Below, piece after piece: positions 1-64,000 of a DNA stretch of 64,000 bases. The notes under the pieces are model-generated. The model did no database searches. It was not told the origin of the DNA and saw nothing but the letters and a program-made list of their open reading frames with translations. Origin of the DNA: Acidimicrobiales bacterium (GTDB lineage Bacteria; Actinomycetota; Acidimicrobiia; Acidimicrobiales; MedAcidi-G1). Numbering within the stretch: the stretch's first letter is position 1; each line of letters begins with the position of its first letter. A program made the translations under genes and the position numbers. The stretch lies in contig JAKURV010000002.1 in assembly GCA_022452035.1 (NCBI GenBank), forward strand, positions 1 to 64,000, given 5' to 3'.

Positions 1-1
1 C

Positions 2-793
2 GACGTTTGCCTGCCCGACGGGGAGATGACTCCCCACCCGAGCAATTCGCGAGCGGCCTGCGTGGAGGTTTACGAGAAGTACGCCGACCAGGAGCCCGTC
101 TTCGGCATCGAGCAGGAGTACACCTTCTTCCTGGAGGGTCGCCCGCTTGGCTGGCCGGTTGAGGGATACCCGGCGCCACAGGGCCCGTACTACTGCGGCG
201 TAGGGGCCATTGAGATCGCCGGTCGCGACATCGTCGAGGCCCACACCAAGGCCTGTATGGATGCCGGCCTGGCTATCTCGGGGACCAACGCCGAGGTGAT
301 GCTCGGTCAGTGGGAGTTCCAGATTGGCCCGGTCAATACGGTGGCTGCCGCCGACCAGGTCTGGATGGCCCGGTACCTGCTTTACCGGGTGGCCGAGAAC
401 TTCGGGGTCGACGCCTCAGTGGCCGCCAAGCCCATCAAGGGCGACTGGAACGGTGCCGGTGCCCATACCAACTTCTCGACCAACGCCATGCGCGAGGGCT
501 ACGACGCTGTCATCACGGCATGCGAGGCACTGGGTGCTGAGGGCAAGCCAGCCGAGCACATTGCCGGCTACGGGCTTGGGTCCGAGGAGCGTCTGACCGG
601 CGCCCACGAGACCCAGCGCTACGACCAGTTCAACTACGGCGTGTCCGACCGGGGCGCCTCAGTTCGCATTCCGTGGCAGGTCCACCTGGACCAGAAGGGC
701 TACATCGAGGATCGTCGCCCGAATGCCAACATGGACCCGTATGTGGTCACCCGGCTGATCACCAACACCTGTTGTGAGGCCCTGGCCGGCTGA
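2..793 (+). CDS. glnII: Glutamine synthetase, type II (5' truncated)
   Basis: This is the C-terminal part of an ATP-dependent glutamate-ammonia ligase. The frame is open from base 2, upstream of the first ATG at 26, so the gene begins outside the window. Visible hallmarks are the GIEQEYTFF block with its metal-binding glutamates, the substrate-loop signature GDWNGAGAHTNFST, and the arginine-rich SVRIPWQV and YIEDRRPNANMDPY motifs near the end. The short, eukaryote-like form (GSII) fits better than the long GlnA type, because the block order and the ending soon after the ERRP-like motif match GSII. It forms glutamine for nitrogen assimilation in the cytoplasm. A strong hairpin follows the stop, so the transcript probably ends there. 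The family is certain; the symbol is less so. Confidence 0.92.
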   Translation, partial: DVCLPDGEMTPHPSNSRAACVEVYEKYADQEPVFGIEQEYTFFLEGRPLGWPVEGYPAPQGPYYCGVGAIEIAGRDIVEAHTKACMDAGLAISGTNAEVMLGQWEFQIGPVNTVAAADQVWMARYLLYRVAENFGVDASVAAKPIKGDWNGAGAHTNFSTNAMREGYDAVITACEALGAEGKPAEHIAGYGLGSEERLTGAHETQRYDQFNYGVSDRGASVRIPWQVHLDQKGYIEDRRPNANMDPYVVTRLITNTCCEALAG

Positions 794-810
794 CCGCCCG
801 GACTTCGCTG

Positions 811-848
811 CGGAACCCCCGGCTCCGGCCGGGGGTTCCGTCGTTTTC
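811..848 (+). terminator. Intrinsic terminator after glutamine synthetase
   Basis: A perfect 12-bp stem (811-822 pairing with 829-840) with a 6-nt loop is followed by a short T-containing tail (tcgttttcg). It lies 18 nt after the stop codon, as expected for a rho-independent terminator in a GC-rich genome. Confidence 0.8.
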
Positions 849-923
849 GACGGCCCTTCCTGATCGGCTCCTGACACGACAGTCAGGAGGCTCCCGGCCC
901 AGATGGCTGAGGGAGCCCGTCGG

Positions 924-929
924 TACGCT
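924..929 (+). promoter_or_regulatory. -10 element TACGCT, leaderless nadE
   Basis: The TANNNT hexamer ends 6 nt before the ATG at 936, so transcription would begin at or next to the start codon. This supports 936 over the in-frame ATG at 903. Confidence 0.55.
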
Positions 930-935
930 GCACCC

Positions 936-2627
936 ATGAACCGGGTCCGGCTAGCGCTGATGCAGATCGACACGGTGGTCGGGGACCTGCCCGGCAACGT
1001 GGACCGGATTCGTCGACGACTGGACCAGGTTGCCGACTGCGACCTGGCCCTCTTCCCCGAGATGGCGATCACCGGCTACCCGCTGGAGGACCTGGTCCAC
1101 AAGCCGGGCTTCGTGGCCGACAGCCGGGCTGCACTTGACGAGGTGGCGGCCCTCAGCGACCGGTGCGCCCTGGCCGTCGGCTTCGCTGACCCTGGACCCG
1201 ACGGAACGGTCTACAACGCCCTAGCCGTATGCCGGAACGGACGGATCCTCGGGACGGTCCACAAGGAGTGCTTGCCCACCTACGACGTGTTCGACGAGGC
1301 CCGGGACTTCCAGGCTGGAACCGGTCCCCTCCAACTGTTCCGGGTGGCCGGGGTGCGGGTAGGCCTCGCCATCTGCGAAGACCTGTGGGTGCCCGGTGGG
1401 CCGGTCGAGCGACTGGTAGCAGGTGGAGCCGAGATGGTGGCCACCATCAACGGGTCGCCCTACCACCGGGGTAAGCAAGCGGCCCGGGAGTCGGTGGTGA
1501 CGGCTACCGCGACCTGGTCGGGACGGCCGGTGGCCTACGTGAACCTGGTGGGGGGCCAGGACCAACTGGTGTTCGACGGCGGGTCGATGGTGGCCGACCC
1601 GACGGGTCAGATCATCGGGCGCGCCCCCCGGTTCGAAGAAGCAGTCGTCTGCCTCGACGTCGACGTCGACGAGGTGTCCGCTCCGTCCGATGTCCTTCCG
1701 GTGATCGACGTGTCGGATCCAGTCAACCGATCTGACCACCTGGTGGTCCCCCCGTTGGCCCCCCTTGACGAGGTCGGCGAGCTCTACGGAGCCCTGGTGC
1801 TGGCTACCCGCGACTACGTTCGCAAGAGCGGCTTCACCGACGTCTGCCTCGGTTTGTCCGGCGGGGTGGACTCGGCCCTTGTGGCCACTGTTGCCGCCGA
1901 CGCCCTGGGTCCGGACCGGGTGCATGCCGTGCTGATGCCGTCCCGTCACTCCAGCGAGCACTCGGTGTCTGATGCCGAGGACCTGGTGTCTCGCCAGGGG
2001 CTTGACGACCTCACGTTGCCCATTGAGGAGGTCCACCAGGCGGTTGGCGGGGTGCTGGCTACCACACCGGAGGGTGAGCCGGTTGGTTTGACCGACGAAA
2101 ACCTGCAGTCTCGGATCCGAGGCGTGCTGTTGATGGCCCGGGCCAACGCCAATGGTTGGCTGGTCCTGTCCACCGGCAACAAGAGCGAGTCGGCCGTCGG
2201 CTACACCACCCTGTACGGCGACACGGCGGGAGCTTTCGCGGTGATTAAGGACGTCACCAAGACCCGCGTCTACGAGCTCTGCCGGTGGCGCAATGCCCAG
2301 TCCCCAGGGGCTGATGGCCGGGCTGTGGTTCCAGAGGCCATTCTTAACAAGCCACCTTCGGCCGAACTGCGGCCCGACCAACGCGACGACCAGAGCCTGC
2401 CCCCCTACGACGTGCTGGATCCCGTTCTGGAGGCCTATATCGAGGGGAACCGGACCCGGTCCGAGTTGGTGGCCGACGGTCACGCCCCTGACCTCGTCGA
2501 TCGGATCGTCGCACTGGTCGACGCCGCCGAGTACAAGCGCCGACAGACCCCGCTGGGTCCGAAGGTCACCGTGAAGGGCTTCGGGAGGGACCGCCGAATG
2601 CCCATCGTCAACCACTACCGGGGCTGA
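936..2627 (+). CDS. nadE: Glutamine-dependent NAD+ synthetase
   Basis: Makes NAD+ from deamido-NAD+, ATP and glutamine-derived ammonia, the last step of NAD synthesis. The 563-residue product has the two-domain architecture. The N-terminal nitrilase-type glutaminase carries the triad E42 (FPEMAITGYP), K110 (VHKECLPTYD) and C147 (AICEDLW). The C-terminal synthetase carries the ATP-pyrophosphatase loop SGGVDS at 308-313, and STGNKSE and KDVTKTRVYEL follow in the usual order. The ATG at 936 is preferred over 903 because a -10 hexamer sits just upstream and the family starts with VRLALMQ. The glutaminase domain means the cell can use glutamine directly, which fits with glutamine synthetase upstream, although a terminator separates the two genes. 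Length is normal for the shorter bacterial form. Confidence 0.95.
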   Translation: MNRVRLALMQIDTVVGDLPGNVDRIRRRLDQVADCDLALFPEMAITGYPLEDLVHKPGFVADSRAALDEVAALSDRCALAVGFADPGPDGTVYNALAVCRNGRILGTVHKECLPTYDVFDEARDFQAGTGPLQLFRVAGVRVGLAICEDLWVPGGPVERLVAGGAEMVATINGSPYHRGKQAARESVVTATATWSGRPVAYVNLVGGQDQLVFDGGSMVADPTGQIIGRAPRFEEAVVCLDVDVDEVSAPSDVLPVIDVSDPVNRSDHLVVPPLAPLDEVGELYGALVLATRDYVRKSGFTDVCLGLSGGVDSALVATVAADALGPDRVHAVLMPSRHSSEHSVSDAEDLVSRQGLDDLTLPIEEVHQAVGGVLATTPEGEPVGLTDENLQSRIRGVLLMARANANGWLVLSTGNKSESAVGYTTLYGDTAGAFAVIKDVTKTRVYELCRWRNAQSPGADGRAVVPEAILNKPPSAELRPDQRDDQSLPPYDVLDPVLEAYIEGNRTRSELVADGHAPDLVDRIVALVDAAEYKRRQTPLGPKVTVKGFGRDRRMPIVNHYRG

Positions 2628-2694
2628 GGGTCCGGTGTGGATGAGGAACGACTGACAGGAATAGGTGACAGCCACGGGATGTTTCGCCATGATT

Positions 2695-2715
2695 CGTGAC
2701 AATGGTCACGTTTTC
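2695..2715 (+). terminator. Hairpin with T run after nadE
   Basis: A perfect 6-bp inverted repeat, CGTGAC and GTCACG around AATG, is followed immediately by TTTT. It is about 68 nt past the nadE stop and upstream of the sigma-factor promoter. It could be a weak terminator or a palindromic operator. Confidence 0.4.
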
Positions 2716-2718
2716 ACG

Positions 2719-2746
2719 TTGTGGTCTGGAGGGCCGTAGATAGGGT
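2719..2746 (+). promoter_or_regulatory. Possible promoter of the sigma-factor gene
   Basis: TTGTGG at 2719 and TAGGGT at 2741 are spaced 16 nt apart. This gives an untranslated leader of roughly 120 nt before the GTG at 2877, where GGAGGAGG (from 2862) is a clear ribosome binding site. Unlike most genes in the window, this one would not be leaderless. Confidence 0.4.
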
Positions 2747-2876
2747 GGCCGACGATCGGGGGAGCGGGCCGATACGACCGGGTGGGTCCGGTCCGGCCGG
2801 TGGCTGATCGGACAGGGCGAAGGACTCGGAGGGCACCGCCGGTGGTGGTGCTTCCCCGGCTGGAGGAGGTTCGAGG

Positions 2877-3815
2877 GTGGCCAAGGAGCGGATCGAACGG
2901 GACGAGGAAGACCTTGTCCGCCTGTACCTCACCGACATCGGCCAGTATCCGCTGCTGACTAAAGAGGGTGAGGTCCGCCTCGCCCAGCAGATTGAGGCCG
3001 GGGTCGAGGCTCGGGCCGGGTTGGCCGACGGGGGAGACGATCTTGCACCGGCCCGCCGCCGTGAGCTCAAGCGCAACCTGAAGCGTGGCGAGGACGCCGA
3101 GCGCACCTTCGTCCAGTCGAACCTGCGGCTGGTCGTCTCTATCGCCAAGAAGTATCAAGCCTCCGGGCTGCCGCTGCTGGATCTCATCCAGGAGGGCAAC
3201 CTGGGCCTGATGCACGCCGTCGAGAAGTTCGACTGGCGAAAGGGCTTTAAGTTCTCCACGTATGCCACCTGGTGGATCCGTCAGGCCATCACCCGAGGCA
3301 TCGCCAACACCGGTCGGACAATCCGCCTGCCCGTGCATGCCGGTGACACCCTGGCCCGCCTCCAGAAGGCCCGGTCGCGGCTAGAGCTCAAGTTGGGCCG
3401 CCAGGCCACGTTGGCCGAACTGGCCCTCGAGGTGGAGATGCCCGAGGACAAGGTGACCGAGGCGCTGCGCTTCGCCGCAGAACCCCTGTCGCTCAGCGAG
3501 CCGCTCCGTGAGGACGGCGACGCCGAGTTGGGCGACGTGGTCGAGGACCGGGCGGCCGAGTCGCCGTTTGAGGTGGCGGCCACATCCCTGCTTCCCGAGG
3601 AGATCAGCCGCCTGCTGGCTCCACTGGACTCTCGGGAACGCGAGATCTTGAAGCTGCGCTTCGGCTTGGACCGCGGCGAGCCCCGGACCCTCGAAGAGGT
3701 CGGGGAGCATTTCAACTTGACCCGTGAGCGAATTCGCCAGATCGAGGCCCGGGCCATGTCCAAGTTGCGGCACCCAAGCAGCGACACGGGCGCCCGCGAC
3801 CTGTTGGCTGTCTGA
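2877..3815 (+). CDS. RNA polymerase sigma factor, RpoD/SigB-like (sigma-70 family)
   Basis: Promoter-recognition subunit of RNA polymerase, 312 residues. Region 1.2 (RLYLTDIGQYPLLT) is followed by region 2 with the core-binding and -10 helices (NLRLVVSIAKKYQ, DLIQEGNLGLMHAVEKFD, FSTYATWWIRQAI), region 3, and a region 4 helix-turn-helix (LEEVGEHFNLTRERIRQIEARAM). There is almost nothing before region 1.2, so region 1.1 is absent. The length fits a group 2 sigma or a short principal sigma, and the sequence does not decide between them. The GTG start is fixed by a strong GGAGGAGG site 7 nt upstream. The downstream neighbour is a convergent tRNA gene. Confidence 0.9.
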   Translation: MAKERIERDEEDLVRLYLTDIGQYPLLTKEGEVRLAQQIEAGVEARAGLADGGDDLAPARRRELKRNLKRGEDAERTFVQSNLRLVVSIAKKYQASGLPLLDLIQEGNLGLMHAVEKFDWRKGFKFSTYATWWIRQAITRGIANTGRTIRLPVHAGDTLARLQKARSRLELKLGRQATLAELALEVEMPEDKVTEALRFAAEPLSLSEPLREDGDAELGDVVEDRAAESPFEVAATSLLPEEISRLLAPLDSREREILKLRFGLDRGEPRTLEEVGEHFNLTRERIRQIEARAMSKLRHPSSDTGARDLLAV

Positions 3816-3868
3816 TCCGCCGGTTGGGTTCCGGGCGCCCCGCCGGCGACCGGTCCGGATGATGAGAC

Positions 3869-3964
3869 TGGCGGAGGTGGACGGGAATCGAACCCGCCGG
3901 ACGGGGATCGCCCGTCCCACCCGCTTTGAAGGCGGGGGAGCCCACCAGGTACTCAGACACCTCC
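3869..3964 (-). tRNA. selC: tRNA-Sec (anticodon TCA)
   Basis: Selenocysteine tRNA that reads UGA. On the minus strand the molecule has an acceptor arm beginning GGAGGTGT and closing with CCACCTCC, discriminator G and encoded CCA. The anticodon stem-loop is a perfect 5-bp stem (CCCGC with GCGGG) around CTTCAAA, giving anticodon TCA. A long variable arm (GGACGGG with CCCGTCC) and a TTCGATT T-loop follow. The 96-nt length, the extended acceptor and the long variable arm are diagnostic of tRNA-Sec rather than a suppressor tRNA. The eighth acceptor pair is a T-C mismatch. selA, selB and selD are not in this window. No ORF here needs UGA read-through to explain its domain content. Confidence 0.9.
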
Positions 3965-3971
3965 ACCGGTG

Positions 3972-3977
3972 ACGGTA
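3972..3977 (-). promoter_or_regulatory. -10 element TACCGT of tRNA-Sec
   Basis: TACCGT on the minus strand lies 7 nt before the first nucleotide of the tRNA. This is the same spacing that leaderless mRNAs use here, so transcription may start at tRNA position 1. Confidence 0.45.
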
Positions 3978-4041
3978 CGGGGCATCGGCCCCGATCGCCA
4001 CGTGGGGACGACCAGCCGTGCGATCGCGAGCCGGGTCGTCG

Positions 4042-4047
4042 TAGCAT
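4042..4047 (+). promoter_or_regulatory. -10 element TAGCAT of the 24-residue ORF
   Basis: The hexamer ends 7 nt before the ATG at 4055, matching the leaderless spacing seen across the window. Confidence 0.4.
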
Positions 4048-4054
4048 GCGGGGT

Positions 4055-4129
4055 ATGAAGAAGTTTCTGATGCTGGGGGCCCTGGTCGCCCTGGTGGCTG
4101 CGGCCGTACGGAAGGTCCGCTCGATCTAG
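4055..4129 (+). CDS. Tiny hydrophobic membrane peptide (24 residues)
   Basis: A 24-residue ORF encodes MKKFLMLGALVALVAAAVRK followed by VRSI. It has a positively charged start, one hydrophobic segment and a basic tail, the pattern of single-span small membrane proteins found in many actinobacteria. It resembles the DLW-39-type small proteins in layout but lacks their DLW tail, so no family is assigned. Support comes from the -10 hexamer with leaderless spacing and from the stop, which shares a CTAG palindrome with the convergent HAD gene. No function is evident. Its small size leaves real doubt. Confidence 0.45.
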   Translation: MKKFLMLGALVALVAAAVRKVRSI

Positions 4130-4941
4130 TCTCGGCCGTTCGGTGCCGTCGGTTGGGTCCGACGGGATGGCCGCCGGAGCCTTCGGACACCGGCTATTGC
4201 GCCCAGCAGCACTACCGCGGTGAGAGCGCTGGCCGCGATCCAGTTTCGGTCAATCGGGACCCGGTCGCCCAGCGGTACCGGGTTCTCAAACTCGCGGATC
4301 GGCCAGCCCCGCTTCTCGGCTTCTCGGCGAAGTTCCCGATCGGGGTTGACGACCACCGGGTGCCCGACCGCCTCGAGCATCGGGAGGTCGGTGGCCGAGT
4401 CCGAGTAGGCCCACGAATCCACCAGGTCGATCTCTCGGTCATGGGCCAGGCGTCGCATGGCGTCGGCCTTTCCCGGACCCTGGGCGTAGAACTCAACCTC
4501 CCCTGTGTAGCGGCCTTCGGCGTCGACCATGGGGGTGGTGGCTACGAACTCGTCCACCCCGAGGTGGTCGGCCAGCGGGGCCACGATCTCAATGGGTGAG
4601 GCTGACACCAGGACCAGCAGCCGTCCTTCGGCCCGGTGGTGGGCGAACAGGTCGAGGGCCTCGTCGTAGACGATGGGCTCGATCACCTGGGCCAGGTGGT
4701 CATGGGCCAGGCGCCTGAGCCCCTCCTGCTCCCAGCCGGCAGCCAGTCGCAGGGCGGTCCTGCGGGCCCGGTCCATAGCCGACTCGTCGGCTCCGAAGAA
4801 CCGGAAGAGGAGCTGGCCCCAGGCCGCTCGGAGGGCCATCGGAGCGCTCAGATAGCCCGCCCGGTGTAGCGCGGGGCCGTAGGCGGCCATGGAGGCCCGT
4901 GCGATGACCGTCTTGTCGAGGTCGAAGAAGGCCGCCTCCAC
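4126..4941 (-). CDS. HAD-IB family phosphatase (SerB-like) with C-terminal membrane segment
   Basis: Haloacid-dehalogenase phosphohydrolase of subfamily IB, 271 residues. The nucleophile motif DLDKT places D7 and D9 directly after the start. Motif II is LVSASP, motif III includes the lysine of GPGKADAMR, and motif IV is YSDSATDLPML. The order matches phosphoserine phosphatase and the membrane-linked HAD-IB proteins (TIGR01490 type). A hydrophobic stretch (WIAASALTAVVLLGAIAGV) and a basic tail near the C-terminus suggest membrane anchoring with the catalytic domain in the cytoplasm. The GTG at 4941 is chosen because TAGGAT lies 7 nt upstream and the catalytic motif begins only six residues in. 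The substrate is not determined; phosphoserine or a lysolipid phosphate are both possible. Confidence 0.85.
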   Translation of the reverse strand: MEAAFFDLDKTVIARASMAAYGPALHRAGYLSAPMALRAAWGQLLFRFFGADESAMDRARRTALRLAAGWEQEGLRRLAHDHLAQVIEPIVYDEALDLFAHHRAEGRLLVLVSASPIEIVAPLADHLGVDEFVATTPMVDAEGRYTGEVEFYAQGPGKADAMRRLAHDREIDLVDSWAYSDSATDLPMLEAVGHPVVVNPDRELRREAEKRGWPIREFENPVPLGDRVPIDRNWIAASALTAVVLLGAIAGVRRLRRPSRRTQPTAPNGRD

Positions 4942-4948
4942 GCCCTCG

Positions 4949-4954
4949 ATCCTA
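4949..4954 (-). promoter_or_regulatory. -10 element TAGGAT of the HAD gene
   Basis: Minus-strand hexamer 7 nt before the GTG at 4941. It decides the start in favour of a leaderless transcript. Confidence 0.45.
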
Positions 4955-5139
4955 GGTCGGCTTGGCGACAGGGCGGTGTGGTGCAGCCGCTTGTGGCGAT
5001 TCTCTCCGACATGATTCTGACGGCCACGGCGATCATGCGCCCCTTGGACTGCTGCCGGGCCGGACAACGACGGCTCGACGGACTGGGTGTCGTCTAGCGT
5101 TGAGTACGTTCGGCGGTCGAAGAGGGGTACGGGAGACCA

Positions 5140-5487
5140 ATGCGGCTCGACGTCCATCGTTCCCCTCGCGACGACTGCGTCGTACTCGTTCTGGTCGGCG
5201 AGTTGGACCTGGCCGGGGCGCCCCGGCTCCGCCAGGCCGTGGTCGCCGAGGCGGCCGCCGGGGAGCGCCACGTGGTGTTGGACCTGACGGCGGTCGACTT
5301 TATTGACTCCACAGGGTTGGGGGTTGTGGTGGGGGCCCTGCGGAGGCTCCGGACCCACGACGGTGAGCTATCGGTGGTCTGCCCGGAGCCGCGTCTCCGG
5401 CGGGTCTTCGAGATGTGCGACCTGGACCGGGTGTTTACCCTCTACGGGTCGGTGGACGACGTGGCCCCCGAACGGGAGACGGCGTGA
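5140..5487 (+). CDS. Anti-sigma factor antagonist (STAS domain)
   Basis: A 115-residue single-domain STAS protein of the SpoIIAA/RsbV type. In such partner-switching systems the unphosphorylated form binds and sequesters an anti-sigma kinase. The phospho-acceptor serine lies in the conserved loop FIDSTGLGVV, and the N-terminal strand pattern VLVLVGELDLAGAP is typical. The next gene, overlapping by 4 nt, encodes an HATPase of the RsbW type, so the two probably form one switch. No cognate sigma factor follows directly. The RpoD-like sigma at 2877 is nearby, but any link is only inference. A GGGAGA ribosome site precedes the ATG. Confidence 0.88.
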   Translation: MRLDVHRSPRDDCVVLVLVGELDLAGAPRLRQAVVAEAAAGERHVVLDLTAVDFIDSTGLGVVVGALRRLRTHDGELSVVCPEPRLRRVFEMCDLDRVFTLYGSVDDVAPERETA

Positions 5488-5930
5488 CGCTCCGTCGGGC
5501 CCGTGGGGGTGCTGTGGAGTTGGTGGTGCCCGCCCGGGCCGAGTACCTGCAGCTGGTACGGGCCATCGTTGGGGCCACGGCGGGGCTCGAGTCGTCCATG
5601 GACCCGGGCCGGGTGGCAGACCTACGGCTCGTCGTGTCCGAGGCGGTGTCCAACGCCATCAAGGCCCAGGCGTCGGTCGGAGTCGTCGATCCAATCCTCG
5701 TCCGGTGCGAGCCGTCAGGGGACCGGATCGTGGTGGAGGTAGCCGACCACGGGCCCGGCTTTGACGCCGGGTCTGTTCCGGATCTGCCACCTGTGGAGAC
5801 GGCGGAGCGGTTGGATCACGAGTCGGGGCTAGGTGTTTCGCTCATGCGGCGTCTGGCCGACGAGGCGGTCGTGGAGAGCGGGCCGAACGGCACCGTGGTG
5901 CGCCTCACCCTCGGATCGCGGGGCCGCTGA
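5484..5930 (+). CDS. Anti-sigma regulatory factor / serine kinase (HATPase)
   Basis: A 148-residue GHKL ATPase of the RsbW/SpoIIAB class, predicted to phosphorylate the preceding STAS protein and bind a sigma factor. Key boxes are visible: the N-box LRLVVSEAVSNAIKA, the G1 box VADHGPGFD, and the G2 region SGLGVSLMRRLADE. The GTG at 5484 overlaps the STAS stop as GTGA, which indicates translational coupling. A 10-bp hairpin spans the stop codon and probably ends the operon. The G1 motif DHGPGFD is slightly altered from the usual DxGxGF order but keeps the catalytic pattern. Confidence 0.87.
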   Translation: MTLRRARGGAVELVVPARAEYLQLVRAIVGATAGLESSMDPGRVADLRLVVSEAVSNAIKAQASVGVVDPILVRCEPSGDRIVVEVADHGPGFDAGSVPDLPPVETAERLDHESGLGVSLMRRLADEAVVESGPNGTVVRLTLGSRGR

Positions 5931-5948
5931 GCCGGATTCCGGCTCAGC
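5926..5948 (+). terminator. Hairpin at the end of the STAS/kinase operon
   Basis: A perfect 10-bp stem (5926-5935 with 5939-5948) with an ATT loop contains the stop codon of the kinase gene. No T run follows, so termination is likely but not assured. Confidence 0.5.
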
Positions 5949-6037
5949 GCGGCGGACGTTGTCGTAACCGTGTCCGGTGGGATGCCCGGGGGCGACCACT
6001 ACGGTGCCTCCGGTCGCGAACCCACCGGATAGGACCC
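5949..6037 (+). other. Intergenic nested inverted repeat upstream of the topA leader ORFs
   Basis: An outer 9-bp repeat (TCCGGTGGG at 5973 with CCCACCGGA at 6021) encloses an inner 6-bp repeat (GCGACC at 5992 with GGTCGC at 6012). TACGGT at 6000-6005 lies inside it. The element could be a structured promoter region, an operator or an RNA leader. No known riboswitch was recognised, and no other gene is visible in this stretch. Confidence 0.35.
6000..6005 (+). promoter_or_regulatory. Possible -10 element TACGGT upstream of the topA operon
   Basis: This hexamer would start a transcript near 6012, giving a leader of about 25 nt before the tiny ORF at 6038. No convincing -35 box is seen. Confidence 0.3.
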
Positions 6038-6118
6038 ATGGCAGGCAATCGACCCGTACCGAACCTCACGTGGTTGGGGGGCAAACGCCCCTGGCACGCG
6101 CCGTGGAACGCCCGATGA
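6038..6118 (+). CDS. Tiny Trp-rich ORF A upstream of topA (26 residues)
   Basis: A 26-residue ORF beginning MAGNRPVPNLTWLGGKRPW and containing three tryptophans, with no hydrophobic segment. Its TGA overlaps the ATG of the next tiny ORF by 4 nt (ATGA), and that ORF in turn overlaps topA by GTGA. Two successive 4-nt overlaps are hard to get by chance, and they match the coupling used throughout this window. The start has only a short AGGA before it. It may be a leader peptide that controls topA translation or a real microprotein. No family was recognised. Confidence 0.38.
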   Translation: MAGNRPVPNLTWLGGKRPWHAPWNAR

Positions 6119-6264
6119 TGCCATTCTCGGGGATCGATTTAGCCAGCTGGATCCTCCCGATTGTTGCCGCAGTGGTAGGGGTCTCGGTGCTGTCCGGCAC
6201 CCGGCCTGTTGGTGGAGGGTGCTTGACAACGCACCGCTCCCGCGGCCAACAGTGGATGGCGTGA
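6115..6264 (+). CDS. Tiny single-span membrane ORF B upstream of topA (49 residues)
   Basis: A 49-residue ORF with one strongly hydrophobic segment (IDLASWILPIVAAVVGVSVL) near the N-terminus and a polar, basic tail. It is sandwiched by 4-nt overlaps with ORF A upstream (ATGA) and topA downstream (GTGA). Translation through it would therefore couple to topA. It may be a small membrane protein or simply a translated leader that sets topA expression. No homologous family is known to me. The hydrophobic profile and the double overlap are the only evidence. Confidence 0.4.
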   Translation: MMPFSGIDLASWILPIVAAVVGVSVLSGTRPVGGGCLTTHRSRGQQWMA

Positions 6265-9200
6265 GCACTTCCCTCGTCATCGTTGAGTCACCGGCGAAGG
6301 CCAAGACGATCGCTGGTTATCTGGGCGATGGCTTTGTCGTGGAGTCCTCGATCGGCCACGTGCGTGATCTGCCGCAACGGGCCTCCGACGTGCCGGACGC
6401 CTACAAGGGTGAGTCGTGGGCCAAGACAGGCGTCGACATCCACAACGATTTCAAGCCCCTGTACGTCGTAAACGCCGACAAGAAGCAGCAGATGGCACAC
6501 CTCAAGCGCCTGCTGAAGGACGCTGACCATCTCTACCTCGCTACCGATGAGGACCGTGAGGGCGAAGCCATTGCCTGGCACCTATTGGAGGTTCTGAACC
6601 CCAAGGTGCCGGTCCACCGGATGGTGTTCCACGAGATCACCAAGGGGGCCATCGCCGAGGCGTTGGCGAACACCCGTGAACTAGACCGCCGCCTCGTTGA
6701 TGCCCAGGAGACTCGGCGAATCCTGGACCGCCTCTACGGGTACGAACTCTCGCCGGTGCTGTGGCGGATGATCGGCGCTGGGTTGTCGGCCGGCCGGGTG
6801 CAGAGCGTGGCCACACGGATGGTGGTCGAACGCGAACGCGAGCGGATGGCTTTCTTGGCGGCTGGGTACTGGGACCTGACGGCCACCGTGGCCACCACCG
6901 ATGGTCAGGTCTTCACTACCCGCCTGGTTGAGGTCAGCGGCCGCCGGGTGGCGTCCGGGCGCGACTTCGGCGACGATGGCTGTCCCGACCGGGACGACGT
7001 GTTAGTCCTGGACCAGGCCTCGGCAGACGCCCTGACCGTCGGCCTGCAGGGGCGGACGGCGACCGTGGACTCGGTGGAGGCCAAGCCGTACCGGCGGCGT
7101 CCCGCCGCGCCGTTCACCACGTCGACCTTCCAGCAGGAGGCAGGTCGACGGCTACGGCTCTCCTCTTCACTGGCCATGCACGCCGCTCAGGGGCTATACC
7201 AGAAGGGCTACATCACGTACATGCGTACCGATAGCACCACGTTGTCGGACACCGCAGTGCGGGCCGCCCGGGCCGAGGTTCGAGAGCGGTTCGGCGCCGA
7301 CCACCTGCCCGATGCTCCCCGGACCTACGCCAACAAAGTCCGCAACGCCCAGGAGGCCCATGAGGCAATCCGTCCGGCCGGGGACCGATTCCGTCATCCG
7401 GACGAGGTGGCCGGAGAAGTCCCGTCGTCAGAGGCCCGGGTCTACGAGATGATCTGGCGTCGAACCGTGGCATCCCAGATGACCGACGCGGTAGGCGAGA
7501 CGGTCACGGTCCGAGCCATCGCCGAGGTGGGGCCCGAGGGGTCCGAAGTGGGCCGGGAGGCAACCCTGGCAGCCAGCGGAACAGTGATCTCCCACCAGGG
7601 CTTCCGTCGGGCGTACGAGGTGGAGTCCGACGACGCCGATGGCGAGGAGGCCGAACGGGTCCTCCCGGCGGTGGCCGTCGGCGCGACGGTGAACGTGAAC
7701 GAGGTGGTTCCCGAGGGGCACACCACCCAGCCGCCAGCCCGCTACACCGAGGCCTCGCTAGTCAAGGGGATGGAGGAGTTCGGGGTGGGTCGCCCCTCGA
7801 CCTATGCCTCAATCATGGAGACCATCCAGCGCAACTACGTGTGGAAGAAGGGCTCGGCCCTGGTGCCCACGCTGAGCGCTTTCGCAGTCACCACCCTCCT
7901 GGAGCGGCACTTCCCCCGGCTAGTCGACTACGACTTCACGGCCGCCATGGAGGAGGACCTGGACCAGATCGCCAACGGAGAGGCCGAGCGGGTGCCGTGG
8001 CTGCAGTCCTTCTACTTCGGCTCGGACGACGACATTGGCCTGCACGCCAAGGTGACGGCCCGCCTAGGGGAGATCGACCCCCGGGGCGTCTCGACTGTGC
8101 CGCTGGGCGCCACGGATGACGGCGAGCCGGTGGTGGCTCGGTACGGAAAGTTCGGCCCTTACGTGCAGGTAGGCGAGGAGACGGCATCCATCCCTGACGA
8201 CGTGCCGCTCGACGAGTTGACCGTGGACCGGGCGCTGGAGTACCTGAACACCCCCGGCGACCGGGACCTAGGGACCGACCCGGAGACCGGCCTTCCCGTG
8301 GTAGCCCGCTCCGGCCGGTTTGGCCCCTACGTATCGCTGGGGCGCCTCCCCGAGCGGCCGAGCCCTGGATCTCCGGAAGCTCGGCTGATGGCGTTGCCCA
8401 CAAGCCGCCGGGAGGTGAAGGTGGCGATGGCCTACCTCCGCCTGGCCGCCGGTCGCCTCACCGGGGCGGCAACCCGCCTTGTGCTTACCGTCCCCAAGCG
8501 GGGGGTCGGCAAGAAGGCGCTAGACCGCCTGGAGGCCGATGTGAGGTCCGGGTCGACGCCGACAGAGGCTCTTGCTCGGTCGGCCGAACTCGGGATCACT
8601 GGCCGACCGTTGGCTGGCATCGGTGACGTCCTCGGGCTGGTCGATGGCCTCGACCCCGACCAGCCACCAGACGTGGTGCTTCAGGACATCCTGGAGGCCT
8701 CCGGGTACCTGGACGAGGTCCGGACCGACGACAAGGCGGAGTCCCGCCTAGCCAACCTGGACGCCGTGGCTGAGGTGGCCGCCGACTTCCCCGACATCAC
8801 CGCCCTAATCGATGAAGTGGACCGCCAGGCCGAGGTCGACGACCAGCCCCGACCCCGGACGGCGTCGCTGTTCCAAACCATGACCCTGGAGAGGATCACC
8901 TTCGAGGACGCCATGCAGTTGCTGAGCCTGCCCCGGATGGTCGGCACGGACCCCGCCGACGGTGTGGAGATCACCGTGCAGAACGGGCGCTTCGGCCCCT
9001 ACCTCAAGAAGGGAGCGGACAGCCGCAGCCTCGACAAGGAGGAGCAGCTCCTGACCATCACCCTGGAAGAGTGCCTGGAGGTGCTGGCCCAGCCGAAGCG
9101 CCGGGGCCGGACGGTGGCCCGACCACCCCTGCGGGAGTTAGGCGTCGACGCGGCGTCCGGCAAGACGATGGTCCTGAAGGACGGTAACTGGGGCCCCTAC

Positions 9201-9326
9201 GTCACCGACGGCGAGTACAACGCCTCGCTTAAGCGAGGTGACGCCGTCGAGGAGCTCACTGACGAGCGGGCTTCCGAGCTTTTGGCCGAGCGACGGATGA
9301 AGGGCCCAGCTAAGAAGAAGCGCTGA
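6261..9326 (+). CDS. topA: DNA topoisomerase I with a UvrD-2B-like insertion
   Basis: Type IA topoisomerase that relaxes negative supercoils, 1021 residues. The TOPRIM domain starts at IVESPAKAKTI (E9) and continues with DEDREGEAIAWHL. The catalytic tyrosine is Y320 in GYITYMRTDST. The C-terminus carries the actinobacterial FGPY repeats: RYGKFGPYVQVG, RSGRFGPYVSLG, QNGRFGPYLKKG and DGNWGPYVTDG. Between the second and third repeats, where relatives have only a linker, about 148 residues (715-862) read like the 2B subdomain of UvrD/PcrA helicases, with AMAYLRL, PKRGVGKKAL and EASGYLDEV followed by ESRLANLDAV. The GTG at 6261 is preferred because STSLVIVESPAKAK is the family N-terminus. The gene overlaps ORF B by GTGA. 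Confidence 0.95.
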   Translation: MSTSLVIVESPAKAKTIAGYLGDGFVVESSIGHVRDLPQRASDVPDAYKGESWAKTGVDIHNDFKPLYVVNADKKQQMAHLKRLLKDADHLYLATDEDREGEAIAWHLLEVLNPKVPVHRMVFHEITKGAIAEALANTRELDRRLVDAQETRRILDRLYGYELSPVLWRMIGAGLSAGRVQSVATRMVVERERERMAFLAAGYWDLTATVATTDGQVFTTRLVEVSGRRVASGRDFGDDGCPDRDDVLVLDQASADALTVGLQGRTATVDSVEAKPYRRRPAAPFTTSTFQQEAGRRLRLSSSLAMHAAQGLYQKGYITYMRTDSTTLSDTAVRAARAEVRERFGADHLPDAPRTYANKVRNAQEAHEAIRPAGDRFRHPDEVAGEVPSSEARVYEMIWRRTVASQMTDAVGETVTVRAIAEVGPEGSEVGREATLAASGTVISHQGFRRAYEVESDDADGEEAERVLPAVAVGATVNVNEVVPEGHTTQPPARYTEASLVKGMEEFGVGRPSTYASIMETIQRNYVWKKGSALVPTLSAFAVTTLLERHFPRLVDYDFTAAMEEDLDQIANGEAERVPWLQSFYFGSDDDIGLHAKVTARLGEIDPRGVSTVPLGATDDGEPVVARYGKFGPYVQVGEETASIPDDVPLDELTVDRALEYLNTPGDRDLGTDPETGLPVVARSGRFGPYVSLGRLPERPSPGSPEARLMALPTSRREVKVAMAYLRLAAGRLTGAATRLVLTVPKRGVGKKALDRLEADVRSGSTPTEALARSAELGITGRPLAGIGDVLGLVDGLDPDQPPDVVLQDILEASGYLDEVRTDDKAESRLANLDAVAEVAADFPDITALIDEVDRQAEVDDQPRPRTASLFQTMTLERITFEDAMQLLSLPRMVGTDPADGVEITVQNGRFGPYLKKGADSRSLDKEEQLLTITLEECLEVLAQPKRRGRTVARPPLRELGVDAASGKTMVLKDGNWGPYVTDGEYNASLKRGDAVEELTDERASELLAERRMKGPAKKKR

Positions 9327-9398
9327 CCGGACTCCAGCAAACGTCCACCGTCCCGGTTCCCCACCCGGCACGCCTCCGGGGACCGGCCGCCCCTCTTC

Positions 9399-9404
9399 TA
9401 AAGT
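9399..9404 (+). promoter_or_regulatory. -10 element TAAAGT, leaderless MFS gene
   Basis: The hexamer ends 6 nt before the GTG at 9411. A GGAGGG stretch overlaps the gap and could also serve as a ribosome site. Confidence 0.5.
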
Positions 9405-9410
9405 GGAGGG

Positions 9411-10871
9411 GTGAGCGGATCGACCGGACGGGATGCGGCCAACCGCCGGGACGATCCGGCGTCTGGCGACGACCTGGCACCGTTCCTGCCCGTCGGGGGC
9501 CGTCGGGCGCTGCGGGCCCGCCTGTTTGGAACACCGGCCTTCTTCCGGTTGTGGCTCGCCCAGGTGGTGTCGGCCACGGGCGACTGGTTGGGCTTGCTGG
9601 CCATCGCCATCCTGGCCATCCGGTTGGGTTCCGGGAACGAAGGCGCCGCGCTGAGCCTGGTGCTGGCCGCCCGGATCGTTCCCGGGTTCTTCTTCGGACC
9701 GGTCGCCGGGGTGCTGGTCGACCGGTGGGACCGCAAGCGGACCATGGTGACGTGCGACGTGGGTCGGGCCCTCGTCATGGTTTCCCTACCGTTCGTGGAC
9801 ACCCTGATCGGCCTGTTCCTGGCCTCGTTGCTCCTAGAGGCCTTCACCATGCTGTGGGGGCCAGCCAAAGAGGCCTCGGTCCCCCATGTGGTACCCGAAG
9901 ACTCACTGGCTACCGCCAACTCGCTCTCGCTGGTCGCCGCCTACGGCACCTTTCCTCTGGGCGCCGGCCTGATGGCCTTGTTCGGTCGCCTCTCCACGGC
10001 ACTGTTCGACTCGGCGTGGGCTGAAAACGTGCGCCTTGACGACATGGGCCTGGCCTTCTATGCCAATGCCCTGTCGTTCCTGGTGACCGCCTACCTGATC
10101 TTCACCCTGGACCTACCAACCCGGTCACGGGCCGAACGCCGCTCAACCGGTGGGCGTCGGACCGCCCTAGCCCACCCAGTGGCCGAGTTACGGGAGGGAT
10201 GGCGGTTCGCCTTCGTGAACCCGGTAGTCCGCACGGTGATCATGGGCCTAGCCACCGGGCTGATCGGCGGGGGGATGTTGGTGCCCCTTGGAGCCATCTA
10301 CGCCGACGAGGTACTGGGGGCCGGGAAGTCGGGCCTCGGCGTACTGATCACCGCCCTGGGCCTGGGCGTGGCCGCCGGGGTAGCTGTGGTGTCGGCCCTA
10401 CAACGTCGGCTCGACAAGGCCCGGACCTTCACCCTGTCGCTGGTCGGCGCCGGGACCTTCCTGGCCCTAGCAGCGTCGATCGGCCAAGTCCACGTCTCGA
10501 CGGCCATGGTGGGTTGCATCGGCGTGTGTGCCGGGTCGGTCTACGTACTCGGCTTCACCCTGCTCCACGAGAACGTCGAGGACCAGCTAAGAGGACGGAT
10601 CTTCGCCACCTTCTACCTGCTGGTCCGAGCCTGCGTGCTCCTGGCCCTGGTGGTCGGGCCCCTTATGGAGGACCTACTGGACCGGTTGTCCAGCGTGCTG
10701 TGGGACCGCCACGTGGAGGTCCTGGGCATTGGGGTGGACGTGCCCGGGGTGCGCCTCACCCTGTGGTTGGCCGCCCTGATCATCCTGGCCTCCGGAGCGG
10801 TGGCCGTCGCCTCGCTGCGGGCCGGCCAACTGGGCCGTCGATCCTCGGACGACGGGGACGGCCCGGCATGA
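9411..10871 (+). CDS. Major facilitator superfamily transporter
   Basis: A 486-residue multi-span membrane protein. After a polar N-terminal region of about 45 residues, hydrophobic segments alternate with short loops. The first loop has the MFS-like motif GVLVDRWDRKRTMV. The arrangement resembles the MFS_3/EntS-like drug or siderophore exporters and macrolide exporters, but the substrate cannot be told. The stop overlaps the tmk ATG by 4 nt, so it forms an operon with tmk and holB. That is an association of position, not an obvious functional one. The tail is polar and acidic. Confidence 0.8.
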   Translation: MSGSTGRDAANRRDDPASGDDLAPFLPVGGRRALRARLFGTPAFFRLWLAQVVSATGDWLGLLAIAILAIRLGSGNEGAALSLVLAARIVPGFFFGPVAGVLVDRWDRKRTMVTCDVGRALVMVSLPFVDTLIGLFLASLLLEAFTMLWGPAKEASVPHVVPEDSLATANSLSLVAAYGTFPLGAGLMALFGRLSTALFDSAWAENVRLDDMGLAFYANALSFLVTAYLIFTLDLPTRSRAERRSTGGRRTALAHPVAELREGWRFAFVNPVVRTVIMGLATGLIGGGMLVPLGAIYADEVLGAGKSGLGVLITALGLGVAAGVAVVSALQRRLDKARTFTLSLVGAGTFLALAASIGQVHVSTAMVGCIGVCAGSVYVLGFTLLHENVEDQLRGRIFATFYLLVRACVLLALVVGPLMEDLLDRLSSVLWDRHVEVLGIGVDVPGVRLTLWLAALIILASGAVAVASLRAGQLGRRSSDDGDGPA

Positions 10872-11467
10872 CGGGGCGGTTCATCGTCGTGGAGGGGGCC
10901 GACGGCACCGGTAAGAGCACCCAAGCCCGCCTGCTCGCTGAGCGCCTGGGTGCGGTGTTCACCCGGGAGCCCGGCGGTACCCCACTCGGCGAACGGATCC
11001 GCGACCTAGTCCTGGACCCGGAGGGCGACGCCCCGGTGGACCGGGCCGAGGCCCTCCTGATGGCCGCCGCCCGGGCCCAGCACGTGGCCCAGGTGGTAGC
11101 CCCGGCCCTGGCTGCTGGACAGGACGTGGTTTCGGACCGCTACGTGGCTTCGTCGGTGGCTTACCAGGGTCACGGCCGGGGTCTGGGAGCTGAAGCGGTG
11201 GCGGAGGTCAACCGCTTCGCCACCCGGGACCTGGCACCCGACCTGGTGGTACTCATTGAGGTCGACACCCCGCTGGCCGGCGACCGTCTGGGCGGCGACC
11301 TAGACCGGATCGAACAGGCCGGAAACGACCTCCAGGCCGCCGTGGTGGCTGCCTACCGGCAGATGGCCACCGCCGACCCGGACCGGTGGGTGGTGGTGGA
11401 CGGCACCGGGCCCATCGAAGAGGTGGCCGACCGGGTAGCCACCGCCGTCGACCAGCGGTTGTCGTGA
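10868..11467 (+). CDS. tmk: Thymidylate kinase
   Basis: Phosphorylates dTMP to dTDP for DNA synthesis, 199 residues. The P-loop is GADGTGKST near the start, followed by the TREPGGTPLGERIRDL block that holds the dTMP-binding arginine, and the DRYVASSVAYQGHGRGL motif. There is no clear basic-rich LID (the region is GGDLDRIEQAGND), so lid class is uncertain. It overlaps the MFS gene upstream (ATGA) and holB downstream (GTGA). The tmk-holB order is widespread in bacteria and supports both calls. Confidence 0.95.
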   Translation: MTGRFIVVEGADGTGKSTQARLLAERLGAVFTREPGGTPLGERIRDLVLDPEGDAPVDRAEALLMAAARAQHVAQVVAPALAAGQDVVSDRYVASSVAYQGHGRGLGAEAVAEVNRFATRDLAPDLVVLIEVDTPLAGDRLGGDLDRIEQAGNDLQAAVVAAYRQMATADPDRWVVVDGTGPIEEVADRVATAVDQRLS

Positions 11468-12573
11468 CCTCCGGAGCGTCAGCCGACGGCCTGGCGCCCT
11501 TGGACGAGGACGCGCTATGGGACACCGTGGTGGGCCAGGAGGCTGCCGTGGCCCTCCTTCGGACGGCGGCCTGGTCCCCGGTCCACGCCTATCTGCTGGT
11601 CGGGCCACCCGGTGCGGGGCGAGGCGAAGCTGCCCGGGCCTTCGCTGGGTCCCTGTTCGCCTCCGGTGCGCCGGACGGGCCAGATTCGCCGTCGGCCTCC
11701 CGCCACCGGCGTCTGTCCGCCGTCGGACACCATCCGGACCTCCTCGAGGTGGAGCCCGAGGGCCGGTCTCTGCTGGTGGCTGACGCCAGGGAGATCACCG
11801 TGGAGGGTTGGAGGTCGCCGGTCGAAGCAACTCACAAGGTGGTGGTGGTTGACCGGTTCGACACCGCCGAACCGGAGGCGGTGGCCAGCCTGCTCAAGAC
11901 CATTGAGGAGCCGCCGGCCACGACCGTGTTCGTGCTGCTGTCCGAGGAGGTCCCTGACTCCCACGTCACCGTCGCCTCTCGTTGCGTACGAGTCGACCTC
12001 CCTCCGCTGACCGACGAAGTGGTGTCCGACGTGTTGAAAGCCGACGGGGTGCCCTCCGACCGGGCCACCGAGTTGGCCGAGGCGGCCGCCGGGAGTCTCT
12101 CCCGGGCCCGGCTGCTGGCCCAGGACCCGGCGTTCCACGGGCGGCGAAACGCCTGGCACGCCGTTCCGTCCCGCCTGGACGGAACCGGGGCGGCGGTCGC
12201 CGTGGTGGTCGAGGAGATGCGGGCCTTGATAGACGAGGCTCAGGCGCCGCTAGTGACCCGCCACGCCGTGGAGCTGGAAGAGTTGACTGAACGCGAAGAA
12301 GCCTTCGGGACCCGCGGGTCAGGTCGCAGGACGCTGGTCGAACGCCAACGGCGAGAGGTGCGTCGACTCCGGGACGACGAGCTGCGGTTCGGGCTGGCCA
12401 CGATTAGCCGGTCCTACCGGGACCGGGCCGCCGGATCGGGCGGTGAGGCCGACATGGACGCGACGGCCCGGATTACCGAGGCCACCGGCGAACTGATCCG
12501 CAACCCCAACGAGACGCTGCTGCTCCAGGCCCTCTTCTTGGACCTCCCGGTTGGGGGGCGAAACGGGGTCTGA
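11464..12573 (+). CDS. holB: DNA polymerase III delta' subunit
   Basis: Clamp-loader subunit of the replicative polymerase, 369 residues. The N-terminal AAA+-type region starts at WDTVVGQEAAVALLRTA. The Walker A-like loop GPPGAGRGEAA has arginine where active ATPases have lysine, as expected for delta', which does not hydrolyse ATP. The conserved EPEAVASLLKTIEEPP and the sensor-like SRCVRVDLPPL follow. The four cysteines of the usual zinc module are missing from the region between residues 70 and 100. The GTG start overlaps tmk by GTGA. The C-terminal part is long, helical and charged. The call rests on the motif order and on the tmk neighbour. Confidence 0.9.
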   Translation: MTSGASADGLAPLDEDALWDTVVGQEAAVALLRTAAWSPVHAYLLVGPPGAGRGEAARAFAGSLFASGAPDGPDSPSASRHRRLSAVGHHPDLLEVEPEGRSLLVADAREITVEGWRSPVEATHKVVVVDRFDTAEPEAVASLLKTIEEPPATTVFVLLSEEVPDSHVTVASRCVRVDLPPLTDEVVSDVLKADGVPSDRATELAEAAAGSLSRARLLAQDPAFHGRRNAWHAVPSRLDGTGAAVAVVVEEMRALIDEAQAPLVTRHAVELEELTEREEAFGTRGSGRRTLVERQRREVRRLRDDELRFGLATISRSYRDRAAGSGGEADMDATARITEATGELIRNPNETLLLQALFLDLPVGGRNGV

Positions 12574-12592
12574 TCGGCTGCCCGCCGGTCGG

Positions 12593-13381
12593 TTATTCGG
12601 GGGTGACGTAGGCGGCGGTTAGGCCGCCGTCCACAGAAAAGTCGGTGCCCGTGACGTACGAGGACTCGTCAGAGGCCAGCCACAGGGCGGCCTCAGCGAT
12701 CTCTGATGCCTCGCCGAATCGTCCCATCGGAACGTGGACCAGCCGACGCTGCCGTTTCTCCTCGGTGTCCAGGAACGACATCAGCAACTCGGTGCGCAGC
12801 GGGCCGGGGCACAGGGCGTTGACCCGGATGTTCTCGCGGGCATGGATGACCGACAGCTCGCGGGTCATGGCCAGTACTGCGCCCTTGGAGGCCGTGTAGG
12901 CCAACTGTGGGGTGGCTGCCCCCACAAGGGCCACGAAGCTGGCTGTGTTGATGATGGAGCCGCCACCCGACCGGCGTAATGCCGGGATCCCGTGCCGGCA
13001 GCCGAACCAGACGCCCTTCAGGTTGATGTCCATGGTCAGGTCCCAGACCGTCTCCTCGGTGGCCTCGGCGTCTCCGTCATCTCCGTGCATGATCCCGGCG
13101 TTGTTGAACACCACGTCCAGGCGACCGAAGGCCTCCTCGGCGTCGGCGACAGCCGCCGCCACTTCGTCCTCTGAGGAGACGTCAGCCCTCAGGGCTATGG
13201 CCTTTCCACCAGCCTCGACCACCTCGTTGGCCACGGTAGATGCCCCGCCGGCGTCCACGTCCACCACGGCGACCAGCGCCCCCTCGGCGGCGAACCGCAA
13301 GGCGCTCTGCCGACCGATTCCGGACGCCGCTCCGGTGATGAAGGCAGCCTTGCCCTCCAGCCGTTTTCCCATTCCGGTCAT
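12593..13381 (-). CDS. Short-chain dehydrogenase/reductase
   Basis: NAD(P)-dependent oxidoreductase of the classical SDR family, 262 residues. The cofactor motif TGAASGIG is at 16-23, followed by the acidic residues VVDVDAG that favour NAD(H), the structural NNAG motif, the catalytic serine region NTASFVALVG and the YTASK pair. The C-terminal PGPLRTELL and VDGGLTAAY segments are typical. The start at 13381 (MTGMGKRLEGKAAFITG) is chosen over further upstream codons because it fits the family length. A weak -10-like GATGCT lies 6 nt upstream. The gene is divergent from the molybdopterin oxidoreductase remnant. The substrate is unknown. Confidence 0.9.
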   Translation of the reverse strand: MTGMGKRLEGKAAFITGAASGIGRQSALRFAAEGALVAVVDVDAGGASTVANEVVEAGGKAIALRADVSSEDEVAAAVADAEEAFGRLDVVFNNAGIMHGDDGDAEATEETVWDLTMDINLKGVWFGCRHGIPALRRSGGGSIINTASFVALVGAATPQLAYTASKGAVLAMTRELSVIHARENIRVNALCPGPLRTELLMSFLDTEEKRQRRLVHVPMGRFGEASEIAEAALWLASDESSYVTGTDFSVDGGLTAAYVTPE

Positions 13382-13427
13382 GGGGCGAGCATCGCACACG
13401 CGGGGGCCGGTCTGGCAGGCTTGCCCG

Positions 13428-13622
13428 GTGACCACTGGAAAGACGGTGAAGGGCACCTACCACCACGACTGTCCGGATACTTGTGCCTGGGAGGTGACGG
13501 TCCGGGACGGTCGGGGGGCCAACACCCTGACCAACCTGGGTCTGGGGCGTCGGCTGGGCTCGGCTGCCTTCCACGACACACTGGTAGAGGTGGAACGCCT
13601 GGTTGTCCGGGAGGGGGAGTGA
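13428..13622 (+). pseudogene. Collapsed molybdopterin oxidoreductase remnant (64 residues)
   Basis: This 64-residue ORF looks like both ends of a large BisC-type molybdopterin oxidoreductase joined together. Residues 1-28 give the N-terminal iron-sulfur entry (KGTYHHDCPDTCAWEVTVRD, with C15 and C19). From about residue 29 the sequence (RGANTLTN, then GSAAFHDTLVEVERL) reads like the extreme C-terminus of the same family. The catalytic domains, normally more than 600 residues, are absent. The frame is intact, and the stop still overlaps the next gene by GTGA, so the ORF may persist to keep that gene translated. It is either an in-frame deletion remnant or a selected micro-ORF. Confidence 0.55.
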
Positions 13623-14482
13623 CCACCACCGTTATCGTCACCGGCACCGGGACGCCGATCGCCACCGCCGACCGGGCGGGTCCCGGGGTGCTGGTCGTCT
13701 ACGAGGGGTCTGGGGGCACGGTGCGGCTCCAGTTCGACGTCGGCCGGTCCACCGTCATGCGGCTGCTGGGGGCCGGTACGTCTCCCGGCGGACTAGACGC
13801 TGTGTTCCTCACCCACCATCACTCCGACCACCTGGTGGGCCTGGACGACCTACTCCTCACCCGGTGGGTGCTGGACCGGCAGAGGGACCTGCCGCCCATC
13901 CCAGTGGTGGCGCCCGCTGGCCCCTGTATCCGGTTCGTGGACGGCCTGGCCGACCGGTGGGCCGAGGACCTGGCAGTGCGGGCGGCCCACGCCGGCCGGG
14001 ACCGGGGTCCCGAGGTGGATGTAAGGCCTTTCGGGTTACCGGCCGCACCGACGGAGGTCTGGCGGGCCGCCGATGTCCGGGTGCTGGCCGGCCGGGTCCG
14101 CCATGAGCCGGTGCGTCCGGCGGTCGGCTACCGGGTCGAGACTCCGGATGGCGTGGTAGTGGTTTCCGGCGACACGGTGGTGTGTGACGAGGTGGCCGAC
14201 TTGGCAGCAGGGACTGACGTGCTGGTCTACGAGGCCATGCGGTTCTCCGAGGTCCGGGCCCTGTCCGAGCAGCGGAGGTTCATCCTTGACTACCACGCAG
14301 ACACGGTCGCTATTGGTCGTCAGGCTGAGGATCTGGGCGTTTCCCGGCTGGTGCTCACCCACCTCATCCCGCCTCCAGGGTCGGAGGCCGACGAGCAGGC
14401 CTTTGAGGACGACGTCCGGTCCGGTGGTTACACGGGTGACGTGGTCGTGGCCCGGGACCTCACCACGCTCACCCTGCCCTGA
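13619..14482 (+). CDS. Metallo-beta-lactamase-fold hydrolase (RNase Z-like)
   Basis: A 287-residue metal-dependent hydrolase. The metal motif HHHSDHLVGLDD matches HxHxDH, a later metal histidine or aspartate lies in VVVSGDTVVCDEV, and the C-terminal metal ligand is in VLTHLIPPPG. The pattern LFDVGRSTVMRLLGAG and the spacing are close to tRNase Z and arylsulfatase-like (AtsA) MBL proteins. The absence of a long exosite insert argues against a full RNase Z. It starts with GTG overlapping the stop of the molybdopterin remnant by GTGA. Substrate unknown. Confidence 0.82.
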   Translation: MTTTVIVTGTGTPIATADRAGPGVLVVYEGSGGTVRLQFDVGRSTVMRLLGAGTSPGGLDAVFLTHHHSDHLVGLDDLLLTRWVLDRQRDLPPIPVVAPAGPCIRFVDGLADRWAEDLAVRAAHAGRDRGPEVDVRPFGLPAAPTEVWRAADVRVLAGRVRHEPVRPAVGYRVETPDGVVVVSGDTVVCDEVADLAAGTDVLVYEAMRFSEVRALSEQRRFILDYHADTVAIGRQAEDLGVSRLVLTHLIPPPGSEADEQAFEDDVRSGGYTGDVVVARDLTTLTLP

Positions 14483-14483
14483 G

Positions 14484-14516
14484 TGGCCTCCTGCCGCCCG
14501 GTCAGCGGTGAGGCCA
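14484..14516. terminator. Possible bidirectional hairpin between convergent genes
   Basis: A 7-bp repeat, TGGCCTC at 14484 and GAGGCCA at 14510, with a 19-nt loop sits in the 38-nt gap between the MBL and AlaX-like genes. No T run is present. Confidence 0.3.
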
Positions 14517-14520
14517 ACGG

Positions 14521-15234
14521 TTAGGAGTCGTGCAGGACGAAGCGGATCCGCTTGAATCCTTTTCCCTTGGATTCCGTCTTTACGACCTCTAGACGCCCGA
14601 CCTGGCCGGTGGACGATACGTGGGTCCCACCGTCGGCCTGCTTGTCGAGGCCGACGATGTCCACCACCCGGATCTCGTCCACTGACTCAGGCACCAGATT
14701 GACCTTGGTGCGGATGAGCTCCCGGTCCAGTACCGCCTCTCCACGGGGGAGGAACGAGACCTCGATGGGGCGGTCGGCGGCGATCTCGGTGTTGCAGAGA
14801 GCTTCCACCTCGGCTCCGAAGCCGTCGGGTAACTGGTCAACCTCGAAGTCCATGCGCCCTGAGAGGGCGTCCATGTTCCCGCCAGTCACCACCCGCTTCC
14901 AGTGCTTCCACATCACGCCGCACAGCACGTGCATGGCGGTGTGGGTGCGCATCATGTGGCGCCGTCGCTCGTTGTCAACCTCACCGGTGACCGTGGTACC
15001 GACTTCGGGGACCGGTCCGGACAGCGTGTGGAGGACCCTCTCGTCAACGGTCCGGACGTCCAGGACGGCGGTGGCTCCAGTCGTCCACACCAGGTGGCCC
15101 GTGTCATGGGGTTGACCCCCGCTGGTGGCGTAGAAGGCCGTGCGGTCCAGTTCCACCCGGTCGCCGTCGACGGCGACCACGGTGGCCTCGAACGACCGTA
15201 GGTCGGCGTCCCGCAGATACAAGCGGTCGGTCAC
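14521..15234 (-). CDS. Alanyl-tRNA editing protein (AlaX-like)
   Basis: Free-standing editing domain that hydrolyses mischarged tRNA-Ala, 237 residues. The N-terminal part resembles the AlaRS beta-barrel (FYATSGGQPHDTG). The metal motif HTAMH gives H98 and H102, and the SAD signature ends in QADGGTHV (H205). In AlaRS the residue before GGTH is normally cysteine and a zinc ligand; here it is aspartate D201, as in some stand-alone AlaX proteins. The size fits AlaX-M. The start GTG overlaps the stop of the upstream membrane gene by GTGA. The enzyme should act in the cytoplasm to clear Ser- or Gly-tRNA-Ala. Confidence 0.88.
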   Translation of the reverse strand: MTDRLYLRDADLRSFEATVVAVDGDRVELDRTAFYATSGGQPHDTGHLVWTTGATAVLDVRTVDERVLHTLSGPVPEVGTTVTGEVDNERRRHMMRTHTAMHVLCGVMWKHWKRVVTGGNMDALSGRMDFEVDQLPDGFGAEVEALCNTEIAADRPIEVSFLPRGEAVLDRELIRTKVNLVPESVDEIRVVDIVGLDKQADGGTHVSSTGQVGRLEVVKTESKGKGFKRIRFVLHDS

Positions 15235-15734
15235 CCGTCGCTCCCGTCCGTCGCCCAGTCGTCGGGGCGTTTGCCACCGACCGCCACCCTCAGCTCACCG
15301 TCCACTACCTGCCAGGCCAAGGCCCCGAGGCCCCGTCCGTCGGCAGGCCAGGTCGACAACGGGTCGCACGAGTCCACGAAGGTCGAGGTTCCGGCGTCCC
15401 ACTGCACCAGACAGTGGTTGGCTCCGCCGGGGGTCCGGGCCGAGAAGGCAGACCATCCGGTGGCCGGGTCGGACCCGGTGTGGGTGATCCAGAGGGGAAG
15501 ATCCCGGCCGACCAGGTCAGGGAAGGGCACCGGACCGTTCTCGGCAATCTCCTTGGCCAGGTCAGCGGCATTTATCCCCCGGAAGTCGGGGTCGCCCAAC
15601 TGAACCTCGAAGGCGTTAGTGGACCCGGCTAGCCAGAGGACCGCCACCAGCGCCCCGACGGCCCCAGCCAGCGCCACGGCGGTGACGGCCAGGGCTCGGC
15701 GCACGTCGAACCGGATTCCGTGGGCCACGGTCAT
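15231..15734 (-). CDS. Membrane-anchored protein with Rieske-like C-terminal pattern
   Basis: A 167-residue protein with an N-terminal membrane segment (ALAVTAVALAGAVGALVAVLW) and an extracytoplasmic domain. Its second half, with HCLVQWDAGTSTFVDSC followed by a PADGRGL turn and a strand LAWQVVDGELRV, tracks the two-loop layout of Rieske iron-sulfur proteins (C..VxW, then a second Cys loop and a proline-rich exit). One histidine (in HCLVQW) precedes the first cysteine, and the second CxxCH box is reduced to DSCDPLS. It therefore probably cannot bind a 2Fe-2S cluster. It is coupled to the AlaX-like gene by GTGA. Function unknown; the Rieske link is a hypothesis. Confidence 0.6.
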   Translation of the reverse strand: MTVAHGIRFDVRRALAVTAVALAGAVGALVAVLWLAGSTNAFEVQLGDPDFRGINAADLAKEIAENGPVPFPDLVGRDLPLWITHTGSDPATGWSAFSARTPGGANHCLVQWDAGTSTFVDSCDPLSTWPADGRGLGALAWQVVDGELRVAVGGKRPDDWATDGSDG

Positions 15735-15807
15735 GGGTGTGACGCCTTTCTCTCCGAATTCGCCGTCCGGACACCGATCCGTTGGGGACCGCCGACCCGG
15801 TGCTGCC

Positions 15808-15813
15808 TAGTAT
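15808..15813 (+). promoter_or_regulatory. -10 element TAGTAT of sucCD
   Basis: It lies about 80 nt upstream of the sucC GTG and gives an untranslated leader of roughly 70 nt. A GGGAGGAAG ribosome site precedes the start, so sucC is not leaderless. Confidence 0.45.
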
Positions 15814-15891
15814 CGCCCCGGTTCGGGCGCCGGTGGATGTCGGCGCCCGGGGTGGCGGAACTGATCTAGGGGCCTATGGGAGGAAGCCGGA

Positions 15892-17043
15892 GTGGACCTG
15901 TTCGAGTATCAGGGCAAGCGGTTCTTTGCCCAGTACGGCATGCCGGTGTCGGCCGGCGAAGTGGCGCTGACCGTCGACGAGGCGGTGGACGCCGCCGAAC
16001 GCCTGGGCACCCCGGTGATGGTCAAGGCCCAGGTCCACACGGGCGGCAGGGGCAAGGCGGGGGGCATCAAGTTCGCCGCCACACTCGACGACGTCCGGAC
16101 CCACGCCAACGACATCCTCGGGCTGGACATCCGGGGCCACGTGGTGGGCCGGGTGTGGATCGAGAAGGCCTCCGACATCGCCGACGAGTACTACGCCTCG
16201 TTCACCCTGGACCGCTCGGCCAAGAAGCACCTGGGCATGCTGTCAGCCGAGGGGGGCGTCGAAATCGAGACGGTGGCGGTCGAGAACCCTGACGCCATCG
16301 CCAAAGTCTGGGTTGACCCGGTCGACGGGTTGGACGAGGCCACGGCCCGTGACTGGGTCGAAGCGGCCAACCTGCCGGAGGCGGCCGTGGAAGGCACCGT
16401 GGACGTCCTGCTAAAGCTCTACGCGGCATACGTAGACGGTGACGCCGACCTGGTGGAGATCAACCCGCTGATCCTCACACCGGAGGGTCGGATCCACGTT
16501 CTGGACGCCAAGGTCACGCTGGACGCCAATTCGGTGTTTCGCCACGAGGACTACGCGGCGTACGACGAGACCCAGACCCGGGACGAACGGGAGACAGCGG
16601 CCCACGCCCGGGGCCTCCAGTACGTGGGGTTGGACGGCTCGGTGGGAGTGATTGCCAACGGCGCTGGCCTGGCCATGTCTACGGTCGATGTGGTCAACCA
16701 GGTCGGAGGCAGCCCGGCCAACTTTCTAGACATCGGAGGCGGGGCCAACGCCGAGGTGATGGCCGGGGCGTTGGAGGTCATCAACAACGATCCGGCCGTA
16801 CGGTCCATCTTCATCAACATCTTCGGAGGGATCACCCGGGGCGAGGAGGTGGCCAACGGCATCGTCGAGGCGCTGGAGCGGGTCGCCATCGACTCCCCGA
16901 TCGTGATCCGCCTGGACGGCACCAACGCCGACGAGGGCCGGACCATCCTCGAACCGCACCTGTCCGACGTCCTCCAGATGGCACCCACCATGCTGGACGC
17001 CGCCCGTCGGGCCGTGGAGCTGGCCGAGGGTCGGGAGGTCTGA
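15892..17043 (+). CDS. sucC: Succinate-CoA ligase, beta subunit
   Basis: Subunit of the TCA-cycle enzyme that converts succinyl-CoA to succinate with nucleotide phosphorylation, 383 residues. The start DLFEYQGKRFFAQYGMPV is the classic N-terminus, followed by the ATP-grasp domain (MVKAQVHTGGRGKAGGIKFA). Next come the metal-binding VEINPLILTPEGRIHVLDAK and the C-terminal ligase-CoA domain with GNGAGLAMSTVD-like residues (here NGAGLAMST) and INIFGGITRGEEVANGI. It is followed 3 nt later by sucD in the usual gene order. The GTG start at 15892 is supported by a GGGAGGAAG site. Confidence 0.97.
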   Translation: MDLFEYQGKRFFAQYGMPVSAGEVALTVDEAVDAAERLGTPVMVKAQVHTGGRGKAGGIKFAATLDDVRTHANDILGLDIRGHVVGRVWIEKASDIADEYYASFTLDRSAKKHLGMLSAEGGVEIETVAVENPDAIAKVWVDPVDGLDEATARDWVEAANLPEAAVEGTVDVLLKLYAAYVDGDADLVEINPLILTPEGRIHVLDAKVTLDANSVFRHEDYAAYDETQTRDERETAAHARGLQYVGLDGSVGVIANGAGLAMSTVDVVNQVGGSPANFLDIGGGANAEVMAGALEVINNDPAVRSIFINIFGGITRGEEVANGIVEALERVAIDSPIVIRLDGTNADEGRTILEPHLSDVLQMAPTMLDAARRAVELAEGREV

Positions 17044-17046
17044 GCG

Positions 17047-17931
17047 ATGAGCATCTTCGTCGACGCCGAAACCCGGGTTGTCTACCAGGGGTTGACCGGC
17101 AGCCAGGGTCGCTACTACGGCCTCCTGAACCGGGACTACGGAACCCGGGTGGTGGCCGGGACCAACCCGAGGAAGGCCGGTACCGACGTCGACGGTATTC
17201 CCGTCTTTGCCACGGTGGCTGAGGCGGTGGCCGAGACGGGCGCCACCGCGTCGTGCGTCTTCATCCCGGCCGCCGGGGTCCATGGGGCCGTGATCGAGGC
17301 AGCCGAGGGGGGCGTCGAGTTCATCGTGGCCATCACCGAGGGCGTTCCCGCCCACGACGAGGCCGACTTCTACAACCGACTTCGCCGTGACCATCCCCAG
17401 GTCCGCCTACTAGGCCCCAATTGTCCGGGGATCATCTCGCCGGGCCAATGCAACATCGGCATCACGGCCGGGCATATCGCCCTGCCGGGCGGCCCGGTGG
17501 GCATCGTGAGCCGCTCCGGCACCCTGACCTACCAGGCGCTGTACGAGCTCAGGGAGAAGGGCATCGGGTGTACGACGTGCGTTGGTATCGGGGGGGATCC
17601 CGTGCCCGGCACGTCGTTCATCGACTGCCTGGCGGCCTTCGAGGACGATCCCGACACAAAGGCTGTGATGATGATCGGCGAGATCGGAGGCTCGGCCGAG
17701 GAAGAGGCCGCCGAGTTCATCGCCACCCGGATGACCAAGCCCATCTCGGCCTATGTGGCCGGCGTGACGGCCCCACCCGGCAAGAAGATGGGACACGCCG
17801 GAGCCATCGTCTCGGGCGGCAAGGGCACGGCGGCGGCCAAGATGGACGCCCTCCGCGAGGCAGGGGTCCGGGTGGGCTTGAACCCCACCGAGGCCGGGGA
17901 ACTGATGGCCGGCATCGTTGCCGAGCTCTAG
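17047..17931 (+). CDS. sucD: Succinate-CoA ligase, alpha subunit
   Basis: Partner of the preceding beta subunit, 294 residues. The N-terminal CoA-binding Rossmann part contains YQGLTGSQGRYYGLLNRDYG and VAGTNPRKAG, followed by LGPNCPGIISPGQC. The phosphohistidine is in GHAGAIVSGGKGTAAAKM, the canonical active-site loop. It begins 3 nt after sucC, so the subunits are made stoichiometrically. A clear hairpin follows the stop. Nothing unusual is seen. Confidence 0.97.
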   Translation: MSIFVDAETRVVYQGLTGSQGRYYGLLNRDYGTRVVAGTNPRKAGTDVDGIPVFATVAEAVAETGATASCVFIPAAGVHGAVIEAAEGGVEFIVAITEGVPAHDEADFYNRLRRDHPQVRLLGPNCPGIISPGQCNIGITAGHIALPGGPVGIVSRSGTLTYQALYELREKGIGCTTCVGIGGDPVPGTSFIDCLAAFEDDPDTKAVMMIGEIGGSAEEEAAEFIATRMTKPISAYVAGVTAPPGKKMGHAGAIVSGGKGTAAAKMDALREAGVRVGLNPTEAGELMAGIVAEL

Positions 17932-17961
17932 GAGCCAACCGGCTACGCATCAGGTTGGCTC
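17932..17961 (+). terminator. Terminator hairpin after sucCD
   Basis: A perfect 9-bp stem (GAGCCAACC at 17932 with GGTTGGCTC at 17953) with a 12-nt loop directly follows the sucD stop. No T run is present. Confidence 0.6.
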
Positions 17962-18042
17962 GGGGCCTGTCGGCTACGCGTCTGGCTGACCTGGCCACCT
18001 CCGGACCGGCGAACCCACGGTCGGGCCACACTGGCCCGCTGG

Positions 18043-18048
18043 TACGGT
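18043..18048 (+). promoter_or_regulatory. -10 element TACGGT, leaderless purN
   Basis: The hexamer ends 7 nt before the purN ATG at 18056. Confidence 0.55.
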
Positions 18049-18055
18049 CGCCGGC

Positions 18056-18649
18056 ATGTCGTTGGCGGTGCTGGTATCAGGGACCGGGTCCATCCTGGAC
18101 GCCATGGTTGAGGCTGGCCTGCCGATCACCCTGGTCGTCTCAGACCGTCCCTGCCCTGCCATGGAGAAGGCGGCCGGACACGATGTGGAGGCCGTGGTGG
18201 TCTGCCGGGACAGCTTCGACGACGACTTCGACCGCGACGGCTACACGTTGCGCCTGACCGACCTCTTGGAGGAGCGAGGCGTCACCCTGGTGGCGATGGC
18301 TGGATTTGGGACCGTCTTGGGCCAACCCGTGTACGACCGGTACGCAGGTCGCATCCTGAACACCCACCCAGCGCTGCTCCCCGCCTACCCGGGCTGGCAT
18401 GCCGTGGCCGACACGCTGGCCGACGGTGCCACGGTGAGCGGCTGCACGGTGCACCGGGCCACCCTGGAGGTGGACAGCGGGCCGATCCTGGCCCACGAGA
18501 CCGTGCCCGTGCTGCCCGACGACGACGAGGCCTCCCTCCACGAGCGGATCAAGGTGGTGGAGCGACGCCTCTACGTCGACACCATCCGGTCGATCCTGGC
18601 CGGGGAACCGCCCATGGATCCCGTCGCCCCCGAGGGAGCCCCGGCGTGA
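18056..18649 (+). CDS. purN: Phosphoribosylglycinamide formyltransferase
   Basis: Third step of purine synthesis: transfers a formyl group from 10-formyl-tetrahydrofolate to GAR. It has 197 residues. The N-terminus AVLVSGTGSILDAM matches the phosphate-binding glycine loop. The catalytic block is ILNTHPALLPAYPGWHAVADTLADG, with the Asn and His of the HPxLLP motif, followed by SGCTVHRATLEVDSGPIL and its aspartate. A leaderless promoter is present. purH follows with a GTGA overlap, forming a two-gene purine operon, and folD, which makes the formyl donor's precursor, lies just downstream. Confidence 0.95.
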   Translation: MSLAVLVSGTGSILDAMVEAGLPITLVVSDRPCPAMEKAAGHDVEAVVVCRDSFDDDFDRDGYTLRLTDLLEERGVTLVAMAGFGTVLGQPVYDRYAGRILNTHPALLPAYPGWHAVADTLADGATVSGCTVHRATLEVDSGPILAHETVPVLPDDDEASLHERIKVVERRLYVDTIRSILAGEPPMDPVAPEGAPA

Positions 18650-20172
18650 GCCCCGTCCCGAAGCGGGCCCTGCTATCCGTCCATGACAAGACTGGTATCG
18701 CAGACCTTGCACGCGGTCTTGTCGAAGCGGGATGGGAGCTGGTTTCCAGCGGGGGTACGGCCTCGGTTCTGGCCGACGAGGGCGTGCCCGTGGTGGAGGT
18801 CGGCGAGGTCACCGGGGCCCCGGAGATTCTTGGGGGCAGGGTTAAGACGCTGCACCCGGCGATTCACGGTGGGATCCTGGCCGACCGATCCGATCCCGGG
18901 CATCTGGCCAGCCTGGAAGCCCGGGGCATCGTGCCCATCGACCTGGTGGTTGGGAATCTCTACCCGTTCACGTCGGACCCCGGGATCGAGCTGATTGACA
19001 TCGGCGGTCCGACCATGGTCCGGGCAGCGGCCAAGAACCACGCTCACGTGGGCGTGGTCGTAGATCCGGCCGACTACCGGACGGTCCTCGACGAGCTCCG
19101 GGCCGTCGGTTCCCTGTCCGACGCCACCCGACGGCGGCTGGCCCGATCGGCCTTCGCCCACACAGCGGCCTACGACGCGGCCATCGTGGCCTGGTTCGAT
19201 GAGGACCCATCGTCGGACCATGCCAACGACCTGCTCAAGCCGTCCCTCCATCTGGCCCTGGACCGGGTCCATGACCTCCGGTACGGCGAGAACCCGCACC
19301 AGGCGGGCGCCCGCTACCGGGCAGCCGGCTCCTCCGGATGGTGGGACACCGCCGTGGTGCACGGTGGGAAGGCCATGTCATATCTGAACCTGTTTGACAC
19401 CGAGGCGGCGTGGCGGCTCGTGCACCGCCTGGGTGACGAACCGTGTGCAGTGGTTGTCAAGCACGCCAACCCGTGCGGTGCGGCGGTCGGCTCCGACATC
19501 GCCGATGCCTACCTCTCGGCCCACCGGTGCGATCCGGTGTCGGCCTTCGGTGGGGTGGTGGCCGTGAACCGTCCGGTCACGCTGGCCATGGCCGAGGCCC
19601 TGTCCGAGGTATTCACCGAGGTCGTGGTGGCGCCCGCCTACGAGCCAGACGCCCTAGCCCTCCTCGGCGAGCGGAAGAACCTGCGGGTCCTCGAGGCTGG
19701 GCCCCCCGGCTGGCCGGAGTTGGACGTCCGAGGCATCGACGGTGGGCTCCTGGTCCAGACGGCCGACGACCTGGTGGCCGAACCGTCCGTCTGGCGGGTG
19801 GTGACCGAACGGGAACCCACCGGATCCGAGTGGGCCGACCTGGAGTTCGCCTGGCGGGTAGTCGCACGGGTGAACTCCAACGCCATCGTGCTCGTGAAGA
19901 ACCGGTGTGCGGTAGGCATCGGGGCCGGCCAGCAGAACCGTCGGGACGCCGGCCGGATCGCCGCCGAGAAGGCGGCCGGTCGGGCAATCGACGGGGCGTG
20001 CGCCAGCGACGCCTTCTTCCCGTTCCGGGACGGCCTGGACGCCGTGGCCGACGCCGGGGTTACCGCCGTGGTGCAGCCCGGGGGCTCGTTGCGTGACGGC
20101 GAGGTGGTGGCGGCGGCCGACGCCCATGGCATGGCCATGGTCTTCACCGACGAGCGACATTTTCGCCACTGA
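18646..20172 (+). CDS. purH: Bifunctional AICAR transformylase / IMP cyclohydrolase
   Basis: Last two steps of IMP synthesis, 508 residues. The N-terminal IMP cyclohydrolase (MGS-like) domain starts with KRALLSVHDKTGIADLARGL and contains SSGGTASVLADEGVPV and GGRVKTLHP. The AICAR formyltransferase domain includes RYGENPHQAG, VVKHANPCGAA, and the closing AADAHGMAMVFTDERHFRH, all characteristic. Translation is coupled to purN (GTGA at 18646). Length is close to the family norm. The enzyme is cytoplasmic and uses 10-formyl-tetrahydrofolate, as does PurN. Confidence 0.97.
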   Translation: MSPVPKRALLSVHDKTGIADLARGLVEAGWELVSSGGTASVLADEGVPVVEVGEVTGAPEILGGRVKTLHPAIHGGILADRSDPGHLASLEARGIVPIDLVVGNLYPFTSDPGIELIDIGGPTMVRAAAKNHAHVGVVVDPADYRTVLDELRAVGSLSDATRRRLARSAFAHTAAYDAAIVAWFDEDPSSDHANDLLKPSLHLALDRVHDLRYGENPHQAGARYRAAGSSGWWDTAVVHGGKAMSYLNLFDTEAAWRLVHRLGDEPCAVVVKHANPCGAAVGSDIADAYLSAHRCDPVSAFGGVVAVNRPVTLAMAEALSEVFTEVVVAPAYEPDALALLGERKNLRVLEAGPPGWPELDVRGIDGGLLVQTADDLVAEPSVWRVVTEREPTGSEWADLEFAWRVVARVNSNAIVLVKNRCAVGIGAGQQNRRDAGRIAAEKAAGRAIDGACASDAFFPFRDGLDAVADAGVTAVVQPGGSLRDGEVVAAADAHGMAMVFTDERHFRH

Positions 20173-20202
20173 CCAGCCGTCGGGGTCGGGATCGGCGGCG
20201 GC

Positions 20203-20208
20203 TAGCGT
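20203..20208 (+). promoter_or_regulatory. -10 element TAGCGT, leaderless folD
   Basis: The hexamer ends 8 nt before the folD ATG at 20217. Confidence 0.5.
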
Positions 20209-20216
20209 CACCAGCC

Positions 20217-21083
20217 ATGAGCGCACAACTCCTCGCAGGTGGACCGGTGGCCGAAGCCGTCCTGGACGACGTCCGGACCCGGGTCGACGCGCTAAGAGCT
20301 GCTGGTACCACACCCGGTCTGGGCACCATCCTCGTCGGTGACGACGGGGCCAGTGCCGGCTACGTCCGCAAGAAGCACGAGACATGCGAGTCGGTTGGCA
20401 TGGTCTCGTATCACATCCAGGTGGAGGCCGATGACCCCGTGGAGGCCCTCGACGAGGCGGTGGCCGCCTTCAACGGGGATCCGGCCATCCACGCCTACAT
20501 CATCCAGCATCCGGTAGCCGACGGCTTCGACTTCAACTCCGCGCTCTCGGCCATGGATCCAGCCAAGGACGCGGACGGCCTACATCCCACCAACCTCGGC
20601 AAGCTGGTCCTCCAGGAGGAAGGCCCTGTGCCGTGCACGCCGGCCGGCATCCAGGCCCTCTTTGTTCACTACGACATCGATGTCAGCGGGAAGCACGTGG
20701 TAGTCATCGGACGCGGCCCGACCCTAGGCCGGCCGTTGTCCCTGCTCCTGACGACCAAGGCCCCGGGAGCCAACGCGGCGGTCACCGTGGTGCACTCGGC
20801 GGTACCCGACCTAGCCGACCTGACCCGGGAGGCTGACATCGTGGTGGCCGCCCTCGGCGTGCCATCGTTTGTGCAGCCGGACATGGTGAAGCCAGGGGCC
20901 GTGGTGGTCAGTGGCGGCATCTCCTGGGAGGGCCGGAAGCTGCTGGCTGACGTGGACGAGTCGGTGGGTGAGGTGGCGTCCTGGATCACTCCCCGGCTGG
21001 GTGGGGTGGGGCCCACCACCGTGGCCATGCTGCTGCGCAACACGGTCGAAGCTGCCGAGCGCGCTGACGCCAAAGCGGGCTGA
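20217..21083 (+). CDS. folD: Methylenetetrahydrofolate dehydrogenase / cyclohydrolase
   Basis: Interconverts 5,10-methylene-, methenyl- and 10-formyl-tetrahydrofolate, 288 residues. The catalytic lysine is in SAGYVRKKHETCESVG. The folate-binding DADGLHPTNLGKL and PCTPAGIQALFVHY blocks are clear. The NADP loop VVIGRGPTLGRPLSLLL has glycine and proline where GRSxxVGxP is usual. The end GGVGPTTVAMLLRNTVEAA is typical. It is placed between the purine genes and isocitrate dehydrogenase and supplies formyl donors for PurN and PurH. It could also recover one-carbon units produced by the DMGDH-type enzyme at 60290. Confidence 0.95.
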   Translation: MSAQLLAGGPVAEAVLDDVRTRVDALRAAGTTPGLGTILVGDDGASAGYVRKKHETCESVGMVSYHIQVEADDPVEALDEAVAAFNGDPAIHAYIIQHPVADGFDFNSALSAMDPAKDADGLHPTNLGKLVLQEEGPVPCTPAGIQALFVHYDIDVSGKHVVVIGRGPTLGRPLSLLLTTKAPGANAAVTVVHSAVPDLADLTREADIVVAALGVPSFVQPDMVKPGAVVVSGGISWEGRKLLADVDESVGEVASWITPRLGGVGPTTVAMLLRNTVEAAERADAKAG

Positions 21084-21172
21084 TGGTCGGCGGTCCGCCG
21101 ACCATGTCCAACCCCCGCCGATGCCCACCGGTCAGATCCCCGTCCGTTGGATGCAGCGCGACCCCGAATCGG

Positions 21173-21178
21173 TAGGGT
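21173..21178 (+). promoter_or_regulatory. -10 element TAGGGT upstream of icd
   Basis: The hexamer ends 7 nt before the ATG at 21186. A GGAGGA stretch fills the gap, so the start is supported either as leaderless or by a ribosome site. Confidence 0.5.
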
Positions 21179-21185
21179 CGGAGGA

Positions 21186-22382
<1,197 letters not shown>

Positions 22383-22440
22383 GCACCGGCCACTGAACGA
22401 GAAGCCGGACCGGCGGGGCGGGACCGTCCCGGAAAGCGTG

Positions 22441-24252
22441 ATGCGGCGCGGCTGGCGTCTGGTCCGCCGGTCGTTTCGAGCCCATCCGGGGGCTCACGCC
22501 CTTGGCATCATGGGGGCCAACGTCTTCGCCCTTGCCGTAGTGGGATTCACGGTGGTCGTGGGTCGGGTGACCGACGAGGTGATCGTCCCCGGGCTGGACG
22601 GCGACGGGGTGTCTCGTCAGTCGCTACTGGTTGCCGTGGCCGCCGTCACCGCGGTGGGGGTGATCCGGGGCGTCTCGATCATGACCCGGCGGTGGTTCAA
22701 CATGCTGGCCACCGTCCGTACCCAGCGGACATGGCGCCTTGCCGTCACCGACCAGTTCCTGGACGTCCCGCTGTCCTTTCACCGCTCCCGCCCGGCCGGA
22801 CAACTGCTGGCCCACGCCGACGCTGACGTGGAGGTGGCCACGTCGATGCTCAAGCCGCTGGCCTTCTCGATGTCGGTAGTCATGCTGGCAGTGGCCGCCC
22901 TAGTCAGCTTGCTGGTTGTCCACCCGCTCTTTGCCCTGGTCGCTGTGGTGATGTTTCCCACCCTGACCGTCCTGAACCGCCGGTTTATCCGTGCTGTGGA
23001 AGTACCGGCGGCCCGTGGTCAGGCGGCAGTAGGGGAGATCTCAGGGATTGCCCACGAGAGTCTCGATGGGGTTCTGGTCGTCAAGACACTGGGTCGGGAA
23101 CGCCTTGAGGTGGACCGGTTCGCCGAAGCAGCATCGAGGCTCCGGGAGCACCGGTTGGCGGCGGGTCGGATCCGGTCGGACTATGCGCCGTTGTACTACT
23201 CGCTGCCCCAGCTAGGGATCGTCGTCCTGCTGCTGGTCGGGGCGTGGCTGGTGGACGGAGGTTCGGTGTCGATTGGCGACGTGGTCCAGGCCATGTCTCT
23301 GTTCAGCATCCTCACCCTGCCCATGGAGATCCTGGGTTACATGTTCCAGGAAATGCCCCGGTCGGTGGTGGCCATGGATCGCATCGACCGGGTGCTGGCT
23401 GAACCGACGGAACTCCACCCAGGTCCGGTAGCTGACGAGTCGATCGGTTCGACGCCAGGGGGCTCCGGGGCGGTTGGGCCGGTGGTTGTCGAGTTCGATG
23501 CCGTGGGCTTCTCCTACCCGGGCGGACCACCGATCCTCTCCGACCTCGACCTCCGGCTGGACCCCGGCGAGACCGTGGCCCTGGTGGGGGCTACCGGTTC
23601 TGGAAAGAGCACGGCCGTCGCTCTACTGGCTGGCCTCGTGCCGCCGACGGTCGGAGAGGTGCGGGTCGGTGGGGTGGCGACATCGGCTCTGGGTCCCGAG
23701 GGGGTGACCCAGTCGGTGGCCACGGTCCTCCAGGAGACCTTCTTGTTCGCCGACTCGGTACGGGCCAACCTCGTCCTTGGGCTCGAAGTCGACGACGACG
23801 AGCTGGCTCGGGCCCTGGCCGCCGCCTCGGCCGACAGTTTCGTGGCCGAGCTTCCGGCCGGCCTGGAGACGGTTGTCGGCGAACGGGGCATGACGCTGTC
23901 CGGCGGCCAGCGGCAGCGCCTGGCCATCGCCCGGGCCTTGCTCCGGCGACCCGCCGTCCTCGTGCTCGACGACGCCACCTCAGCCGTCGACCCAGTCGTC
24001 GAGGCGGGGATCCTCGAATCGCTGCGTCGACCGGTCGGAGAGGACCTGGTTGGTGGGAGGTCGGTCGGGTTCGACAGGCCACCGACGCTGTTGGTCATTG
24101 CCCACCGAATGGCCACCATCCGGCTGGCCGATCGGGTGCTTTTCCTCGAGGGTGGGCGGATTGCCGCTTCTGGGACCCACGACGAGCTGCTTGACGTCGA
24201 GTCGTACGCGGCCCTGGCCCGGGCCTACGAGATGGCCGGAGGCCCACGATGA
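22441..24252 (+). CDS. ABC exporter half-transporter with degenerate Walker B
   Basis: Type IV ABC exporter subunit, 603 residues: six hydrophobic helices in the first 330 or so residues, then the nucleotide-binding domain. The NBD has Walker A GATGSGKST and signature LSGGQRQR. Walker B is VLVLDDATSAVD, with aspartate in place of the catalytic glutamate, and the switch histidine is in VIAHRM. The gene overlaps its partner by ATGA. Its canonical signature would serve the partner's active ATP site, while its own Walker B belongs to the degenerate site, as in TM287/288-type heterodimers. ATG 22441 follows a GGAAAG site; GTG 22438 is possible. The substrate is unknown. Confidence 0.9.
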   Translation: MRRGWRLVRRSFRAHPGAHALGIMGANVFALAVVGFTVVVGRVTDEVIVPGLDGDGVSRQSLLVAVAAVTAVGVIRGVSIMTRRWFNMLATVRTQRTWRLAVTDQFLDVPLSFHRSRPAGQLLAHADADVEVATSMLKPLAFSMSVVMLAVAALVSLLVVHPLFALVAVVMFPTLTVLNRRFIRAVEVPAARGQAAVGEISGIAHESLDGVLVVKTLGRERLEVDRFAEAASRLREHRLAAGRIRSDYAPLYYSLPQLGIVVLLLVGAWLVDGGSVSIGDVVQAMSLFSILTLPMEILGYMFQEMPRSVVAMDRIDRVLAEPTELHPGPVADESIGSTPGGSGAVGPVVVEFDAVGFSYPGGPPILSDLDLRLDPGETVALVGATGSGKSTAVALLAGLVPPTVGEVRVGGVATSALGPEGVTQSVATVLQETFLFADSVRANLVLGLEVDDDELARALAAASADSFVAELPAGLETVVGERGMTLSGGQRQRLAIARALLRRPAVLVLDDATSAVDPVVEAGILESLRRPVGEDLVGGRSVGFDRPPTLLVIAHRMATIRLADRVLFLEGGRIAASGTHDELLDVESYAALARAYEMAGGPR

Positions 24253-26057
24253 CTGACGTGGACTCTCGGAGGATTGACGGGGTCGGCGCGATCGCCGTGC
24301 TCCGGAGGGGTATGGCGGCTTCCCCGGAACTGCGCGACGGGGCCCTGTACACCGCGGCCATGGCGTTGGCGGTGGCCGGAGGGAAGTTGCTGATCCCTCT
24401 ACTCATCCAGGTCGTGATGGACGTGTCGATCACTGCTGACGGGGTCCGGTTGGGCCGGGCGGTGGTTTTGTGCGCGGTGGCCGCTGCGCTGGTGGTGGGC
24501 AGCATCTTCGTCGGGAAGATCACCTACTTCCGGCTTGTCCGGACCGCCGAGAATGTCCTACTGGGCCTGAGGGTGCGCACCTTCGAGCACCTGCACCGGC
24601 TCAGCCTGGCCGAGCACACGGCCTCCAAGAAAGGGGTGCTCACCGCACGGGTCACTAGCGACGTCGAGACACTCACCCAGTTCGCCCAGTGGGGGGCCAT
24701 CGCCTGGATTATCGACTCAGTCCAGGTGGTAGCTGTGCTGGTCATCATGGCCGTGTACTCGTGGCAGCTCACCCTCGTGGTGCTGCTGTTTCACCTCCCG
24801 TTGCTCCCCGTGCTGCGGTGGATGCAGTCCAGACAGCTTGTGGCCTACGACAATCTCCGAACCCGGGTGTCGGACACCCTGGGCGTGGTGTCCGAGTCGG
24901 TCCACGGTGTCGAGGTGGTTCGGGCCTACGGCTATCGGGAGCGGATGCGCCGTCGAGTCCACGGGGTCGTTGATGCCCAGTACGACCAGCAGATGGTGGC
25001 CGCCCGTTACTTCTCCCTGGTTCTTCCCCTCACCGACGTGTTCGGGGTGACAGCCATCGCGTCGGTCGTCGGAGCCGGGGTGTGGTGGGGTGGCGCCTGG
25101 GGGGTGACCTCGGGTGAGCTTGTGGCCTTTGTCTTCCTCTGCAACCTGCTGGTGGTGCCCATCACCGAGATGGGTGAGGTGCTGGACCAGACCCAGACCG
25201 CCTTGGCCGGCTGGTGGAAGATCCTGGATGTCCTGGACACTGAAGTGGAAGTGGTCGAGCCGTCCACCACGGTGCCACTGCCAACGGGGGCCCTGGGCGT
25301 TCGAGTGGAGGCCGTTGACTTCGCTTACCGCCAGGGCGGCCGGGTACTCCACGGCATCGATGTATCCCTACCCGCTGGGGCCTCGGTGGCTGTAGTCGGC
25401 GAGACCGGATCGGGCAAGACCACGCTGGCCAAGCTGATGGCCCGGTTGGCCGACCCCACCTCAGGTCGGGTGCTGGTCGGCGGCGTGGACCTACGCGACG
25501 TGTCAGCCGAGGACCGGCGTCGGGCCATACGGATGGTTCCCCAGGACGGGTTCTTGTTCGACACGTCGATCGCCGAGAACGTCCGGTTTGGTCGTCCCGA
25601 CGCCACGACCGGTGACGTGGAGGCCGCCCTCGACGCCCTGGACCTGACGGACTGGGTGAACGGCCTGGGATCTGGCCTGGATACCCGGGTAGGGGAACGT
25701 GGCGAGTCGTTGTCGGTCGGTGAGCGGCAGTTGGTGGCCCTGGCCCGGGCTCACCTAGCCGACCCAGGCCTGCTGGTCCTGGACGAGGCCACTTCGGCCG
25801 TCGACCCGGAGACCGAGACCACTCTGGAGCGGGCCCTAGAGCGATTGGCCGCCGGACGAACGACGGTCAGCGTGGCCCACCGACTTTCGACCGCCGAACG
25901 GTCCGACCTAGTGCTGGTCTTTGACGCCGGCCGGATCGCCGAACAGGGGAGTCATGACGAGTTGGTGGCCCGGGGCGAGATTTATTCCGGCCTCTACCGC
26001 TCCTGGTTGGGCGGCACCCGCTCCCCCGGGACCAGCCGGGAAGGGATGACCCGGTGA
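24249..26057 (+). CDS. ABC exporter half-transporter with degenerate signature
   Basis: Second half of the heterodimeric exporter, 602 residues. Six hydrophobic helices precede the NBD, which has Walker A GETGSGKTT, a non-canonical signature LSVGERQL, and an intact Walker B with the catalytic glutamate (LLVLDEATSAVD). The H-loop is SVAHRLST. The asymmetry complements the upstream subunit: the catalytic site pairs this Walker B with LSGGQ of the partner. It overlaps its upstream partner (ATGA) and the PIG-L gene downstream (GTGA), so all three are probably co-translated. Confidence 0.9.
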   Translation: MTDVDSRRIDGVGAIAVLRRGMAASPELRDGALYTAAMALAVAGGKLLIPLLIQVVMDVSITADGVRLGRAVVLCAVAAALVVGSIFVGKITYFRLVRTAENVLLGLRVRTFEHLHRLSLAEHTASKKGVLTARVTSDVETLTQFAQWGAIAWIIDSVQVVAVLVIMAVYSWQLTLVVLLFHLPLLPVLRWMQSRQLVAYDNLRTRVSDTLGVVSESVHGVEVVRAYGYRERMRRRVHGVVDAQYDQQMVAARYFSLVLPLTDVFGVTAIASVVGAGVWWGGAWGVTSGELVAFVFLCNLLVVPITEMGEVLDQTQTALAGWWKILDVLDTEVEVVEPSTTVPLPTGALGVRVEAVDFAYRQGGRVLHGIDVSLPAGASVAVVGETGSGKTTLAKLMARLADPTSGRVLVGGVDLRDVSAEDRRRAIRMVPQDGFLFDTSIAENVRFGRPDATTGDVEAALDALDLTDWVNGLGSGLDTRVGERGESLSVGERQLVALARAHLADPGLLVLDEATSAVDPETETTLERALERLAAGRTTVSVAHRLSTAERSDLVLVFDAGRIAEQGSHDELVARGEIYSGLYRSWLGGTRSPGTSREGMTR

Positions 26058-26821
26058 CCGGCGTCGAACCTCACCGAAATCCCATCGACCCGGTGGTCGG
26101 ACGAACGGCCTCTGAGTGGGATGCCGTGATCGCCGGGTTGCCGACCGTGGCCGACCCGTGGCCTCCGTCAGGTCCCCTGGTGCTGGTAGCGCCCCATCCC
26201 GACGACGAGCTCCTGGCCGCCGGTGCCACTCTGGCCGCCGCCTCGGATGCCGGGACGGAGGTTCGGGTGGTGGCGGTGACCGACGGCGAGATGTCCCACC
26301 CTCATCTGGACGATGCCGGACGACGCCAACTAGTGGACCGGCGTCTGGCCGAGACGACTGCCGCCTACACGGCAGCCGGGATCGTGGCCGACCGCCACCG
26401 GCTGTCGCTCCCCGACGGGGACACCACGGACCACGCCGACCGCCTCGTGGAGGGCCTCCTCTCCTTCCTGGAGGGGGCGGCGGTCTGTCTGGCCCCCTGG
26501 GAGGCCGATGGCCACCCCGACCACGACACCTGCGGCCGGGCGGCCCTCAAGGCCTGTGCCGTACTTGGGGTACCCGTGTTCTCATTCCCGGTGTGGTCTT
26601 GGAACTGGGACGACCCCGGCAATCCGGCGATTCCCCTCGATCGGGCGGTCCGGTTCCCACTGTCCGACCGACCGGACGGTGCAGCGTGGATGGCCCGGAA
26701 GCGGGCTGGACTGGCCGCCTATACCAGCCAGATCCTCGTCGAGGACGGACACCGACCGGTCCTCCCGGCCGGCTTTGTGGCCCACTTCATGCGGTCCGAT
26801 GAAGTGTTTCTGCGATCCTGA
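26054..26821 (+). CDS. PIG-L family N-acetyl deacetylase
   Basis: Zinc-dependent deacetylase of the LmbE/PIG-L family, 255 residues. The metal motif is APHPDDELLAAG (H48, D51), and the second metal histidine is in APWEADGHPDHDTCG. Actinobacteria use relatives such as MshB and Mca for mycothiol; this one is shorter and has no feature that picks out MshB, so the substrate is left open. It is the third gene of an operon with a heterodimeric ABC exporter, overlapping it by GTGA. A deacetylated glycan or a conjugate exported by that transporter is a reasonable guess, but no more than that. Confidence 0.88.
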   Translation: MTGVEPHRNPIDPVVGRTASEWDAVIAGLPTVADPWPPSGPLVLVAPHPDDELLAAGATLAAASDAGTEVRVVAVTDGEMSHPHLDDAGRRQLVDRRLAETTAAYTAAGIVADRHRLSLPDGDTTDHADRLVEGLLSFLEGAAVCLAPWEADGHPDHDTCGRAALKACAVLGVPVFSFPVWSWNWDDPGNPAIPLDRAVRFPLSDRPDGAAWMARKRAGLAAYTSQILVEDGHRPVLPAGFVAHFMRSDEVFLRS

Positions 26822-26827
26822 GCCACC

Positions 26828-26848
26828 CGTCACCCCATCGCGGTGACG
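26828..26848 (+). terminator. Hairpin after the ABC/PIG-L operon
   Basis: A 7-bp stem (CGTCACC at 26828 with GGTGACG at 26842) is nested in a second 7-bp repeat (CCACCCG at 26823 with CGGGTGG at 26856). It directly follows the PIG-L stop. Confidence 0.5.
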
Positions 26849-26868
26849 ACCGCTCCGGGTGGCGTCGG

Positions 26869-26874
26869 TAGCCT
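26869..26874 (+). promoter_or_regulatory. -10 element TAGCCT of mdh
   Basis: It would give a leader of about 28 nt. GAGGAG at 26898-26903 is the ribosome site that fixes the GTG at 26910, so mdh is not leaderless. Confidence 0.45.
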
Positions 26875-26909
26875 CGGACCACAGGCCCGAGCCCCCCGAG
26901 GAGTCTTCC

Positions 26910-27899
26910 GTGAGCCCCCGTCCCGTCCGAGTTGCCGTCACCGGAGCCGCCGGTCAGATCGGCTACAGCCTCGTCTTCCGTATCGCCAGTGGCCACCTCC
27001 TAGGGCCCGACCAGCCGGTGGCCCTCCATCTGCTGGAGATCCCCCCGGCCATGGGGGCCCTCGAGGGAGTGGCCATGGAATTGGACGACTGCGCCTTCCC
27101 TCTCCTCGACGGATTGGTACCTACCGACGACCCGGGCCTGGCCTTCGACGGCGTCAACATCGCCCTGCTGGTCGGTTCCAGGCCCCGGTCTGCGGGCATG
27201 GAGCGCCAGGACCTCCTGGAGGCCAACGGCGCCATCTTCACCGGACAGGGTCGGGTGTTGAACGACCGGGCGGCTGACGACCTTCGCGTGCTGGTGGTCG
27301 GCAACCCGGCTAACACCAACTGCCTGATCGCCATGAACAGTGCACCGGACGTTCCGAACGAGCGGTTCACGGCCATGATGCGCCTAGACCACAATCGGGC
27401 TCTGACCCAGGTCGCCCAACGCCTCGGTGTGTCGGTCAACGACGTCACCCGGATGACCATTTGGGGTAACCACTCGGCCACCCAATACCCGGACCTCTTC
27501 CACTGTCGGGTAGGCGGGACCAGCGCTGCCGAGGCGGTAGACGACCAGGCCTGGTTAGAGGACCAGTTCATCCCCACCGTCCAGCAGCGAGGAGCGGCCA
27601 TTATCGAGGCACGCGGTGCCTCCAGCGCTGCCTCGGCGGCCAACGCGGCCATCGACCATGTCAACGACTGGGTGTTCGGGACACCAGACGACGACTGGGT
27701 CACCATGGGCGTGCCGTCGGACGGAAGTTACGGTGTACCCGATGGCCTGCTCTGCGGGTTTCCGGTCACCTGCACCGACGGCGCTTACTCCATCGTGCAG
27801 GGTCTGGACGTCGACGAGTTCTCCCGGCAGCGGATCGACGCCTCGGTAGCCGAGCTGGCCGCCGAACGGGACATGGTGCGCGGCCTCGGCTTGATTTGA
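26910..27899 (+). CDS. mdh: Malate dehydrogenase
   Basis: NAD-dependent TCA-cycle enzyme, 329 residues. The cofactor loop [18 protein letters not shown] is at the start. [26 protein letters not shown] is the cytosolic-type MDH signature. [19 protein letters not shown] carries the substrate arginines on the mobile loop. The catalytic histidine is in [13 protein letters not shown], and the catalytic aspartate is in [10 protein letters not shown]. Length equals the family norm for this subtype. GTG 26910 is chosen for its GAGGAG site and because [15 protein letters not shown] is a typical beginning. Confidence 0.96.
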
Positions 27900-27905
27900 G
27901 TGGTT

Positions 27906-27934
27906 AGGCCGTCGGACCCTGTTCTGGTCGGCCT
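27906..27934. terminator. Possible bidirectional hairpin between mdh and MOSC genes
   Basis: AGGCC at 27906 pairs with GGCCT at 27930, and GACC at 27915 pairs with GGTC at 27926, with a 4-nt bulge. It fills the gap between the convergent genes. Confidence 0.35.
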
Positions 27935-28371
27935 CAACTCTCCCAGGACACCTCGTCACCGACGGCCAGATCAGCGTCGTTCAAGGCGATACCGTGCACG
28001 CCCCCCCGCCAACCGACTTCCATGGCAGCCCGCAGCCCCTGATGGGCGGCGTCCATGAGGCCGCACGGCCGGGTTTCGCCGGTTACCTGGATGCGGGCCC
28101 CGCCGACTCGCAGCACTCGCCCGGTGGACTCGACCAGGTCGCCCAGGCCGGTGACCAGAATGTTGGCCCGGCGGGCCGACGGGTCCAGTTCGGCGTCGGC
28201 CTCAGCGTTGGCGGCCTCCCAGTCCTCAGCGGACAGCACGGTGACCTGACGGGGGCCACCCCGTTCGGCGTTTCCGACCAGGCCGTGGTTCGACCGTACG
28301 GAGGCGTGCTCCACCTCTTGCAGGGGTTCGCCCTTTACGGGCTTCAACCAGATCCGCATGAGCTGGGCCAT
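27934..28371 (-). CDS. MOSC domain protein
   Basis: A small MOSC (molybdenum cofactor sulfurase C-terminal) domain protein of 145 residues, a family implicated in sulfur or molybdenum-cofactor transfer. MRIWLKPVKG, the strand after GGPRQVTVLSAEDW and GRVLRVGGARIQVTGETRPCGLMD carry the family pattern, including the conserved cysteine in RPCG that binds or transfers sulfur. The genome also shows moaE at 49285, so molybdopterin chemistry exists. The start at 28371 is supported by TACCTT 6 nt upstream; the later Met of MRIWLKP is an alternative. The sulfur acceptor is unknown. Confidence 0.82.
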   Translation of the reverse strand: MAQLMRIWLKPVKGEPLQEVEHASVRSNHGLVGNAERGGPRQVTVLSAEDWEAANAEADAELDPSARRANILVTGLGDLVESTGRVLRVGGARIQVTGETRPCGLMDAAHQGLRAAMEVGWRGGVHGIALNDADLAVGDEVSWES

Positions 28372-28377
28372 GTATGA

Positions 28378-28383
28378 AAGGTA
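28378..28383 (-). promoter_or_regulatory. -10 element TACCTT, leaderless MOSC gene
   Basis: Minus-strand hexamer 6 nt before the ATG at 28371. Confidence 0.45.
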
Positions 28384-28408
28384 CCCGGCAACCGGACAAC
28401 GGTTCGGC

Positions 28409-28777
28409 TCAGGGCTCCCGGGCGACGGCGAACACGTCGCCTAAGCCGTCGAACACGGCACGGTGCTCAACCAGGAGGCGGGGGTCGCCTCCGAGAGTCA
28501 GGTCCCCGTCGATCACGGCCCGTAGGGGATCCAGCGTGCCGGCGGCTAGGGCCCGGGCTGTAACCGGGTCAGTGGCGAAACGCAGGTCGGGATGGTCGGC
28601 TGGTCCAGCGATTACTCGGACCGAACCGTGGTCGAACACCACATGCCAGGTGGGTCCACCGGAGGTCGAATACTCCAATACGAGGGTCATGGCGGCGGCG
28701 GCCTCCTGGAGCCCGGGGTGTTCGGCGACCGCGGTGTCCAGGGCGGCGATCCAGGCGTCGGACAACGGTTCGGCCAC
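28409..28777 (-). CDS. SCP2 sterol-transfer family protein
   Basis: A 122-residue single-domain protein of the SCP2 (sterol carrier) fold. Family-like features are LEYSTSGGPTWHVVFDHGSVRVIAG, a sequence typical of the SCP2 beta-sheet, and the C-terminal DLTLGGDPRLLVEHRAVFDGLGDVF with the hydrophobic helix that closes the lipid cavity. It may bind fatty acyl or sterol-like ligands; no enzyme is fused to it. The GTG start at 28777 has TAGGCT 8 nt upstream. Confidence 0.75.
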   Translation of the reverse strand: MAEPLSDAWIAALDTAVAEHPGLQEAAAAMTLVLEYSTSGGPTWHVVFDHGSVRVIAGPADHPDLRFATDPVTARALAAGTLDPLRAVIDGDLTLGGDPRLLVEHRAVFDGLGDVFAVAREP

Positions 28778-28785
28778 AGTCCGGG

Positions 28786-28791
28786 AGCCTA
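28786..28791 (-). promoter_or_regulatory. -10 element TAGGCT, leaderless SCP2 gene
   Basis: Minus-strand hexamer 8 nt before the GTG at 28777. Confidence 0.5.
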
Positions 28792-28856
28792 GGTCCCGAC
28801 CTGGTCGGCCGTGATGGCCCTACGAGCCCACTGGTCGTGTACCGGGTGGTAGACGC

Positions 28857-28862
28857 TACGGT
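28857..28862 (+). promoter_or_regulatory. -10 element TACGGT of the swivelling-domain operon
   Basis: It would give a leader of about 58 nt that contains the hairpin at 28899-28917 and a ribosome site before the GTG at 28927. Confidence 0.4.
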
Positions 28863-28898
28863 GCCGGCCACCGCTGGGGCGGGCCTCCACGGGTCTGG

Positions 28899-28917
28899 CC
28901 CGCGGTGAAACCGCGGG
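28899..28917 (+). promoter_or_regulatory. Hairpin that partly covers a ribosome binding site
   Basis: A perfect 8-bp stem (CCCGCGGT with ACCGCGGG) and a 3-nt GAA loop end inside the GGGAGGGG ribosome site that lies just before the GTG at 28927. Folding of the stem could hide the first three G residues of that site. Confidence 0.45.
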
Positions 28918-28926
28918 AGGGGAACG

Positions 28927-29277
28927 GTGTCGGAGGTCGGTCGAGGGCAGAAGACCTACGACTTCGGCACGGCCCGCGGGCGGTGGGTCCGCTTGGAGGG
29001 ACCCGACGACGTGCTGGGTCTGATGGACACAGGAGCCGACGGCCTGGTGGCTGTTGTCAGAGACGCCGGTGCCACGTTCCTGGGACCAGTCTTCGACGAG
29101 TTGGCCGGCGTGGTGTGCACCGGGGGGACGATCCGAAGCCACATCGGGATCGTCAGCCGGGAATACCGGGTCCCAGGGGTGGTGGCCGCCGTCCTGTCCG
29201 AGGAGCCGGACGAGGGTGCCGAGGTGGAGTTGGACGCAACCGGGACCGACGGCGTGGTCCGCCTGGTCGGGGGATGA
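28927..29277 (+). CDS. Stand-alone PEP-utilizing enzyme mobile (phosphohistidine) domain
   Basis: A 116-residue protein that is essentially only the swivelling phosphohistidine domain (Pfam PF00391 type) of PEP synthase, PPDK and rifampin phosphotransferase. The active motif reads GGTIRSHIGIVSREYRVPGV, with S71 and H72 in place of the usual T/S-S-H-A-A-I-V-A-R pattern. The ATP-grasp and PEP-binding domains that normally phosphorylate and dephosphorylate this histidine are absent. The next gene overlaps by ATGA and encodes an unrecognised 388-residue protein, which is the obvious partner. A hairpin overlaps the ribosome site. Confidence 0.8.
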   Translation: MSEVGRGQKTYDFGTARGRWVRLEGPDDVLGLMDTGADGLVAVVRDAGATFLGPVFDELAGVVCTGGTIRSHIGIVSREYRVPGVVAAVLSEEPDEGAEVELDATGTDGVVRLVGG

Positions 29278-30440
29278 CTACCGACGTCGTCCCCGGTCGC
29301 GCCGAGGAGGGTGTCCCGGCCCGGCGCGACCAGGTGAACGGGTGGCTGGCCACCATCAACCCGATCACCCGCCAGTTGGTCGCTGAGCGGACCGGTTACT
29401 CCTCGCAGCTCATCCCGGTCACGCCCTACGTGATGGTGTCCTGCGTCGAGGCCTTCCTCCGCTACCCGGACGCCGTGGCCATCATCACGGCGGCTATGGA
29501 ACCGGAGGAGATCGGGGTGGAGGCCCGGCGTCCCGGCTGTCAGGCCAACTCGGTGTTTCTTTGGGGTGTGGCCAACTTCTTCCTCATCGGACGCAACGTC
29601 CTACGGGCGGTAGATCCCTCGGTGGACGACGCCCCGAACGCGCTAGACCGTGCTCACACGGTGCTGGACTTCTGGGCCCGGACGTCACGGGCCTACAGGG
29701 GCGGCGACCACCTTCACGCCGCCGAGGTGGGCGACCGCCTGGACGTGTTCGACGAGGACACGGTGTCGGCGCTGGTGGCGGCGGCCACAACAGTGGATGA
29801 CGGGCGTCGGGACCGGATCAGGCGGGCCAACGCCACCATTATCAACCATCTCTTCCTGCTCTATTTCGACACCCGGGTTGGGCACGGGGATACCGGCCCG
29901 TACCACCTAGACGACGGTCGTACGGTGATCATTCGCGACTACTTCCGGCTGGCCGAGAGTGACCTGGCCTGGTCACCGGTGGCCGCCGCGGTCCCCCACG
30001 GAAACCTCACGGCCGTTCTTGTCCTCGACCCCGGGGTGGAGGTCCGAATCACCGACTTCGGGACCACGGTCTCGACGCCCGAGGACTATCTCGACCACCT
30101 GTCGGAGTTCGCCCTGTTCACTTCGGACGGCGTAGGACCCGGCCAGCCACTGGTACCGGTCTCTGACGACGAAATGGACGTCGTGGCCTCGGCCGCCAGG
30201 GCTGCGCAACGCCGCCACTACCGGGACATCGTGGCTATGGACCGGGACCAGCGGATCGCCTGCGGGGCCTACGTCTACCTGACCTTCCTGCGCCCCTTCG
30301 CTGAGTTGGCTGGGGTGGCCGACGAGATCGATTGGACCTGCCCCCGGGACACCCCGGCTGACCTATACCCCCTGATCACAGCTGACGTGGAGGCTTCTCA
30401 ACCCGATCCGGATACCGATCTCTACCCACCTTTCGGCTGA
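29274..30440 (+). CDS. Unrecognised 388-residue protein coupled to a swivelling domain
   Basis: I do not recognise a family. It starts by an ATGA overlap with the preceding phosphohistidine-domain gene. The sequence is soluble-looking and partly helical, with no signal peptide or clear membrane span. Conspicuous stretches are a hydrophobic N-terminal helix region (LIPVTPYVMVSCVEAFLRYPD), GGDHLHAAEVGDRLDVFDEDTVSA, and an Arg-rich helical part (RRDRIRRANATIINHLFLLYFDTR). Near the middle, PHGNLTAVLVLDPGVEVRITDF resembles a beta sandwich strand pair. No ATP-grasp lysine or glycine loop was seen. It is predicted to act with the swivelling domain, perhaps as its phosphate donor or acceptor; this is inference. 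Confidence 0.75.
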   Translation: MTTDVVPGRAEEGVPARRDQVNGWLATINPITRQLVAERTGYSSQLIPVTPYVMVSCVEAFLRYPDAVAIITAAMEPEEIGVEARRPGCQANSVFLWGVANFFLIGRNVLRAVDPSVDDAPNALDRAHTVLDFWARTSRAYRGGDHLHAAEVGDRLDVFDEDTVSALVAAATTVDDGRRDRIRRANATIINHLFLLYFDTRVGHGDTGPYHLDDGRTVIIRDYFRLAESDLAWSPVAAAVPHGNLTAVLVLDPGVEVRITDFGTTVSTPEDYLDHLSEFALFTSDGVGPGQPLVPVSDDEMDVVASAARAAQRRHYRDIVAMDRDQRIACGAYVYLTFLRPFAELAGVADEIDWTCPRDTPADLYPLITADVEASQPDPDTDLYPPFG

Positions 30441-30462
30441 GGAAGAACAGGCGACGGCGAGC

Positions 30463-31185
30463 ATGCGGTGCCATCGGCTGGCGTGGTGGTCCCCCGACCG
30501 TACGTCGGGTGGCCACGTCCGCCTAGCCGTCCACGACGAGGGCCCGGCCTGGTTCTGGTGTGGCCTGGTGGCCATCGGGGAGCCCACGGTGCTGGTCACC
30601 GACCACGCTGTACCGCCACCCCGGTCGTCCGGCCTGGAGGTGCGGTCGTCTGGCCTGTGGGCCGAGGTGGTGGTGGAGGAGCCCGGTCTCCACGTAAGTG
30701 TTGGCCTTGAGGCCTTCGGTGTGGCCGTCGCCGATCCGGAGGACGCCTGGCGGGGCGGAACCGACCACCAGTTTCGGGGCGACCGCCTCGCCGTCGGCCT
30801 TGACCTGGGCGGTGAAGCAGTCGGCGAACTACCGGCCGGAGACTCCGTGCCCTGTCGGGTGGTCGGCGAGGTCCTGATTGCTGAGCGGGCAATCCCTGTG
30901 GACGGCTGGGGGTGGTGGGACTACCAGAATGCAGGCGGAGACCCGTGGTCCGGACCGTGGACCAGCGTGCGGGCGCGCCTCGACGACGGCACGTGGTGGG
31001 CCGGCGGAGCGATCTCCACGGGAGAACCGGTGGGTCGGGCACCGGTACTGGTCGCTGACAGTGGTCGCCCTGCTATTCATGTCGACCGGACGCTGGGCCC
31101 GGTGGCCATCGACGGCCGTCCGGGGTTCGGGTGGGTCGAGACGATGGTTCCCGTCCCGGACGGGCTACCTCAATCTCCGGCCTGA
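30463..31185 (+). CDS. Hypothetical protein, possibly lipocalin-like
   Basis: A 240-residue protein without signal peptide, rich in tryptophan and beta-strand patterns (HVRLAVHDEG, AWFWCGLVAIG, VDGWGWWDYQNAGG, DDGTWWAGGAIS). The repeated W-G-x-x-D or W-W-D elements are reminiscent of AttH/CrtC-type lipocalin folds, but the resemblance is weak. A short tandem duplication near 30618-30655 gives two RSSGL segments. The gene begins 22 nt after the preceding one and its end overlaps the DUF368 gene on the other strand by 16 nt. No function can be assigned. Confidence 0.65.
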   Translation: MRCHRLAWWSPDRTSGGHVRLAVHDEGPAWFWCGLVAIGEPTVLVTDHAVPPPRSSGLEVRSSGLWAEVVVEEPGLHVSVGLEAFGVAVADPEDAWRGGTDHQFRGDRLAVGLDLGGEAVGELPAGDSVPCRVVGEVLIAERAIPVDGWGWWDYQNAGGDPWSGPWTSVRARLDDGTWWAGGAISTGEPVGRAPVLVADSGRPAIHVDRTLGPVAIDGRPGFGWVETMVPVPDGLPQSPA

Positions 31186-32111
31186 AACCGATCCCGAGCG
31201 AGGCGGTCGACGGCGAGGACGACGACCAGGGACAGGGTGGCGAGCAGTGTCGGCCCCACTAGGCCGTCGGCGGCTTCCGGCCAACCCAGGGCGGTACCGG
31301 CCACTGCCTCCTCAGCATGGCGGCTGATTACGCCGACCCCGTGGGGCCATGGCCAGAGGACCCGGAGCGAACCCACCAGCAGGCCGACCATCACGGCTAG
31401 CACGTCGTCATGCCATCGGGCCAGTAGGCGGGCCAGCAGCGTCGAGAAGCAGGCCAGCCCGACGATGGCCCCAGCGCCGAAGACTGCTGCATCGGCCACC
31501 ATTCGGTCGTCGACTACCTGGATCATGGTGCCGTACATGCCCACCATGAGAAGGAGGAATGAGCCGGAGATACCTGGGAGCACCATGGCGCATATGGCCA
31601 CGGCTCCCGAGGCGAACAGGACCACGGGGGAGGGATCGATAACCGGGGCACCCTTCAGCCCGAGAACTGCGAAAAGGACTATTCCGATGAAAACCACGGT
31701 GGTCGCACGGAGTCTGGTCCACGCCACGTCCCGGCGGGCGATGAGGATCGAGGCCAACACGAGGCCGGTGAACAGGCCGGCCATCGACTCCGGATGGTCG
31801 ACCAGCGCCTGCTCTATCACACCGGCCAACACGGCGACGGCGGTCAGCAGACCAGTCAAAAGGGGCAACACGAATCCCCACGGAACCTCTGCCGACCGGC
31901 GGGCCGCGCCCCGCATGTCGCCGCGGACCAGGCATCCCAGGGCACGGGCCCCGGTGTGCACGGCCCCGATCAGCCGGTCGTAGATGCCGAGTAGTAGGGC
32001 GACGGTGCCACCCGAGACCCCGGGAACCACGTCGGCGGCTCCCATGAAGGCCCCCCGAACCACCTGGAGGGCGGCCCGGAGGAGGCGGCCCTGCGCCCCG
32101 GGCGCCGGCAT
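31170..32111 (-). CDS. DUF368 membrane protein (polyprenyl-phosphate transporter-like)
   Basis: A 313-residue polytopic membrane protein of the DUF368 family, recently reported as undecaprenyl-phosphate flippases (PopT). The hallmark GAADVVPGVSGGTVALLLGIYDRL appears early and is mirrored by the second half, AMVLPGISGSFLLLMVGMYG, the inverted-repeat signature of the fold. Eight to ten hydrophobic segments can be traced. It should recycle lipid carrier for wall synthesis. The start overlaps the thioesterase stop by one base (TGATG), so the two are cotranscribed. At the 3' end it overlaps the convergent gene by 16 nt. Confidence 0.85.
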   Translation of the reverse strand: MPAPGAQGRLLRAALQVVRGAFMGAADVVPGVSGGTVALLLGIYDRLIGAVHTGARALGCLVRGDMRGAARRSAEVPWGFVLPLLTGLLTAVAVLAGVIEQALVDHPESMAGLFTGLVLASILIARRDVAWTRLRATTVVFIGIVLFAVLGLKGAPVIDPSPVVLFASGAVAICAMVLPGISGSFLLLMVGMYGTMIQVVDDRMVADAAVFGAGAIVGLACFSTLLARLLARWHDDVLAVMVGLLVGSLRVLWPWPHGVGVISRHAEEAVAGTALGWPEAADGLVGPTLLATLSLVVVLAVDRLARDRFQAGD

Positions 32112-32542
32112 CAGCCCTCCCGCTCCGGGGAGCTCGTCGGAGCGACGACCAGGTACGAGGCCAGACGCTCCACCATGGTCTCGGGCAATCTCACGGGCCG
32201 TCCACTGATGCCGGTAACCGCGGCCACCACCTCCTGGGTGGCCAGGACCTCGTCACCCCGCATGATGCGCTGTCCCCACCGCGACGAGGCACGGCGGATC
32301 TCGATGACTTCCGTCTCGACGACCAGGGCGTCCCCGCCCACAGCGGAGGCCAGGAACCTTGTGGCGATCTGGGTGACCACGAAACGGAAGCCCTCGTCCT
32401 CCAAGTCATGGAGGCCGAGGCCCACCTCGTCCAGCAGCTCCACCCGCCCCGTCTCGAACAACTGCACGTAGACGCTGTGGTTGAGGTGTCCGTACGGGTC
32501 GAGCTCGTAGAAGCGGACCTTCACGGGGTGGCGGTGGGGCAC
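32111..32542 (-). CDS. Hot-dog acyl-CoA thioesterase (4HBT type)
   Basis: A 143-residue hot-dog-fold protein of the 4-hydroxybenzoyl-CoA thioesterase/YbgC type. The motif VRFYELDPYGHLNHSVYVQLFE contains the catalytic aspartate D15, followed by the helix RVELLDEVGL and beta strands such as ALVVETEVIEIRRASSRW. It should hydrolyse short acyl- or aryl-CoA in the cytoplasm. The start is set at GTG 32542 because TAGCGT lies 7 nt upstream, so the longer reading to TTG 32575 is dropped. It is followed directly by DUF368 in the same transcript. Confidence 0.82.
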   Translation of the reverse strand: MPHRHPVKVRFYELDPYGHLNHSVYVQLFETGRVELLDEVGLGLHDLEDEGFRFVVTQIATRFLASAVGGDALVVETEVIEIRRASSRWGQRIMRGDEVLATQEVVAAVTGISGRPVRLPETMVERLASYLVVAPTSSPEREG

Positions 32543-32549
32543 GGCGGCG

Positions 32550-32555
32550 ACGCTA
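32550..32555 (-). promoter_or_regulatory. -10 element TAGCGT, leaderless thioesterase
   Basis: Minus-strand hexamer 7 nt before GTG 32542. It decides between this start and the TTG at 32575. Confidence 0.5.
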
Positions 32556-32624
32556 GCCGGGGCGGCATTGGGCAACCGGCCGGTGCCGGGGCCTCCCCTG
32601 CCGGGTCGTTCAGGTGGCCGGCGT

Positions 32625-32630
32625 TACCCT
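32625..32630 (+). promoter_or_regulatory. -10 element TACCCT, leaderless hydrolase gene
   Basis: The hexamer ends 6 nt before the ATG at 32637. Confidence 0.5.
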
Positions 32631-32636
32631 CGGCCG

Positions 32637-33491
32637 ATGGCCGACACCGCGACACCACAGGGCATCGAGCTGTTCTCCGAGGCCTTCGATCCTGCTCCGG
32701 GCTGGTCCCCTAGGGACCCCGCCGTCCTGCTGGTATCCGGTGCCGACTCCCACTGCACCCGATGGACGCCGGAACTCATCGGTCCTCTGGTGGACCACGG
32801 CTTCCGGGTGGTTCGCTATGACCACCGGGACTGGGGCCTGTCTACCAAGGTTTCGTCCGACGTGGGCTACACCCTCGACGACCTGGCCGATGACGCCCTG
32901 GCCGTCCTCGACGAGCACGGGATCGACCAGGCCCACGTGGTTGGTCGATCGATGGGCGGCATGGTGGCGCAGGTCCTGGCTCTCGACCATCCCGGCCGGG
33001 TGAACACCCTCACGCTGGTGTCCTCGACGCCCGGCCTGGGCGATGACCGCCTTCCGTCGGCCGCTAACTGGCTAGTCGACCGGATGGCCGAGCGGCTGTT
33101 CGCCCCGCCGCCCACCACCCCGCAGCAGCGGGCGGCCTGGGTGGTAGAGATGGACGAGATGTTTGCCGGGACTCGCTACCCGGTGGCCACCGGAGACCGG
33201 CTCCGGGTGGCTATAGACGAGGTGGAGCGGTACTGGTACCCGGAATCGGGGCACGGTCCAGCGGTCAACTCCTCGTCTTCGCGCCTGGACCGGCTAGGGG
33301 AGGTGGCGGTGCCCACCCTCGTTGTGCACGGGACCACCGATCCAGTCTTCCCAGTGGAACATGCCCTGGCTCTGGCCGATGGAATTCCGGGGTCTGAGCT
33401 GTGGCTGGTCGAGGGCCTAGGCCACGAGTTTCCGGACGGGCTGGTTCCCGACCTCTTGCCCCGCCTACTAGCCCACCTACGTCGGGCCTGA
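32637..33491 (+). CDS. Alpha/beta-hydrolase fold protein
   Basis: A 284-residue alpha/beta hydrolase. The oxyanion region VRYDHRDWGLSTKV, the nucleophile elbow VVGRSMGGMVAQVLALDHP (GRSMGG), the acid segment VVHGTTDPVFPVEHA and the histidine in EGLGHEFPDGL match the triad order. Length and motifs resemble the family of esterases and haloalkane or aclacinomycin-methylesterase-like enzymes (RdmC type), but the substrate is unknown. A leaderless promoter fits the ATG at 32637. It is convergent with the sdh operon. Confidence 0.87.
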   Translation: MADTATPQGIELFSEAFDPAPGWSPRDPAVLLVSGADSHCTRWTPELIGPLVDHGFRVVRYDHRDWGLSTKVSSDVGYTLDDLADDALAVLDEHGIDQAHVVGRSMGGMVAQVLALDHPGRVNTLTLVSSTPGLGDDRLPSAANWLVDRMAERLFAPPPTTPQQRAAWVVEMDEMFAGTRYPVATGDRLRVAIDEVERYWYPESGHGPAVNSSSSRLDRLGEVAVPTLVVHGTTDPVFPVEHALALADGIPGSELWLVEGLGHEFPDGLVPDLLPRLLAHLRRA

Positions 33492-33557
33492 CCGGGCCGG
33501 GGAGGCCCCGAACCCGTGTTGCCAACCGGTGGCGTTCCAAGCTGCCGGGAGGTTCGG

Positions 33558-34340
33558 CTAGTGCTGGCCGGTCAGGGCCCGGTTCTTGACCTTGGCCTTC
33601 ATGTAGTCGCGGTTCATGAAGGCTATGAAGTCCAGGGAGATCTCCTTGGGGCAGGCCTCGGAGCACTCGCCGTGGTTGGTACATGAGCCGAAGAACTCTT
33701 CCATGGCCTCCACCATGGACTCGGTCCGGCTCCACCGCTCCGCCTGACCCTGGGGCAGCAGGCCGAGATGGCCGACCTTGGCCGAGGTAAAAAGCTGGGC
33801 GGCCGAGTTGGGGCAGGCGGCCACGCAGGCCCCGCAGCCAATACAGGCTGCGGCGTCGAAGGCCTGGTCGGCGGCCGCCTTGGGAACCGGGGTCAAGTTG
33901 GCGTCCGACGCCGCTCCCGTGTTCACCGAGATGAACCCCCCGGCTTCAATGATCCGGTCCAGCGGTGAGCGGTCAACGGCCAGATCGCGTACCACGGGGA
34001 AGCCGGCGGCCCGGAACGGCTCGATAACGATCTCGTCGCCGTCCCGGAATTCCCTCATGTGGAGCTGGCAGGTGGCGGTGGCCTTCTGCGGGCCGTGGGC
34101 CCGACCGTTGATCATCACGCCGCAGGTTCCGCAGATGCCCTCCCGGCAGTCGCTCTCGAAGGCCACTGGCTCCCGGCCGGAGTCGTTGAGTTGTTCGTTC
34201 AACAGGTCGAGCATCTCCAGGAACGAAGCGTCGGTGCTGATGGCCTGGTGGTGGGTCTCGAATCGGCCCGCGACGTTGGGGCCCTCCTGGCGCCACACCT
34301 TCAGGGTGACGTTGATGGTCTCGCCGCGTCCTCCGGACAT
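33558..34340 (-). CDS. sdhB: Succinate dehydrogenase iron-sulfur subunit
   Basis: Electron-transfer subunit of complex II, 260 residues. The 2Fe-2S motif [16 protein letters not shown] is followed by [23 protein letters not shown] for the 4Fe-4S cluster and by [16 protein letters not shown] for the 3Fe-4S cluster. The long loop between the first and second clusters is typical of actinobacterial and Bacteroidetes B subunits, where the membrane subunit is the b558 type. It is the last gene of sdhCAB and ends near the convergent hydrolase. Confidence 0.95.
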
Positions 34341-34368
34341 GTCGGGCTCCCCTTCCGGCTCCGCAGCC

Positions 34369-36312
34369 CTACTTGTAGGAGCGCTGTGCCAGCGCCACGT
34401 TCTCAAAGACCAGCTCCTCGCGGTGGCGGGTCTGGGCGGTGCCGTCACCGTTCCACTCCCACGCCGCCACATGGGCAAAGTTCTCGTCGTCGCGCTGGGC
34501 CTCGCCCTCCGCCGTCTGGTGCTCCTCCCGGAAATGGCCGCCGCACGACTCCCTACGTTCCAGGGCATCCCGGGCCATCAGCTCGGCCAGGTCGAAGAAG
34601 TCGGCTACCCGCCCGGCCTTCTCCAGTGACTGGTTGAGTGTCTCGGCACTGCCCAAGACCCGCACGTCGCGGTGGAACTCGTCGCGGAGCGCCGGGATCT
34701 CGGTCAGGGCCTTCTCCAAGCCGGATCGGTTGCGCTCCATGCCGATGTACTCCCAGACGATCCGACCCAGTTCTCGGTGGAAGTGGTCGACGGATTGGGT
34801 TCCGTTGATGGACAACCAGCGCTTCTGCTCGTCCTCCACCCCCCGGACTGCCTCGGCGAACACCGGGTCATCGGTGGGCACCGCTGCTTCGCCCAGCAGG
34901 CCTGCTAAGTCGTCGCCGATGGTGTACGGGAGCACGAAGTAACCGTCGGCTAGGCCCTGCATGAGGGCGCTGGCCCCCAGCCGGTTGGCACCATGGTCGG
35001 AGAAGTTGGCCTCGCCGATGCAGTACAGCCCGGGCACCGTAGTCATCAGGTGGTAGTCCACCCAGAGGCCGCCCATCGTGTAGTGGATGGCCGGGTAGAT
35101 ACGCATGGGTTGCTCGTACGGATTCTCACCGGTGATCCGGTGGTACATGTCGAACAGGTTCCCGTACTTGGCCGAGATGGCTTCCAGGCCGTCACGGGCG
35201 ATGGCCGCGGCGAAGTCCAGGTACACGCCATTCTTCAGCGGGCCGACGCCGCGCCCTTCGTCACACACTGTCTTAGCGTTGCGGGACGCTACGTCTCGGG
35301 GCACCAGGTTGCCGAAGGCCGGGTACTTACGCTCCAGGTAGTAGTCGCGCTCAACTTCCGGGATGTCACCTGCCGACCGGGCGTCGTCGAACGCCGTGGG
35401 GACCCAGATCCGGCCGTCATTGCGGAGCGACTCGGACATCAGGGTTAGCTTCGACTGGAAGTCGTCGCTGACCGGGATGCACGTCGGGTGGATCTGCGTG
35501 TAGCAGGGGTTGGCGAAGAAGGCTCCCTGCTTGTGGGCTCTCCAGGCCGCAGTGACGTTGCACATCATGGCGTTGGTGGACAGGAAGTAGACGTTGCCGT
35601 AGCCGCCGGTCGCCAGCACCACGGCGTGGGCCGAATGCGGGGTGACCTCGCCGGACAGCAGGTCGCGGGTAACGATCCCGCAGGCCCGGCCGTCTTTCCT
35701 GACCACCTCAAGCAATTCGGAGCGGCTGTGTAGTTCCACGGTCCCCGCCGCCACCTGGCGCATCAGGGCCGAGTAGGCACCGATCAGGAGTTGTTGGCCG
35801 GTCTGGCCACGAGCGTAGAAGGTACGCGACACCTGGGCTCCGCCGAACGACCGGTTGTCCAGTAGGCCCCCGTAGTCACGGGCGAACGGGACGCCCTGGG
35901 CAGTGGCCTGGTCGATAATGTCGACCGAGACTTCGGCCAGGCGGTGGACGTTGGCCTCGCGGGACCGGTAGTCGCCGCCCTTGACGGTGTCGTAGAAGAG
36001 GCGGTGGACCGAGTCACCGTCGTTGGGGTAGTTCTTGGCTGCGTTGATTCCACCCTGGGCGGCGATGCTGTGGGCCCGCCGGGGACTGTCGTGGAAGGTG
36101 AAAGCCTTGACCCGGTAGCCCAGCTCGCCCAGCGAGGCGGCGGCCGAGGCGCCAGCCAGGCCGGTGCCGACCACGATGACGTCGAACCGACGCTTGTTGT
36201 TGGGGTTGACCAGCTTCATGGAGAACTTGTGGTTCTGCCACTTGTCGGCGATGGCGCCGGCGGGGACCTTGGCGTCCAAGGCCGGGCTGGAGGCTGGGGA
36301 GGGTGAGTTCAC
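34369..36312 (-). CDS. sdhA: Succinate dehydrogenase flavoprotein subunit
   Basis: Oxidises succinate to fumarate using covalent FAD, 647 residues. The dinucleotide loop [19 protein letters not shown] is followed by [19 protein letters not shown], which contains the histidine that bonds FAD. The substrate and proton-transfer region includes [11 protein letters not shown], and [22 protein letters not shown] and [18 protein letters not shown] are family marks. The GTG at 36312 has AGGAGG upstream. The gene lies between sdhC and sdhB with short gaps, so the three are one operon. Length is close to the actinobacterial norm. Confidence 0.96.
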
Positions 36313-36324
36313 GGCGGCGTCCTC

Positions 36325-37164
36325 CTAGTGGCCCGCGGCCTGGTCTGCCAGGCAAGCGTTGCCCTCGACCTCGCCAACAGGACAGGTCCGCCCGTCCTCG
36401 TCAATGAGCCCGGCTTGGGCCAGGAGAGGGAAGCTCAGGTTCCCGACCAGGATCAGGCCGGCCACCCCAGAGGCCAGAGCACGTCGCAGGTGGTTGTAGC
36501 GCGGGTTGTTGACCCCCAGGCTCTGGAACATTGACCAGGCGCCGTGGAAGATATGCCACGCCAGGGCGATGTTGGCCACTACGTAGATCACGGCCACCGG
36601 AAGGTTGCCCAGAGACTCGGAGACGTTGTGGTACGGGTCGCCGGGGACGAAGTCGTCCCCTAGCCACCAGCCCCAGGTCAGGTCAGCTAGGTGGTAGAGA
36701 ACGAACAGGGCGATGATCGGTCCGGTCCAGCGCATGGTCCGGCTGGCGTACGTGGCGGCCACGTGGTCCCGACCACCCTCGTACATTTTGGCGCCGCTGA
36801 TCCGGCCGGCCTTTTCGCTGGCCTTGCCGCTTATCCGGCTGAGGGTGATGGCCGAGTGGAGGTGGAGCACGAACATGCCCAGGAGCCCTAACCGGAGGAG
36901 CCAGAGAATGGCGCCCTGCGGAACCAGGCCTCCGCCCAGGGTGCGTAGCGACTCAGCGTATTCGTGCATGCGGGCCGGGCCCTCGTACACGTGGAGGTTG
37001 CCGACCATGTGGGCGAGGACGAAGGCGATAAGCCCTAGGCCGGTGACTGCCATGACCCACTTGCGGCCCACGGCCGACTGGTAAAGGTTCAGTGGGAACG
37101 GCCACTCGCGCCCACGGGAACGCACCGGAGCCACGCGGTAACGCTGTCCGGTGGTCTGTGCCAT
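36325..37164 (-). CDS. sdhC: Succinate dehydrogenase cytochrome b558 subunit
   Basis: Membrane anchor of complex II, 279 residues, of the b558 family in which one polypeptide with five helices binds two haems. Helices can be traced at VMAVTGLGLIAFVLAHMVGNLHV, WLLRLGLLGMFVLHLHSA, GPIIALFVLYHLADL, VIYVVANIALAWHIFHG and ASGVAGLILVGN. Haem-ligand histidines in AHMVGNLH, HLHSA, YHLAD and WHIFHG are present. It is the first gene of sdhCAB. A GAGGAGGG site precedes the ATG. The C-terminal tail is hydrophilic and carries two cysteines. Confidence 0.94.
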   Translation of the reverse strand: MAQTTGQRYRVAPVRSRGREWPFPLNLYQSAVGRKWVMAVTGLGLIAFVLAHMVGNLHVYEGPARMHEYAESLRTLGGGLVPQGAILWLLRLGLLGMFVLHLHSAITLSRISGKASEKAGRISGAKMYEGGRDHVAATYASRTMRWTGPIIALFVLYHLADLTWGWWLGDDFVPGDPYHNVSESLGNLPVAVIYVVANIALAWHIFHGAWSMFQSLGVNNPRYNHLRRALASGVAGLILVGNLSFPLLAQAGLIDEDGRTCPVGEVEGNACLADQAAGH

Positions 37165-37226
37165 GGGGCCCTCCTCGGCCGTCTCGCCCCGACCGGTGGG
37201 CGGTAGTCGGGACGGGCGCAGGCTGC

Positions 37227-37232
37227 AGGGTA
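37227..37232 (-). promoter_or_regulatory. -10 element TACCCT of the sdhCAB operon
   Basis: Minus-strand hexamer about 62 nt upstream of the sdhC ATG; the transcript would have a leader with a GAGGAGGG site. It sits in the 166-nt gap to the GH2 gene. Confidence 0.4.
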
Positions 37233-37330
37233 GCGCAAGGCAGATGGGACGTTTCCGGGGTTATCTCCCGTCTAGATGGCCGATTCCGGGTATCGAGGGC
37301 CGTGGCCCGTCCTTATCCCGCGGCTGTCGG

Positions 37331-39460
37331 TCAGCCGGCGCCGATGCGTCCGGAGTAGTGGTTGGCCATCGCTCCGGGGCCGGCGGATTCCGCGCCGACA
37401 CCGTCTACCGGGTGGACAAGATGCAGGGCCAGGTCGACAGGGCCGGTGGCGTCACCGAGCGGGTATTCGACGGTGCCGACCAGGGTGACCGAGTCGGCCT
37501 CGACCGGGCCACCCCACGACCAGGACTCCTCCTTCCCGGCCACGGTCAAGACAGCGTCGACCCGGACGTGGTTCAGCGGGACCCGGCCGTCATGGACTAC
37601 CACGACCCGGAAGCGAAGCGTGGACCGTGGGGCAATGTCTGACAGCGGCGGGTCGGCCACCACAATGGTGGTCGCGCAGGCGGCGGCTACTTGGTCGTAA
37701 GCGGGCTTGGGCGACCGCTGGTGGTCGAGAAGCGAGCCGGAGACGGCCGGAGCGACGTCCAGCAGGCGGTCTAGGGCGAAACCGCCGGTAGGCCGGTACT
37801 TGCGGATGCGCAAGGCCTCCACCTGGATCCGCAGCAGCTCGGCCTGGTGGCGCCTGGTGGCTGCCGCCCACGACCCAGGATCCTCGTAGTCAGCTGGTGG
37901 GAAGCGACGCACCAGCACGTCGACTTCGGCCCCGTACACGGCGGATAGGCGCTCCTGGTCAACGTCAGGCCAGGTGGCCGGGTCCAGTGTTCCGTCAGAC
38001 AGGGCCGGCGATTCCTCGGGAACCGACTGGGATCCGAACGCCGACACGAACCGGCCCGCACGGGGAATCCGGTCCAGGTAGGCGGCCAGGTCAGCACGTC
38101 GTCCGCTGTACCAGCCGAACCACAGATGGCTGTTGGCGTCGTCCAGCCGGGGGAGGTTGGGAAGCACCCCGGAGTGGCTGACTACCGGCCGTGACGGGTC
38201 AGCCTGGTCGAGGGCCCGGCGGACCGTCCGGTCGAGCACCGTGCGGTTCCAGGTCGGCTTCTGCTGGTCCAGCAGCCGGGGGGCGGCCCGGGTCCTGTCG
38301 ACCGGGTCGGGACCGTCGTGCCCGCACCACACGACGACCGAGGGATGGTGTCCCAGGAGGTCGACCATCTCCCGGGCCTGGCGGGCCGCCTGGCCGCGGA
38401 CGTCACGGTGGTAGCCGCCCCGGAGGGGCATGTCCTGCCAGAGCAGCATCCCGGCCCGATCGGCCGCCTCATAGAGGGCGGGTGCCGAGACGTGGCCGGC
38501 CACTCGCACCAGGTTCAGGCCGGCGGCGGCGGCCCGCTGGAGGTCGGCTTCAGCCCCCTTGGTGGTTACCGCGACCAGACCGCGAGCCAGCGGGGGCACG
38601 ATGGCACCCCGGAGGAACAGCCGTTCGTCGTTTACCCGCCAGACGTGGTCACGCATCCGGACAGAGCGGAAGCCCACCGTGCGGATCGCAGTGTCACTCA
38701 CGAGTCCGTCGACGGTGGCCACGTCGAGGGTTAGCTCGCACAGGGGCTGGTCACCTAGCTCGGCGGGCCACCAAAGCGGGGGACGGGGCACCCGGACCGA
38801 CCACTCCACGCGGTTCTCGCCCCCGGCCAGGGGCTGCCCGTGGCGATGGTCGATGCCCAGGACACGGGTCCGGAACACGACCGGGCGGGGCCGGTCGGTG
38901 TGGACCACGGCCCGGATCGCCAGGGTGGCCACGTTCTCGGTGGCCCGGGTGCAGACCACCCGGAGGTGGCGTAGGGGGACGGGTCCAGTCTCCCGGAGGC
39001 GGACGGACCGCCAGATGCCTCCCGGATTCCACCCGCCGGGCTCGCCCTGGGTGGCTCCGGTCAGGGTCCGTTTCTCTTCGGGGTTGCCAACCGGTGGGCA
39101 GGTCACCTCGACGGCTAGCAGGTGGTCGGAGCGTCGGCGGGCCTCCTCGGTGACCTCTAGGGCGTGGGGGACGAAGTAGCCCTCGGTCGGACCCAGGTAG
39201 GAGCCGTCCAACCAGACGTCGCCCTGGTAGGCCACGCCGTCCAGTTCCAGAAAGAGGCGGCGATCAGGGTGGGGGGAGTCGGCCGTAAACCTGGTCCGGA
39301 ACAGGAGCGGGCCGTCCGAGCCGGAAAAGTTCGGGTGGTCAGCCCAATGTCCAGGGACCTCCACCTCAGGCCAGTCGCTGTCGTCCAGGTTGTCGTCGGG
39401 GAAGGTACGGCGCAGGAGGTCATCGGCAACCTGTGCCCTCCACGGCCCGGAGAGGTCCAT
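37331..39460 (-). CDS. GH2-like protein lacking both catalytic glutamates
   Basis: A 709-residue protein with the glycoside hydrolase family 2 domain plan (jelly-roll, immunoglobulin-like, TIM barrel), most like beta-mannosidases. GRRLFLELDGVAYQGDVWLDG-like strands (starting DRRLFLELDG) and VNDERLFLRGAIVPP introduce the barrel. Where family members have the acid/base glutamate in W-x-GNNE, the sequence is WCGHDG (H381, D382). Where the nucleophile sits in FVSEFGxQS, it is FVSAFGSQS (A474). The rest of the barrel, including the closing SPKPAYDQV, is conserved. It is probably a non-hydrolytic carbohydrate-binding relative. There is no signal peptide. Leaderless promoter; upstream of sdhC on the same strand. 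Confidence 0.85.
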   Translation of the reverse strand: MDLSGPWRAQVADDLLRRTFPDDNLDDSDWPEVEVPGHWADHPNFSGSDGPLLFRTRFTADSPHPDRRLFLELDGVAYQGDVWLDGSYLGPTEGYFVPHALEVTEEARRRSDHLLAVEVTCPPVGNPEEKRTLTGATQGEPGGWNPGGIWRSVRLRETGPVPLRHLRVVCTRATENVATLAIRAVVHTDRPRPVVFRTRVLGIDHRHGQPLAGGENRVEWSVRVPRPPLWWPAELGDQPLCELTLDVATVDGLVSDTAIRTVGFRSVRMRDHVWRVNDERLFLRGAIVPPLARGLVAVTTKGAEADLQRAAAAGLNLVRVAGHVSAPALYEAADRAGMLLWQDMPLRGGYHRDVRGQAARQAREMVDLLGHHPSVVVWCGHDGPDPVDRTRAAPRLLDQQKPTWNRTVLDRTVRRALDQADPSRPVVSHSGVLPNLPRLDDANSHLWFGWYSGRRADLAAYLDRIPRAGRFVSAFGSQSVPEESPALSDGTLDPATWPDVDQERLSAVYGAEVDVLVRRFPPADYEDPGSWAAATRRHQAELLRIQVEALRIRKYRPTGGFALDRLLDVAPAVSGSLLDHQRSPKPAYDQVAAACATTIVVADPPLSDIAPRSTLRFRVVVVHDGRVPLNHVRVDAVLTVAGKEESWSWGGPVEADSVTLVGTVEYPLGDATGPVDLALHLVHPVDGVGAESAGPGAMANHYSGRIGAG

Positions 39461-39720
39461 AGCGCCGACGCTACCGTCGGTGGTCCGGCCGCCGAGCTAG
39501 GCCAGCAGGGAGGCCGCGACTGGGTTGTGGCTAGGGTTCCGGCCATCACCGAACTACCGGGCGAAGAGACCGGGGTAGGTGATCCACGGCCGGAGTGATG
39601 GCCAACGAGGCAGAGATGGTCCTCGAGGGTCTCCACCTCGCCAGGTTCTGAACAGGCAGACCTCGGGGCCCGGTACCGCTAACGGAACTGACTGGTAATC
39701 CCGATCGGGTCAGAGCCCGG
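39461..39720. other. Intergenic region between GH2 and MaoC genes
   Basis: It contains the GH2 promoter (39468-39473). On the plus strand a TAGGGT hexamer lies at 39532, and a possible 17-residue ORF at 39598-39651 starts two bases after a GGAG. A small CCCGATCGGG palindrome is at 39699. No convincing gene or RNA was recognised in this stretch. Confidence 0.3.
39468..39473 (-). promoter_or_regulatory. -10 element TAGCGT, leaderless GH2 gene
   Basis: Minus-strand hexamer 7 nt before the ATG at 39460. Confidence 0.5.
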
Positions 39721-40575
39721 TTACGGTCGGCGAGTCAGGACGCCGGTGTCAAAGACCACCCGGTCACCGACCCGGGTCTGGAACAGCACTGTGTCGCCGT
39801 CGGGCCCGTCGACTTCCCAGGCGTGGATGTCCAGTATCTCCCCGGGTACGACCGGCGACTTGAACCGGCCGCCTAGACCAGCGAAGCGGTCCGGATCGGA
39901 GTCGCATACGGCGTGGAGTAGGGCCCGTCCGGTGAACCCGTAGGTGCACAGGCCGTGGAGGATCGGCCGGTCGAAGCCTGCGCCGGCAGCGAATGTGGGG
40001 TCGGAGTGCAGTGGGTTGCGGTCTCCGCTGAGCCGGTAGAGCAGGGCCTGATCGGTTCGGGTGGCGTACGTGACGACGTGGTCAGGCTCACGGTCCGGAG
40101 CCTCCCAGGTGCTGGCCGGACCCCGATCCCCACCCCAGCCGCCCTCGCCGCCCAGGAAGAGGCCGGCCCGGGTGGACCACAGTGGGTTTCCCTCGGGATC
40201 GGTAACGTCGGTCTCCAGGTACACGAGGGCCGCTTTGCCCTTGTCCCAGATGTCACCGACCCGACCGGTGGCGATTCCCGAACCCGAGGCGGGCATTTCC
40301 CGGTAGCAGGTGATCGCCTGCTCGGCATGGAGCAGGAACATCGGGTTGAAGTCGCCAAAGTCCGGGGTCCGTCCTCCACCGATGACCACACACTGGGTGG
40401 GGAAGGCCCGCTGGACAATGCCATCCGAGTTCTCGGTCGTGAACTCCAGCTCGAAGCCGGTGGGATTGGTGGTCCCCGCTCCGACGCCCAGGGCATACAG
40501 CAGGCTCTGTTTGGAGGTCCACGAGATCTCAGTGGGCTCGCCAACCGAACCGGCGGCGTCGGGGTTGATGGGCAT
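39721..40575 (-). CDS. MaoC-like double hot-dog dehydratase
   Basis: A 284-residue protein with two hot-dog domains, resembling peroxisomal hydratase 2 and the bacterial MaoC family. The hydratase-2 motif in the second half reads YRLSGDRNPLHSDPTFA with catalytic D and H, followed by GFDRPILHGLCTYG. The N-terminal domain starts with SLLYALGVGAGTTNPTG, the usual opening. It should hydrate 2-enoyl-CoA to (R)-3-hydroxyacyl-CoA. The ATG is preceded by GGGAG. No other fatty-acid gene is adjacent, so the substrate chain length is open. Confidence 0.88.
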   Translation of the reverse strand: MPINPDAAGSVGEPTEISWTSKQSLLYALGVGAGTTNPTGFELEFTTENSDGIVQRAFPTQCVVIGGGRTPDFGDFNPMFLLHAEQAITCYREMPASGSGIATGRVGDIWDKGKAALVYLETDVTDPEGNPLWSTRAGLFLGGEGGWGGDRGPASTWEAPDREPDHVVTYATRTDQALLYRLSGDRNPLHSDPTFAAGAGFDRPILHGLCTYGFTGRALLHAVCDSDPDRFAGLGGRFKSPVVPGEILDIHAWEVDGPDGDTVLFQTRVGDRVVFDTGVLTRRP

Positions 40576-40895
40576 CGGGCGCTCCCGTTCTGGTGTCGGG
40601 TCGTCGGGGTGACGGCTCGCTCGACGCTACGGGAGGGTCCACCGATCGGCCCAACCGCGTCGTACCAGTGGCCGGGCGTTCTCCATTACCAACGAGGACC
40701 TTGGTGACTAGGTGGTCGACTTCGTGGAACACCGGCGAACGGTGAGCCAGACCCATTGATCGAGGGACCGCCGGAAAACCTCCGATTTCCCTTGCAATTC
40801 AGGGAATCACAGTGATGTAATTCCACTGCTGGTATTAAAACGTGGCCTTTCCCCGACCGGAGGAGGGGCGGACCGGCGGAAAGGTGGACGGTTCG
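40576..40895. other. Divergent promoter region between MaoC and WhiB genes
   Basis: A 320-base gap with no gene. It contains an AT-rich stretch, unusual for the window, with TATTAA at 40833 and a short perfect palindrome TCACAGTGA at 40806-40814 flanked by GGAAT and ATTCC. On the other side TAGCGT at about 40622-40627 on the minus strand may serve the MaoC gene. Confidence 0.35.
40833..40838 (+). promoter_or_regulatory. -10 element TATTAA of the first WhiB gene
   Basis: It lies about 58 nt upstream of the ATG at 40896 in an AT-rich promoter, next to a TCACAGTGA palindrome. Confidence 0.4.
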
Positions 40896-41180
40896 ATGGG
40901 GATCATCGCGAAGCCTGATCTGGACACCGGCTGGAAGGACCTCTCCAACTGCCTGGGTGTGGACCCGGACCTCTTCTTCCCCGAGCGCGGGGCGAGTACC
41001 CGCGAGGCCAAGGAGGTCTGCCGGGGTTGCGAGGTGCGCATCGACTGCCTTGAGTACGCCCTCCAAAACGGCGAGAAGTTCGGAATCTGGGGCGGAATGA
41101 GCGAGCGCGAGCGGCGACGCATCCGTCGCCAGCGGGCCCTGGATCGCCAGGCGGCAGTCCGCGCTGTCGAGGCTGGCTGA
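40896..41180 (+). CDS. WhiB family iron-sulfur regulator
   Basis: A 94-residue WhiB-like protein, a family restricted to Actinobacteria. The four cluster cysteines are C19, C42, C45 and C51 in the NCLGVD and EVCRGCEVRIDCLEYAL segments. The turn GIWGGMSERERRRIRRQ follows and precedes the basic DNA-binding tail. Such proteins bind a 4Fe-4S cluster and contact the sigma factor region 4. A long leader and an AT-rich promoter suggest regulated expression. The ATG at 40896 is preferred, though GTG at 40884 is possible. It lies about 700 nt from a second WhiB gene on the opposite strand. Confidence 0.93.
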   Translation: MGIIAKPDLDTGWKDLSNCLGVDPDLFFPERGASTREAKEVCRGCEVRIDCLEYALQNGEKFGIWGGMSERERRRIRRQRALDRQAAVRAVEAG

Positions 41181-41248
41181 CGGATCCGGGAATGGGGCCC
41201 TCGCCCGTAGGACTCCTTGCCAGCCTGTTTCCCGATCTCGCCGTTGGA

Positions 41249-41254
41249 TAGGGT
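41249..41254 (+). promoter_or_regulatory. -10 element TAGGGT, leaderless tatA
   Basis: The hexamer ends 6 nt before the ATG at 41261. Confidence 0.5.
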
Positions 41255-41260
41255 GTTGCC

Positions 41261-41449
41261 ATGAACACCCTCGCTGTCATCGGAACCCAGGAACTCCTCA
41301 TCGTGGCCATCATCGGCCTGGTCCTGTTCGGTGGTAGCCAGCTCCCGAAGTTGGCTCGCAACCTGGGACGGGCTCAGAAGGAACTCCAGAAGGGGCTTGC
41401 TGAGGGCCAGGCGGACGCCAGTTCCGGGGACGACGACGAGGCCTCCTGA
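41261..41449 (+). CDS. tatA: Twin-arginine translocase subunit TatA
   Basis: A 62-residue Tat pore subunit. The single N-terminal span GTQELLIVAIIGLVLFGGS ends in the hinge LPKLARNLGRAQKELQKGL, the amphipathic helix, and then an acidic tail. The phenylalanine-glycine hinge (FGGSQLPKLA) fits TatA rather than TatB. It exports folded, cofactor-containing proteins across the membrane. tatC is not in the window. A leaderless promoter is present. Confidence 0.9.
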   Translation: MNTLAVIGTQELLIVAIIGLVLFGGSQLPKLARNLGRAQKELQKGLAEGQADASSGDDDEAS

Positions 41450-41522
41450 CCCGGGAACCGTTCGCGTCGGGGACCCGGCCCAGGCGGACGATCAGGCCGG
41501 CCGGGCACAACAGACCCGACGG

Positions 41523-41528
41523 TACACT
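41523..41528 (+). promoter_or_regulatory. -10 element TACACT, leaderless small gene
   Basis: The hexamer ends 8 nt before the ATG at 41537. Confidence 0.5.
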
Positions 41529-41536
41529 CCGGGCCT

Positions 41537-41827
41537 ATGAGCAACTTCTCCGAGGAACTCGCGCCGCAGCCGCCGATCGGTGATGTCAAGGTTGTCTACC
41601 TCGGACCGGCTGCTCCGCACTGGGAGGTCCGGTCGAGTTTCGGCGATCCGCACCTGATCGAGTCCTTCCGGGACCGGGTGCACGCGCGCCTGATGCTCCT
41701 CCCGCCCCATGACCCTCAGTTTCGGCGCAACCGGGAGCGCATCAACCGCGACGCCGAGCGCGAGAACGTCCTCATCTCCTGGGACCTCGGCTATGACGAG
41801 GAGGACGCGGTGGCTGCCGGGGCCTAA
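41537..41827 (+). CDS. Small hypothetical protein (96 residues)
   Basis: A 96-residue soluble protein with no recognised domain. It has VVYLGPAAPHWEVRSSFGDPH, an alpha-helix SFRDRVHARLMLLPPHDPQFRRNRERIN and a short acidic end. There is a promoter with leaderless spacing, a good ribosome-free ATG, and a bidirectional terminator immediately after it, all of which support a real gene. It lies between tatA and the second WhiB gene. Function unknown. Confidence 0.65.
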   Translation: MSNFSEELAPQPPIGDVKVVYLGPAAPHWEVRSSFGDPHLIESFRDRVHARLMLLPPHDPQFRRNRERINRDAERENVLISWDLGYDEEDAVAAGA

Positions 41828-41854
41828 CTCCGGCTCGCCGAAACGCGACAACGA

Positions 41855-41877
41855 CCCCGACGCCTGAATCGTCGGGG
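41855..41877. terminator. Bidirectional terminator
   Basis: A perfect 8-bp stem (CCCCGACG at 41855 with CGTCGGGG at 41870) and a 7-nt loop lies between convergent genes at 41827 and 41919. Confidence 0.6.
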
Positions 41878-41918
41878 CCGCTGCCGGAACGGGGCGTGGA
41901 GGGGTCGCCCCTGGGGGA

Positions 41919-42191
41919 TCAGGCGGCTACGGCCACCAGATCGTCCTTCTGGCGGCCCGCGTGGATCGCCGCTCGGCGTTCCTTCAGGATTCGGCGCCGC
42001 TGGCGTTCTGAGCAGCCTCCCCACACGCCGTGTTCGACGCGGTTGGTGAGGGCGTACTCGAGGCACGGCGCTGTGACGGTGCACCCGGCACAGACCTGCT
42101 TAGCAATCTCGACGCCGATGCCGTCGTGGGGGAAGAAAACTTCGGGGTTGCTATTGGCACAACTACCCCGGGTCATCCAGGTGGTTTCCAT
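41919..42191 (-). CDS. WhiB family iron-sulfur regulator
   Basis: A 90-residue WhiB-like protein. Cluster cysteines are C11, C34, C37 and C43 (SCANSNPEVFFP, QVCAGCTVTAPCLEYAL), followed by HGVWGGCSERQRRRI. The extra cysteine in WGGC and the missing basic extension separate it from the first WhiB. It resembles the WhiB1/WhiB2 class more than the other, but the exact subtype is not settled. The ATG is preceded by AGGAGAGA. A perfect 6-bp inverted repeat (GACCGT and ACGGTC) sits about 25 nt upstream of the start codon. Confidence 0.93.
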   Translation of the reverse strand: METTWMTRGSCANSNPEVFFPHDGIGVEIAKQVCAGCTVTAPCLEYALTNRVEHGVWGGCSERQRRRILKERRAAIHAGRQKDDLVAVAA

Positions 42192-42469
42192 GGTCGGTAT
42201 CTCTCCTGCTTTTTGGACCGTCGTACGGTCGGTCCGGTGGGCCGCTCCGCCCCTGATGCCCTATTTCTCTCACACGGGGCCGAAAGCCTCCGTAAAGGCC
42301 AGAAGCCGTCCGTCGGACCGGGAGATCGGGGGTCAGCGGGCGTCCAACGCCCCGTTACCCCCCGGATGGGGGTTACCTAGAAATGTCACCCGATAGCCGA
42401 ATACCGGGCGGGTGGACCTCGTAGGCTTCGAAGGACCGGTTGGCTTGTCGCCGCACCGTCCGTTCGCTG
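42192..42469. other. Divergent regulatory region of WhiB and Na/Pi cotransporter
   Basis: The region holds the inverted repeat GACCGT/ACGGTC at 42216-42230, a 6-bp hairpin (ACCCCC at 42357 with GGGGGT at 42368), and TAGGCT at 42422, a likely -10 for the cotransporter gene. No coding region was seen in it. Confidence 0.35.
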
Positions 42470-43624
42470 ATGACCGACTCTCCCACCGCCCTCTCCGGAC
42501 ACGCAGACAACCGCTCGGGGATGTCCACATCGGTCCGTGCCCTGCTCGTCCTGGCCCTTCTCTACCTATTCCTGACCGGGGTCGAGTTGTTAGGAGGTGG
42601 CTTCAAGTACCTCGGCAAGGACCTGGTCGATGGCCTGTTTGAGGGTGTGTCTAATCCGCTCGGTGGCTTCTTCGTTGGTCTCCTGGCGACCATCCTCGTC
42701 CAGTCCTCGTCGGTCTCGACCTCGGTGATCGTGAGCTTGGTGGCCAGTGGTGTGGTCGGGGTCGACGAAGCGGTACCGATGGTCATGGGCGCCAATGTGG
42801 GTACGACTGTCACGGCCGTGTTGGTGTCCCTCGCCCACATGAGGCGTGCCCAAGAGTTCCGACGGGCCTTCGCAGCCGCCACGGTCCACGACTTCTTCAA
42901 CGTCCTGGCCGTGCTCGTGTTTTTGCCGTTCGAGATAGCCACCAACTACCTGTCCCGAACCGCCGGATGGATCACCGACCAGGTCATTGGCAGTTCGGGT
43001 GCGAGCTTCAGGAGCCCCCTCAAGCAGGCAGTCAAGATGCCTGCCGGTTGGGTCAAGGACCTGTTGGCCGACCTCGGCGCACACGGCGACGTCCTTGGTG
43101 GTTTCCTCATCGTCATCGGGGTGGCGTTCATCTTTGTGGCGTTGGCTTTCATTACGAAGAACATGCGACTGCTGGTAGCCGACCGGGTCGAGGCCGCCAT
43201 CAACCGGGCCCTCGGTGCCGGTTCCGGCATGGTGGCCATCCTTATCGGAGCGATCATCACGATCTCGGTGCAGTCGTCGTCGATCACGACGTCCGTGCTC
43301 GTACCACTCGCCGCTTCAGGGGTTCTGACCCTCGAGAACATCTACCCGGTGACCCTTGGGGCCAACGTTGGTACCACGGTCACCGCACTGTTGGCCTCGC
43401 TGGCCACTGGGAGTCCGGCTGCCGTCACGGTGGCGATCGTGCACACGCTGTTCAACCTGAGCGGGATCATGGTCTTTTACCCGATTCAGGCCCTTCGACG
43501 CGTGCCGATACGTCTGGCAAGGGGCCTGGCGGACATCGCCATGGAACGGCGCATTATGGCCGTTGCCTACACGGTGGGTATGTTCGTGGTGGTGCCGCTT
43601 CTCGGCGTGGTGATCCTCCGATGA
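42470..43624 (+). CDS. Na/Pi cotransporter family protein
   Basis: A 384-residue NptA/Na-Pi cotransporter-type membrane protein. The two inverted halves each carry the QSSS signature: VQSSSVSTSVIVSLVASG and VQSSSITTSVLVPLAASG, with GANVGTTVTA following each. About eight hydrophobic segments can be drawn. The family imports phosphate with sodium. The next gene encodes a PhoU protein, which normally accompanies and tunes it. The start is taken at ATG 42470; a second ATG at 42521 is possible because the N-terminal 17 residues are polar and poorly conserved. Confidence 0.87.
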   Translation: MTDSPTALSGHADNRSGMSTSVRALLVLALLYLFLTGVELLGGGFKYLGKDLVDGLFEGVSNPLGGFFVGLLATILVQSSSVSTSVIVSLVASGVVGVDEAVPMVMGANVGTTVTAVLVSLAHMRRAQEFRRAFAAATVHDFFNVLAVLVFLPFEIATNYLSRTAGWITDQVIGSSGASFRSPLKQAVKMPAGWVKDLLADLGAHGDVLGGFLIVIGVAFIFVALAFITKNMRLLVADRVEAAINRALGAGSGMVAILIGAIITISVQSSSITTSVLVPLAASGVLTLENIYPVTLGANVGTTVTALLASLATGSPAAVTVAIVHTLFNLSGIMVFYPIQALRRVPIRLARGLADIAMERRIMAVAYTVGMFVVVPLLGVVILR

Positions 43625-43661
43625 GACCTAAAACCGAACTTCTGACAAGGGGGCGACGCCC

Positions 43662-44330
43662 ATGGTGATGAGTTTCTTCCGCCGCAGCGACGACAGCGGC
43701 CTCGGCCGCATTGAGGCGCAGGTCCAGCGCATGGTGACCGACGCCCGACACACGTTTGACTTGGCCATGAACGCCATCGCCGGTGGCTCGGTTGCCTCGG
43801 TGGCCGACGAGGTTCGTCGGACCGATCGCCAGATCAACGTCACCGAGATGGAGATCCGCCGCGAGTTGGTCGTGCACTTCTCGGTCCATGCCGGCGGCGA
43901 TGCCACCGAGATGCTCGTGTTCATGAACATGATCAAGGACCTCGAACGGATCGGCGACTACAACAAGAACATCTTCGACCTGGCCGAGGAAGGGGTGTCG
44001 TTTGCTGAAGCCGATGATTTGGAGCGCATCCTGGGCTTCCGCGACGAGGTCTCGTCCCGCATCGCCCTGATGGGCGAGATTCTGACCGAGCGTGACGAGG
44101 AGCGGGCCCGGGCCTACATAGCCCGGGGGGACGAGCTACGCCGTGAGTTTGACGCCCTGGTGAGTGAGCTAGTCCACTCCACCGGCCCGGCCCTGTACGC
44201 GGTGCCCCGGGCGCTGCTCTACCGGTTCCTGAAGCGCGTGACCGCTCACTCCCTGAACGTGGTCAGTGCCGTGGTCATGCCAGTGGACCGGCTGGACTAC
44301 TTCGACGAGGACGTCGAGGACCGGGACTGA
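43662..44330 (+). CDS. PhoU domain protein
   Basis: A 222-residue PhoU-like helical protein. Repeated PhoU patterns appear at RRTDRQINVTEMEIRRE and VFMNMIKDLERIGDYNKNIFD (with the E-x-x-x-D metal-binding helices), and again in the C-terminal half (KRVTAHSLNVVSAVV, weaker). Such proteins associate with Na/Pi cotransporters and regulate phosphate uptake. A GGGGGCGA site is upstream. It follows the cotransporter with a 37-nt gap and is probably cotranscribed. Confidence 0.84.
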   Translation: MVMSFFRRSDDSGLGRIEAQVQRMVTDARHTFDLAMNAIAGGSVASVADEVRRTDRQINVTEMEIRRELVVHFSVHAGGDATEMLVFMNMIKDLERIGDYNKNIFDLAEEGVSFAEADDLERILGFRDEVSSRIALMGEILTERDEERARAYIARGDELRREFDALVSELVHSTGPALYAVPRALLYRFLKRVTAHSLNVVSAVVMPVDRLDYFDEDVEDRD

Positions 44331-44371
44331 CTGTTCCGAGATCAACTGGTCCGGTGTCGGGCGACCAGCCC

Positions 44372-44377
44372 TAGGGT
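44372..44377 (+). promoter_or_regulatory. -10 element TAGGGT, leaderless surE
   Basis: The hexamer ends 8 nt before the ATG at 44386. Confidence 0.5.
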
Positions 44378-44385
44378 CGGTGACC

Positions 44386-45213
44386 ATGCGCATCCTCGTT
44401 ACCAACGACGACGGGATTTCCTCTCCGGGCCTTGGTGCCCTAGCCGGCGCGGTGGCCGCCGCCGGGCATCAGCCGGTAGTGGTCGCGCCGTCCACCGACT
44501 GGAGTGGCGCGTCGGCCTGTCTCGGTCCCATCGATGACCCTGGCCGGGTCGCGGTCGACGAGGTGAGAGTCGGTTTGCCAGACGGTGAGTCGTTGATCGG
44601 GTTCTCGGTGGCTGCGCCCCCAGCGCTGATCACCATGCTGGCCAGTTTGGGCGGATTCGGCGATCCACCCAAAGCGGTAGTAGCCGGCATCAACCGGGGA
44701 CCCAATACCGGACGCTCAACCCTGTTCTCGGGAACCATTGGGGCCGTCCTGGCTGGTGAGCGCTTCGGCTGGTCAGGTTTGGCGGTCAGCCTGGACGTAG
44801 CCCCGTCCGGAAACGGCGACCTCGGGCCGTATCGCGAACCCCACTGGCAGTCGGCCGCCGATCTGGCCCAGACCATGGTGTCCTGGATAGTCGAGGCGCC
44901 ACCCCGGACCGTGCTCAACCTCAACGTGCCGGACAGGCCGACGTCGGAAACCAGGGGCCTGCGGTGGGCCGACTTAGCACCAGTGGGAGGTGTGCGGACC
45001 GTTATCACCGGACAGGATGAGGTCGGCCTTCGCCTCGACCTGGTGGCCAACGACCTGCCGGTGCCCGAGGGTTCGGACAGCGACCTGCTGCGAAAAGGTT
45101 GGGCCACGGTTACTTCACTGGCGCCAACCCATGCCGCATCAGCGGACCTTCCGCTCGACGAGTGGGCGACAGGGTGGCGGGGCCGGCCGGATTCGGGCGG
45201 AGTCTCCGACTGA
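44386..45213 (+). CDS. surE: SurE-like nucleotidase
   Basis: 5'/3'-nucleotidase of the SurE family, 275 residues. The metal-binding start MRILVTNDDGISSPGLGALA is diagnostic, followed by VVAPSTDWSGASACLGP, where the usual SG(Q/S) loop is changed to SGAS, and GINRGPNTGRSTLFSGTIGAVLAG. Two conserved asparagines appear in NDDG and NRGPN. The C-terminal tail is divergent. ATG 44386 is preferred because of the promoter. It hydrolyses nucleoside monophosphates and possibly polyphosphate. Confidence 0.88.
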   Translation: MRILVTNDDGISSPGLGALAGAVAAAGHQPVVVAPSTDWSGASACLGPIDDPGRVAVDEVRVGLPDGESLIGFSVAAPPALITMLASLGGFGDPPKAVVAGINRGPNTGRSTLFSGTIGAVLAGERFGWSGLAVSLDVAPSGNGDLGPYREPHWQSAADLAQTMVSWIVEAPPRTVLNLNVPDRPTSETRGLRWADLAPVGGVRTVITGQDEVGLRLDLVANDLPVPEGSDSDLLRKGWATVTSLAPTHAASADLPLDEWATGWRGRPDSGGVSD

Positions 45214-45324
45214 GGGCCCGGGTGGAGGATCAGCCGCGGTACCGGATTCGAGTCGCCGATGGGTGCTGCATCGGCTACCGCTACGAGAGGTAGTCCAGCC
45301 CCCACACCTAGGGTCGGGGCCCCG

Positions 45325-45330
45325 TAGCCT
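45325..45330 (+). promoter_or_regulatory. -10 element TAGCCT, leaderless MFS gene
   Basis: The hexamer ends 7 nt before the GTG at 45338. Confidence 0.5.
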
Positions 45331-45337
45331 CCGAGCC

Positions 45338-46690
45338 GTGGACGGTGACGCATTGGGGGCAGGATCCTCTCCGGCTGACAGGCCCCGAATCACCGTTAGT
45401 CCTTTCACCCGCTTTGCCCGGACGCACGTGTTCGGGGCGGTGTCCGATGCCATGGTCGCTGTCGCCCTAGCGGGCTCGATCTTCTTCTCAATCGACCCGG
45501 ATGCTGCCCGGTGGCGGGTGTCCCTCTACCTCGTACTAACCATTGCCCCCTTCGCCGTGGTCACCCCCCTGATTGGCCCGCTGGTCGACAGCGTGCGTGG
45601 AGGGCGGCGGGGGATGATCCTCCTCACCGTCCTGGGACGCGGCGTCGTTGCCTGGCAGATGGTTCTTCACCTGGACGGCCTGCTGCTGTTCCCGCTGGCC
45701 TTCGGGTTACTGGTTCTCCAGAAGGGCTACTCGGTGGCCAAGAGCGCGGTAGTACCGTCGCTGGTCCGTAACGACCTACAGCTGGTGGAGGCCAACGCCA
45801 AGCTGGCCCTCCTGAGCGCCGTGGGCAGCATGGTGGGCGCTGGGATCGGTGGTCTCGCCCTGCTGGTCGGGCCGACGGCTCCCGCCATGGTGGCCGTAGG
45901 GGCCTACGCCCTGACTCTGCTGTTCGCCCTCCGGCTCCCCAAGGTGGTGGTGGCGCCCGCTCCGGCCACGGCCGGCGAGCGGGCCGAGCTTAGGAAGCGG
46001 GGCATCCGGGCCGCTTCGGTAGCCATCGGGACATTCAGGGCCGTAGTCGGCTTCACCACATTTCTCTTGGCCTTCGAGTTCCGGGGCGGCGCGGAAGGGG
46101 TGCCGATTGACGGCGCGGGACGGGCGGCCGGGGCGTCCACCGGTCTGGTGCGGGGTCAGGATGTCCTAGGCAGCCCTGCCGCGCCAGCCTGGCACTTCGG
46201 CCTGGTGCTCCTTTCGGTGGGTGTCGGGGCGTTCCTGAGCGCCCGGTTGGCACCGGTGGTGCGACGGCGGCTGTCCGAGGAGCGGATCATCCTGAGTGTC
46301 CTGTTCCTTGGGTGTGCCGGCTCGGTACTCTCGGCCTGGTTGGGCGGCCTGCGTGGGGCGGTGGTCATCGGCGGGTTGGTGGCTTTCTGCAGCGGAACAG
46401 CCAAGTTGGCGTTCGACTCGTTGGTTCAACGCGACGCCCCGGGTGCCAACCACGGCCGGTCGTTCGCCCGCTTTGAGGGCCGATTCCAGCTGGTGTGGGC
46501 CGTGGGGGCCTTTCTGGCCGTCTTCCTCCCCCTCCAGGTGGAGCACGGATACAGCATGGTGGCCGTGGCCATTCTGGTCGCCCTCTGGTGGTTCCGTCAG
46601 GGGACCCGTCCGGCACCGCCGGTCGTCACCCCGGAGGACCCCGACCGGCCAGACGGGCAGTTGGGCTTCTGGCGGCGCGACACCTCCTGA
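45338..46690 (+). CDS. Major facilitator superfamily-like membrane protein
   Basis: A 450-residue polytopic membrane protein, 11-12 hydrophobic segments. The first cytoplasmic loop contains PLIGPLVDSVRGGRRGMILL, an MFS-like A-motif. The central loop is unusually long and glycine-rich (about residues 235-280). The C-terminal tail is acidic and proline-rich. It could be an exporter; no substrate can be proposed. The start at GTG 45338 is supported by the promoter and excludes the much longer in-frame reading upstream, which overlaps surE. Confidence 0.75.
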   Translation: MDGDALGAGSSPADRPRITVSPFTRFARTHVFGAVSDAMVAVALAGSIFFSIDPDAARWRVSLYLVLTIAPFAVVTPLIGPLVDSVRGGRRGMILLTVLGRGVVAWQMVLHLDGLLLFPLAFGLLVLQKGYSVAKSAVVPSLVRNDLQLVEANAKLALLSAVGSMVGAGIGGLALLVGPTAPAMVAVGAYALTLLFALRLPKVVVAPAPATAGERAELRKRGIRAASVAIGTFRAVVGFTTFLLAFEFRGGAEGVPIDGAGRAAGASTGLVRGQDVLGSPAAPAWHFGLVLLSVGVGAFLSARLAPVVRRRLSEERIILSVLFLGCAGSVLSAWLGGLRGAVVIGGLVAFCSGTAKLAFDSLVQRDAPGANHGRSFARFEGRFQLVWAVGAFLAVFLPLQVEHGYSMVAVAILVALWWFRQGTRPAPPVVTPEDPDRPDGQLGFWRRDTS

Positions 46691-46746
46691 CCGTCTGGCT
46701 TTCGTCGGCGCGCCGCACCGCAACCGACCAGAGTCCGGTAAGCGGG

Positions 46747-48018
46747 CTAGCCGTTGTCGGGTAGGTCGATGCGGGCCAGCCAGAGGCCAGGAGCGTCGAC
46801 CTCAGCCGGAGTGGGCAGGTGCCTCTTGTCTGACCACAACCGGGCCAGGCCGTCGGCCCCGTTGCGGTCCACCACACCATCCACAAAGGCTGTCCCCCGG
46901 TCGACCTGTTCCTGGGTGAGGTCGAGGCCCAGGATCCGTTCCACGAACCGGTCGGCCTCCCCGGTGCCGACCCGCCGTCGCCGGACAGCCTCAGTGACCT
47001 GGCGGTACGACCCGATGAGGCTGCCTCCGACGTCGTCCATCACGTGGTCCACATAGCCGATGACCAGGGCAACCAAGGCCTCCAGCCTGGGCAATAACTC
47101 CTCCTGTTCGGGGGAGCGGACTGCACCCAGCACCATCTCTGGGTCCAGCACCTCGTGGAGGCGGGCCAGGGCTTCGGGACCACCGGAGAGGTCCACGTCG
47201 CCTAACCGCTCCTGGAGCTCCGACGGGTCGTTGCGGAACGCCCCGGCGTGCCGGGACAGCAGGTCAACGAGGACGGCCCGTAAGTGGGGGACACCGAGTA
47301 CCGCGTGGTGGGCGACCTCGTGGAGGCAGATCCAGAGCCGGAGGTCCTCGGCGGGGAGGCTCCAGTCGTCAGCAAACGCGGCCACGTTAGGGGCCACAAC
47401 CAGGATCTCGTCCCCTTCCCGGGGGATGGGGAGGTCGTAGGAGCCGAGGTTCCGGGTGGCTAGCCGTCCGACCATGGTCCCGGTGGTGACGGAGGCCATC
47501 AGAGGGGCCATAGCGGCCACCAGGCCGGACAGCCAGTCTGCCGACGGGTGGGTCGTGGGGTCGTCGGACACCACCTCGATACCTCCTGGGCCGAATGCTG
47601 ACAGGCCGGCCGCCGGATCGTCAGGCACCTCTGTCATGCGGGCCAGGTAGGGGCGGTAGGCGTCGACGGAGGCCGAGGCCCAACCGGCCCGGGTAACTGG
47701 TCGGACGCCCAAGGTTCCCGAACGGGACACCGTTAGGCCGGTTCGGTCGGCGACGTTGAGTTCGGCCACCCGGACCAGCGACTCGTACTCCATACGGACC
47801 ACAGGTTCCACGTTCGGCTCGCTGGTCCCTTCGGAGGCGACGGCCATGGCTATTTGGCGGGCCGGATCCTGTCCACCGGAGCCGCCCATACTGGGGAGGC
47901 CTGGTATACCGCTGCCGGGTGTTACACCGAAGGCCTGGAAGAGCGCGGCGAAAGGATCGGCGTCGCCGCCGGGGCGGTCCCGGTCGTCGGGAGGTTGTGG
48001 TGGATCCTCGGGGCTCAC
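46747..48018 (-). CDS. Zincin_2 family zinc metalloprotease-like protein
   Basis: A 423-residue protein with the actinobacterial Zincin_2 pattern (also described as an F420-biosynthesis-associated hydrolase). The zinc motif LHEVAHHAVLGVPHLRAVL (HExxH) is central, followed by a C-terminal GYVDHVMDDVGG segment and a helical region RRVGTGEADRFVERILGLDLT. The first 60 residues are proline- and glycine-rich and probably disordered. It has no signal peptide. The start is at GTG 48018, 6 nt after TAGAGT. Divergent to the epimerase gene. Confidence 0.8.
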   Translation of the reverse strand: MSPEDPPQPPDDRDRPGGDADPFAALFQAFGVTPGSGIPGLPSMGGSGGQDPARQIAMAVASEGTSEPNVEPVVRMEYESLVRVAELNVADRTGLTVSRSGTLGVRPVTRAGWASASVDAYRPYLARMTEVPDDPAAGLSAFGPGGIEVVSDDPTTHPSADWLSGLVAAMAPLMASVTTGTMVGRLATRNLGSYDLPIPREGDEILVVAPNVAAFADDWSLPAEDLRLWICLHEVAHHAVLGVPHLRAVLVDLLSRHAGAFRNDPSELQERLGDVDLSGGPEALARLHEVLDPEMVLGAVRSPEQEELLPRLEALVALVIGYVDHVMDDVGGSLIGSYRQVTEAVRRRRVGTGEADRFVERILGLDLTQEQVDRGTAFVDGVVDRNGADGLARLWSDKRHLPTPAEVDAPGLWLARIDLPDNG

Positions 48019-48024
48019 ACGGGC

Positions 48025-48030
48025 ACTCTA
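48025..48030 (-). promoter_or_regulatory. -10 element TAGAGT, leaderless zincin gene
   Basis: Minus-strand hexamer 6 nt before the GTG at 48018. Confidence 0.5.
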
Positions 48031-48118
48031 TGGCGATGGAGTCAGCGCATTTCCTGCGGGTAGGAGCCCAGCCGGCGGGTCTGGAGGGGCCCGGTAGTCG
48101 GGCCCTCGGAGGCCTCCG

Positions 48119-49189
48119 ATGAGGGTCGTCGTCACGGGCTCCACCGGCGCCGTCGGGCGCCGGGTCTGTGCCCGCCTGGCCGCTACCGGGCACGACGTCT
48201 TGGGGTTGGACCGTCGCTCCAGCGTTCCGCCCGCTCCCGGAGTGGAGATCCGGCTGGTGGACCTGGCGGTGGCCGACTTACGTAATCTCCTGGTCGAGGC
48301 TGACACCGTCGTCCACCTGGCGTCCGGGGTGACGGCGGCTGATCTGGGAGTCAACACCGGCCACGACCGGTTGGCCGTTATGGAGCGCCTCTTGGCTGCG
48401 GCGGCCGACGTGGGGGTTGAGCACCTGGTGGTGAGGTCCTCGGCCATGGTCTACGGCGCCTGGCCGGACAACCCGGTGCCGCTGACCGAGGACGCGCCGG
48501 TGCGGCCGTGCCCCGACTTCCTGTTTGCTGTGCACCGGGCCCGTCTAGAGGAGATGGCCACAGCGTGGGCCGACGGGGGCGGACAAGGTTCCGGTGCCGG
48601 TTCGTCGGGCTCGCGAATCCTGACCGTGCTACGACCGGCGGTGACGGTCGCCGAGGAACGCCCCGGGGGCCTAGCCAGCGTGGTGGGAGCCGCAGCGTCG
48701 ATCCGCAGCGACGAGGGAGAACCCCTCGGCCAGTTTTTGCACAGCGACGACTTGGCCGATGCTGCGGTGTGCGCAGTAGAGGCCCGTCACAACGGCCCGC
48801 TGAACGTGGCACCAGACGGCTGGATCGGTGTCGACGTGATGGCCGAGTTGGGAGGGCCGGGTCCGCGCCTGCGCCTTCCGGGCCGCCTGGCTGTGCTGGT
48901 GGGCCGGGTGCTGTTTGCTGTCGGCCTCTCGCCGGCACCCCCTGGGGTCTTCCCATACTCGGTGCACCCGTGGGTGGTGTCCAACGACCGCCTACGCGAC
49001 CTGGGGTGGGAGCCGTCGCACTCCAACGAGGAGGCCTACGTGGCCGGGCATGAGCCGGGGATCCTGGACCGGATGGACGCCCGGGCCCGCCAGCAGGCGT
49101 CGCTGGTTGGGGCGGGGATCCTGGCCGTGGGACTGGTCTGGCTGCTGTTGCGGTTGGCACGCGGCCGGTCGGTCGATCGGCGAAGGTGA
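48119..49189 (+). CDS. NAD-dependent epimerase-type protein with C-terminal membrane anchor
   Basis: A 356-residue extended-SDR protein. The cofactor loop VVTGSTGAVGRRVCARLAATGHD is at the N-terminus, the DTVVHLAS motif follows, and catalytic residues occur in RSSAMVYGAW (Y) without the usual YxxxK spacing being obvious. After the reductase fold, a hydrophobic stretch (LVGAGILAVGLVWLLLRLA) near the C-terminus predicts membrane attachment. GGAGG lies 6 nt before the ATG. It could modify a sugar nucleotide or an isoprenoid; no closer prediction is possible. Confidence 0.78.
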   Translation: MRVVVTGSTGAVGRRVCARLAATGHDVLGLDRRSSVPPAPGVEIRLVDLAVADLRNLLVEADTVVHLASGVTAADLGVNTGHDRLAVMERLLAAAADVGVEHLVVRSSAMVYGAWPDNPVPLTEDAPVRPCPDFLFAVHRARLEEMATAWADGGGQGSGAGSSGSRILTVLRPAVTVAEERPGGLASVVGAAASIRSDEGEPLGQFLHSDDLADAAVCAVEARHNGPLNVAPDGWIGVDVMAELGGPGPRLRLPGRLAVLVGRVLFAVGLSPAPPGVFPYSVHPWVVSNDRLRDLGWEPSHSNEEAYVAGHEPGILDRMDARARQQASLVGAGILAVGLVWLLLRLARGRSVDRRR

Positions 49190-49270
49190 CGTCGTCACCG
49201 GGTGGGCCGACGGTACCGGAGGCTTCCGGACAGGACTGGACGCTGCGACCTGCCGGTCCGTTGGGCACCG

Positions 49271-49276
49271 TACGAT
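49271..49276 (+). promoter_or_regulatory. -10 element TACGAT, leaderless moaE
   Basis: The hexamer ends 8 nt before the ATG at 49285. Confidence 0.5.
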
Positions 49277-49284
49277 TGCGCCCC

Positions 49285-49797
49285 ATGACAGCAAACCCGG
49301 GCAGGTCCGACGAGACGGATCCCGAGACCCGGTTGGAACTCACAGCGGACCCACTACCGGTTGAAGGGTTGATCCGCTGGGTCGCCCGACCCGACTGCGG
49401 TGCGGTGCTCGTGTTCTGCGGAAACGCACGCGACCACGCCGAGGGTCGCCCCGGGGTGACGGCCCTGGAATACGAGGCCTACGACGCCCAGGTAGTCCCT
49501 CGCCTGGGACGGATCGCCGACGAGGCTCGCCGGCGGTGGCCGGACCTGGGCCGTGTAGCCCTAGTTCACCGGACCGGTCCGTTGGAGGTTGGTGAGGCCG
49601 CCGTAGTGGTGGCCGTGTCATCACCCCACCGGGACACGGCGTTTGAGGCTGGGCGCTGGTGCATCGACACGCTCAAGGCCACCGTTCCGATCTGGAAGAG
49701 CGAAACGTGGGACGGTGGCGAGAGCTGGGGGACGGACGCCCAGCACATTGTCGACGTCGAGGGGTCAAACGGCCCGGTCGGCGGGGTGGCACAGTGA
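49285..49797 (+). CDS. moaE: Molybdopterin synthase catalytic subunit
   Basis: Transfers sulfur from MoaD thiocarboxylate to precursor Z to form molybdopterin, 170 residues. The conserved core is CGAVLVFCGNARDHAEGR and LEYEAYDAQV, with the catalytic lysine in LKATVPIWKSETW and the dimer loop HRTGPLEVGEAAVVVAVSSPHR. The organism thus makes molybdenum cofactor, in agreement with the MOSC protein and the oxidoreductase remnant. MoaD is not in this window. The ATG at 49285 has a -10 hexamer. It overlaps the next small membrane gene by GTGA. Confidence 0.93.
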   Translation: MTANPGRSDETDPETRLELTADPLPVEGLIRWVARPDCGAVLVFCGNARDHAEGRPGVTALEYEAYDAQVVPRLGRIADEARRRWPDLGRVALVHRTGPLEVGEAAVVVAVSSPHRDTAFEAGRWCIDTLKATVPIWKSETWDGGESWGTDAQHIVDVEGSNGPVGGVAQ

Positions 49798-50045
49798 ACC
49801 CGGCCGTCCTATTCCTGATCGGGGGGGCTGGCCTGGCGGTCGTGCTCTCGATCGTGGTGTGGCTGTTCAGCCGGCCACGGACCACGGTCGAAGACCCCAA
49901 CGAGTTGCGGCGCACGCTGCGGTCCCTGCGGTCGTCGTCGCCGGGCTCCGCGACGCCGGTACACGGCGACGGTGGCCTCCGCGTCCTGGGCCGGGAGGAC
50001 TGGGATGCCCAACCGGGTCGGCCTGAAGACCAGCGGGACGGCTAG
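49794..50045 (+). CDS. Small single-span membrane protein (83 residues)
   Basis: An 83-residue protein coupled to moaE by GTGA. The N-terminal hydrophobic span VLFLIGGAGLAVVLSIVVWLF is followed by a basic-polar tail (RRTLRSLRSS, then an acidic stretch). No domain was recognised. It stands just before mreB with a 9-nt gap, so it may be linked to that gene rather than to molybdopterin synthesis. Its tail could be a cytoplasmic adaptor. Confidence 0.65.
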   Translation: MNPAVLFLIGGAGLAVVLSIVVWLFSRPRTTVEDPNELRRTLRSLRSSSPGSATPVHGDGGLRVLGREDWDAQPGRPEDQRDG

Positions 50046-50054
50046 GAACCCTTC

Positions 50055-51059
50055 GTGGCACGGGACTTGGCGATCGACCTGGGGACGGCCAACACGCTGG
50101 TCTACGCCCGCGGAGAGGGGGTGGTGCTGGCCGAGCCGTCGGTGATCGCCATCAACGAGCGGACGGGTGACGTCCTGGCCATGGGTGACGAGGCCTGGCA
50201 CATGATCGGGAGGACCCCGGAGCACGTTGTGGCCAAGCGGCCACTACGCAAGGGGGCCATCACCGAGTTCGAGGTCACCCAGCGGATGGTCCGTCTACTG
50301 CTGGAACGGGTCGGTGTGAGCCGTTTTAACCGTCCCAAGGTGTTGGTCTGCGTGCCGTCGGCCATCACCGCCGTGGAGCGTCGGGCGGTGACCGAGGCGG
50401 CCCGAAAGGCCGGGGCCGCCGATGCGCAGCTAATCGAACAGCCGATGGCGGCGGCCATCGGCGCCAACCTCCCGATCAGTGAGCCGGTGGGGAACATGGT
50501 GGTCGACATCGGTGGGGGAACCTCGGAGTCGGCCTTGCTCTCGCTAGGGGGCGTAGTGGCTCTCGAGGCGGTCCGGGTCGGCTCCTTCGACATCGACGCC
50601 GCCATCCAGGCCTACGTGCGCCGCGAGTACGGGCTGGCCATAGGTGAGCGCACCGCCGAGGAGATCAAGTGGCACATTGGCTCAGCGGCTCCTACTCCGG
50701 ACGAGGGGCGGGCCGAAGTGAAGGGTCGCGAGCTCATGAGCGGCCTTCCCAAGACGGTGATCTTGACGCCAGCGGAAATCCGCATAGCCATCGACGAGCC
50801 GGTGTCGGCCATAGTGGAGTCCGTGGTGGCCTGCCTGGCCCAGGCGCCGGCCGAACTGGCTCAGGACCTACTGGCCCAGGGCATCTGCCTAGTAGGAGGC
50901 GGGAGCCTCCTGCAGGGGCTCGACACCCGTCTGTCGGAAGAGACCGGCGTCCCGGTGGTTCCGGTGGCCACGCCGATGGAGTGCGTAGTGATGGGAGCCG
51001 GCCAGTGCATCGAGTCATTCGAGGCGATGCGGGCCATGTTCATGGAGGGCCGTCGCTAG
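50055..51059 (+). CDS. mreB: MreB/Mbl-like actin homologue
   Basis: Cytoskeletal ATPase, 334 residues. Nucleotide-binding motifs are LAIDLGTANTLVYA (phosphate 1), VDIGGGTSESALLSLGG (phosphate 2) and LVGGGSLLQGLDTRL (adenosine). The intermediate RAVTEAARKAGAADAQLIEQPMAAAIGANL is typical. Not followed by mreC or mreD as in rod-shaped bacteria: the next gene in the reverse strand is a HEAT protein. The call as MreB rather than FtsA or ParM is supported by the strong identity pattern; the cellular role is unknown. Its stop TAG shares a CTAG with the convergent gene's stop. Confidence 0.9.
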   Translation: MARDLAIDLGTANTLVYARGEGVVLAEPSVIAINERTGDVLAMGDEAWHMIGRTPEHVVAKRPLRKGAITEFEVTQRMVRLLLERVGVSRFNRPKVLVCVPSAITAVERRAVTEAARKAGAADAQLIEQPMAAAIGANLPISEPVGNMVVDIGGGTSESALLSLGGVVALEAVRVGSFDIDAAIQAYVRREYGLAIGERTAEEIKWHIGSAAPTPDEGRAEVKGRELMSGLPKTVILTPAEIRIAIDEPVSAIVESVVACLAQAPAELAQDLLAQGICLVGGGSLLQGLDTRLSEETGVPVVPVATPMECVVMGAGQCIESFEAMRAMFMEGRR

Positions 51060-51796
51060 GAATCCCCGGTCGGTGGCCCTTCCGGCTCGACGCCCAGGAG
51101 GTCCTCGGCGGCCTGCCGGACCTGCCAATCCCGATCGTTGAGGGCAGACCGAAGGGCGGCCTCCACGTCATCCCCTTCGAAGGAAGCCAGGGCCAGGACG
51201 GCGCGTCGCCGGACGGTCGGACGGTCCGAGAGCCCGGCTAGGACGGACGCCCGTCCGCCCGCATGCCCGACGGCGCCGAGGGCGGCCACTGCGGCCTCGC
51301 GGCACAGAGAATCGTCGTGGCCGTCGGCCGGTTTGGACGTCCCGGCAACGACGGAGAGAGGACCGACCGTGTGGTCAGACCACTCCGGGTGTTCGCCGGC
51401 CGCCCAGCAGGCCACCTCGACCACCGACCGGTCGCCGTCAGCTAGCAGAGCCACGAGGGCCTCCCGGTGAACGTCGCTGCCGGGAGCCCGCCCGGCAAGG
51501 ACCTCGAGAGCCCGTCGCCGAACCGCGGGATCGGGGTCCGTGAGGCCGTTGGCCAACTCGGGATCGCGGAGGCCGTCGGTCGTCCGGTCCCCCGCCATGC
51601 GGTGGAGAGCACCCAGGGCGGCCGCCCGCACCACGGGCTCCGGATCGGACAGCAGGGCACGAGCTCCAGCAGGGTCTCCGTGGTGCCCGGCCAGGACGGC
51701 CCGGCGCCGCCGGATCGCCACCTCCGCGTCGGGGGCGGCACCGTGGTGAACGTGACGGCCACTCGGGATCCGGTCGTCCGGACCGGCTGAGGCCAC
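51056..51796 (-). CDS. HEAT-repeat protein
   Basis: A 246-residue protein made of HEAT-like repeats. Segments such as RDPELANGLTDPDPAVRRRALEVLAG, REALVALLADGDRSVVEVACWAAGE and the C-terminal AALRSALNDRDWQVRQAAEDLLG share the alternating pattern of helices and prolines. Such arrays mediate protein-protein binding. The start at GTG 51796 lies 2 nt after the stop of the upstream membrane gene, so they are probably co-translated. No enzyme domain is present. Confidence 0.75.
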   Translation of the reverse strand: MASAGPDDRIPSGRHVHHGAAPDAEVAIRRRRAVLAGHHGDPAGARALLSDPEPVVRAAALGALHRMAGDRTTDGLRDPELANGLTDPDPAVRRRALEVLAGRAPGSDVHREALVALLADGDRSVVEVACWAAGEHPEWSDHTVGPLSVVAGTSKPADGHDDSLCREAAVAALGAVGHAGGRASVLAGLSDRPTVRRRAVLALASFEGDDVEAALRSALNDRDWQVRQAAEDLLGVEPEGPPTGDS

Positions 51797-51798
51797 GG

Positions 51799-52278
51799 TC
51801 AGCCGATGGCCTGCTCGAGGAGGAACCCGGAAAGGAACACCACGAGGCCGATGATCGTGGCGGTGGCCACCCCAGCAACCACCACGAAGACGGTCAGCAA
51901 GACCAACGAACGAAGCCGGTGCCACCAGCGGATATGGGCCCGACGGCCGGTGACCACCCGTCGGGGCGGCTGGAACCAGACGCCCAGGCGGGCCCCGGGA
52001 CTCCACGGTCGGTCCACAGCGAACTCCAGGTCCCCCGAGGGGGGAATCTGCGACCGGCGGGCCAGCAGGAGGCGAACCGTTGGCCGGTCGGGGAGACCGG
52101 AGCCGTACCGAAGTCCGATGCTCGATCGGGTCGTGTCCGTGGCAGGCTGGGCCGCCACCGGCGAGAACCGGCGGATCGCCCCGTAGCCGACGGCGCCCAG
52201 GACCAGCACCATCAACGACCAGGACACGAACACCGGGGTCGGGATCGACCCGTCCAGCGGCGGGAACGGCAACTCCAC
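51799..52278 (-). CDS. Two-span membrane protein of unknown function (159 residues)
   Basis: A 159-residue protein with hydrophobic segments near the start (VFVSWSLMVLVLGAVGYGAI) and the end (VLLTVFVVVAGVATATIIGLV), joined by a polar stretch of about 80 residues. No domain is recognised. The start at GTG 52278 is favoured by TAGGTT 7 nt upstream, so TTG 52287 is not used. It is followed by the HEAT protein. Divergent from the PDZ protease gene, 16 nt away. Confidence 0.65.
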   Translation of the reverse strand: MELPFPPLDGSIPTPVFVSWSLMVLVLGAVGYGAIRRFSPVAAQPATDTTRSSIGLRYGSGLPDRPTVRLLLARRSQIPPSGDLEFAVDRPWSPGARLGVWFQPPRRVVTGRRAHIRWWHRLRSLVLLTVFVVVAGVATATIIGLVVFLSGFLLEQAIG

Positions 52279-52285
52279 GACGAGC

Positions 52286-52291
52286 AACCTA
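52286..52291 (-). promoter_or_regulatory. -10 element TAGGTT, leaderless membrane gene
   Basis: Minus-strand hexamer 7 nt before the GTG at 52278. It overlaps the upstream TTG codon, so that codon could not be used. Confidence 0.45.
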
Positions 52292-52294
52292 CCC

Positions 52295-53347
52295 GTGAAG
52301 AGCCCCGCGGACGGGGGCGGTGCACGGCGCCCACGGATGCTGGTCGGGTTCCTGGTACTCCTCGGGGTGGCCGCCGCCCTGCTCCTGACGTTCGTGCGGC
52401 TGCCCTATTTCGTGTTCAGCCCCGGGTCCGTTCAGTCGCTGAGCGACCGGGTGGTCGTCACCGTGGGCCAGCGTTTCGAGCCGGTCGGCGAGGTGTACTT
52501 CACCACGGTCCGACAGGACTCCACGGTCAACGGCTGGGAGTACCTGGAGGCCCGGATCAGGGGTTCGTTGACCTTGCTCGAGGAGGATCTGGTCCTCGGC
52601 GATCGGACCCGAAACGAGAATCGGGCCTTCAACCTGGACCTGATGCGGGTATCCAAGTCGACGGCAGTGGCCGCCGCCCTTCGCCACCTGGGGGTCGACC
52701 CATACGAGGCCACCGGAGTGGGCCTGGCCCAGGTAACAGGACCCTCCATCGGGCTGCTGACCACCGACGACGTGATCGTGGCCGTGGACGGCGAGCCGAT
52801 CCGGGTCGTCAAGGACCTTGTGGCGGGCATCGGGACGCACCACCCCGGGGACGTGGTGGCTCTGGAAGTGGAACCGGTCCGGGGTGGACCGTCCCGGACT
52901 GTCAAGGTTGTCCTGGGGGCCCGTGAGGACGATCCGTCGATTGGCTTCCTGGGGGTAGTCCCCCAGACCCGGTGGGAGGACGTGGAGGGCCTCCCCATCG
53001 ACGTGCGCGTGAACACCGGCCGGGTGGGCGGCAATTCGGCCGGCCTGGCCCTTGCCCTGTCCATCCTGGACCTGGTGACGCCCGGCGAGTTGACCGGGGG
53101 CCTACGGGTGGCGTCGACGGGGACCATTGACATCGACGGCAACGTGGGCCCGATCGGCGGGATCATCCAGAAGGTGGTGGCGGCCCGGGAGGCGGGGATC
53201 GACCTTTTGCTGGTGCCGACGGGCGAGTTGACCGACGCCCGACACCACGCCGGGGACCTGGCCGTCGAGGGAGTGGACAACCTGGCCGACGCCTTGGCCG
53301 CCTTAGCCCGCCACGGGGGTCACACCACCGACCTGGCGCTTCCGTGA
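52295..53347 (+). CDS. Membrane-anchored PDZ/Lon-type (S16) protease
   Basis: A 350-residue membrane serine protease of the PDZ-Lon type found in actinobacteria and firmicutes. The N-terminal span MLVGFLVLLGVAAALLLTFV is followed by an extracytoplasmic domain, a PDZ-like segment (TGPSIGLLTTDDVIVAVDGE) and the Lon proteolytic domain. The Ser-Lys dyad is S248 in GGNSAGLALALSILDLV and K293 in GPIGGIIQKVVAAREAG. No ATPase domain is present. The GTG start at 52295 is weakly supported; ATG 52337 is an alternative. Substrates unknown. Confidence 0.88.
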   Translation: MKSPADGGGARRPRMLVGFLVLLGVAAALLLTFVRLPYFVFSPGSVQSLSDRVVVTVGQRFEPVGEVYFTTVRQDSTVNGWEYLEARIRGSLTLLEEDLVLGDRTRNENRAFNLDLMRVSKSTAVAAALRHLGVDPYEATGVGLAQVTGPSIGLLTTDDVIVAVDGEPIRVVKDLVAGIGTHHPGDVVALEVEPVRGGPSRTVKVVLGAREDDPSIGFLGVVPQTRWEDVEGLPIDVRVNTGRVGGNSAGLALALSILDLVTPGELTGGLRVASTGTIDIDGNVGPIGGIIQKVVAAREAGIDLLLVPTGELTDARHHAGDLAVEGVDNLADALAALARHGGHTTDLALP

Positions 53348-53450
53348 GGCAAGGCGTCATCGGGCTTCCACAACACATACCGGGGGGCATGGCAGATCCG
53401 TCCCCGTCGTGAGAGTTCGGCTCGCTGTCCTCGGTCCGGCGTGTCGGCCG

Positions 53451-53456
53451 TAGGCT
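53451..53456 (+). promoter_or_regulatory. -10 element TAGGCT, leaderless UPF0182 gene
   Basis: The hexamer ends 6 nt before the ATG at 53463. Confidence 0.5.
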
Positions 53457-53462
53457 CCCCAC

Positions 53463-56400
53463 ATGCGCCCTGAAGACGCCCCACCGCCTGAAGACGCCCC
53501 ACCGCCCGGGCCGCGTCCCTTCCTCCTTCGTCGCCGGCGACCGCCCCGGGGGTCGCGCAAGATCCGCCTGATAGTTGGCGGAGTCGTATCGGCGTTCTTC
53601 GTTCTTCTGCTCTCCCTGCGAGGAATCGCCGGCTTCTGGACCGACTACCTGTGGTTCGACGCCCTGGGCCACGAGGACGTGTTCGTTTCGGTCCTGAGTG
53701 CCCAGGTGGTGCTGGTAGCCCTGTTCACTCTGCTGTTCTTCGGGATGCTGTACGGGAACCTGACGGTGGCCGACCGCCTGGCTCCCCGCGTCAGGCCACC
53801 CGGGCCGGAGGAGGACCTGCTGCGCGGCTACCACCTGTTGGTGGGTCGCCGGCGAGGGCTGGTGCGCCTCGTCCTGTCGGGTCTGTTTGCCCTCGTCGCC
53901 GGACTGGGCGTATCGGGCCGGTGGGAGGAGTGGCTGCTGTTCACCAACGGCGTGGACTTCGGCGTCACCGATGCCCAGTTCGGCCGAGACATCGGCTTCT
54001 ACGTGTTCCGCCTGCCGTTCCTGAGCTTCGTGGTGGGCTGGCTGTTCGCCACGCTGATGGTGACGTTGGTGGTGACCACGATCCTGCACTACATCAACGG
54101 CGGGATCCGCTTGCAGACTGCCGGCGAGCGGGTCCAACCCCAGGTCAAGGCCCACCTGTCGGTACTCCTGGCTCTGATCGCCCTGGTGCGAGCCGCCGAC
54201 TACTGGCTGGCCCGGTTCGAGCTAACCACCTCAGACCGGGGGGCCGTGATGGGGGCCACCTACACCGACGTGAAGGCCCAGCTACCGGCCATCCAACTAC
54301 TGATCCTCATCTCCCTCTTCTCCGTGGTCCTGCTGATCGTGAACATCCGTCGCCGAGGCTGGGTGCTGCCCACCCTGGCCGTAGGGCTTTGGGCGTTCGT
54401 TGCCCTGGTGATCGGAAACATCTACCCGGCGGTCATCCAGAGCCTCCGGGTGGAGCCAGCCGAGTCGGAGAAGGAGGCGCTATACATCGGTCGCAACATT
54501 GAGGCGACACGGTTGGCCTTCGGCTTGGACAGCATCACCCAAGTGCAGCTCACCGACTTCGACAACGAGGTGACGGCAGCCGACCTGCGGGCCCACGGTG
54601 GCACAGTTCGCAACATCCGCACCCTGGATCCGTTGGTTGTCCAGGGGACCTTTGACCGCCTCCAGGGGGAGCGCGAGTACTACACCTTCACTGATGAGAT
54701 GGACACCGACCGGTACACCATCGGCGGGGAGACCACCCAGGTCCTGCTTGGGACCCGTGAGCTGGAGCTGAACGAGACCCGGTCGTGGGAGAACCAGCAC
54801 GTGGCGTTCACTCACGGCTACGGGGTGGCCATGGCTCCGGTCAGCCGGGTGAAGGGCTCGGGCGACCCGGACTTTCTGGTCGGGGACCTACCGGTGTCCA
54901 TCGACCCGTCGGTGGAGGTGGTTCTGGACCGGCCCCAGTTGTACGTAGGTGAGGGCCTCAGCGGGTATGCAGTGGTCGGGGCCAGCCGCGACGAGGTGGA
55001 TTACACCGACGAAAACCAGGAGACGCGAACCGTCCGGTACGCCGACATTGGCGGTGACGGCGGCGTGGCCATGGGTTCGACGATCCGTCGAGCGGCGTTC
55101 GCCCTGCGGTTCGGCCAGCTGGAGCCGCTGATCTCCAACTTCATCACTGGGGAATCCCGGGTGTTTTACGTGCGCGACGTGCGCGACCGGGTCGAGAAGC
55201 TGGCCCCCTTCCTCCACTTCGACGCCGACCCCTACCCGGTACTGGTGGACGGCCGGATCATCTACGTGGTGGACGGCTACACGACCACCGACCGGTTCCC
55301 GTACGCCCAGACTGCCTCCACGGTGAACCTGCCAAGGTCCAGCGGCCTCCGACACGATCTCAACTACGTCAGGAACTCGGTGAAGGCCACAGTCGACGCC
55401 TTCACCGGCGAGGTCATCTTCTACGTCGTGGACCCCGAGGATCCTCTGGTGTCCGCCTACGGCTCGGCATTCGAGGGCCTGTTCACCCCAGCGTCAGAGA
55501 TGCCTAGTTCCCTTGTTGGCCACCTGCGGTACGCCGAGGACCTCTTCCGGGTCCAGACCGAACTGTGGGGCAGCTACCACGTTGACGACACCGAGAACTT
55601 CTACCAGCGGGCGTCAGAGTGGTCGGTGTCTCAGGACCCGGGACGGACCGGTGAGGGAGCGGCCAACCTAACCGTGGTGGACGAGCAGGGCTTCAAGGTC
55701 GGGACCCGGCACAAGCGGATGGCGCCTTACCGGGCCATGGTCGACCTTCCGGGGGGTGACCAGACCGAGTTCGTGATCATGCGGGCCTACGTACCCCTTG
55801 ACGAGGACGACGCCCGCAAGGAACTGGCGGCCTACATGGTGGGACGCAGCGACGGTGACCGATATGGCGAGTTGGTCGTGTACAGGCCCCCATCTTCAAA
55901 CTTCGATGGACCGGCCCTTGCCGAGGAGCGGATACGCAACGATGAGGAGGTGGCCAGCCTCCAGACGCTGCTCAGCCAACGGGGGTCTTCGGTGTTGTTC
56001 GGCGAGTTACTGCTCGTGCCGATCGAGGACTCGATCCTTTACGTGCGACCGTTGTACGTGCAGGCCGAGGGGGATTCCACGGTGCCGGAACTGGAGCGCG
56101 TCATTGTCGCCGTGGGTGAGAAGGTCGTGATGGCCAACTCGCTGCAGGAGGCACTGGAGGATCTCACCGGGGCGCGCCTGGACGCCCTGTTCGCCGGGAT
56201 CAGCACCGGGGCGAGCACTTCGGAAGTTGAGGACGATCCGGAACTCGCGACGGATGGCGGGTCGGACGACGTCGTTACGGGCTCCGATGGAGGCTCGTCG
56301 GTGGAAGGCGACCTTCCAGAGGACGTGGACGCCCTCCTGACCGAGTTGGCCGACCTCCAGCGGGCCTCGGCCCGGGCGTTGGCCCGGGATCCTGCCGACT

Positions 56401-56477
56401 GGTTGGAGTTCGGACGGATCCAGGCCCGGATCCAGGACCTACTGGAGATCTTGGAGGGATCAGTCTCCGACGAATAG
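53463..56477 (+). CDS. UPF0182 family large membrane protein
   Basis: A 1004-residue UPF0182 (COG1615) protein, common in Actinobacteria and Cyanobacteria and of unknown function. Six to seven hydrophobic segments occupy the first 330 or so residues, starting with VSAFFVLLLSLRGIAGF and GFYVFRLPFLSFVVGWLFA. A long extracytoplasmic part of about 500 residues carries the motifs ESRVFYVRDVRDRVEKLAPFLHF and YEVDGYTTTDRFPYAQ-like residues (here VVDGYTTTDRFPY). The C-terminal 100 residues are acidic and low-complexity. The N-terminal proline-rich segment is built from an 18-nt tandem repeat (EDAPPP twice). Confidence 0.9.
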   Translation: MRPEDAPPPEDAPPPGPRPFLLRRRRPPRGSRKIRLIVGGVVSAFFVLLLSLRGIAGFWTDYLWFDALGHEDVFVSVLSAQVVLVALFTLLFFGMLYGNLTVADRLAPRVRPPGPEEDLLRGYHLLVGRRRGLVRLVLSGLFALVAGLGVSGRWEEWLLFTNGVDFGVTDAQFGRDIGFYVFRLPFLSFVVGWLFATLMVTLVVTTILHYINGGIRLQTAGERVQPQVKAHLSVLLALIALVRAADYWLARFELTTSDRGAVMGATYTDVKAQLPAIQLLILISLFSVVLLIVNIRRRGWVLPTLAVGLWAFVALVIGNIYPAVIQSLRVEPAESEKEALYIGRNIEATRLAFGLDSITQVQLTDFDNEVTAADLRAHGGTVRNIRTLDPLVVQGTFDRLQGEREYYTFTDEMDTDRYTIGGETTQVLLGTRELELNETRSWENQHVAFTHGYGVAMAPVSRVKGSGDPDFLVGDLPVSIDPSVEVVLDRPQLYVGEGLSGYAVVGASRDEVDYTDENQETRTVRYADIGGDGGVAMGSTIRRAAFALRFGQLEPLISNFITGESRVFYVRDVRDRVEKLAPFLHFDADPYPVLVDGRIIYVVDGYTTTDRFPYAQTASTVNLPRSSGLRHDLNYVRNSVKATVDAFTGEVIFYVVDPEDPLVSAYGSAFEGLFTPASEMPSSLVGHLRYAEDLFRVQTELWGSYHVDDTENFYQRASEWSVSQDPGRTGEGAANLTVVDEQGFKVGTRHKRMAPYRAMVDLPGGDQTEFVIMRAYVPLDEDDARKELAAYMVGRSDGDRYGELVVYRPPSSNFDGPALAEERIRNDEEVASLQTLLSQRGSSVLFGELLLVPIEDSILYVRPLYVQAEGDSTVPELERVIVAVGEKVVMANSLQEALEDLTGARLDALFAGISTGASTSEVEDDPELATDGGSDDVVTGSDGGSSVEGDLPEDVDALLTELADLQRASARALARDPADWLEFGRIQARIQDLLEILEGSVSDE

Positions 56478-56514
56478 ACCCGGCCGATGAGGCGAAGGCC
56501 GCTCGGACGGACGA

Positions 56515-56949
56515 TCAGTCGACGGGTTGCCAGCCGCTGGCCCGCCGTGGCGAATCGGCACCCGGGGTGGGATCGGAGCCGGTGCGAGCCCGAGCCGGAG
56601 AGTCGGCGGTGAGGTCGATGAACGACTCGTCGCCGGCTAGGTCGGGAGTGGGGATCGGCGCGACAGCTTCGTCGCTCAGGGCTACGCCGGCGCTGTGGGC
56701 CACCTCTGCAATGCGGGCATTGAGCTCAACGGTGACCCGCGACAGTTCGGCAGACAGGCGGGCCACCTGAAGCCGGAGGTCCATAACGTCGCTGGCCTGG
56801 TCGTCGACGGTTGCCGTACCCAGGGAGCGCGAGTCGTGCTCGACGACGTCGACTCTCTCGGTCAGGTCGCGTATCGCGTTCACCATGTCGAGCAGGGTCT
56901 GGTCGGTGGCCGGAGGTTCGGCACGGGTGCGGGAGCGACGGAGGGCCAT
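56515..56949 (-). CDS. Coiled-coil hypothetical protein (144 residues)
   Basis: A 144-residue soluble protein. The first 85 residues have heptad-like helices (LLDMVNAIRDLTERVDVVEHD, MDLRLQVARLSAELSRVTVELNAR), followed by a disordered, acidic-proline tail. It has no known domain. The leaderless TACAGT 6 nt upstream of the ATG supports the start. It is convergent with the UPF0182 gene. It may be a small structural or adaptor protein. Confidence 0.6.
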   Translation of the reverse strand: MALRRSRTRAEPPATDQTLLDMVNAIRDLTERVDVVEHDSRSLGTATVDDQASDVMDLRLQVARLSAELSRVTVELNARIAEVAHSAGVALSDEAVAPIPTPDLAGDESFIDLTADSPARARTGSDPTPGADSPRRASGWQPVD

Positions 56950-56955
56950 GGGTCG

Positions 56956-56961
56956 ACTGTA
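56956..56961 (-). promoter_or_regulatory. -10 element TACAGT, leaderless coiled-coil gene
   Basis: Minus-strand hexamer 6 nt before the ATG at 56949. Confidence 0.45.
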
Positions 56962-57016
56962 TCCACGGGTCGATGCGGCGATCCGGCATCCCGGGGCGTT
57001 TGTCGCAGCCCGGGTC

Positions 57017-57022
57017 TAGATC
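57017..57022 (+). promoter_or_regulatory. Possible -10 element TAGATC of the lipoprotein gene
   Basis: The hexamer ends 6 nt before the GTG at 57029, but its last base is C instead of T, so it is the weakest member of the set. Confidence 0.3.
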
Positions 57023-57028
57023 CCGGCC

Positions 57029-57985
57029 GTGACTACCCTCCCCGCCGTGGAACCGATTCGGAATCCAGGGCCCGGTCGCAGCACCGGCCAGAGACGGTGG
57101 TCGATAGTCGTCGTCATCTGGCTGCTCGGTGTCGTTGCCGTCGGATGTGCCGGACACGACGGCCGGGACATGGTGGCCAACGGAATCGGGCACAGCCCTG
57201 CTCCCACCAAGCCACCGGGTGGGGCCTCGGGCCTGGAGGGAGACCTGGTGTCAGGCCTGACGGTGTCCGAGGAGCGGGCTCGGGCGGCTACTGACCCGAC
57301 GGTCGGGTCGGTGGTCCTGGAGGTCGCCTCAGGGGTGGTTGGGGTTCGGGCCCGGTACGACGTGACCTATCCGCAACTGGACGGCCTGTGGCCCGGCGAC
57401 CCGGTAAACGTGGCACTCCGCCAGCCGGTCCTGGCCGAGATCGCTCAGTTCGGTGACGAGGTCGGCAGGCTGGAAGAAGAACTACCCGACGCTGGGAGGA
57501 CGGGTGGGTCGAGCACCCTCACCGGAGGGGCGGTGGTCCACCACCTCGACAACCGGTTGGTTAGCGCGGTGTACGACCTGAATTCGGTAGTGGACGGAGC
57601 GGCCCGGCCGGCTGAGGTAGTGGGCTCAGCGCTGGTGGACCTGGCGACTGGCAGGACCCTTTCGATTGGGGACCTCTTCCTATCCGGGAGCCCGTGGGTC
57701 GAGACGGTGGCGATCCTGGCCGGGCGGGACCTGGCATCCCAGTTCGGCGAAGGGGTTCTGTGGGGGACTGAGGGTTCCGACACTTCCCAGGTAGGGGGGC
57801 CGGGTCTGATACCGGAGCCGAGGACGTTCGCCGTGTTCGGAATCTCGGCGACCGCCCTGATCCTTCGGTTCGAGCGCTACCAGGTGGGCCCCGGGGCACT
57901 GGGCACCCCCGCAGTTCGGATTCCGTGGTCGTGGCTGGATGGCCTGGTGGACCCCGACGGTCCGGCCGGCTCCTTCGTGGGCTGA
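57029..57985 (+). CDS. Probable lipoprotein with RsiV-like (DUF3298) domain
   Basis: A 318-residue exported protein. The N-terminal segment has a charged start and a hydrophobic core ending in VVAVGC, a lipobox with C40 as the likely lipid-attachment residue. The mature part has the layout of DUF3298/RsiV-like proteins: RYDVTYPQLDGLWPGDPVNVALRQ near the beginning and RFERYQVGPGALGTPAVRIPWSWL at the end, which matches the family's concluding beta strands. RsiV is an anti-sigma factor that senses lysozyme, but this protein has no cytoplasmic sigma-binding part. It is probably anchored on the outer face of the membrane. Confidence 0.72.
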   Translation: MTTLPAVEPIRNPGPGRSTGQRRWSIVVVIWLLGVVAVGCAGHDGRDMVANGIGHSPAPTKPPGGASGLEGDLVSGLTVSEERARAATDPTVGSVVLEVASGVVGVRARYDVTYPQLDGLWPGDPVNVALRQPVLAEIAQFGDEVGRLEEELPDAGRTGGSSTLTGGAVVHHLDNRLVSAVYDLNSVVDGAARPAEVVGSALVDLATGRTLSIGDLFLSGSPWVETVAILAGRDLASQFGEGVLWGTEGSDTSQVGGPGLIPEPRTFAVFGISATALILRFERYQVGPGALGTPAVRIPWSWLDGLVDPDGPAGSFVG

Positions 57986-57993
57986 GCGCCGGT

Positions 57994-58662
57994 TCAGTCG
58001 CCTGATCCAGGCGCATGGTCGATGCTGACCACCTCTGCCCGGTCGGCGATGGCGGCCAGGACCTTGGCTAACTCCACCTCATCGAGGCCCCGGACGTCGA
58101 TCGTTGTCTGGCGTTCGCCGTTCCGTTCGGCGGTGGCCACGGCCATGATCCGTCCACCGACCGACTCAAGACCACCAAACAGGGCGTCCAGGGTGCCGCT
58201 GCCCGGCCGGTAGTGGATCTCGAAACGCCGCCTGGATCGGCGAAACAGGACGTACGGCTTCAGGGGGCCGAAGGTGACGACGACGACCAGGGTCATGGCG
58301 CCGGCCACGGTGGCCACCAGGTAAAGGCCCATAGCGGCAGCTACCCCGAAGGCGGCGGCCATCCACAGTGTGGCCGCCGTGGTGATGCCGGTCACGGTGA
58401 ACCCGCTGCGGATCATGGCACCGGCACCGATGAAGCCAATGCCGGTTACCACTTGGGCGGCGACTCGGGACGGGTCGTTCTGGTCGCCAATGACGCCGTA
58501 GGCGCCAGCCACCGTGAACAGGGCGGCTCCGAGGGCGACCAGGGAGTGGGTGCGTAGTCCAGCCGTCTTGTGACGGGTCTCGCGTTCCAGGCCGAGGACC
58601 GCTCCTAGGGCCAGTGCTAGGCCAAGACGTCCGATCAGTTCGAGGGAGCTCGGTGTGTCCAC
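57994..58662 (-). CDS. MgtC/SapB family membrane protein
   Basis: A 222-residue MgtC-like protein. The conserved segment GRLGLALALGAVLGLERETRHKTAGLRTHSLVALGAALF contains the family signature, followed by GIGFIGAGAMIRSGFTVTGITTAATLWMAAAFGVAAAMG. The C-terminal cytoplasmic part is an ACT-like domain (RRRFEIHYRPGSGTLDALF). MgtC homologues affect growth in low magnesium, pH and phosphate balance. The GTG start has a weak CAGGCT 7 nt upstream. Convergent with the lipoprotein gene with an 8-nt gap. Confidence 0.88.
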   Translation of the reverse strand: MDTPSSLELIGRLGLALALGAVLGLERETRHKTAGLRTHSLVALGAALFTVAGAYGVIGDQNDPSRVAAQVVTGIGFIGAGAMIRSGFTVTGITTAATLWMAAAFGVAAAMGLYLVATVAGAMTLVVVVTFGPLKPYVLFRRSRRRFEIHYRPGSGTLDALFGGLESVGGRIMAVATAERNGERQTTIDVRGLDEVELAKVLAAIADRAEVVSIDHAPGSGD

Positions 58663-58718
58663 GAAGTCGAGCCTGCCACAACGGGTCCGGTGGACCGGAG
58701 AGGGTTGCCCAGCCGGGC

Positions 58719-60293
58719 TCAGCCCCAGCGGCTGGAGTGGGTGAGCTCCTCGGCGGGGAGCCGGATGTCAAACCGTTCGCGGACCCGGGTGTCGAAGTCA
58801 GGGGGCACGTGGGCCGGGAAATGGCTTGATAGCACCTCGCGGGCCAGCAGCCGGGCCCGCTCGTCGACCGATGAGGCACCGGCGTCAAACCAGTCGTCCG
58901 GGCTCAGCCGGTCTCCGACCTCTGGGTAGATGTACTCGGACTGCATGATGGAAAGCGTCTGGTCCTGACCCAGAAAGTGGCCGTCGCCGTGGATGACCGA
59001 CCGAATGGTTTCGACTGAGAGTTTGTCCGGTGTGACCTCGATGCCCCGGATGGTCCGGTTGACGGCGCCCAACATGTCGTTGTCGATCACCAGGGCCTCG
59101 TACGAGCAGGCCAGAATGCTGGCCAGCATCCCGGCAGACTCGTAGACGAGATTGGCTCCCGCGTGGCCAGCCAATGCGACGGTGAGCCCCTTTTCGTGGC
59201 CGGCCTGGTTGTCGGGCATCTTGGAGTCGGCCATGCCGGCGGCCACCCCGGACGGGAGGCCCAGCCAGTTAGCGACCTGGGCGGCCGCCGCGTTCAGCAC
59301 CGCCTCCTCGCCCGAACCCCCGCTCATAGCGCCGGTACGGAGGTCGGACACGAAGGGCCACAAGCCCATCACGCACGGATGACCGGGGTTCATCAGGTTG
59401 ACGCAGGTCAGGGCGGACAGACACTCGGCGAGGGCCTGGGCCAGCGAGCCGGCCAGGGCAGCGGGCGAGGTAGCGCCAGCCTGGCCGGCCGACAGCAGAT
59501 TGATGGGCATACCGGTGCGTACCTGGGCGACCATGGACCGCACGGCGTCCTCGGCATAGCGCAGCGGCGGCACCACGAAGGTGTTGTTGGCTACACAGAA
59601 CGGGCGCTTGGCGAACGACCCGGACTGGCCGCCGAGCATCTCGTCGAACATGTCGACGACCTCATGCACGTGTTCGGGCTGGAAAAATGAGGTGCCCATC
59701 GGCTTGGTAGTACCCATCGCCACTGCGTAGGCGGTGTTCACGTCGAGATTGCGGGCCTCGACCATGTCGCGGGCTACCAGCGTGCGGACGTGAAAATGGA
59801 CGTGCTCGAGGGTGTCTACGAGACGGGCCACGTCGTAGACGTCCTGGAGGTCAGATGGACGGTGCTTCCTCGTCTCGTGCTCGTAGACCGACACAGCGGC
59901 TCCCCCCGTGCCGAAGTGGACCCGGTCACCGCCCACCTCGATGGAGCGGTCGTCGTCGAAGCCGTGCCAGGTGAACGACTTGGCCGCCATGTCCACGGCG
60001 TCCTCGACCAGTGAGCGCGGGAAGTGGAGTCGCCCATCCTCGTCGACCCAGCCTCCGGCTGGGACGACAACCTCGATGAATTCGGGTATGGGCGACCCCA
60101 TACCGAACTCGTCGAGCAAGGTGAGCGCTGTGTCGTAGACGGTGCGGCATTCTGAGTCGGTGAGCGGCTTGTAGGCGCCGCCTGACAACCCGGGCCGGAC
60201 CGCCTTCTCGTCGTCGGCAAGGCCGGCGGCGCGCGCCGCTACCCGAGCGGCTCGTCCACCGGCCCGGCCAGTGCGCTTTTCGGAAGCGCTCAT
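58719..60293 (-). CDS. MttB-family methyltransferase, non-pyrrolysine type
   Basis: A 524-residue trimethylamine methyltransferase-family (MttB) protein. The sequence is uninterrupted, so no amber (UAG) pyrrolysine codon is used, placing it with the MtgB-like glycine betaine or related quaternary amine methyltransferases. Family features include KPLTDSECRTVYDTALTLLDEFGMG near the start, MNPGHPCVMGLWPFVSDL, PDNQAGHEKGLTVALAG and a conserved C-terminal core. It is co-translated with the upstream DMGDH-like gene (ATGA overlap). No corrinoid protein is seen in the window, so the methyl acceptor is unknown. Confidence 0.88.
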   Translation of the reverse strand: MSASEKRTGRAGGRAARVAARAAGLADDEKAVRPGLSGGAYKPLTDSECRTVYDTALTLLDEFGMGSPIPEFIEVVVPAGGWVDEDGRLHFPRSLVEDAVDMAAKSFTWHGFDDDRSIEVGGDRVHFGTGGAAVSVYEHETRKHRPSDLQDVYDVARLVDTLEHVHFHVRTLVARDMVEARNLDVNTAYAVAMGTTKPMGTSFFQPEHVHEVVDMFDEMLGGQSGSFAKRPFCVANNTFVVPPLRYAEDAVRSMVAQVRTGMPINLLSAGQAGATSPAALAGSLAQALAECLSALTCVNLMNPGHPCVMGLWPFVSDLRTGAMSGGSGEEAVLNAAAAQVANWLGLPSGVAAGMADSKMPDNQAGHEKGLTVALAGHAGANLVYESAGMLASILACSYEALVIDNDMLGAVNRTIRGIEVTPDKLSVETIRSVIHGDGHFLGQDQTLSIMQSEYIYPEVGDRLSPDDWFDAGASSVDERARLLAREVLSSHFPAHVPPDFDTRVRERFDIRLPAEELTHSSRWG

Positions 60294-62734
60294 GCCCGCA
60301 CCCGTTCATTGGCCGGGTCGTGGGCCGCCTCGGCTAACACGGTGGCCGTGTGGCGCTCGCCGAACAGGGTGACCTCAAACTGTGAGCCGGGGGCCTCGAA
60401 GGCCGGGTCTACGTAGGCGAAGGCCAGGGACCTCCCGACGGTGTGCCCCCACGTGCCGCTGGTAGTTACACCCATGCAGAGGCCGCCGTCTCCCGACGGG
60501 TCGTAGCAGGGCTCGTTGCCCCGACAGTCGGAGTCGGTGGCGTCGACCTCGCAGTAGATAAGGACCATGTCGAGTTTTGTGCCATCGGGCCCGCCGGCTT
60601 CCCGGCGGGCCAGCGTGGCGTCCCGGCCGAGGAAGTCCCGGCCGGATTCTAGGTCGACGAAGCGTTCGAGGCGGGCCTCGATGGGCGTGATCTCGGTGGT
60701 GAGCTCGCCACCCCATGCCTTGTAGGCCTTCTCGAGCCGTAGGACGTTCATGGCCGACGAGCCGAAGTGGACCATGCCGTGGGGTTCGCCGGCGGCCACC
60801 AGGGCGTCGTATAACTGGGGCATCTCGTCGATGGGGTGGTGGATCTCCCAGCCCAGTTCGCCGACGTAGCTGACCCGGAGGGCGGTGCTCGGCACACCGG
60901 CCACGGTGACCTGCTGGCAGGTCAGCCACGGCCACGCCTCGTTGGACAGGTCAGCGTCGGTGCAGGCGCCGAGGACGTCACGGGCCCGGGGGCCGGTGAC
61001 GGCCAGGATCCCCATTTGGTCGGTCCAGTCCTCGATGGTGACGTCCTCGGCGGGCAGCACGTGCTGTTCCAGCCAGTCCCGATCGTGTGTGGTGCCGGCA
61101 ATGGCCGAGTTGAGGTAGAACCGGTCGCTGTCCATGCGGGTGACGGTCATCTCGCACTCGATCCCGCCCAACTCGGTGAGCATGTGGACGAGGCGGATTC
61201 CCCCCTGTCGCTTCGGGAGCCGGTTGGCTGAGAGCCGTTCGAGCAGGGTCTCGGCGTTGGGGCCGGATACTGCGAACTTGGCGAAGGCTGTGAGGTCGGC
61301 GATTCCGACGCGGTCGCGCACGCCGCGGCACTCGGCGCCAACGATGTCATGGGCGTTGGAGCGGCGCCATGAGTACTCCTCGGGGTCGCCGTAGTAGCGG
61401 GGGCGCTCCCAGCCCCAGACGTCTTGCCACTGGGCGCCAAGGGCGTCGAGTCTCTCTGCGATGGGGGTGCGCTTCAGGGGTCGTCCGGCAGATCGGTATT
61501 CGCCGGGCATGCGCACCTGGTACATCTCGTGGTATTCGTCGACGGACTTGTCGATCGTGTACTGCAGGTCAGACCACGGGCCGAACCGGCGGGGGTCCAT
61601 TTCTCGCACGTTGATTTCGGTCTGGCCGTGGACCATCCACTGGGCGAGGTACTTCCCAGCGCCCGGCCCCTGGGTGATGCCGATCGACGCGCCAGCGCAG
61701 AACCAGTAGTTGTGGTGCCCGGCGGCCGGGCCCATGAGGTAGCCGCCATCCGGGGTGTGGGTGATTGGACCGCTGACTACCTGCTTGATGCCGGCCTCGG
61801 CAAACACCGGGAATCGCTCGGCCGACACCTCCAACCACGGGGCCAACTGGTCGAGGTCGGGCGAGGTGAGGTGGAAGTGGAGGTTCCAGTCGATTCCTTC
61901 GAGCCCGTAGGTGATGGAGTCGCGTGTCTCGTAGGGGCCGATGAGCAGGCTGTCGATCTCACGCCGGTAGTAGCACGACGAGCGGGGGTCGCGGATGACG
62001 GGCATCTCGACCTCACAGGCCTTCATGGCGTCCAGCGGTTCGGTGATCAGGTACTGGTGGATCATCGAGACGATCGGGACGTCGATGCCCGACATGGCAC
62101 CAACCTGAGGGGCGTAGTGGCCGGCCGCGTTGACGACGTGGTCGCAGGTGACCTCGCCCTTGTCGGTGGTGACCCGCCAGCGGCCGTCGGACAGTTGGGA
62201 CACCCCGGTGACCAGGGTATGACGGGCGATCTCAGCGCCCAGTTGGCGGGCCCCGGTGGCCATAGCGTTGGTGGAGCCGGTGGGGTCGGACCAGCCGTCC
62301 GCCGGGGTCCAGAAGCCGAGTACGACGTCGTCGATCGACTCCATGAGGGGGGCCTTCTGGCGGATGTCCTCGTGGCCGATGAGATGGGACTCGATGCCGA
62401 TCTGGTCGAGCACGCCCTGGACGTACCGATACCACTCGGCCTGCTCGTGGTTGACGGCCAGGCGGATGGCTCCGCAGCCGTGCCAGCCGGTGGCCATGCC
62501 GGTCTCGGCCTCGAGCTTGGTGTAGAGCTCGGCGCCGTAGGCGTGGACCTTGGCCATGTTGAGGCTGCCGATGAAGTGGGGGACGAGGCCGGCAGCGTGC
62601 CAGGTGGAGCCGGAGGTGAGCTCGCCCTTCTCAATAAGCAGGGCGTCAGTCCAGCCCTCGTGGGCCAGGTGGTACAGCAGACCGACACCCATGGCGCCGC
62701 CGCCGATGATCACGCACTGCGCGTCGTTGCGCAT
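60290..62734 (-). CDS. Dimethylglycine/sarcosine dehydrogenase-like flavoprotein with GcvT domain
   Basis: An 814-residue flavoprotein of the DMGDH/SARDH family. The N-terminal FAD loop IIGGGAMGVGLLYHLAHEG is followed by ELTSGSTWHAAGL, whose histidine carries covalent FAD in this family. The C-terminal half from about residue 430 is the folate-binding aminomethyltransferase (GcvT) domain, with GVRDRVGIADLTAFAKFAVSGPNAETLLERL and GELGWEIHHP. It should demethylate dimethylglycine- or sarcosine-type substrates, passing the methyl to tetrahydrofolate. Gene order with MttB suggests quaternary-amine catabolism. A GGGAG site precedes the ATG. The C-terminal loop has two extra cysteines. Confidence 0.9.
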   Translation of the reverse strand: MRNDAQCVIIGGGAMGVGLLYHLAHEGWTDALLIEKGELTSGSTWHAAGLVPHFIGSLNMAKVHAYGAELYTKLEAETGMATGWHGCGAIRLAVNHEQAEWYRYVQGVLDQIGIESHLIGHEDIRQKAPLMESIDDVVLGFWTPADGWSDPTGSTNAMATGARQLGAEIARHTLVTGVSQLSDGRWRVTTDKGEVTCDHVVNAAGHYAPQVGAMSGIDVPIVSMIHQYLITEPLDAMKACEVEMPVIRDPRSSCYYRREIDSLLIGPYETRDSITYGLEGIDWNLHFHLTSPDLDQLAPWLEVSAERFPVFAEAGIKQVVSGPITHTPDGGYLMGPAAGHHNYWFCAGASIGITQGPGAGKYLAQWMVHGQTEINVREMDPRRFGPWSDLQYTIDKSVDEYHEMYQVRMPGEYRSAGRPLKRTPIAERLDALGAQWQDVWGWERPRYYGDPEEYSWRRSNAHDIVGAECRGVRDRVGIADLTAFAKFAVSGPNAETLLERLSANRLPKRQGGIRLVHMLTELGGIECEMTVTRMDSDRFYLNSAIAGTTHDRDWLEQHVLPAEDVTIEDWTDQMGILAVTGPRARDVLGACTDADLSNEAWPWLTCQQVTVAGVPSTALRVSYVGELGWEIHHPIDEMPQLYDALVAAGEPHGMVHFGSSAMNVLRLEKAYKAWGGELTTEITPIEARLERFVDLESGRDFLGRDATLARREAGGPDGTKLDMVLIYCEVDATDSDCRGNEPCYDPSGDGGLCMGVTTSGTWGHTVGRSLAFAYVDPAFEAPGSQFEVTLFGERHTATVLAEAAHDPANERVRA

Positions 62735-62812
62735 GGGTGCTCCCGTGGGTGCTCGGACTCTTCCAATGACGGGCCGACCGTAGTCCTTCTGTCGACCGGT
62801 GCCGATGGTTCC

Positions 62813-62818
62813 TAAACT
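62813..62818 (+). promoter_or_regulatory. -10 element TAAACT, leaderless hypothetical gene
   Basis: The hexamer ends 8 nt before the GTG at 62827. Confidence 0.5.
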
Positions 62819-62826
62819 TTCCGGTT

Positions 62827-63474
62827 GTGAGCCCGTCCGCGGTCATCGGTCCCGACGAGATGGTTGCCGACCACCCGTGTACCGACCCCGACCTCTACGC
62901 CGCCGACCGCGGGTTGCTGGCCTACATGCTCCAGGACGTGCGGGCCCTAGCCCGTCTGGTATCCAAGGGCGCCGTCGACGTAGTCGAGTACGAGCCCCTG
63001 GTCTGGTTCGTCCACGGGCTGAAGCGTCGCTTGGTGCCGTGCGACCTGGCTCGGCTGGTCAACGGCCGGGATCTAGAGGTCGTGGGGTTCTTTGGCAGCC
63101 GTCGGCGGCAGTCCAAAGGAGGGGCCGAATCCGACGAAGATCCAATCGACGGACTGGACGCCCGGCTCACCCAGGAGTTTCGCCGGTATCCGGGTATCGC
63201 CAGCTACTCGACCATCGAGACGGTGGACGGCTTCTGGGCCAACCTCGTCCTGCACTCGGTTCCGTCTGATGCAGAGGACTGGCGAGGCAGTGAGGTCCAC
63301 CGGGGGGCGGTCCGGATGTCGCCAACCCTCTACCGGGACGTCCGGATCCACAACGGGCAACTCGCAGGCGGCGTCGATTCGGCTAGCGAAATTGTGCTGC
63401 ACGGGACCAAGTATTGGGACTACGGCTTGGTGCCGGACGCGCAGCCGACGTGGACGGCGGTACGAACGTGGTGA
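62827..63474 (+). CDS. Hypothetical protein preceding a PhnD-like gene (215 residues)
   Basis: A 215-residue soluble protein, unrecognised. It is helical at the start (GLLAYMLQDVRALARLVSKG), then has VEYEPLVWFVHGLKRRLVPCDLARLV, and a C-terminal part rich in beta patterns (YSTIETVDGFWANLVLHSV, IVLHGTKYWDYGLVPDAQ). No signal peptide and no metal motif are obvious. It overlaps the next gene by GTGA, so it is the first gene of an operon with a phosphonate-binding-like protein. A GTG start with TAAACT 8 nt upstream is well supported. Function unknown. Confidence 0.65.
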   Translation: MSPSAVIGPDEMVADHPCTDPDLYAADRGLLAYMLQDVRALARLVSKGAVDVVEYEPLVWFVHGLKRRLVPCDLARLVNGRDLEVVGFFGSRRRQSKGGAESDEDPIDGLDARLTQEFRRYPGIASYSTIETVDGFWANLVLHSVPSDAEDWRGSEVHRGAVRMSPTLYRDVRIHNGQLAGGVDSASEIVLHGTKYWDYGLVPDAQPTWTAVRTW

Positions 63475-64000
63475 GGTCGACCACCCACCCGGTGGCCGGG
63501 CTACCCATGTACGACTGGCCTGAGGTACGAGACGCCGTCGATGCGCTGTGGTCGGCCATCGTGGAGCGACTGCGGGCCAATGGGATCGAGGCTCCTGACA
63601 GCGTCTGGCGACCGACGCGGTCAGAGGAACTGTGGGCGCATCCCGACCTGCTAATCGGGGAAACCTGTGGTTGGCAGGTAGTTGACGAACTCCGTGGCCG
63701 GATCGAAGTGCTCGGCGTCCTGGACCGTGGGGTGGACGGGTGCGAACCTGGCGACTACAGGTCGGTGGTGGTCTGCCGGAACGATGACTCGATCAATGCC
63801 CTAGAGGACCTTCGGGGCCGAACGGTGGCGACTAACGGGGACCGGTCACAGTCCGGATACGGGGCGCTGCTGGCCCTGTTCGCCCCGCTAGCCGTCAGTG
63901 GCCGGTTCTTCGACACCGTGGTCACTTCCGGTTCCCACCGTGCTTCTCTGCGGGCTGTTGCCGAGGGTCGGGCCGACCTTGCGGCCGTCGACGAAGTGTG
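63471..64000 (+). CDS. PhnD-like phosphate/phosphonate-binding protein (3' truncated)
   Basis: Only the first 176 residues are visible; the frame is open to the window end. The sequence resembles PhnD-type substrate-binding proteins: AGLPMYDWPEVRDAVDALWS at the start, WAHPDLLIGETCGWQVVDEL for the family's central motif, EDLRGRTVATNGDRSQSGYGA and SHRASLRAVAEGRADLAAVD for the ligand-binding lobe. No signal peptide is present at the start, so it may act inside the cell as a sensor or the transporter may be encoded later. The GTG at 63471 overlaps the previous stop (GTGA). Confidence 0.82.
   Translation, partial: MRSTTHPVAGLPMYDWPEVRDAVDALWSAIVERLRANGIEAPDSVWRPTRSEELWAHPDLLIGETCGWQVVDELRGRIEVLGVLDRGVDGCEPGDYRSVVVCRNDDSINALEDLRGRTVATNGDRSQSGYGALLALFAPLAVSGRFFDTVVTSGSHRASLRAVAEGRADLAAVDEV

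Follow-up and report, generated by a model that had tools for sequence, protein, structure and literature searches.

Dikinases that act through a swivelling histidine domain underlie the inactivation of rifampin as well as the catabolism of aromatic compounds, and the reach of the class is set by its substrate module. Enzymes of the RPH, HpeHI and PpsAB kind use ATP to phosphorylate a small molecule, releasing AMP and Pi. Rifampin phosphotransferase (RPH) is described, in the part of its account available, as a single chain comprising an ATP-grasp domain, a RIF-binding domain and a C-terminal swivel (PMC4844700). With PpsAB (phenylphosphate synthase), CreHI and HpeHI, all of which serve in aromatic catabolism, the available portion of the description has the swivel His take phosphate from a donor that is a different chain and deliver it to a small molecule bound by a substrate domain; in HpeHI, HpeH combines the swivel with a domain of the rifampin-binding type in one chain, and HpeI is a separate ATP-grasp protein (PMC12167813). 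VadK (Rv1127c) of M. tuberculosis is outlined as a PPDK that lacks the PEP domain and uses ATP to phosphorylate a His of its own; its operon partner is Rv1126c, and a role in tuning the methylcitrate cycle has been proposed for it (PMC13400623). In the open-licence PMC literature, represented mostly by titles and abstracts, no description was recognised of the gene pair considered below, in which a stand-alone swivel protein is accompanied by a larger protein of no recognised family.

The swivel gene and its family-less partner

The window, that is, the whole stretch of 64,000 nucleotides analysed (positions 1 to 64,000 of contig JAKURV010000002.1 of an Acidimicrobiales bacterium), contains the following features, among which the partner of the swivel protein is referred to as BIG:

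28927..29277, + strand: stand-alone phosphohistidine swivel protein, 116 aa, PF00391, H72
29274..29277, + strand: ATGA overlap of the swivel stop and the BIG start, read from the sequence
29274..30440, + strand: BIG, family-less partner and proposed substrate-binding subunit, 388 aa, ATG at 29274
30463..31185, + strand: downstream gene, DUF7064/DUF7065-like, possible accessory part, 240 aa

The swivel gene starts with GTG at 28927, just 3' of a GGAGG-like site, and ends with TGA at 29275-29277; the shared ATGA makes translational coupling to BIG likely. With starts set by script, the two genes were found to overlap in 40 of 59 same-strand pairs. The downstream 240-residue protein fell slightly below the Pfam cut-off for DUF7064 (23.9 vs 24.7 bits), and it is homologous (39% over 183 residues) to a protein of a related locus, L036, that lies above the cut-off for both DUF7064 and DUF7065. 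A DUF7064-like homolog was present anywhere in the locus in at least 41 of the 71 named loci that extend at least 1 kb past BIG, a count that is low as the search overlooked close relatives of the window. Positions 26859-33491 of the window and the related loci present a recurrent icd-mdh ... sdhBA setting across the Acidimicrobiia, in which SCP2-like, MOSC and DUF368-like genes are also seen (DUF368 by eye).

The swivel protein matched PF00391 with 28.5 bits against a curated Pfam cut-off of 23.1, and H72 is the His of its S-H-I-G-I-V-S-R-E motif. This His, the preceding Ser and the Arg six positions on were retained in all 88 aligned sequences, which represent 74 of the 75 named swivel loci and 14 other sequences (L113, whose profile hit was split, was omitted). 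In Pfam scans at E<=10, neither the swivel protein nor BIG matched the PEP-binding domain PF02896, or any PEP-binding or ATP-grasp domain at all.

BIG itself matched zero Pfam models at E<=10, zero PHROG or PADLOC models at E<=1 and no PDB sequence by phmmer. Two lines were rejected as chance-level, namely GvpA in NCBIfam (E 0.044; 13.9 bits against a cut-off of 100) and, for a 75-row BIG profile against the PDB, a thioredoxin reductase chain (E 0.058). The sequence-only reading had given the coordinates, the lengths of 116 and 388 residues and the ATGA overlap correctly; its assignment of a PF00391-type domain with H72 is upheld by the score above cut-off and the invariant His, and the 388-residue partner that it could not place, and for which it had proposed a sensitive profile search, remains without a significant match in Pfam, NCBIfam, PHROG, PADLOC and the PDB.

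Within the 75-row alignment, identities among the BIG sequences range from 31 to 97%. Nine residues (Y52, F194, R201, G208, P209, R221, W233, P269 and Y335) are retained by no fewer than 47 of 48 family-wide sequences; those kept at 90% or above include S44, P48, R142, D199, G203, D206, Y210 and W354; a conserved motif, D-x-R-x-G-x-x-D-x-G-P-Y, spans residues 199-210 of the window protein. An AlphaFold2 model built on the 75 rows (pLDDT 92.1, pTM 0.91) shows long helices and, from residue 204 to 283, strands; BIG is predicted to be a helical protein with an inserted beta-sheet. Foldseek returned 87 matches of this model to the PDB at E<=10 and zero at E<=0.001, RPH being absent among the 50 of the 87 that were listed. 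With VIA-align, the best Z was 3.8, for a Vif chain (99 residues, 4.9 A), which is the common background level, and the aligned rows truly span only residues 159-321 of BIG. Comparison with the RPH-type substrate domain by hhalign gave a probability of 0.1%, a weak test given a profile of three rows drawn from RPH/RedH-like proteins of the window's genome.

Co-occurrence, rearrangement and natural fusions

Of 100 related genomes, the window's own included, 45 contain BIG and 45 the swivel family; both genes were found in 44, BIG alone in one (G074), the swivel alone in one (G061) and neither in 54 (Fisher p 4e-26, not corrected for kinship). Counted by genus, 12 of 58 have both, with BIG in 13 and the swivel in 13 (p 2e-10). 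The two exceptions are of different kinds. In G074, the BIG hit (E 6.1e-4) has an internal stop and no swivel, and is doubtful as a sequence. In G061, where no BIG was detected, the swivel has retained its His and lost the following S-R-E, and a DUF7064-like gene remains beside it; it is this loss of S-R-E with the His and the neighbour still in place that looks like decay once the partner was lost. Beyond these relatives, searches of two further classes of actinobacteria, with 66 and 24 genomes, recovered BIG from one genome each, in both cases the seed itself, and a phylum-wide draw placed it in 6 of 396 genomes, the window's own included.

A scan of named genomes gave 86 BIG matches, of which the best 80 were analysed. 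Among these best 80, the BIG-bearing genomes are, by their titles, mostly Acidimicrobiia or Actinomycetota, and most of the named relatives are MAGs; the 33 scan sequences that were placed in a tree form one clade. Two Acidimicrobiia-type copies were found in records whose titles look wrong, one titled as Gemmatimonadetes (L057, 88% identical to the window protein) and the other as Bifidobacterium breve (L111). The swivel lies near BIG in 75 of the best 80 named loci, and in the remaining five BIG begins 2-784 bases from the end of the contig. It is upstream on the same strand in 62 of the 75 (including three whose swivel and BIG profile hits have one or two bases in common), downstream in one, upstream, divergent and adjacent in three, and upstream and divergent at a distance of about 1.2 kb in nine; at L121, a zinc alcohol dehydrogenase gene sits between the divergent swivel and BIG. 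Since the pair stays close despite inversion and changes of order, its association outlives rearrangement.

The two proteins also occur as one. Locus L093 encodes the swivel and BIG in one chain of 540 residues with an Ala/Pro/Asp-rich linker, plasmid pROB02 of R. opacus encodes the swivel, BIG and a third protein (see below) in a single 793-residue chain, and R. oxybenzonivorans pRB98 and R. pyridinivorans pA each carry one copy of a swivel-BIG fusion. In all four chains the swivel is N-terminal, and the four natural fusions fall at three separate places in a tree of 47 BIG sequences, in which the long-branch row L159 is placed with doubt. Two alignments (A5 and A6) were anchored on the read-through rows and checked by script.

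For the L093 fusion, AlphaFold2 returned a pLDDT of 89.3 and a pTM of 0.88 over the 540 residues, 26 of which form a disordered linker, from an input of 46 rows, five of them spanning both domains. As such a pTM is unexpected for domains placed independently, the model suggests that the swivel and BIG domains are set firmly against each other. In a Foldseek search with this model, rather than with the window protein, the swivel part resembled PPDK, pyruvate kinase, RPH and Enzyme I chains; PPDK chains were matched at E 5.8e-4 and 8.9e-4, whereas 2fm4, the carrier domain of PPDK in isolation, gave E 2.1e-3 with a TMt of 0.60, and the three matches at E<=0.001 cover about 113-127 columns, which is the size of the swivel. 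In the family look-ups, a match of the swivel to a phage head-tail adaptor (E 0.11) was judged to be due to chance.

Taken together, co-occurrence, persistence through rearrangement and fusion at three places in the tree make BIG very likely the physical partner of the swivel, and the pair is a real, co-inherited and probably physically coupled module.

Possible donors on plasmids and in the Acidimicrobiia

By tblastn, BIG was found on nine plasmid records from Rhodococcus, Methylibium, Paraburkholderia and Novosphingobium. Ten loci outside the Acidimicrobiia, mostly on plasmids, were read (L140, L145, L146, L147, L148, L149, L156, L157/L177, L158 and L159); they include two MAG contigs (G232 and G279), two of the ten loci share one plasmid, and the R. 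opacus records H4 and H5, which match in the same manner as pROB02, were left out. A third protein of about 200 residues (the P0006/P0009 family), weakly winged-helix-like by Pfam lines below cut-off, is present in nine of the ten loci, fused in one. A protein combining ATP-grasp and swivel domains, here termed PPDK, was found near the pair in eight of the ten, although at L177 BIG lies some 8 kb from the swivel, the third protein and the PPDK, and at L147 the PPDK is divergent and about 7 kb off. The two loci without it are L140, where the contig ends after 4.8 kb, and that of Methylibium PM1, where none was seen within the 27 kb read.

All eight of these PPDKs carry both PF01326 and PF00391. 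The PEP domain PF02896 was absent at E<=0.1 from seven, and the eighth, at L145, has a partial match barely above cut-off (23.3 vs 22.8 bits). Five are short (527-597 residues) and three (L145, L149 and L158) are long (835-856 residues), the two long ones besides L145 having tails of about 340 residues without a match. The two of the eight that were scanned against NCBIfam, P0008 and P0007, scored 784.8 and 534.9 bits, respectively, with NF004531 (PRK05878; cut-off 456). The plasmid neighbours comprise AMP-ligases, alcohol and aldehyde dehydrogenases and P450, joined in PM1 by a cobalamin mutase cluster.

Two Rhodococcus plasmids each carry three swivel/BIG sets, one of them fused (L148, 6879-18370; L156, 6509-18598), but only one gene for the third protein and one for the ATP-grasp protein within the stretch read, an arrangement that looks as if several substrate modules shared one donor. 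At L146 (10285-10743; Methylibium PM1) and L141 (802-1260; G232), a protein of about 153 residues is encoded between BIG and the swivel, the PM1 copy of which had no Pfam match. The G232 BIG is 86% identical to the PM1 plasmid protein across two phyla, and for this reason the G232 copy is probably mobile DNA, recently transferred, or contamination.

The setting in the Acidimicrobiia is different. Among 79 loci with long flanks, in which some genomes are present under two ids and gene names were Pfam-tested with one member each, the gene clusters neighbouring BIG include mdh in 53, sdhB in 41, sdhA in 37 and icd in 13. The rearranged L041/L101 and the complete genome of IMCC26256 (icd and mdh) also show a setting of this type. 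This may be simple synteny, or it may be a pointer to central carbon metabolism. In the clade with 33% identity, the one locus read in detail, L121, has instead a luciferase-like oxidoreductase and two ChsH2-type OB-fold proteins in addition to the zinc alcohol dehydrogenase. In 7 of the best 80 named loci, IMCC26256 included, the third protein has a homolog encoded divergently beside the swivel; elsewhere in the Acidimicrobiia it lies apart from the pair, and homologs were found in 50 of 61 relatives. At L168, L170 and L171, this homolog adjoins a dapA-like gene, with a SURF1-like gene on the other side in two of the three (names NCBIfam-tested in L170 only), and no ATP-grasp PPDK was seen beside it.

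The window's genus is represented by 17 genomes (G000-G016), all of which contain both BIG and the swivel, and PF01326 was found in none of them; the same scan found it in 55 of 100 relatives and 13 of 14 controls. What the genus has is half of a PPDK, a protein of 508 aa from the window's genome (L003; G000:C12:38623-40146) with a swivel and a PEP domain and no ATP-grasp domain, close relatives of which were found in 16 of the 17 genomes, the exception being G005, which is 78% complete. Its gene adjoins that of glycyl-tRNA synthetase. Judged by sequence, the PPDK of this genus appears to have lost its ATP half and conserved its PEP half, and this loss makes PEP, by way of the half-PPDK, the leading candidate route of donation in the genus, a choice that is a guess. 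Three further proteins of the window's genome, of 558-583 residues with a C-terminal swivel (L001, L002 and L004; G000:C41, C3 and C26) resemble the substrate and swivel regions of RPH/RedH. As these are likewise without a PF01326 partner, the genus may have another donor, not recognised here.

Proposed function and comparison with described systems

Given near-constant pairing and occasional fusion, the pair is probably the working half of one enzyme, hitherto undescribed, that phosphorylates some compound. We favour, with a little better than even confidence, the proposal that a dikinase-like phosphotransferase for small molecules is here split in two, with the swivel as its carrier half and BIG as its acceptor half. 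H72 would take a phosphoryl group from a donor protein encoded elsewhere, and the phosphorylated swivel would then dock on BIG and hand the group to a small molecule held there. In the plasmid operons the donor would most likely be the nearby ATP-grasp and swivel protein, and in the window's genus the half-PPDK could provide a PEP-dependent supply. The substrates may perhaps be of the alcohol or phenol type on the catabolic plasmids and a central carbon compound in the Acidimicrobiia. The frequency of the ATP-grasp protein (eight of ten loci) and of the third protein (nine of ten) makes it likely that the donor is another protein and places BIG, more likely, on the acceptor or substrate side.

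Several observations stand against this proposal. The plasmid ATP-grasp protein has a swivel of its own, so that a second is not obviously needed, and the one at L145 keeps a partial PEP-domain match; the known type of ATP donor is missing from 17 genomes that all have the pair; BIG showed no relation to the RPH-type substrate domain in the weak hhalign test; and G061 keeps the swivel and a DUF7064-like gene with no detected BIG, just as G074 has a doubtful BIG hit and no swivel. In many Acidimicrobiia, moreover, the neighbours are icd, mdh and sdh rather than a catabolic operon, and the role there may consequently differ. A more elaborate version, in which donor, third protein, free swivel and BIG would form a four-protein phosphohistidine relay, with BIG as a new kind of phosphoacceptor or substrate module of unassigned fold, swapped and multiplied for different substrates, and the version in the marine genus of the window driven by PEP through a PPDK minus its ATP-grasp domain, is unlikely; if it held, the genus version would phosphorylate a small molecule at the expense of PEP without belonging to the sugar PTS.

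These results qualify the sequence-only reading, which had viewed the two genes as a possible undescribed two-component phosphotransfer system, with the neighbour as the best candidate for donor or acceptor and co-occurrence across genomes as one check. Co-occurrence (44 of 100 genomes, with each gene alone in one) and the fusions at three places back the neighbour as partner, and a role for it as donor is disfavoured by the ATP-grasp protein in eight of ten loci. The family-less partner, co-occurrence and fusions also speak for a system of this kind, but a closed set of two proteins does not fit the recurrence of the ATP-grasp and third proteins. The pair itself appears to be undescribed, but the general mechanism proposed for it is one already described, as far as the available account goes, for PpsAB, CreHI and HpeHI (PMC12167813).

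Another possibility, which we consider unlikely though worth keeping in view, is a regulatory relay in which the phosphorylated swivel switches BIG, and BIG in turn acts on central carbon flow as enzyme or regulator, in the manner proposed for VadK. The mdh (53 of 79), sdhB (41) and icd (13) clusters near BIG in the Acidimicrobiia, and the similar settings of L041/L101 and IMCC26256, are in keeping with it, as are the weakly winged-helix-like third protein that accompanies the system and the make-up of the short plasmid ATP-grasp and swivel proteins, shared with VadK, a histidine kinase that, by its account, acts on metabolism (PMC13400623). Synteny with housekeeping genes, however, is explicable by simple inheritance, and the plasmid copies have catabolic genes as neighbours and number up to three swivel/BIG sets for each ATP-grasp gene, which is a better fit to substrate-specific modules than to one regulator.

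It is less probable still that BIG is itself the donor; it would then be a kinase of a new type, binding a nucleotide or PEP, and the swivel that it phosphorylates would serve some other acceptor. Without PF01326 in any of the 17 genus genomes, some other donor must exist there if H72 is used, and conserved Arg and Asp residues are abundant in BIG (R142, R201, R221, D199 and D206); against this, the ATP-grasp protein is present in eight of the ten loci outside the Acidimicrobiia and, as weak evidence, no nucleotide- or PEP-binding fold appeared among the 50 of 87 Foldseek matches listed.

Aconitase X, which we take to be a small swivel protein beside a partner of about 400 residues (Pfam families PF01989 and PF04412), calls to mind a further alternative, in which BIG would be an enzyme and the swivel its structural lid, without phosphorylation, as in some dehydratases of the DHAD-type fold. 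The Foldseek rows for the fusion model do include dehydratase (DHAD) chains, none of them stronger than E 0.29. Nevertheless, neither the swivel nor BIG matched PF01989 or PF04412 in Pfam at E<=10, all 88 aligned sequences preserve S-H-x-x-I-x-x-R around H72, as phosphorylated swivels do, and PPDK swivels are among the best structural matches of the fusion model; both the aconitase X and the DHAD-like forms of the lid are improbable. Finally, spurious frames are many in GC-rich sequence and most named relatives are MAGs, but the idea that the two genes are paired by accident, or that a GC-rich metagenome assembly has yielded a spurious frame, is refuted for practical purposes by conservation of the pair in the complete genome of IMCC26256, the single-chromosome MAG OX638344 and annotated plasmids, by high family-wide conservation and confident folding of BIG (pLDDT 92.1), and by relatives in 45 of 100 related genomes.

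The split phosphotransferase that we favour would offer a handle on proteins whose sole annotation on plasmids of Rhodococcus and Methylibium is 'hypothetical' or 'PEP-utilizing enzyme', and on unannotated copies in Paraburkholderia and Novosphingobium plasmid records; many Acidimicrobiia carry them as well. With PPDK, PEP synthase and Enzyme I of the PTS, the pair shares a PF00391 swivel with the phospho-His feature, and it is unlike them in that neither of its proteins matches a PEP-binding or ATP-grasp domain. Compared by make-up, the short plasmid PPDKs are like VadK, with ATP-grasp and swivel domains, no PEP domain match and, usually, an adjacent gene for about 200 residues. The part of the VadK description available names no stand-alone swivel or BIG partner (PMC13400623), and the system described here supplies a testable set of partners for VadK-like truncated PPDKs beyond the tuberculosis bacteria.

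By the features tested, the pair appears to fall outside the RPH/HpeHI family. The PF01326 donor that characterises RPH, HpeHI and PpsAB was not found in the window's lineage (it is near the pair in eight of ten outside loci), the swivel is not C-terminal in the same chain, and a relation of BIG to the RPH-type substrate domain of these systems was not detected in what was a weak test. Unlike in HpeHI, the swivel and its partner are usually separate, with fused forms having the swivel first, and the plasmid donor candidate, unlike HpeI, bears a second swivel. The proposed logic of an ATP-grasp protein, a substrate-binding part and a swivel would nonetheless be that of RPH, and the proposed delivery by a swivel from a separate donor to a small molecule held by BIG would be that of PpsAB, CreHI and HpeHI. 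If this is true, a second and apparently unrelated substrate module, borne on a separate protein, would widen the class of swivel-His dikinases.
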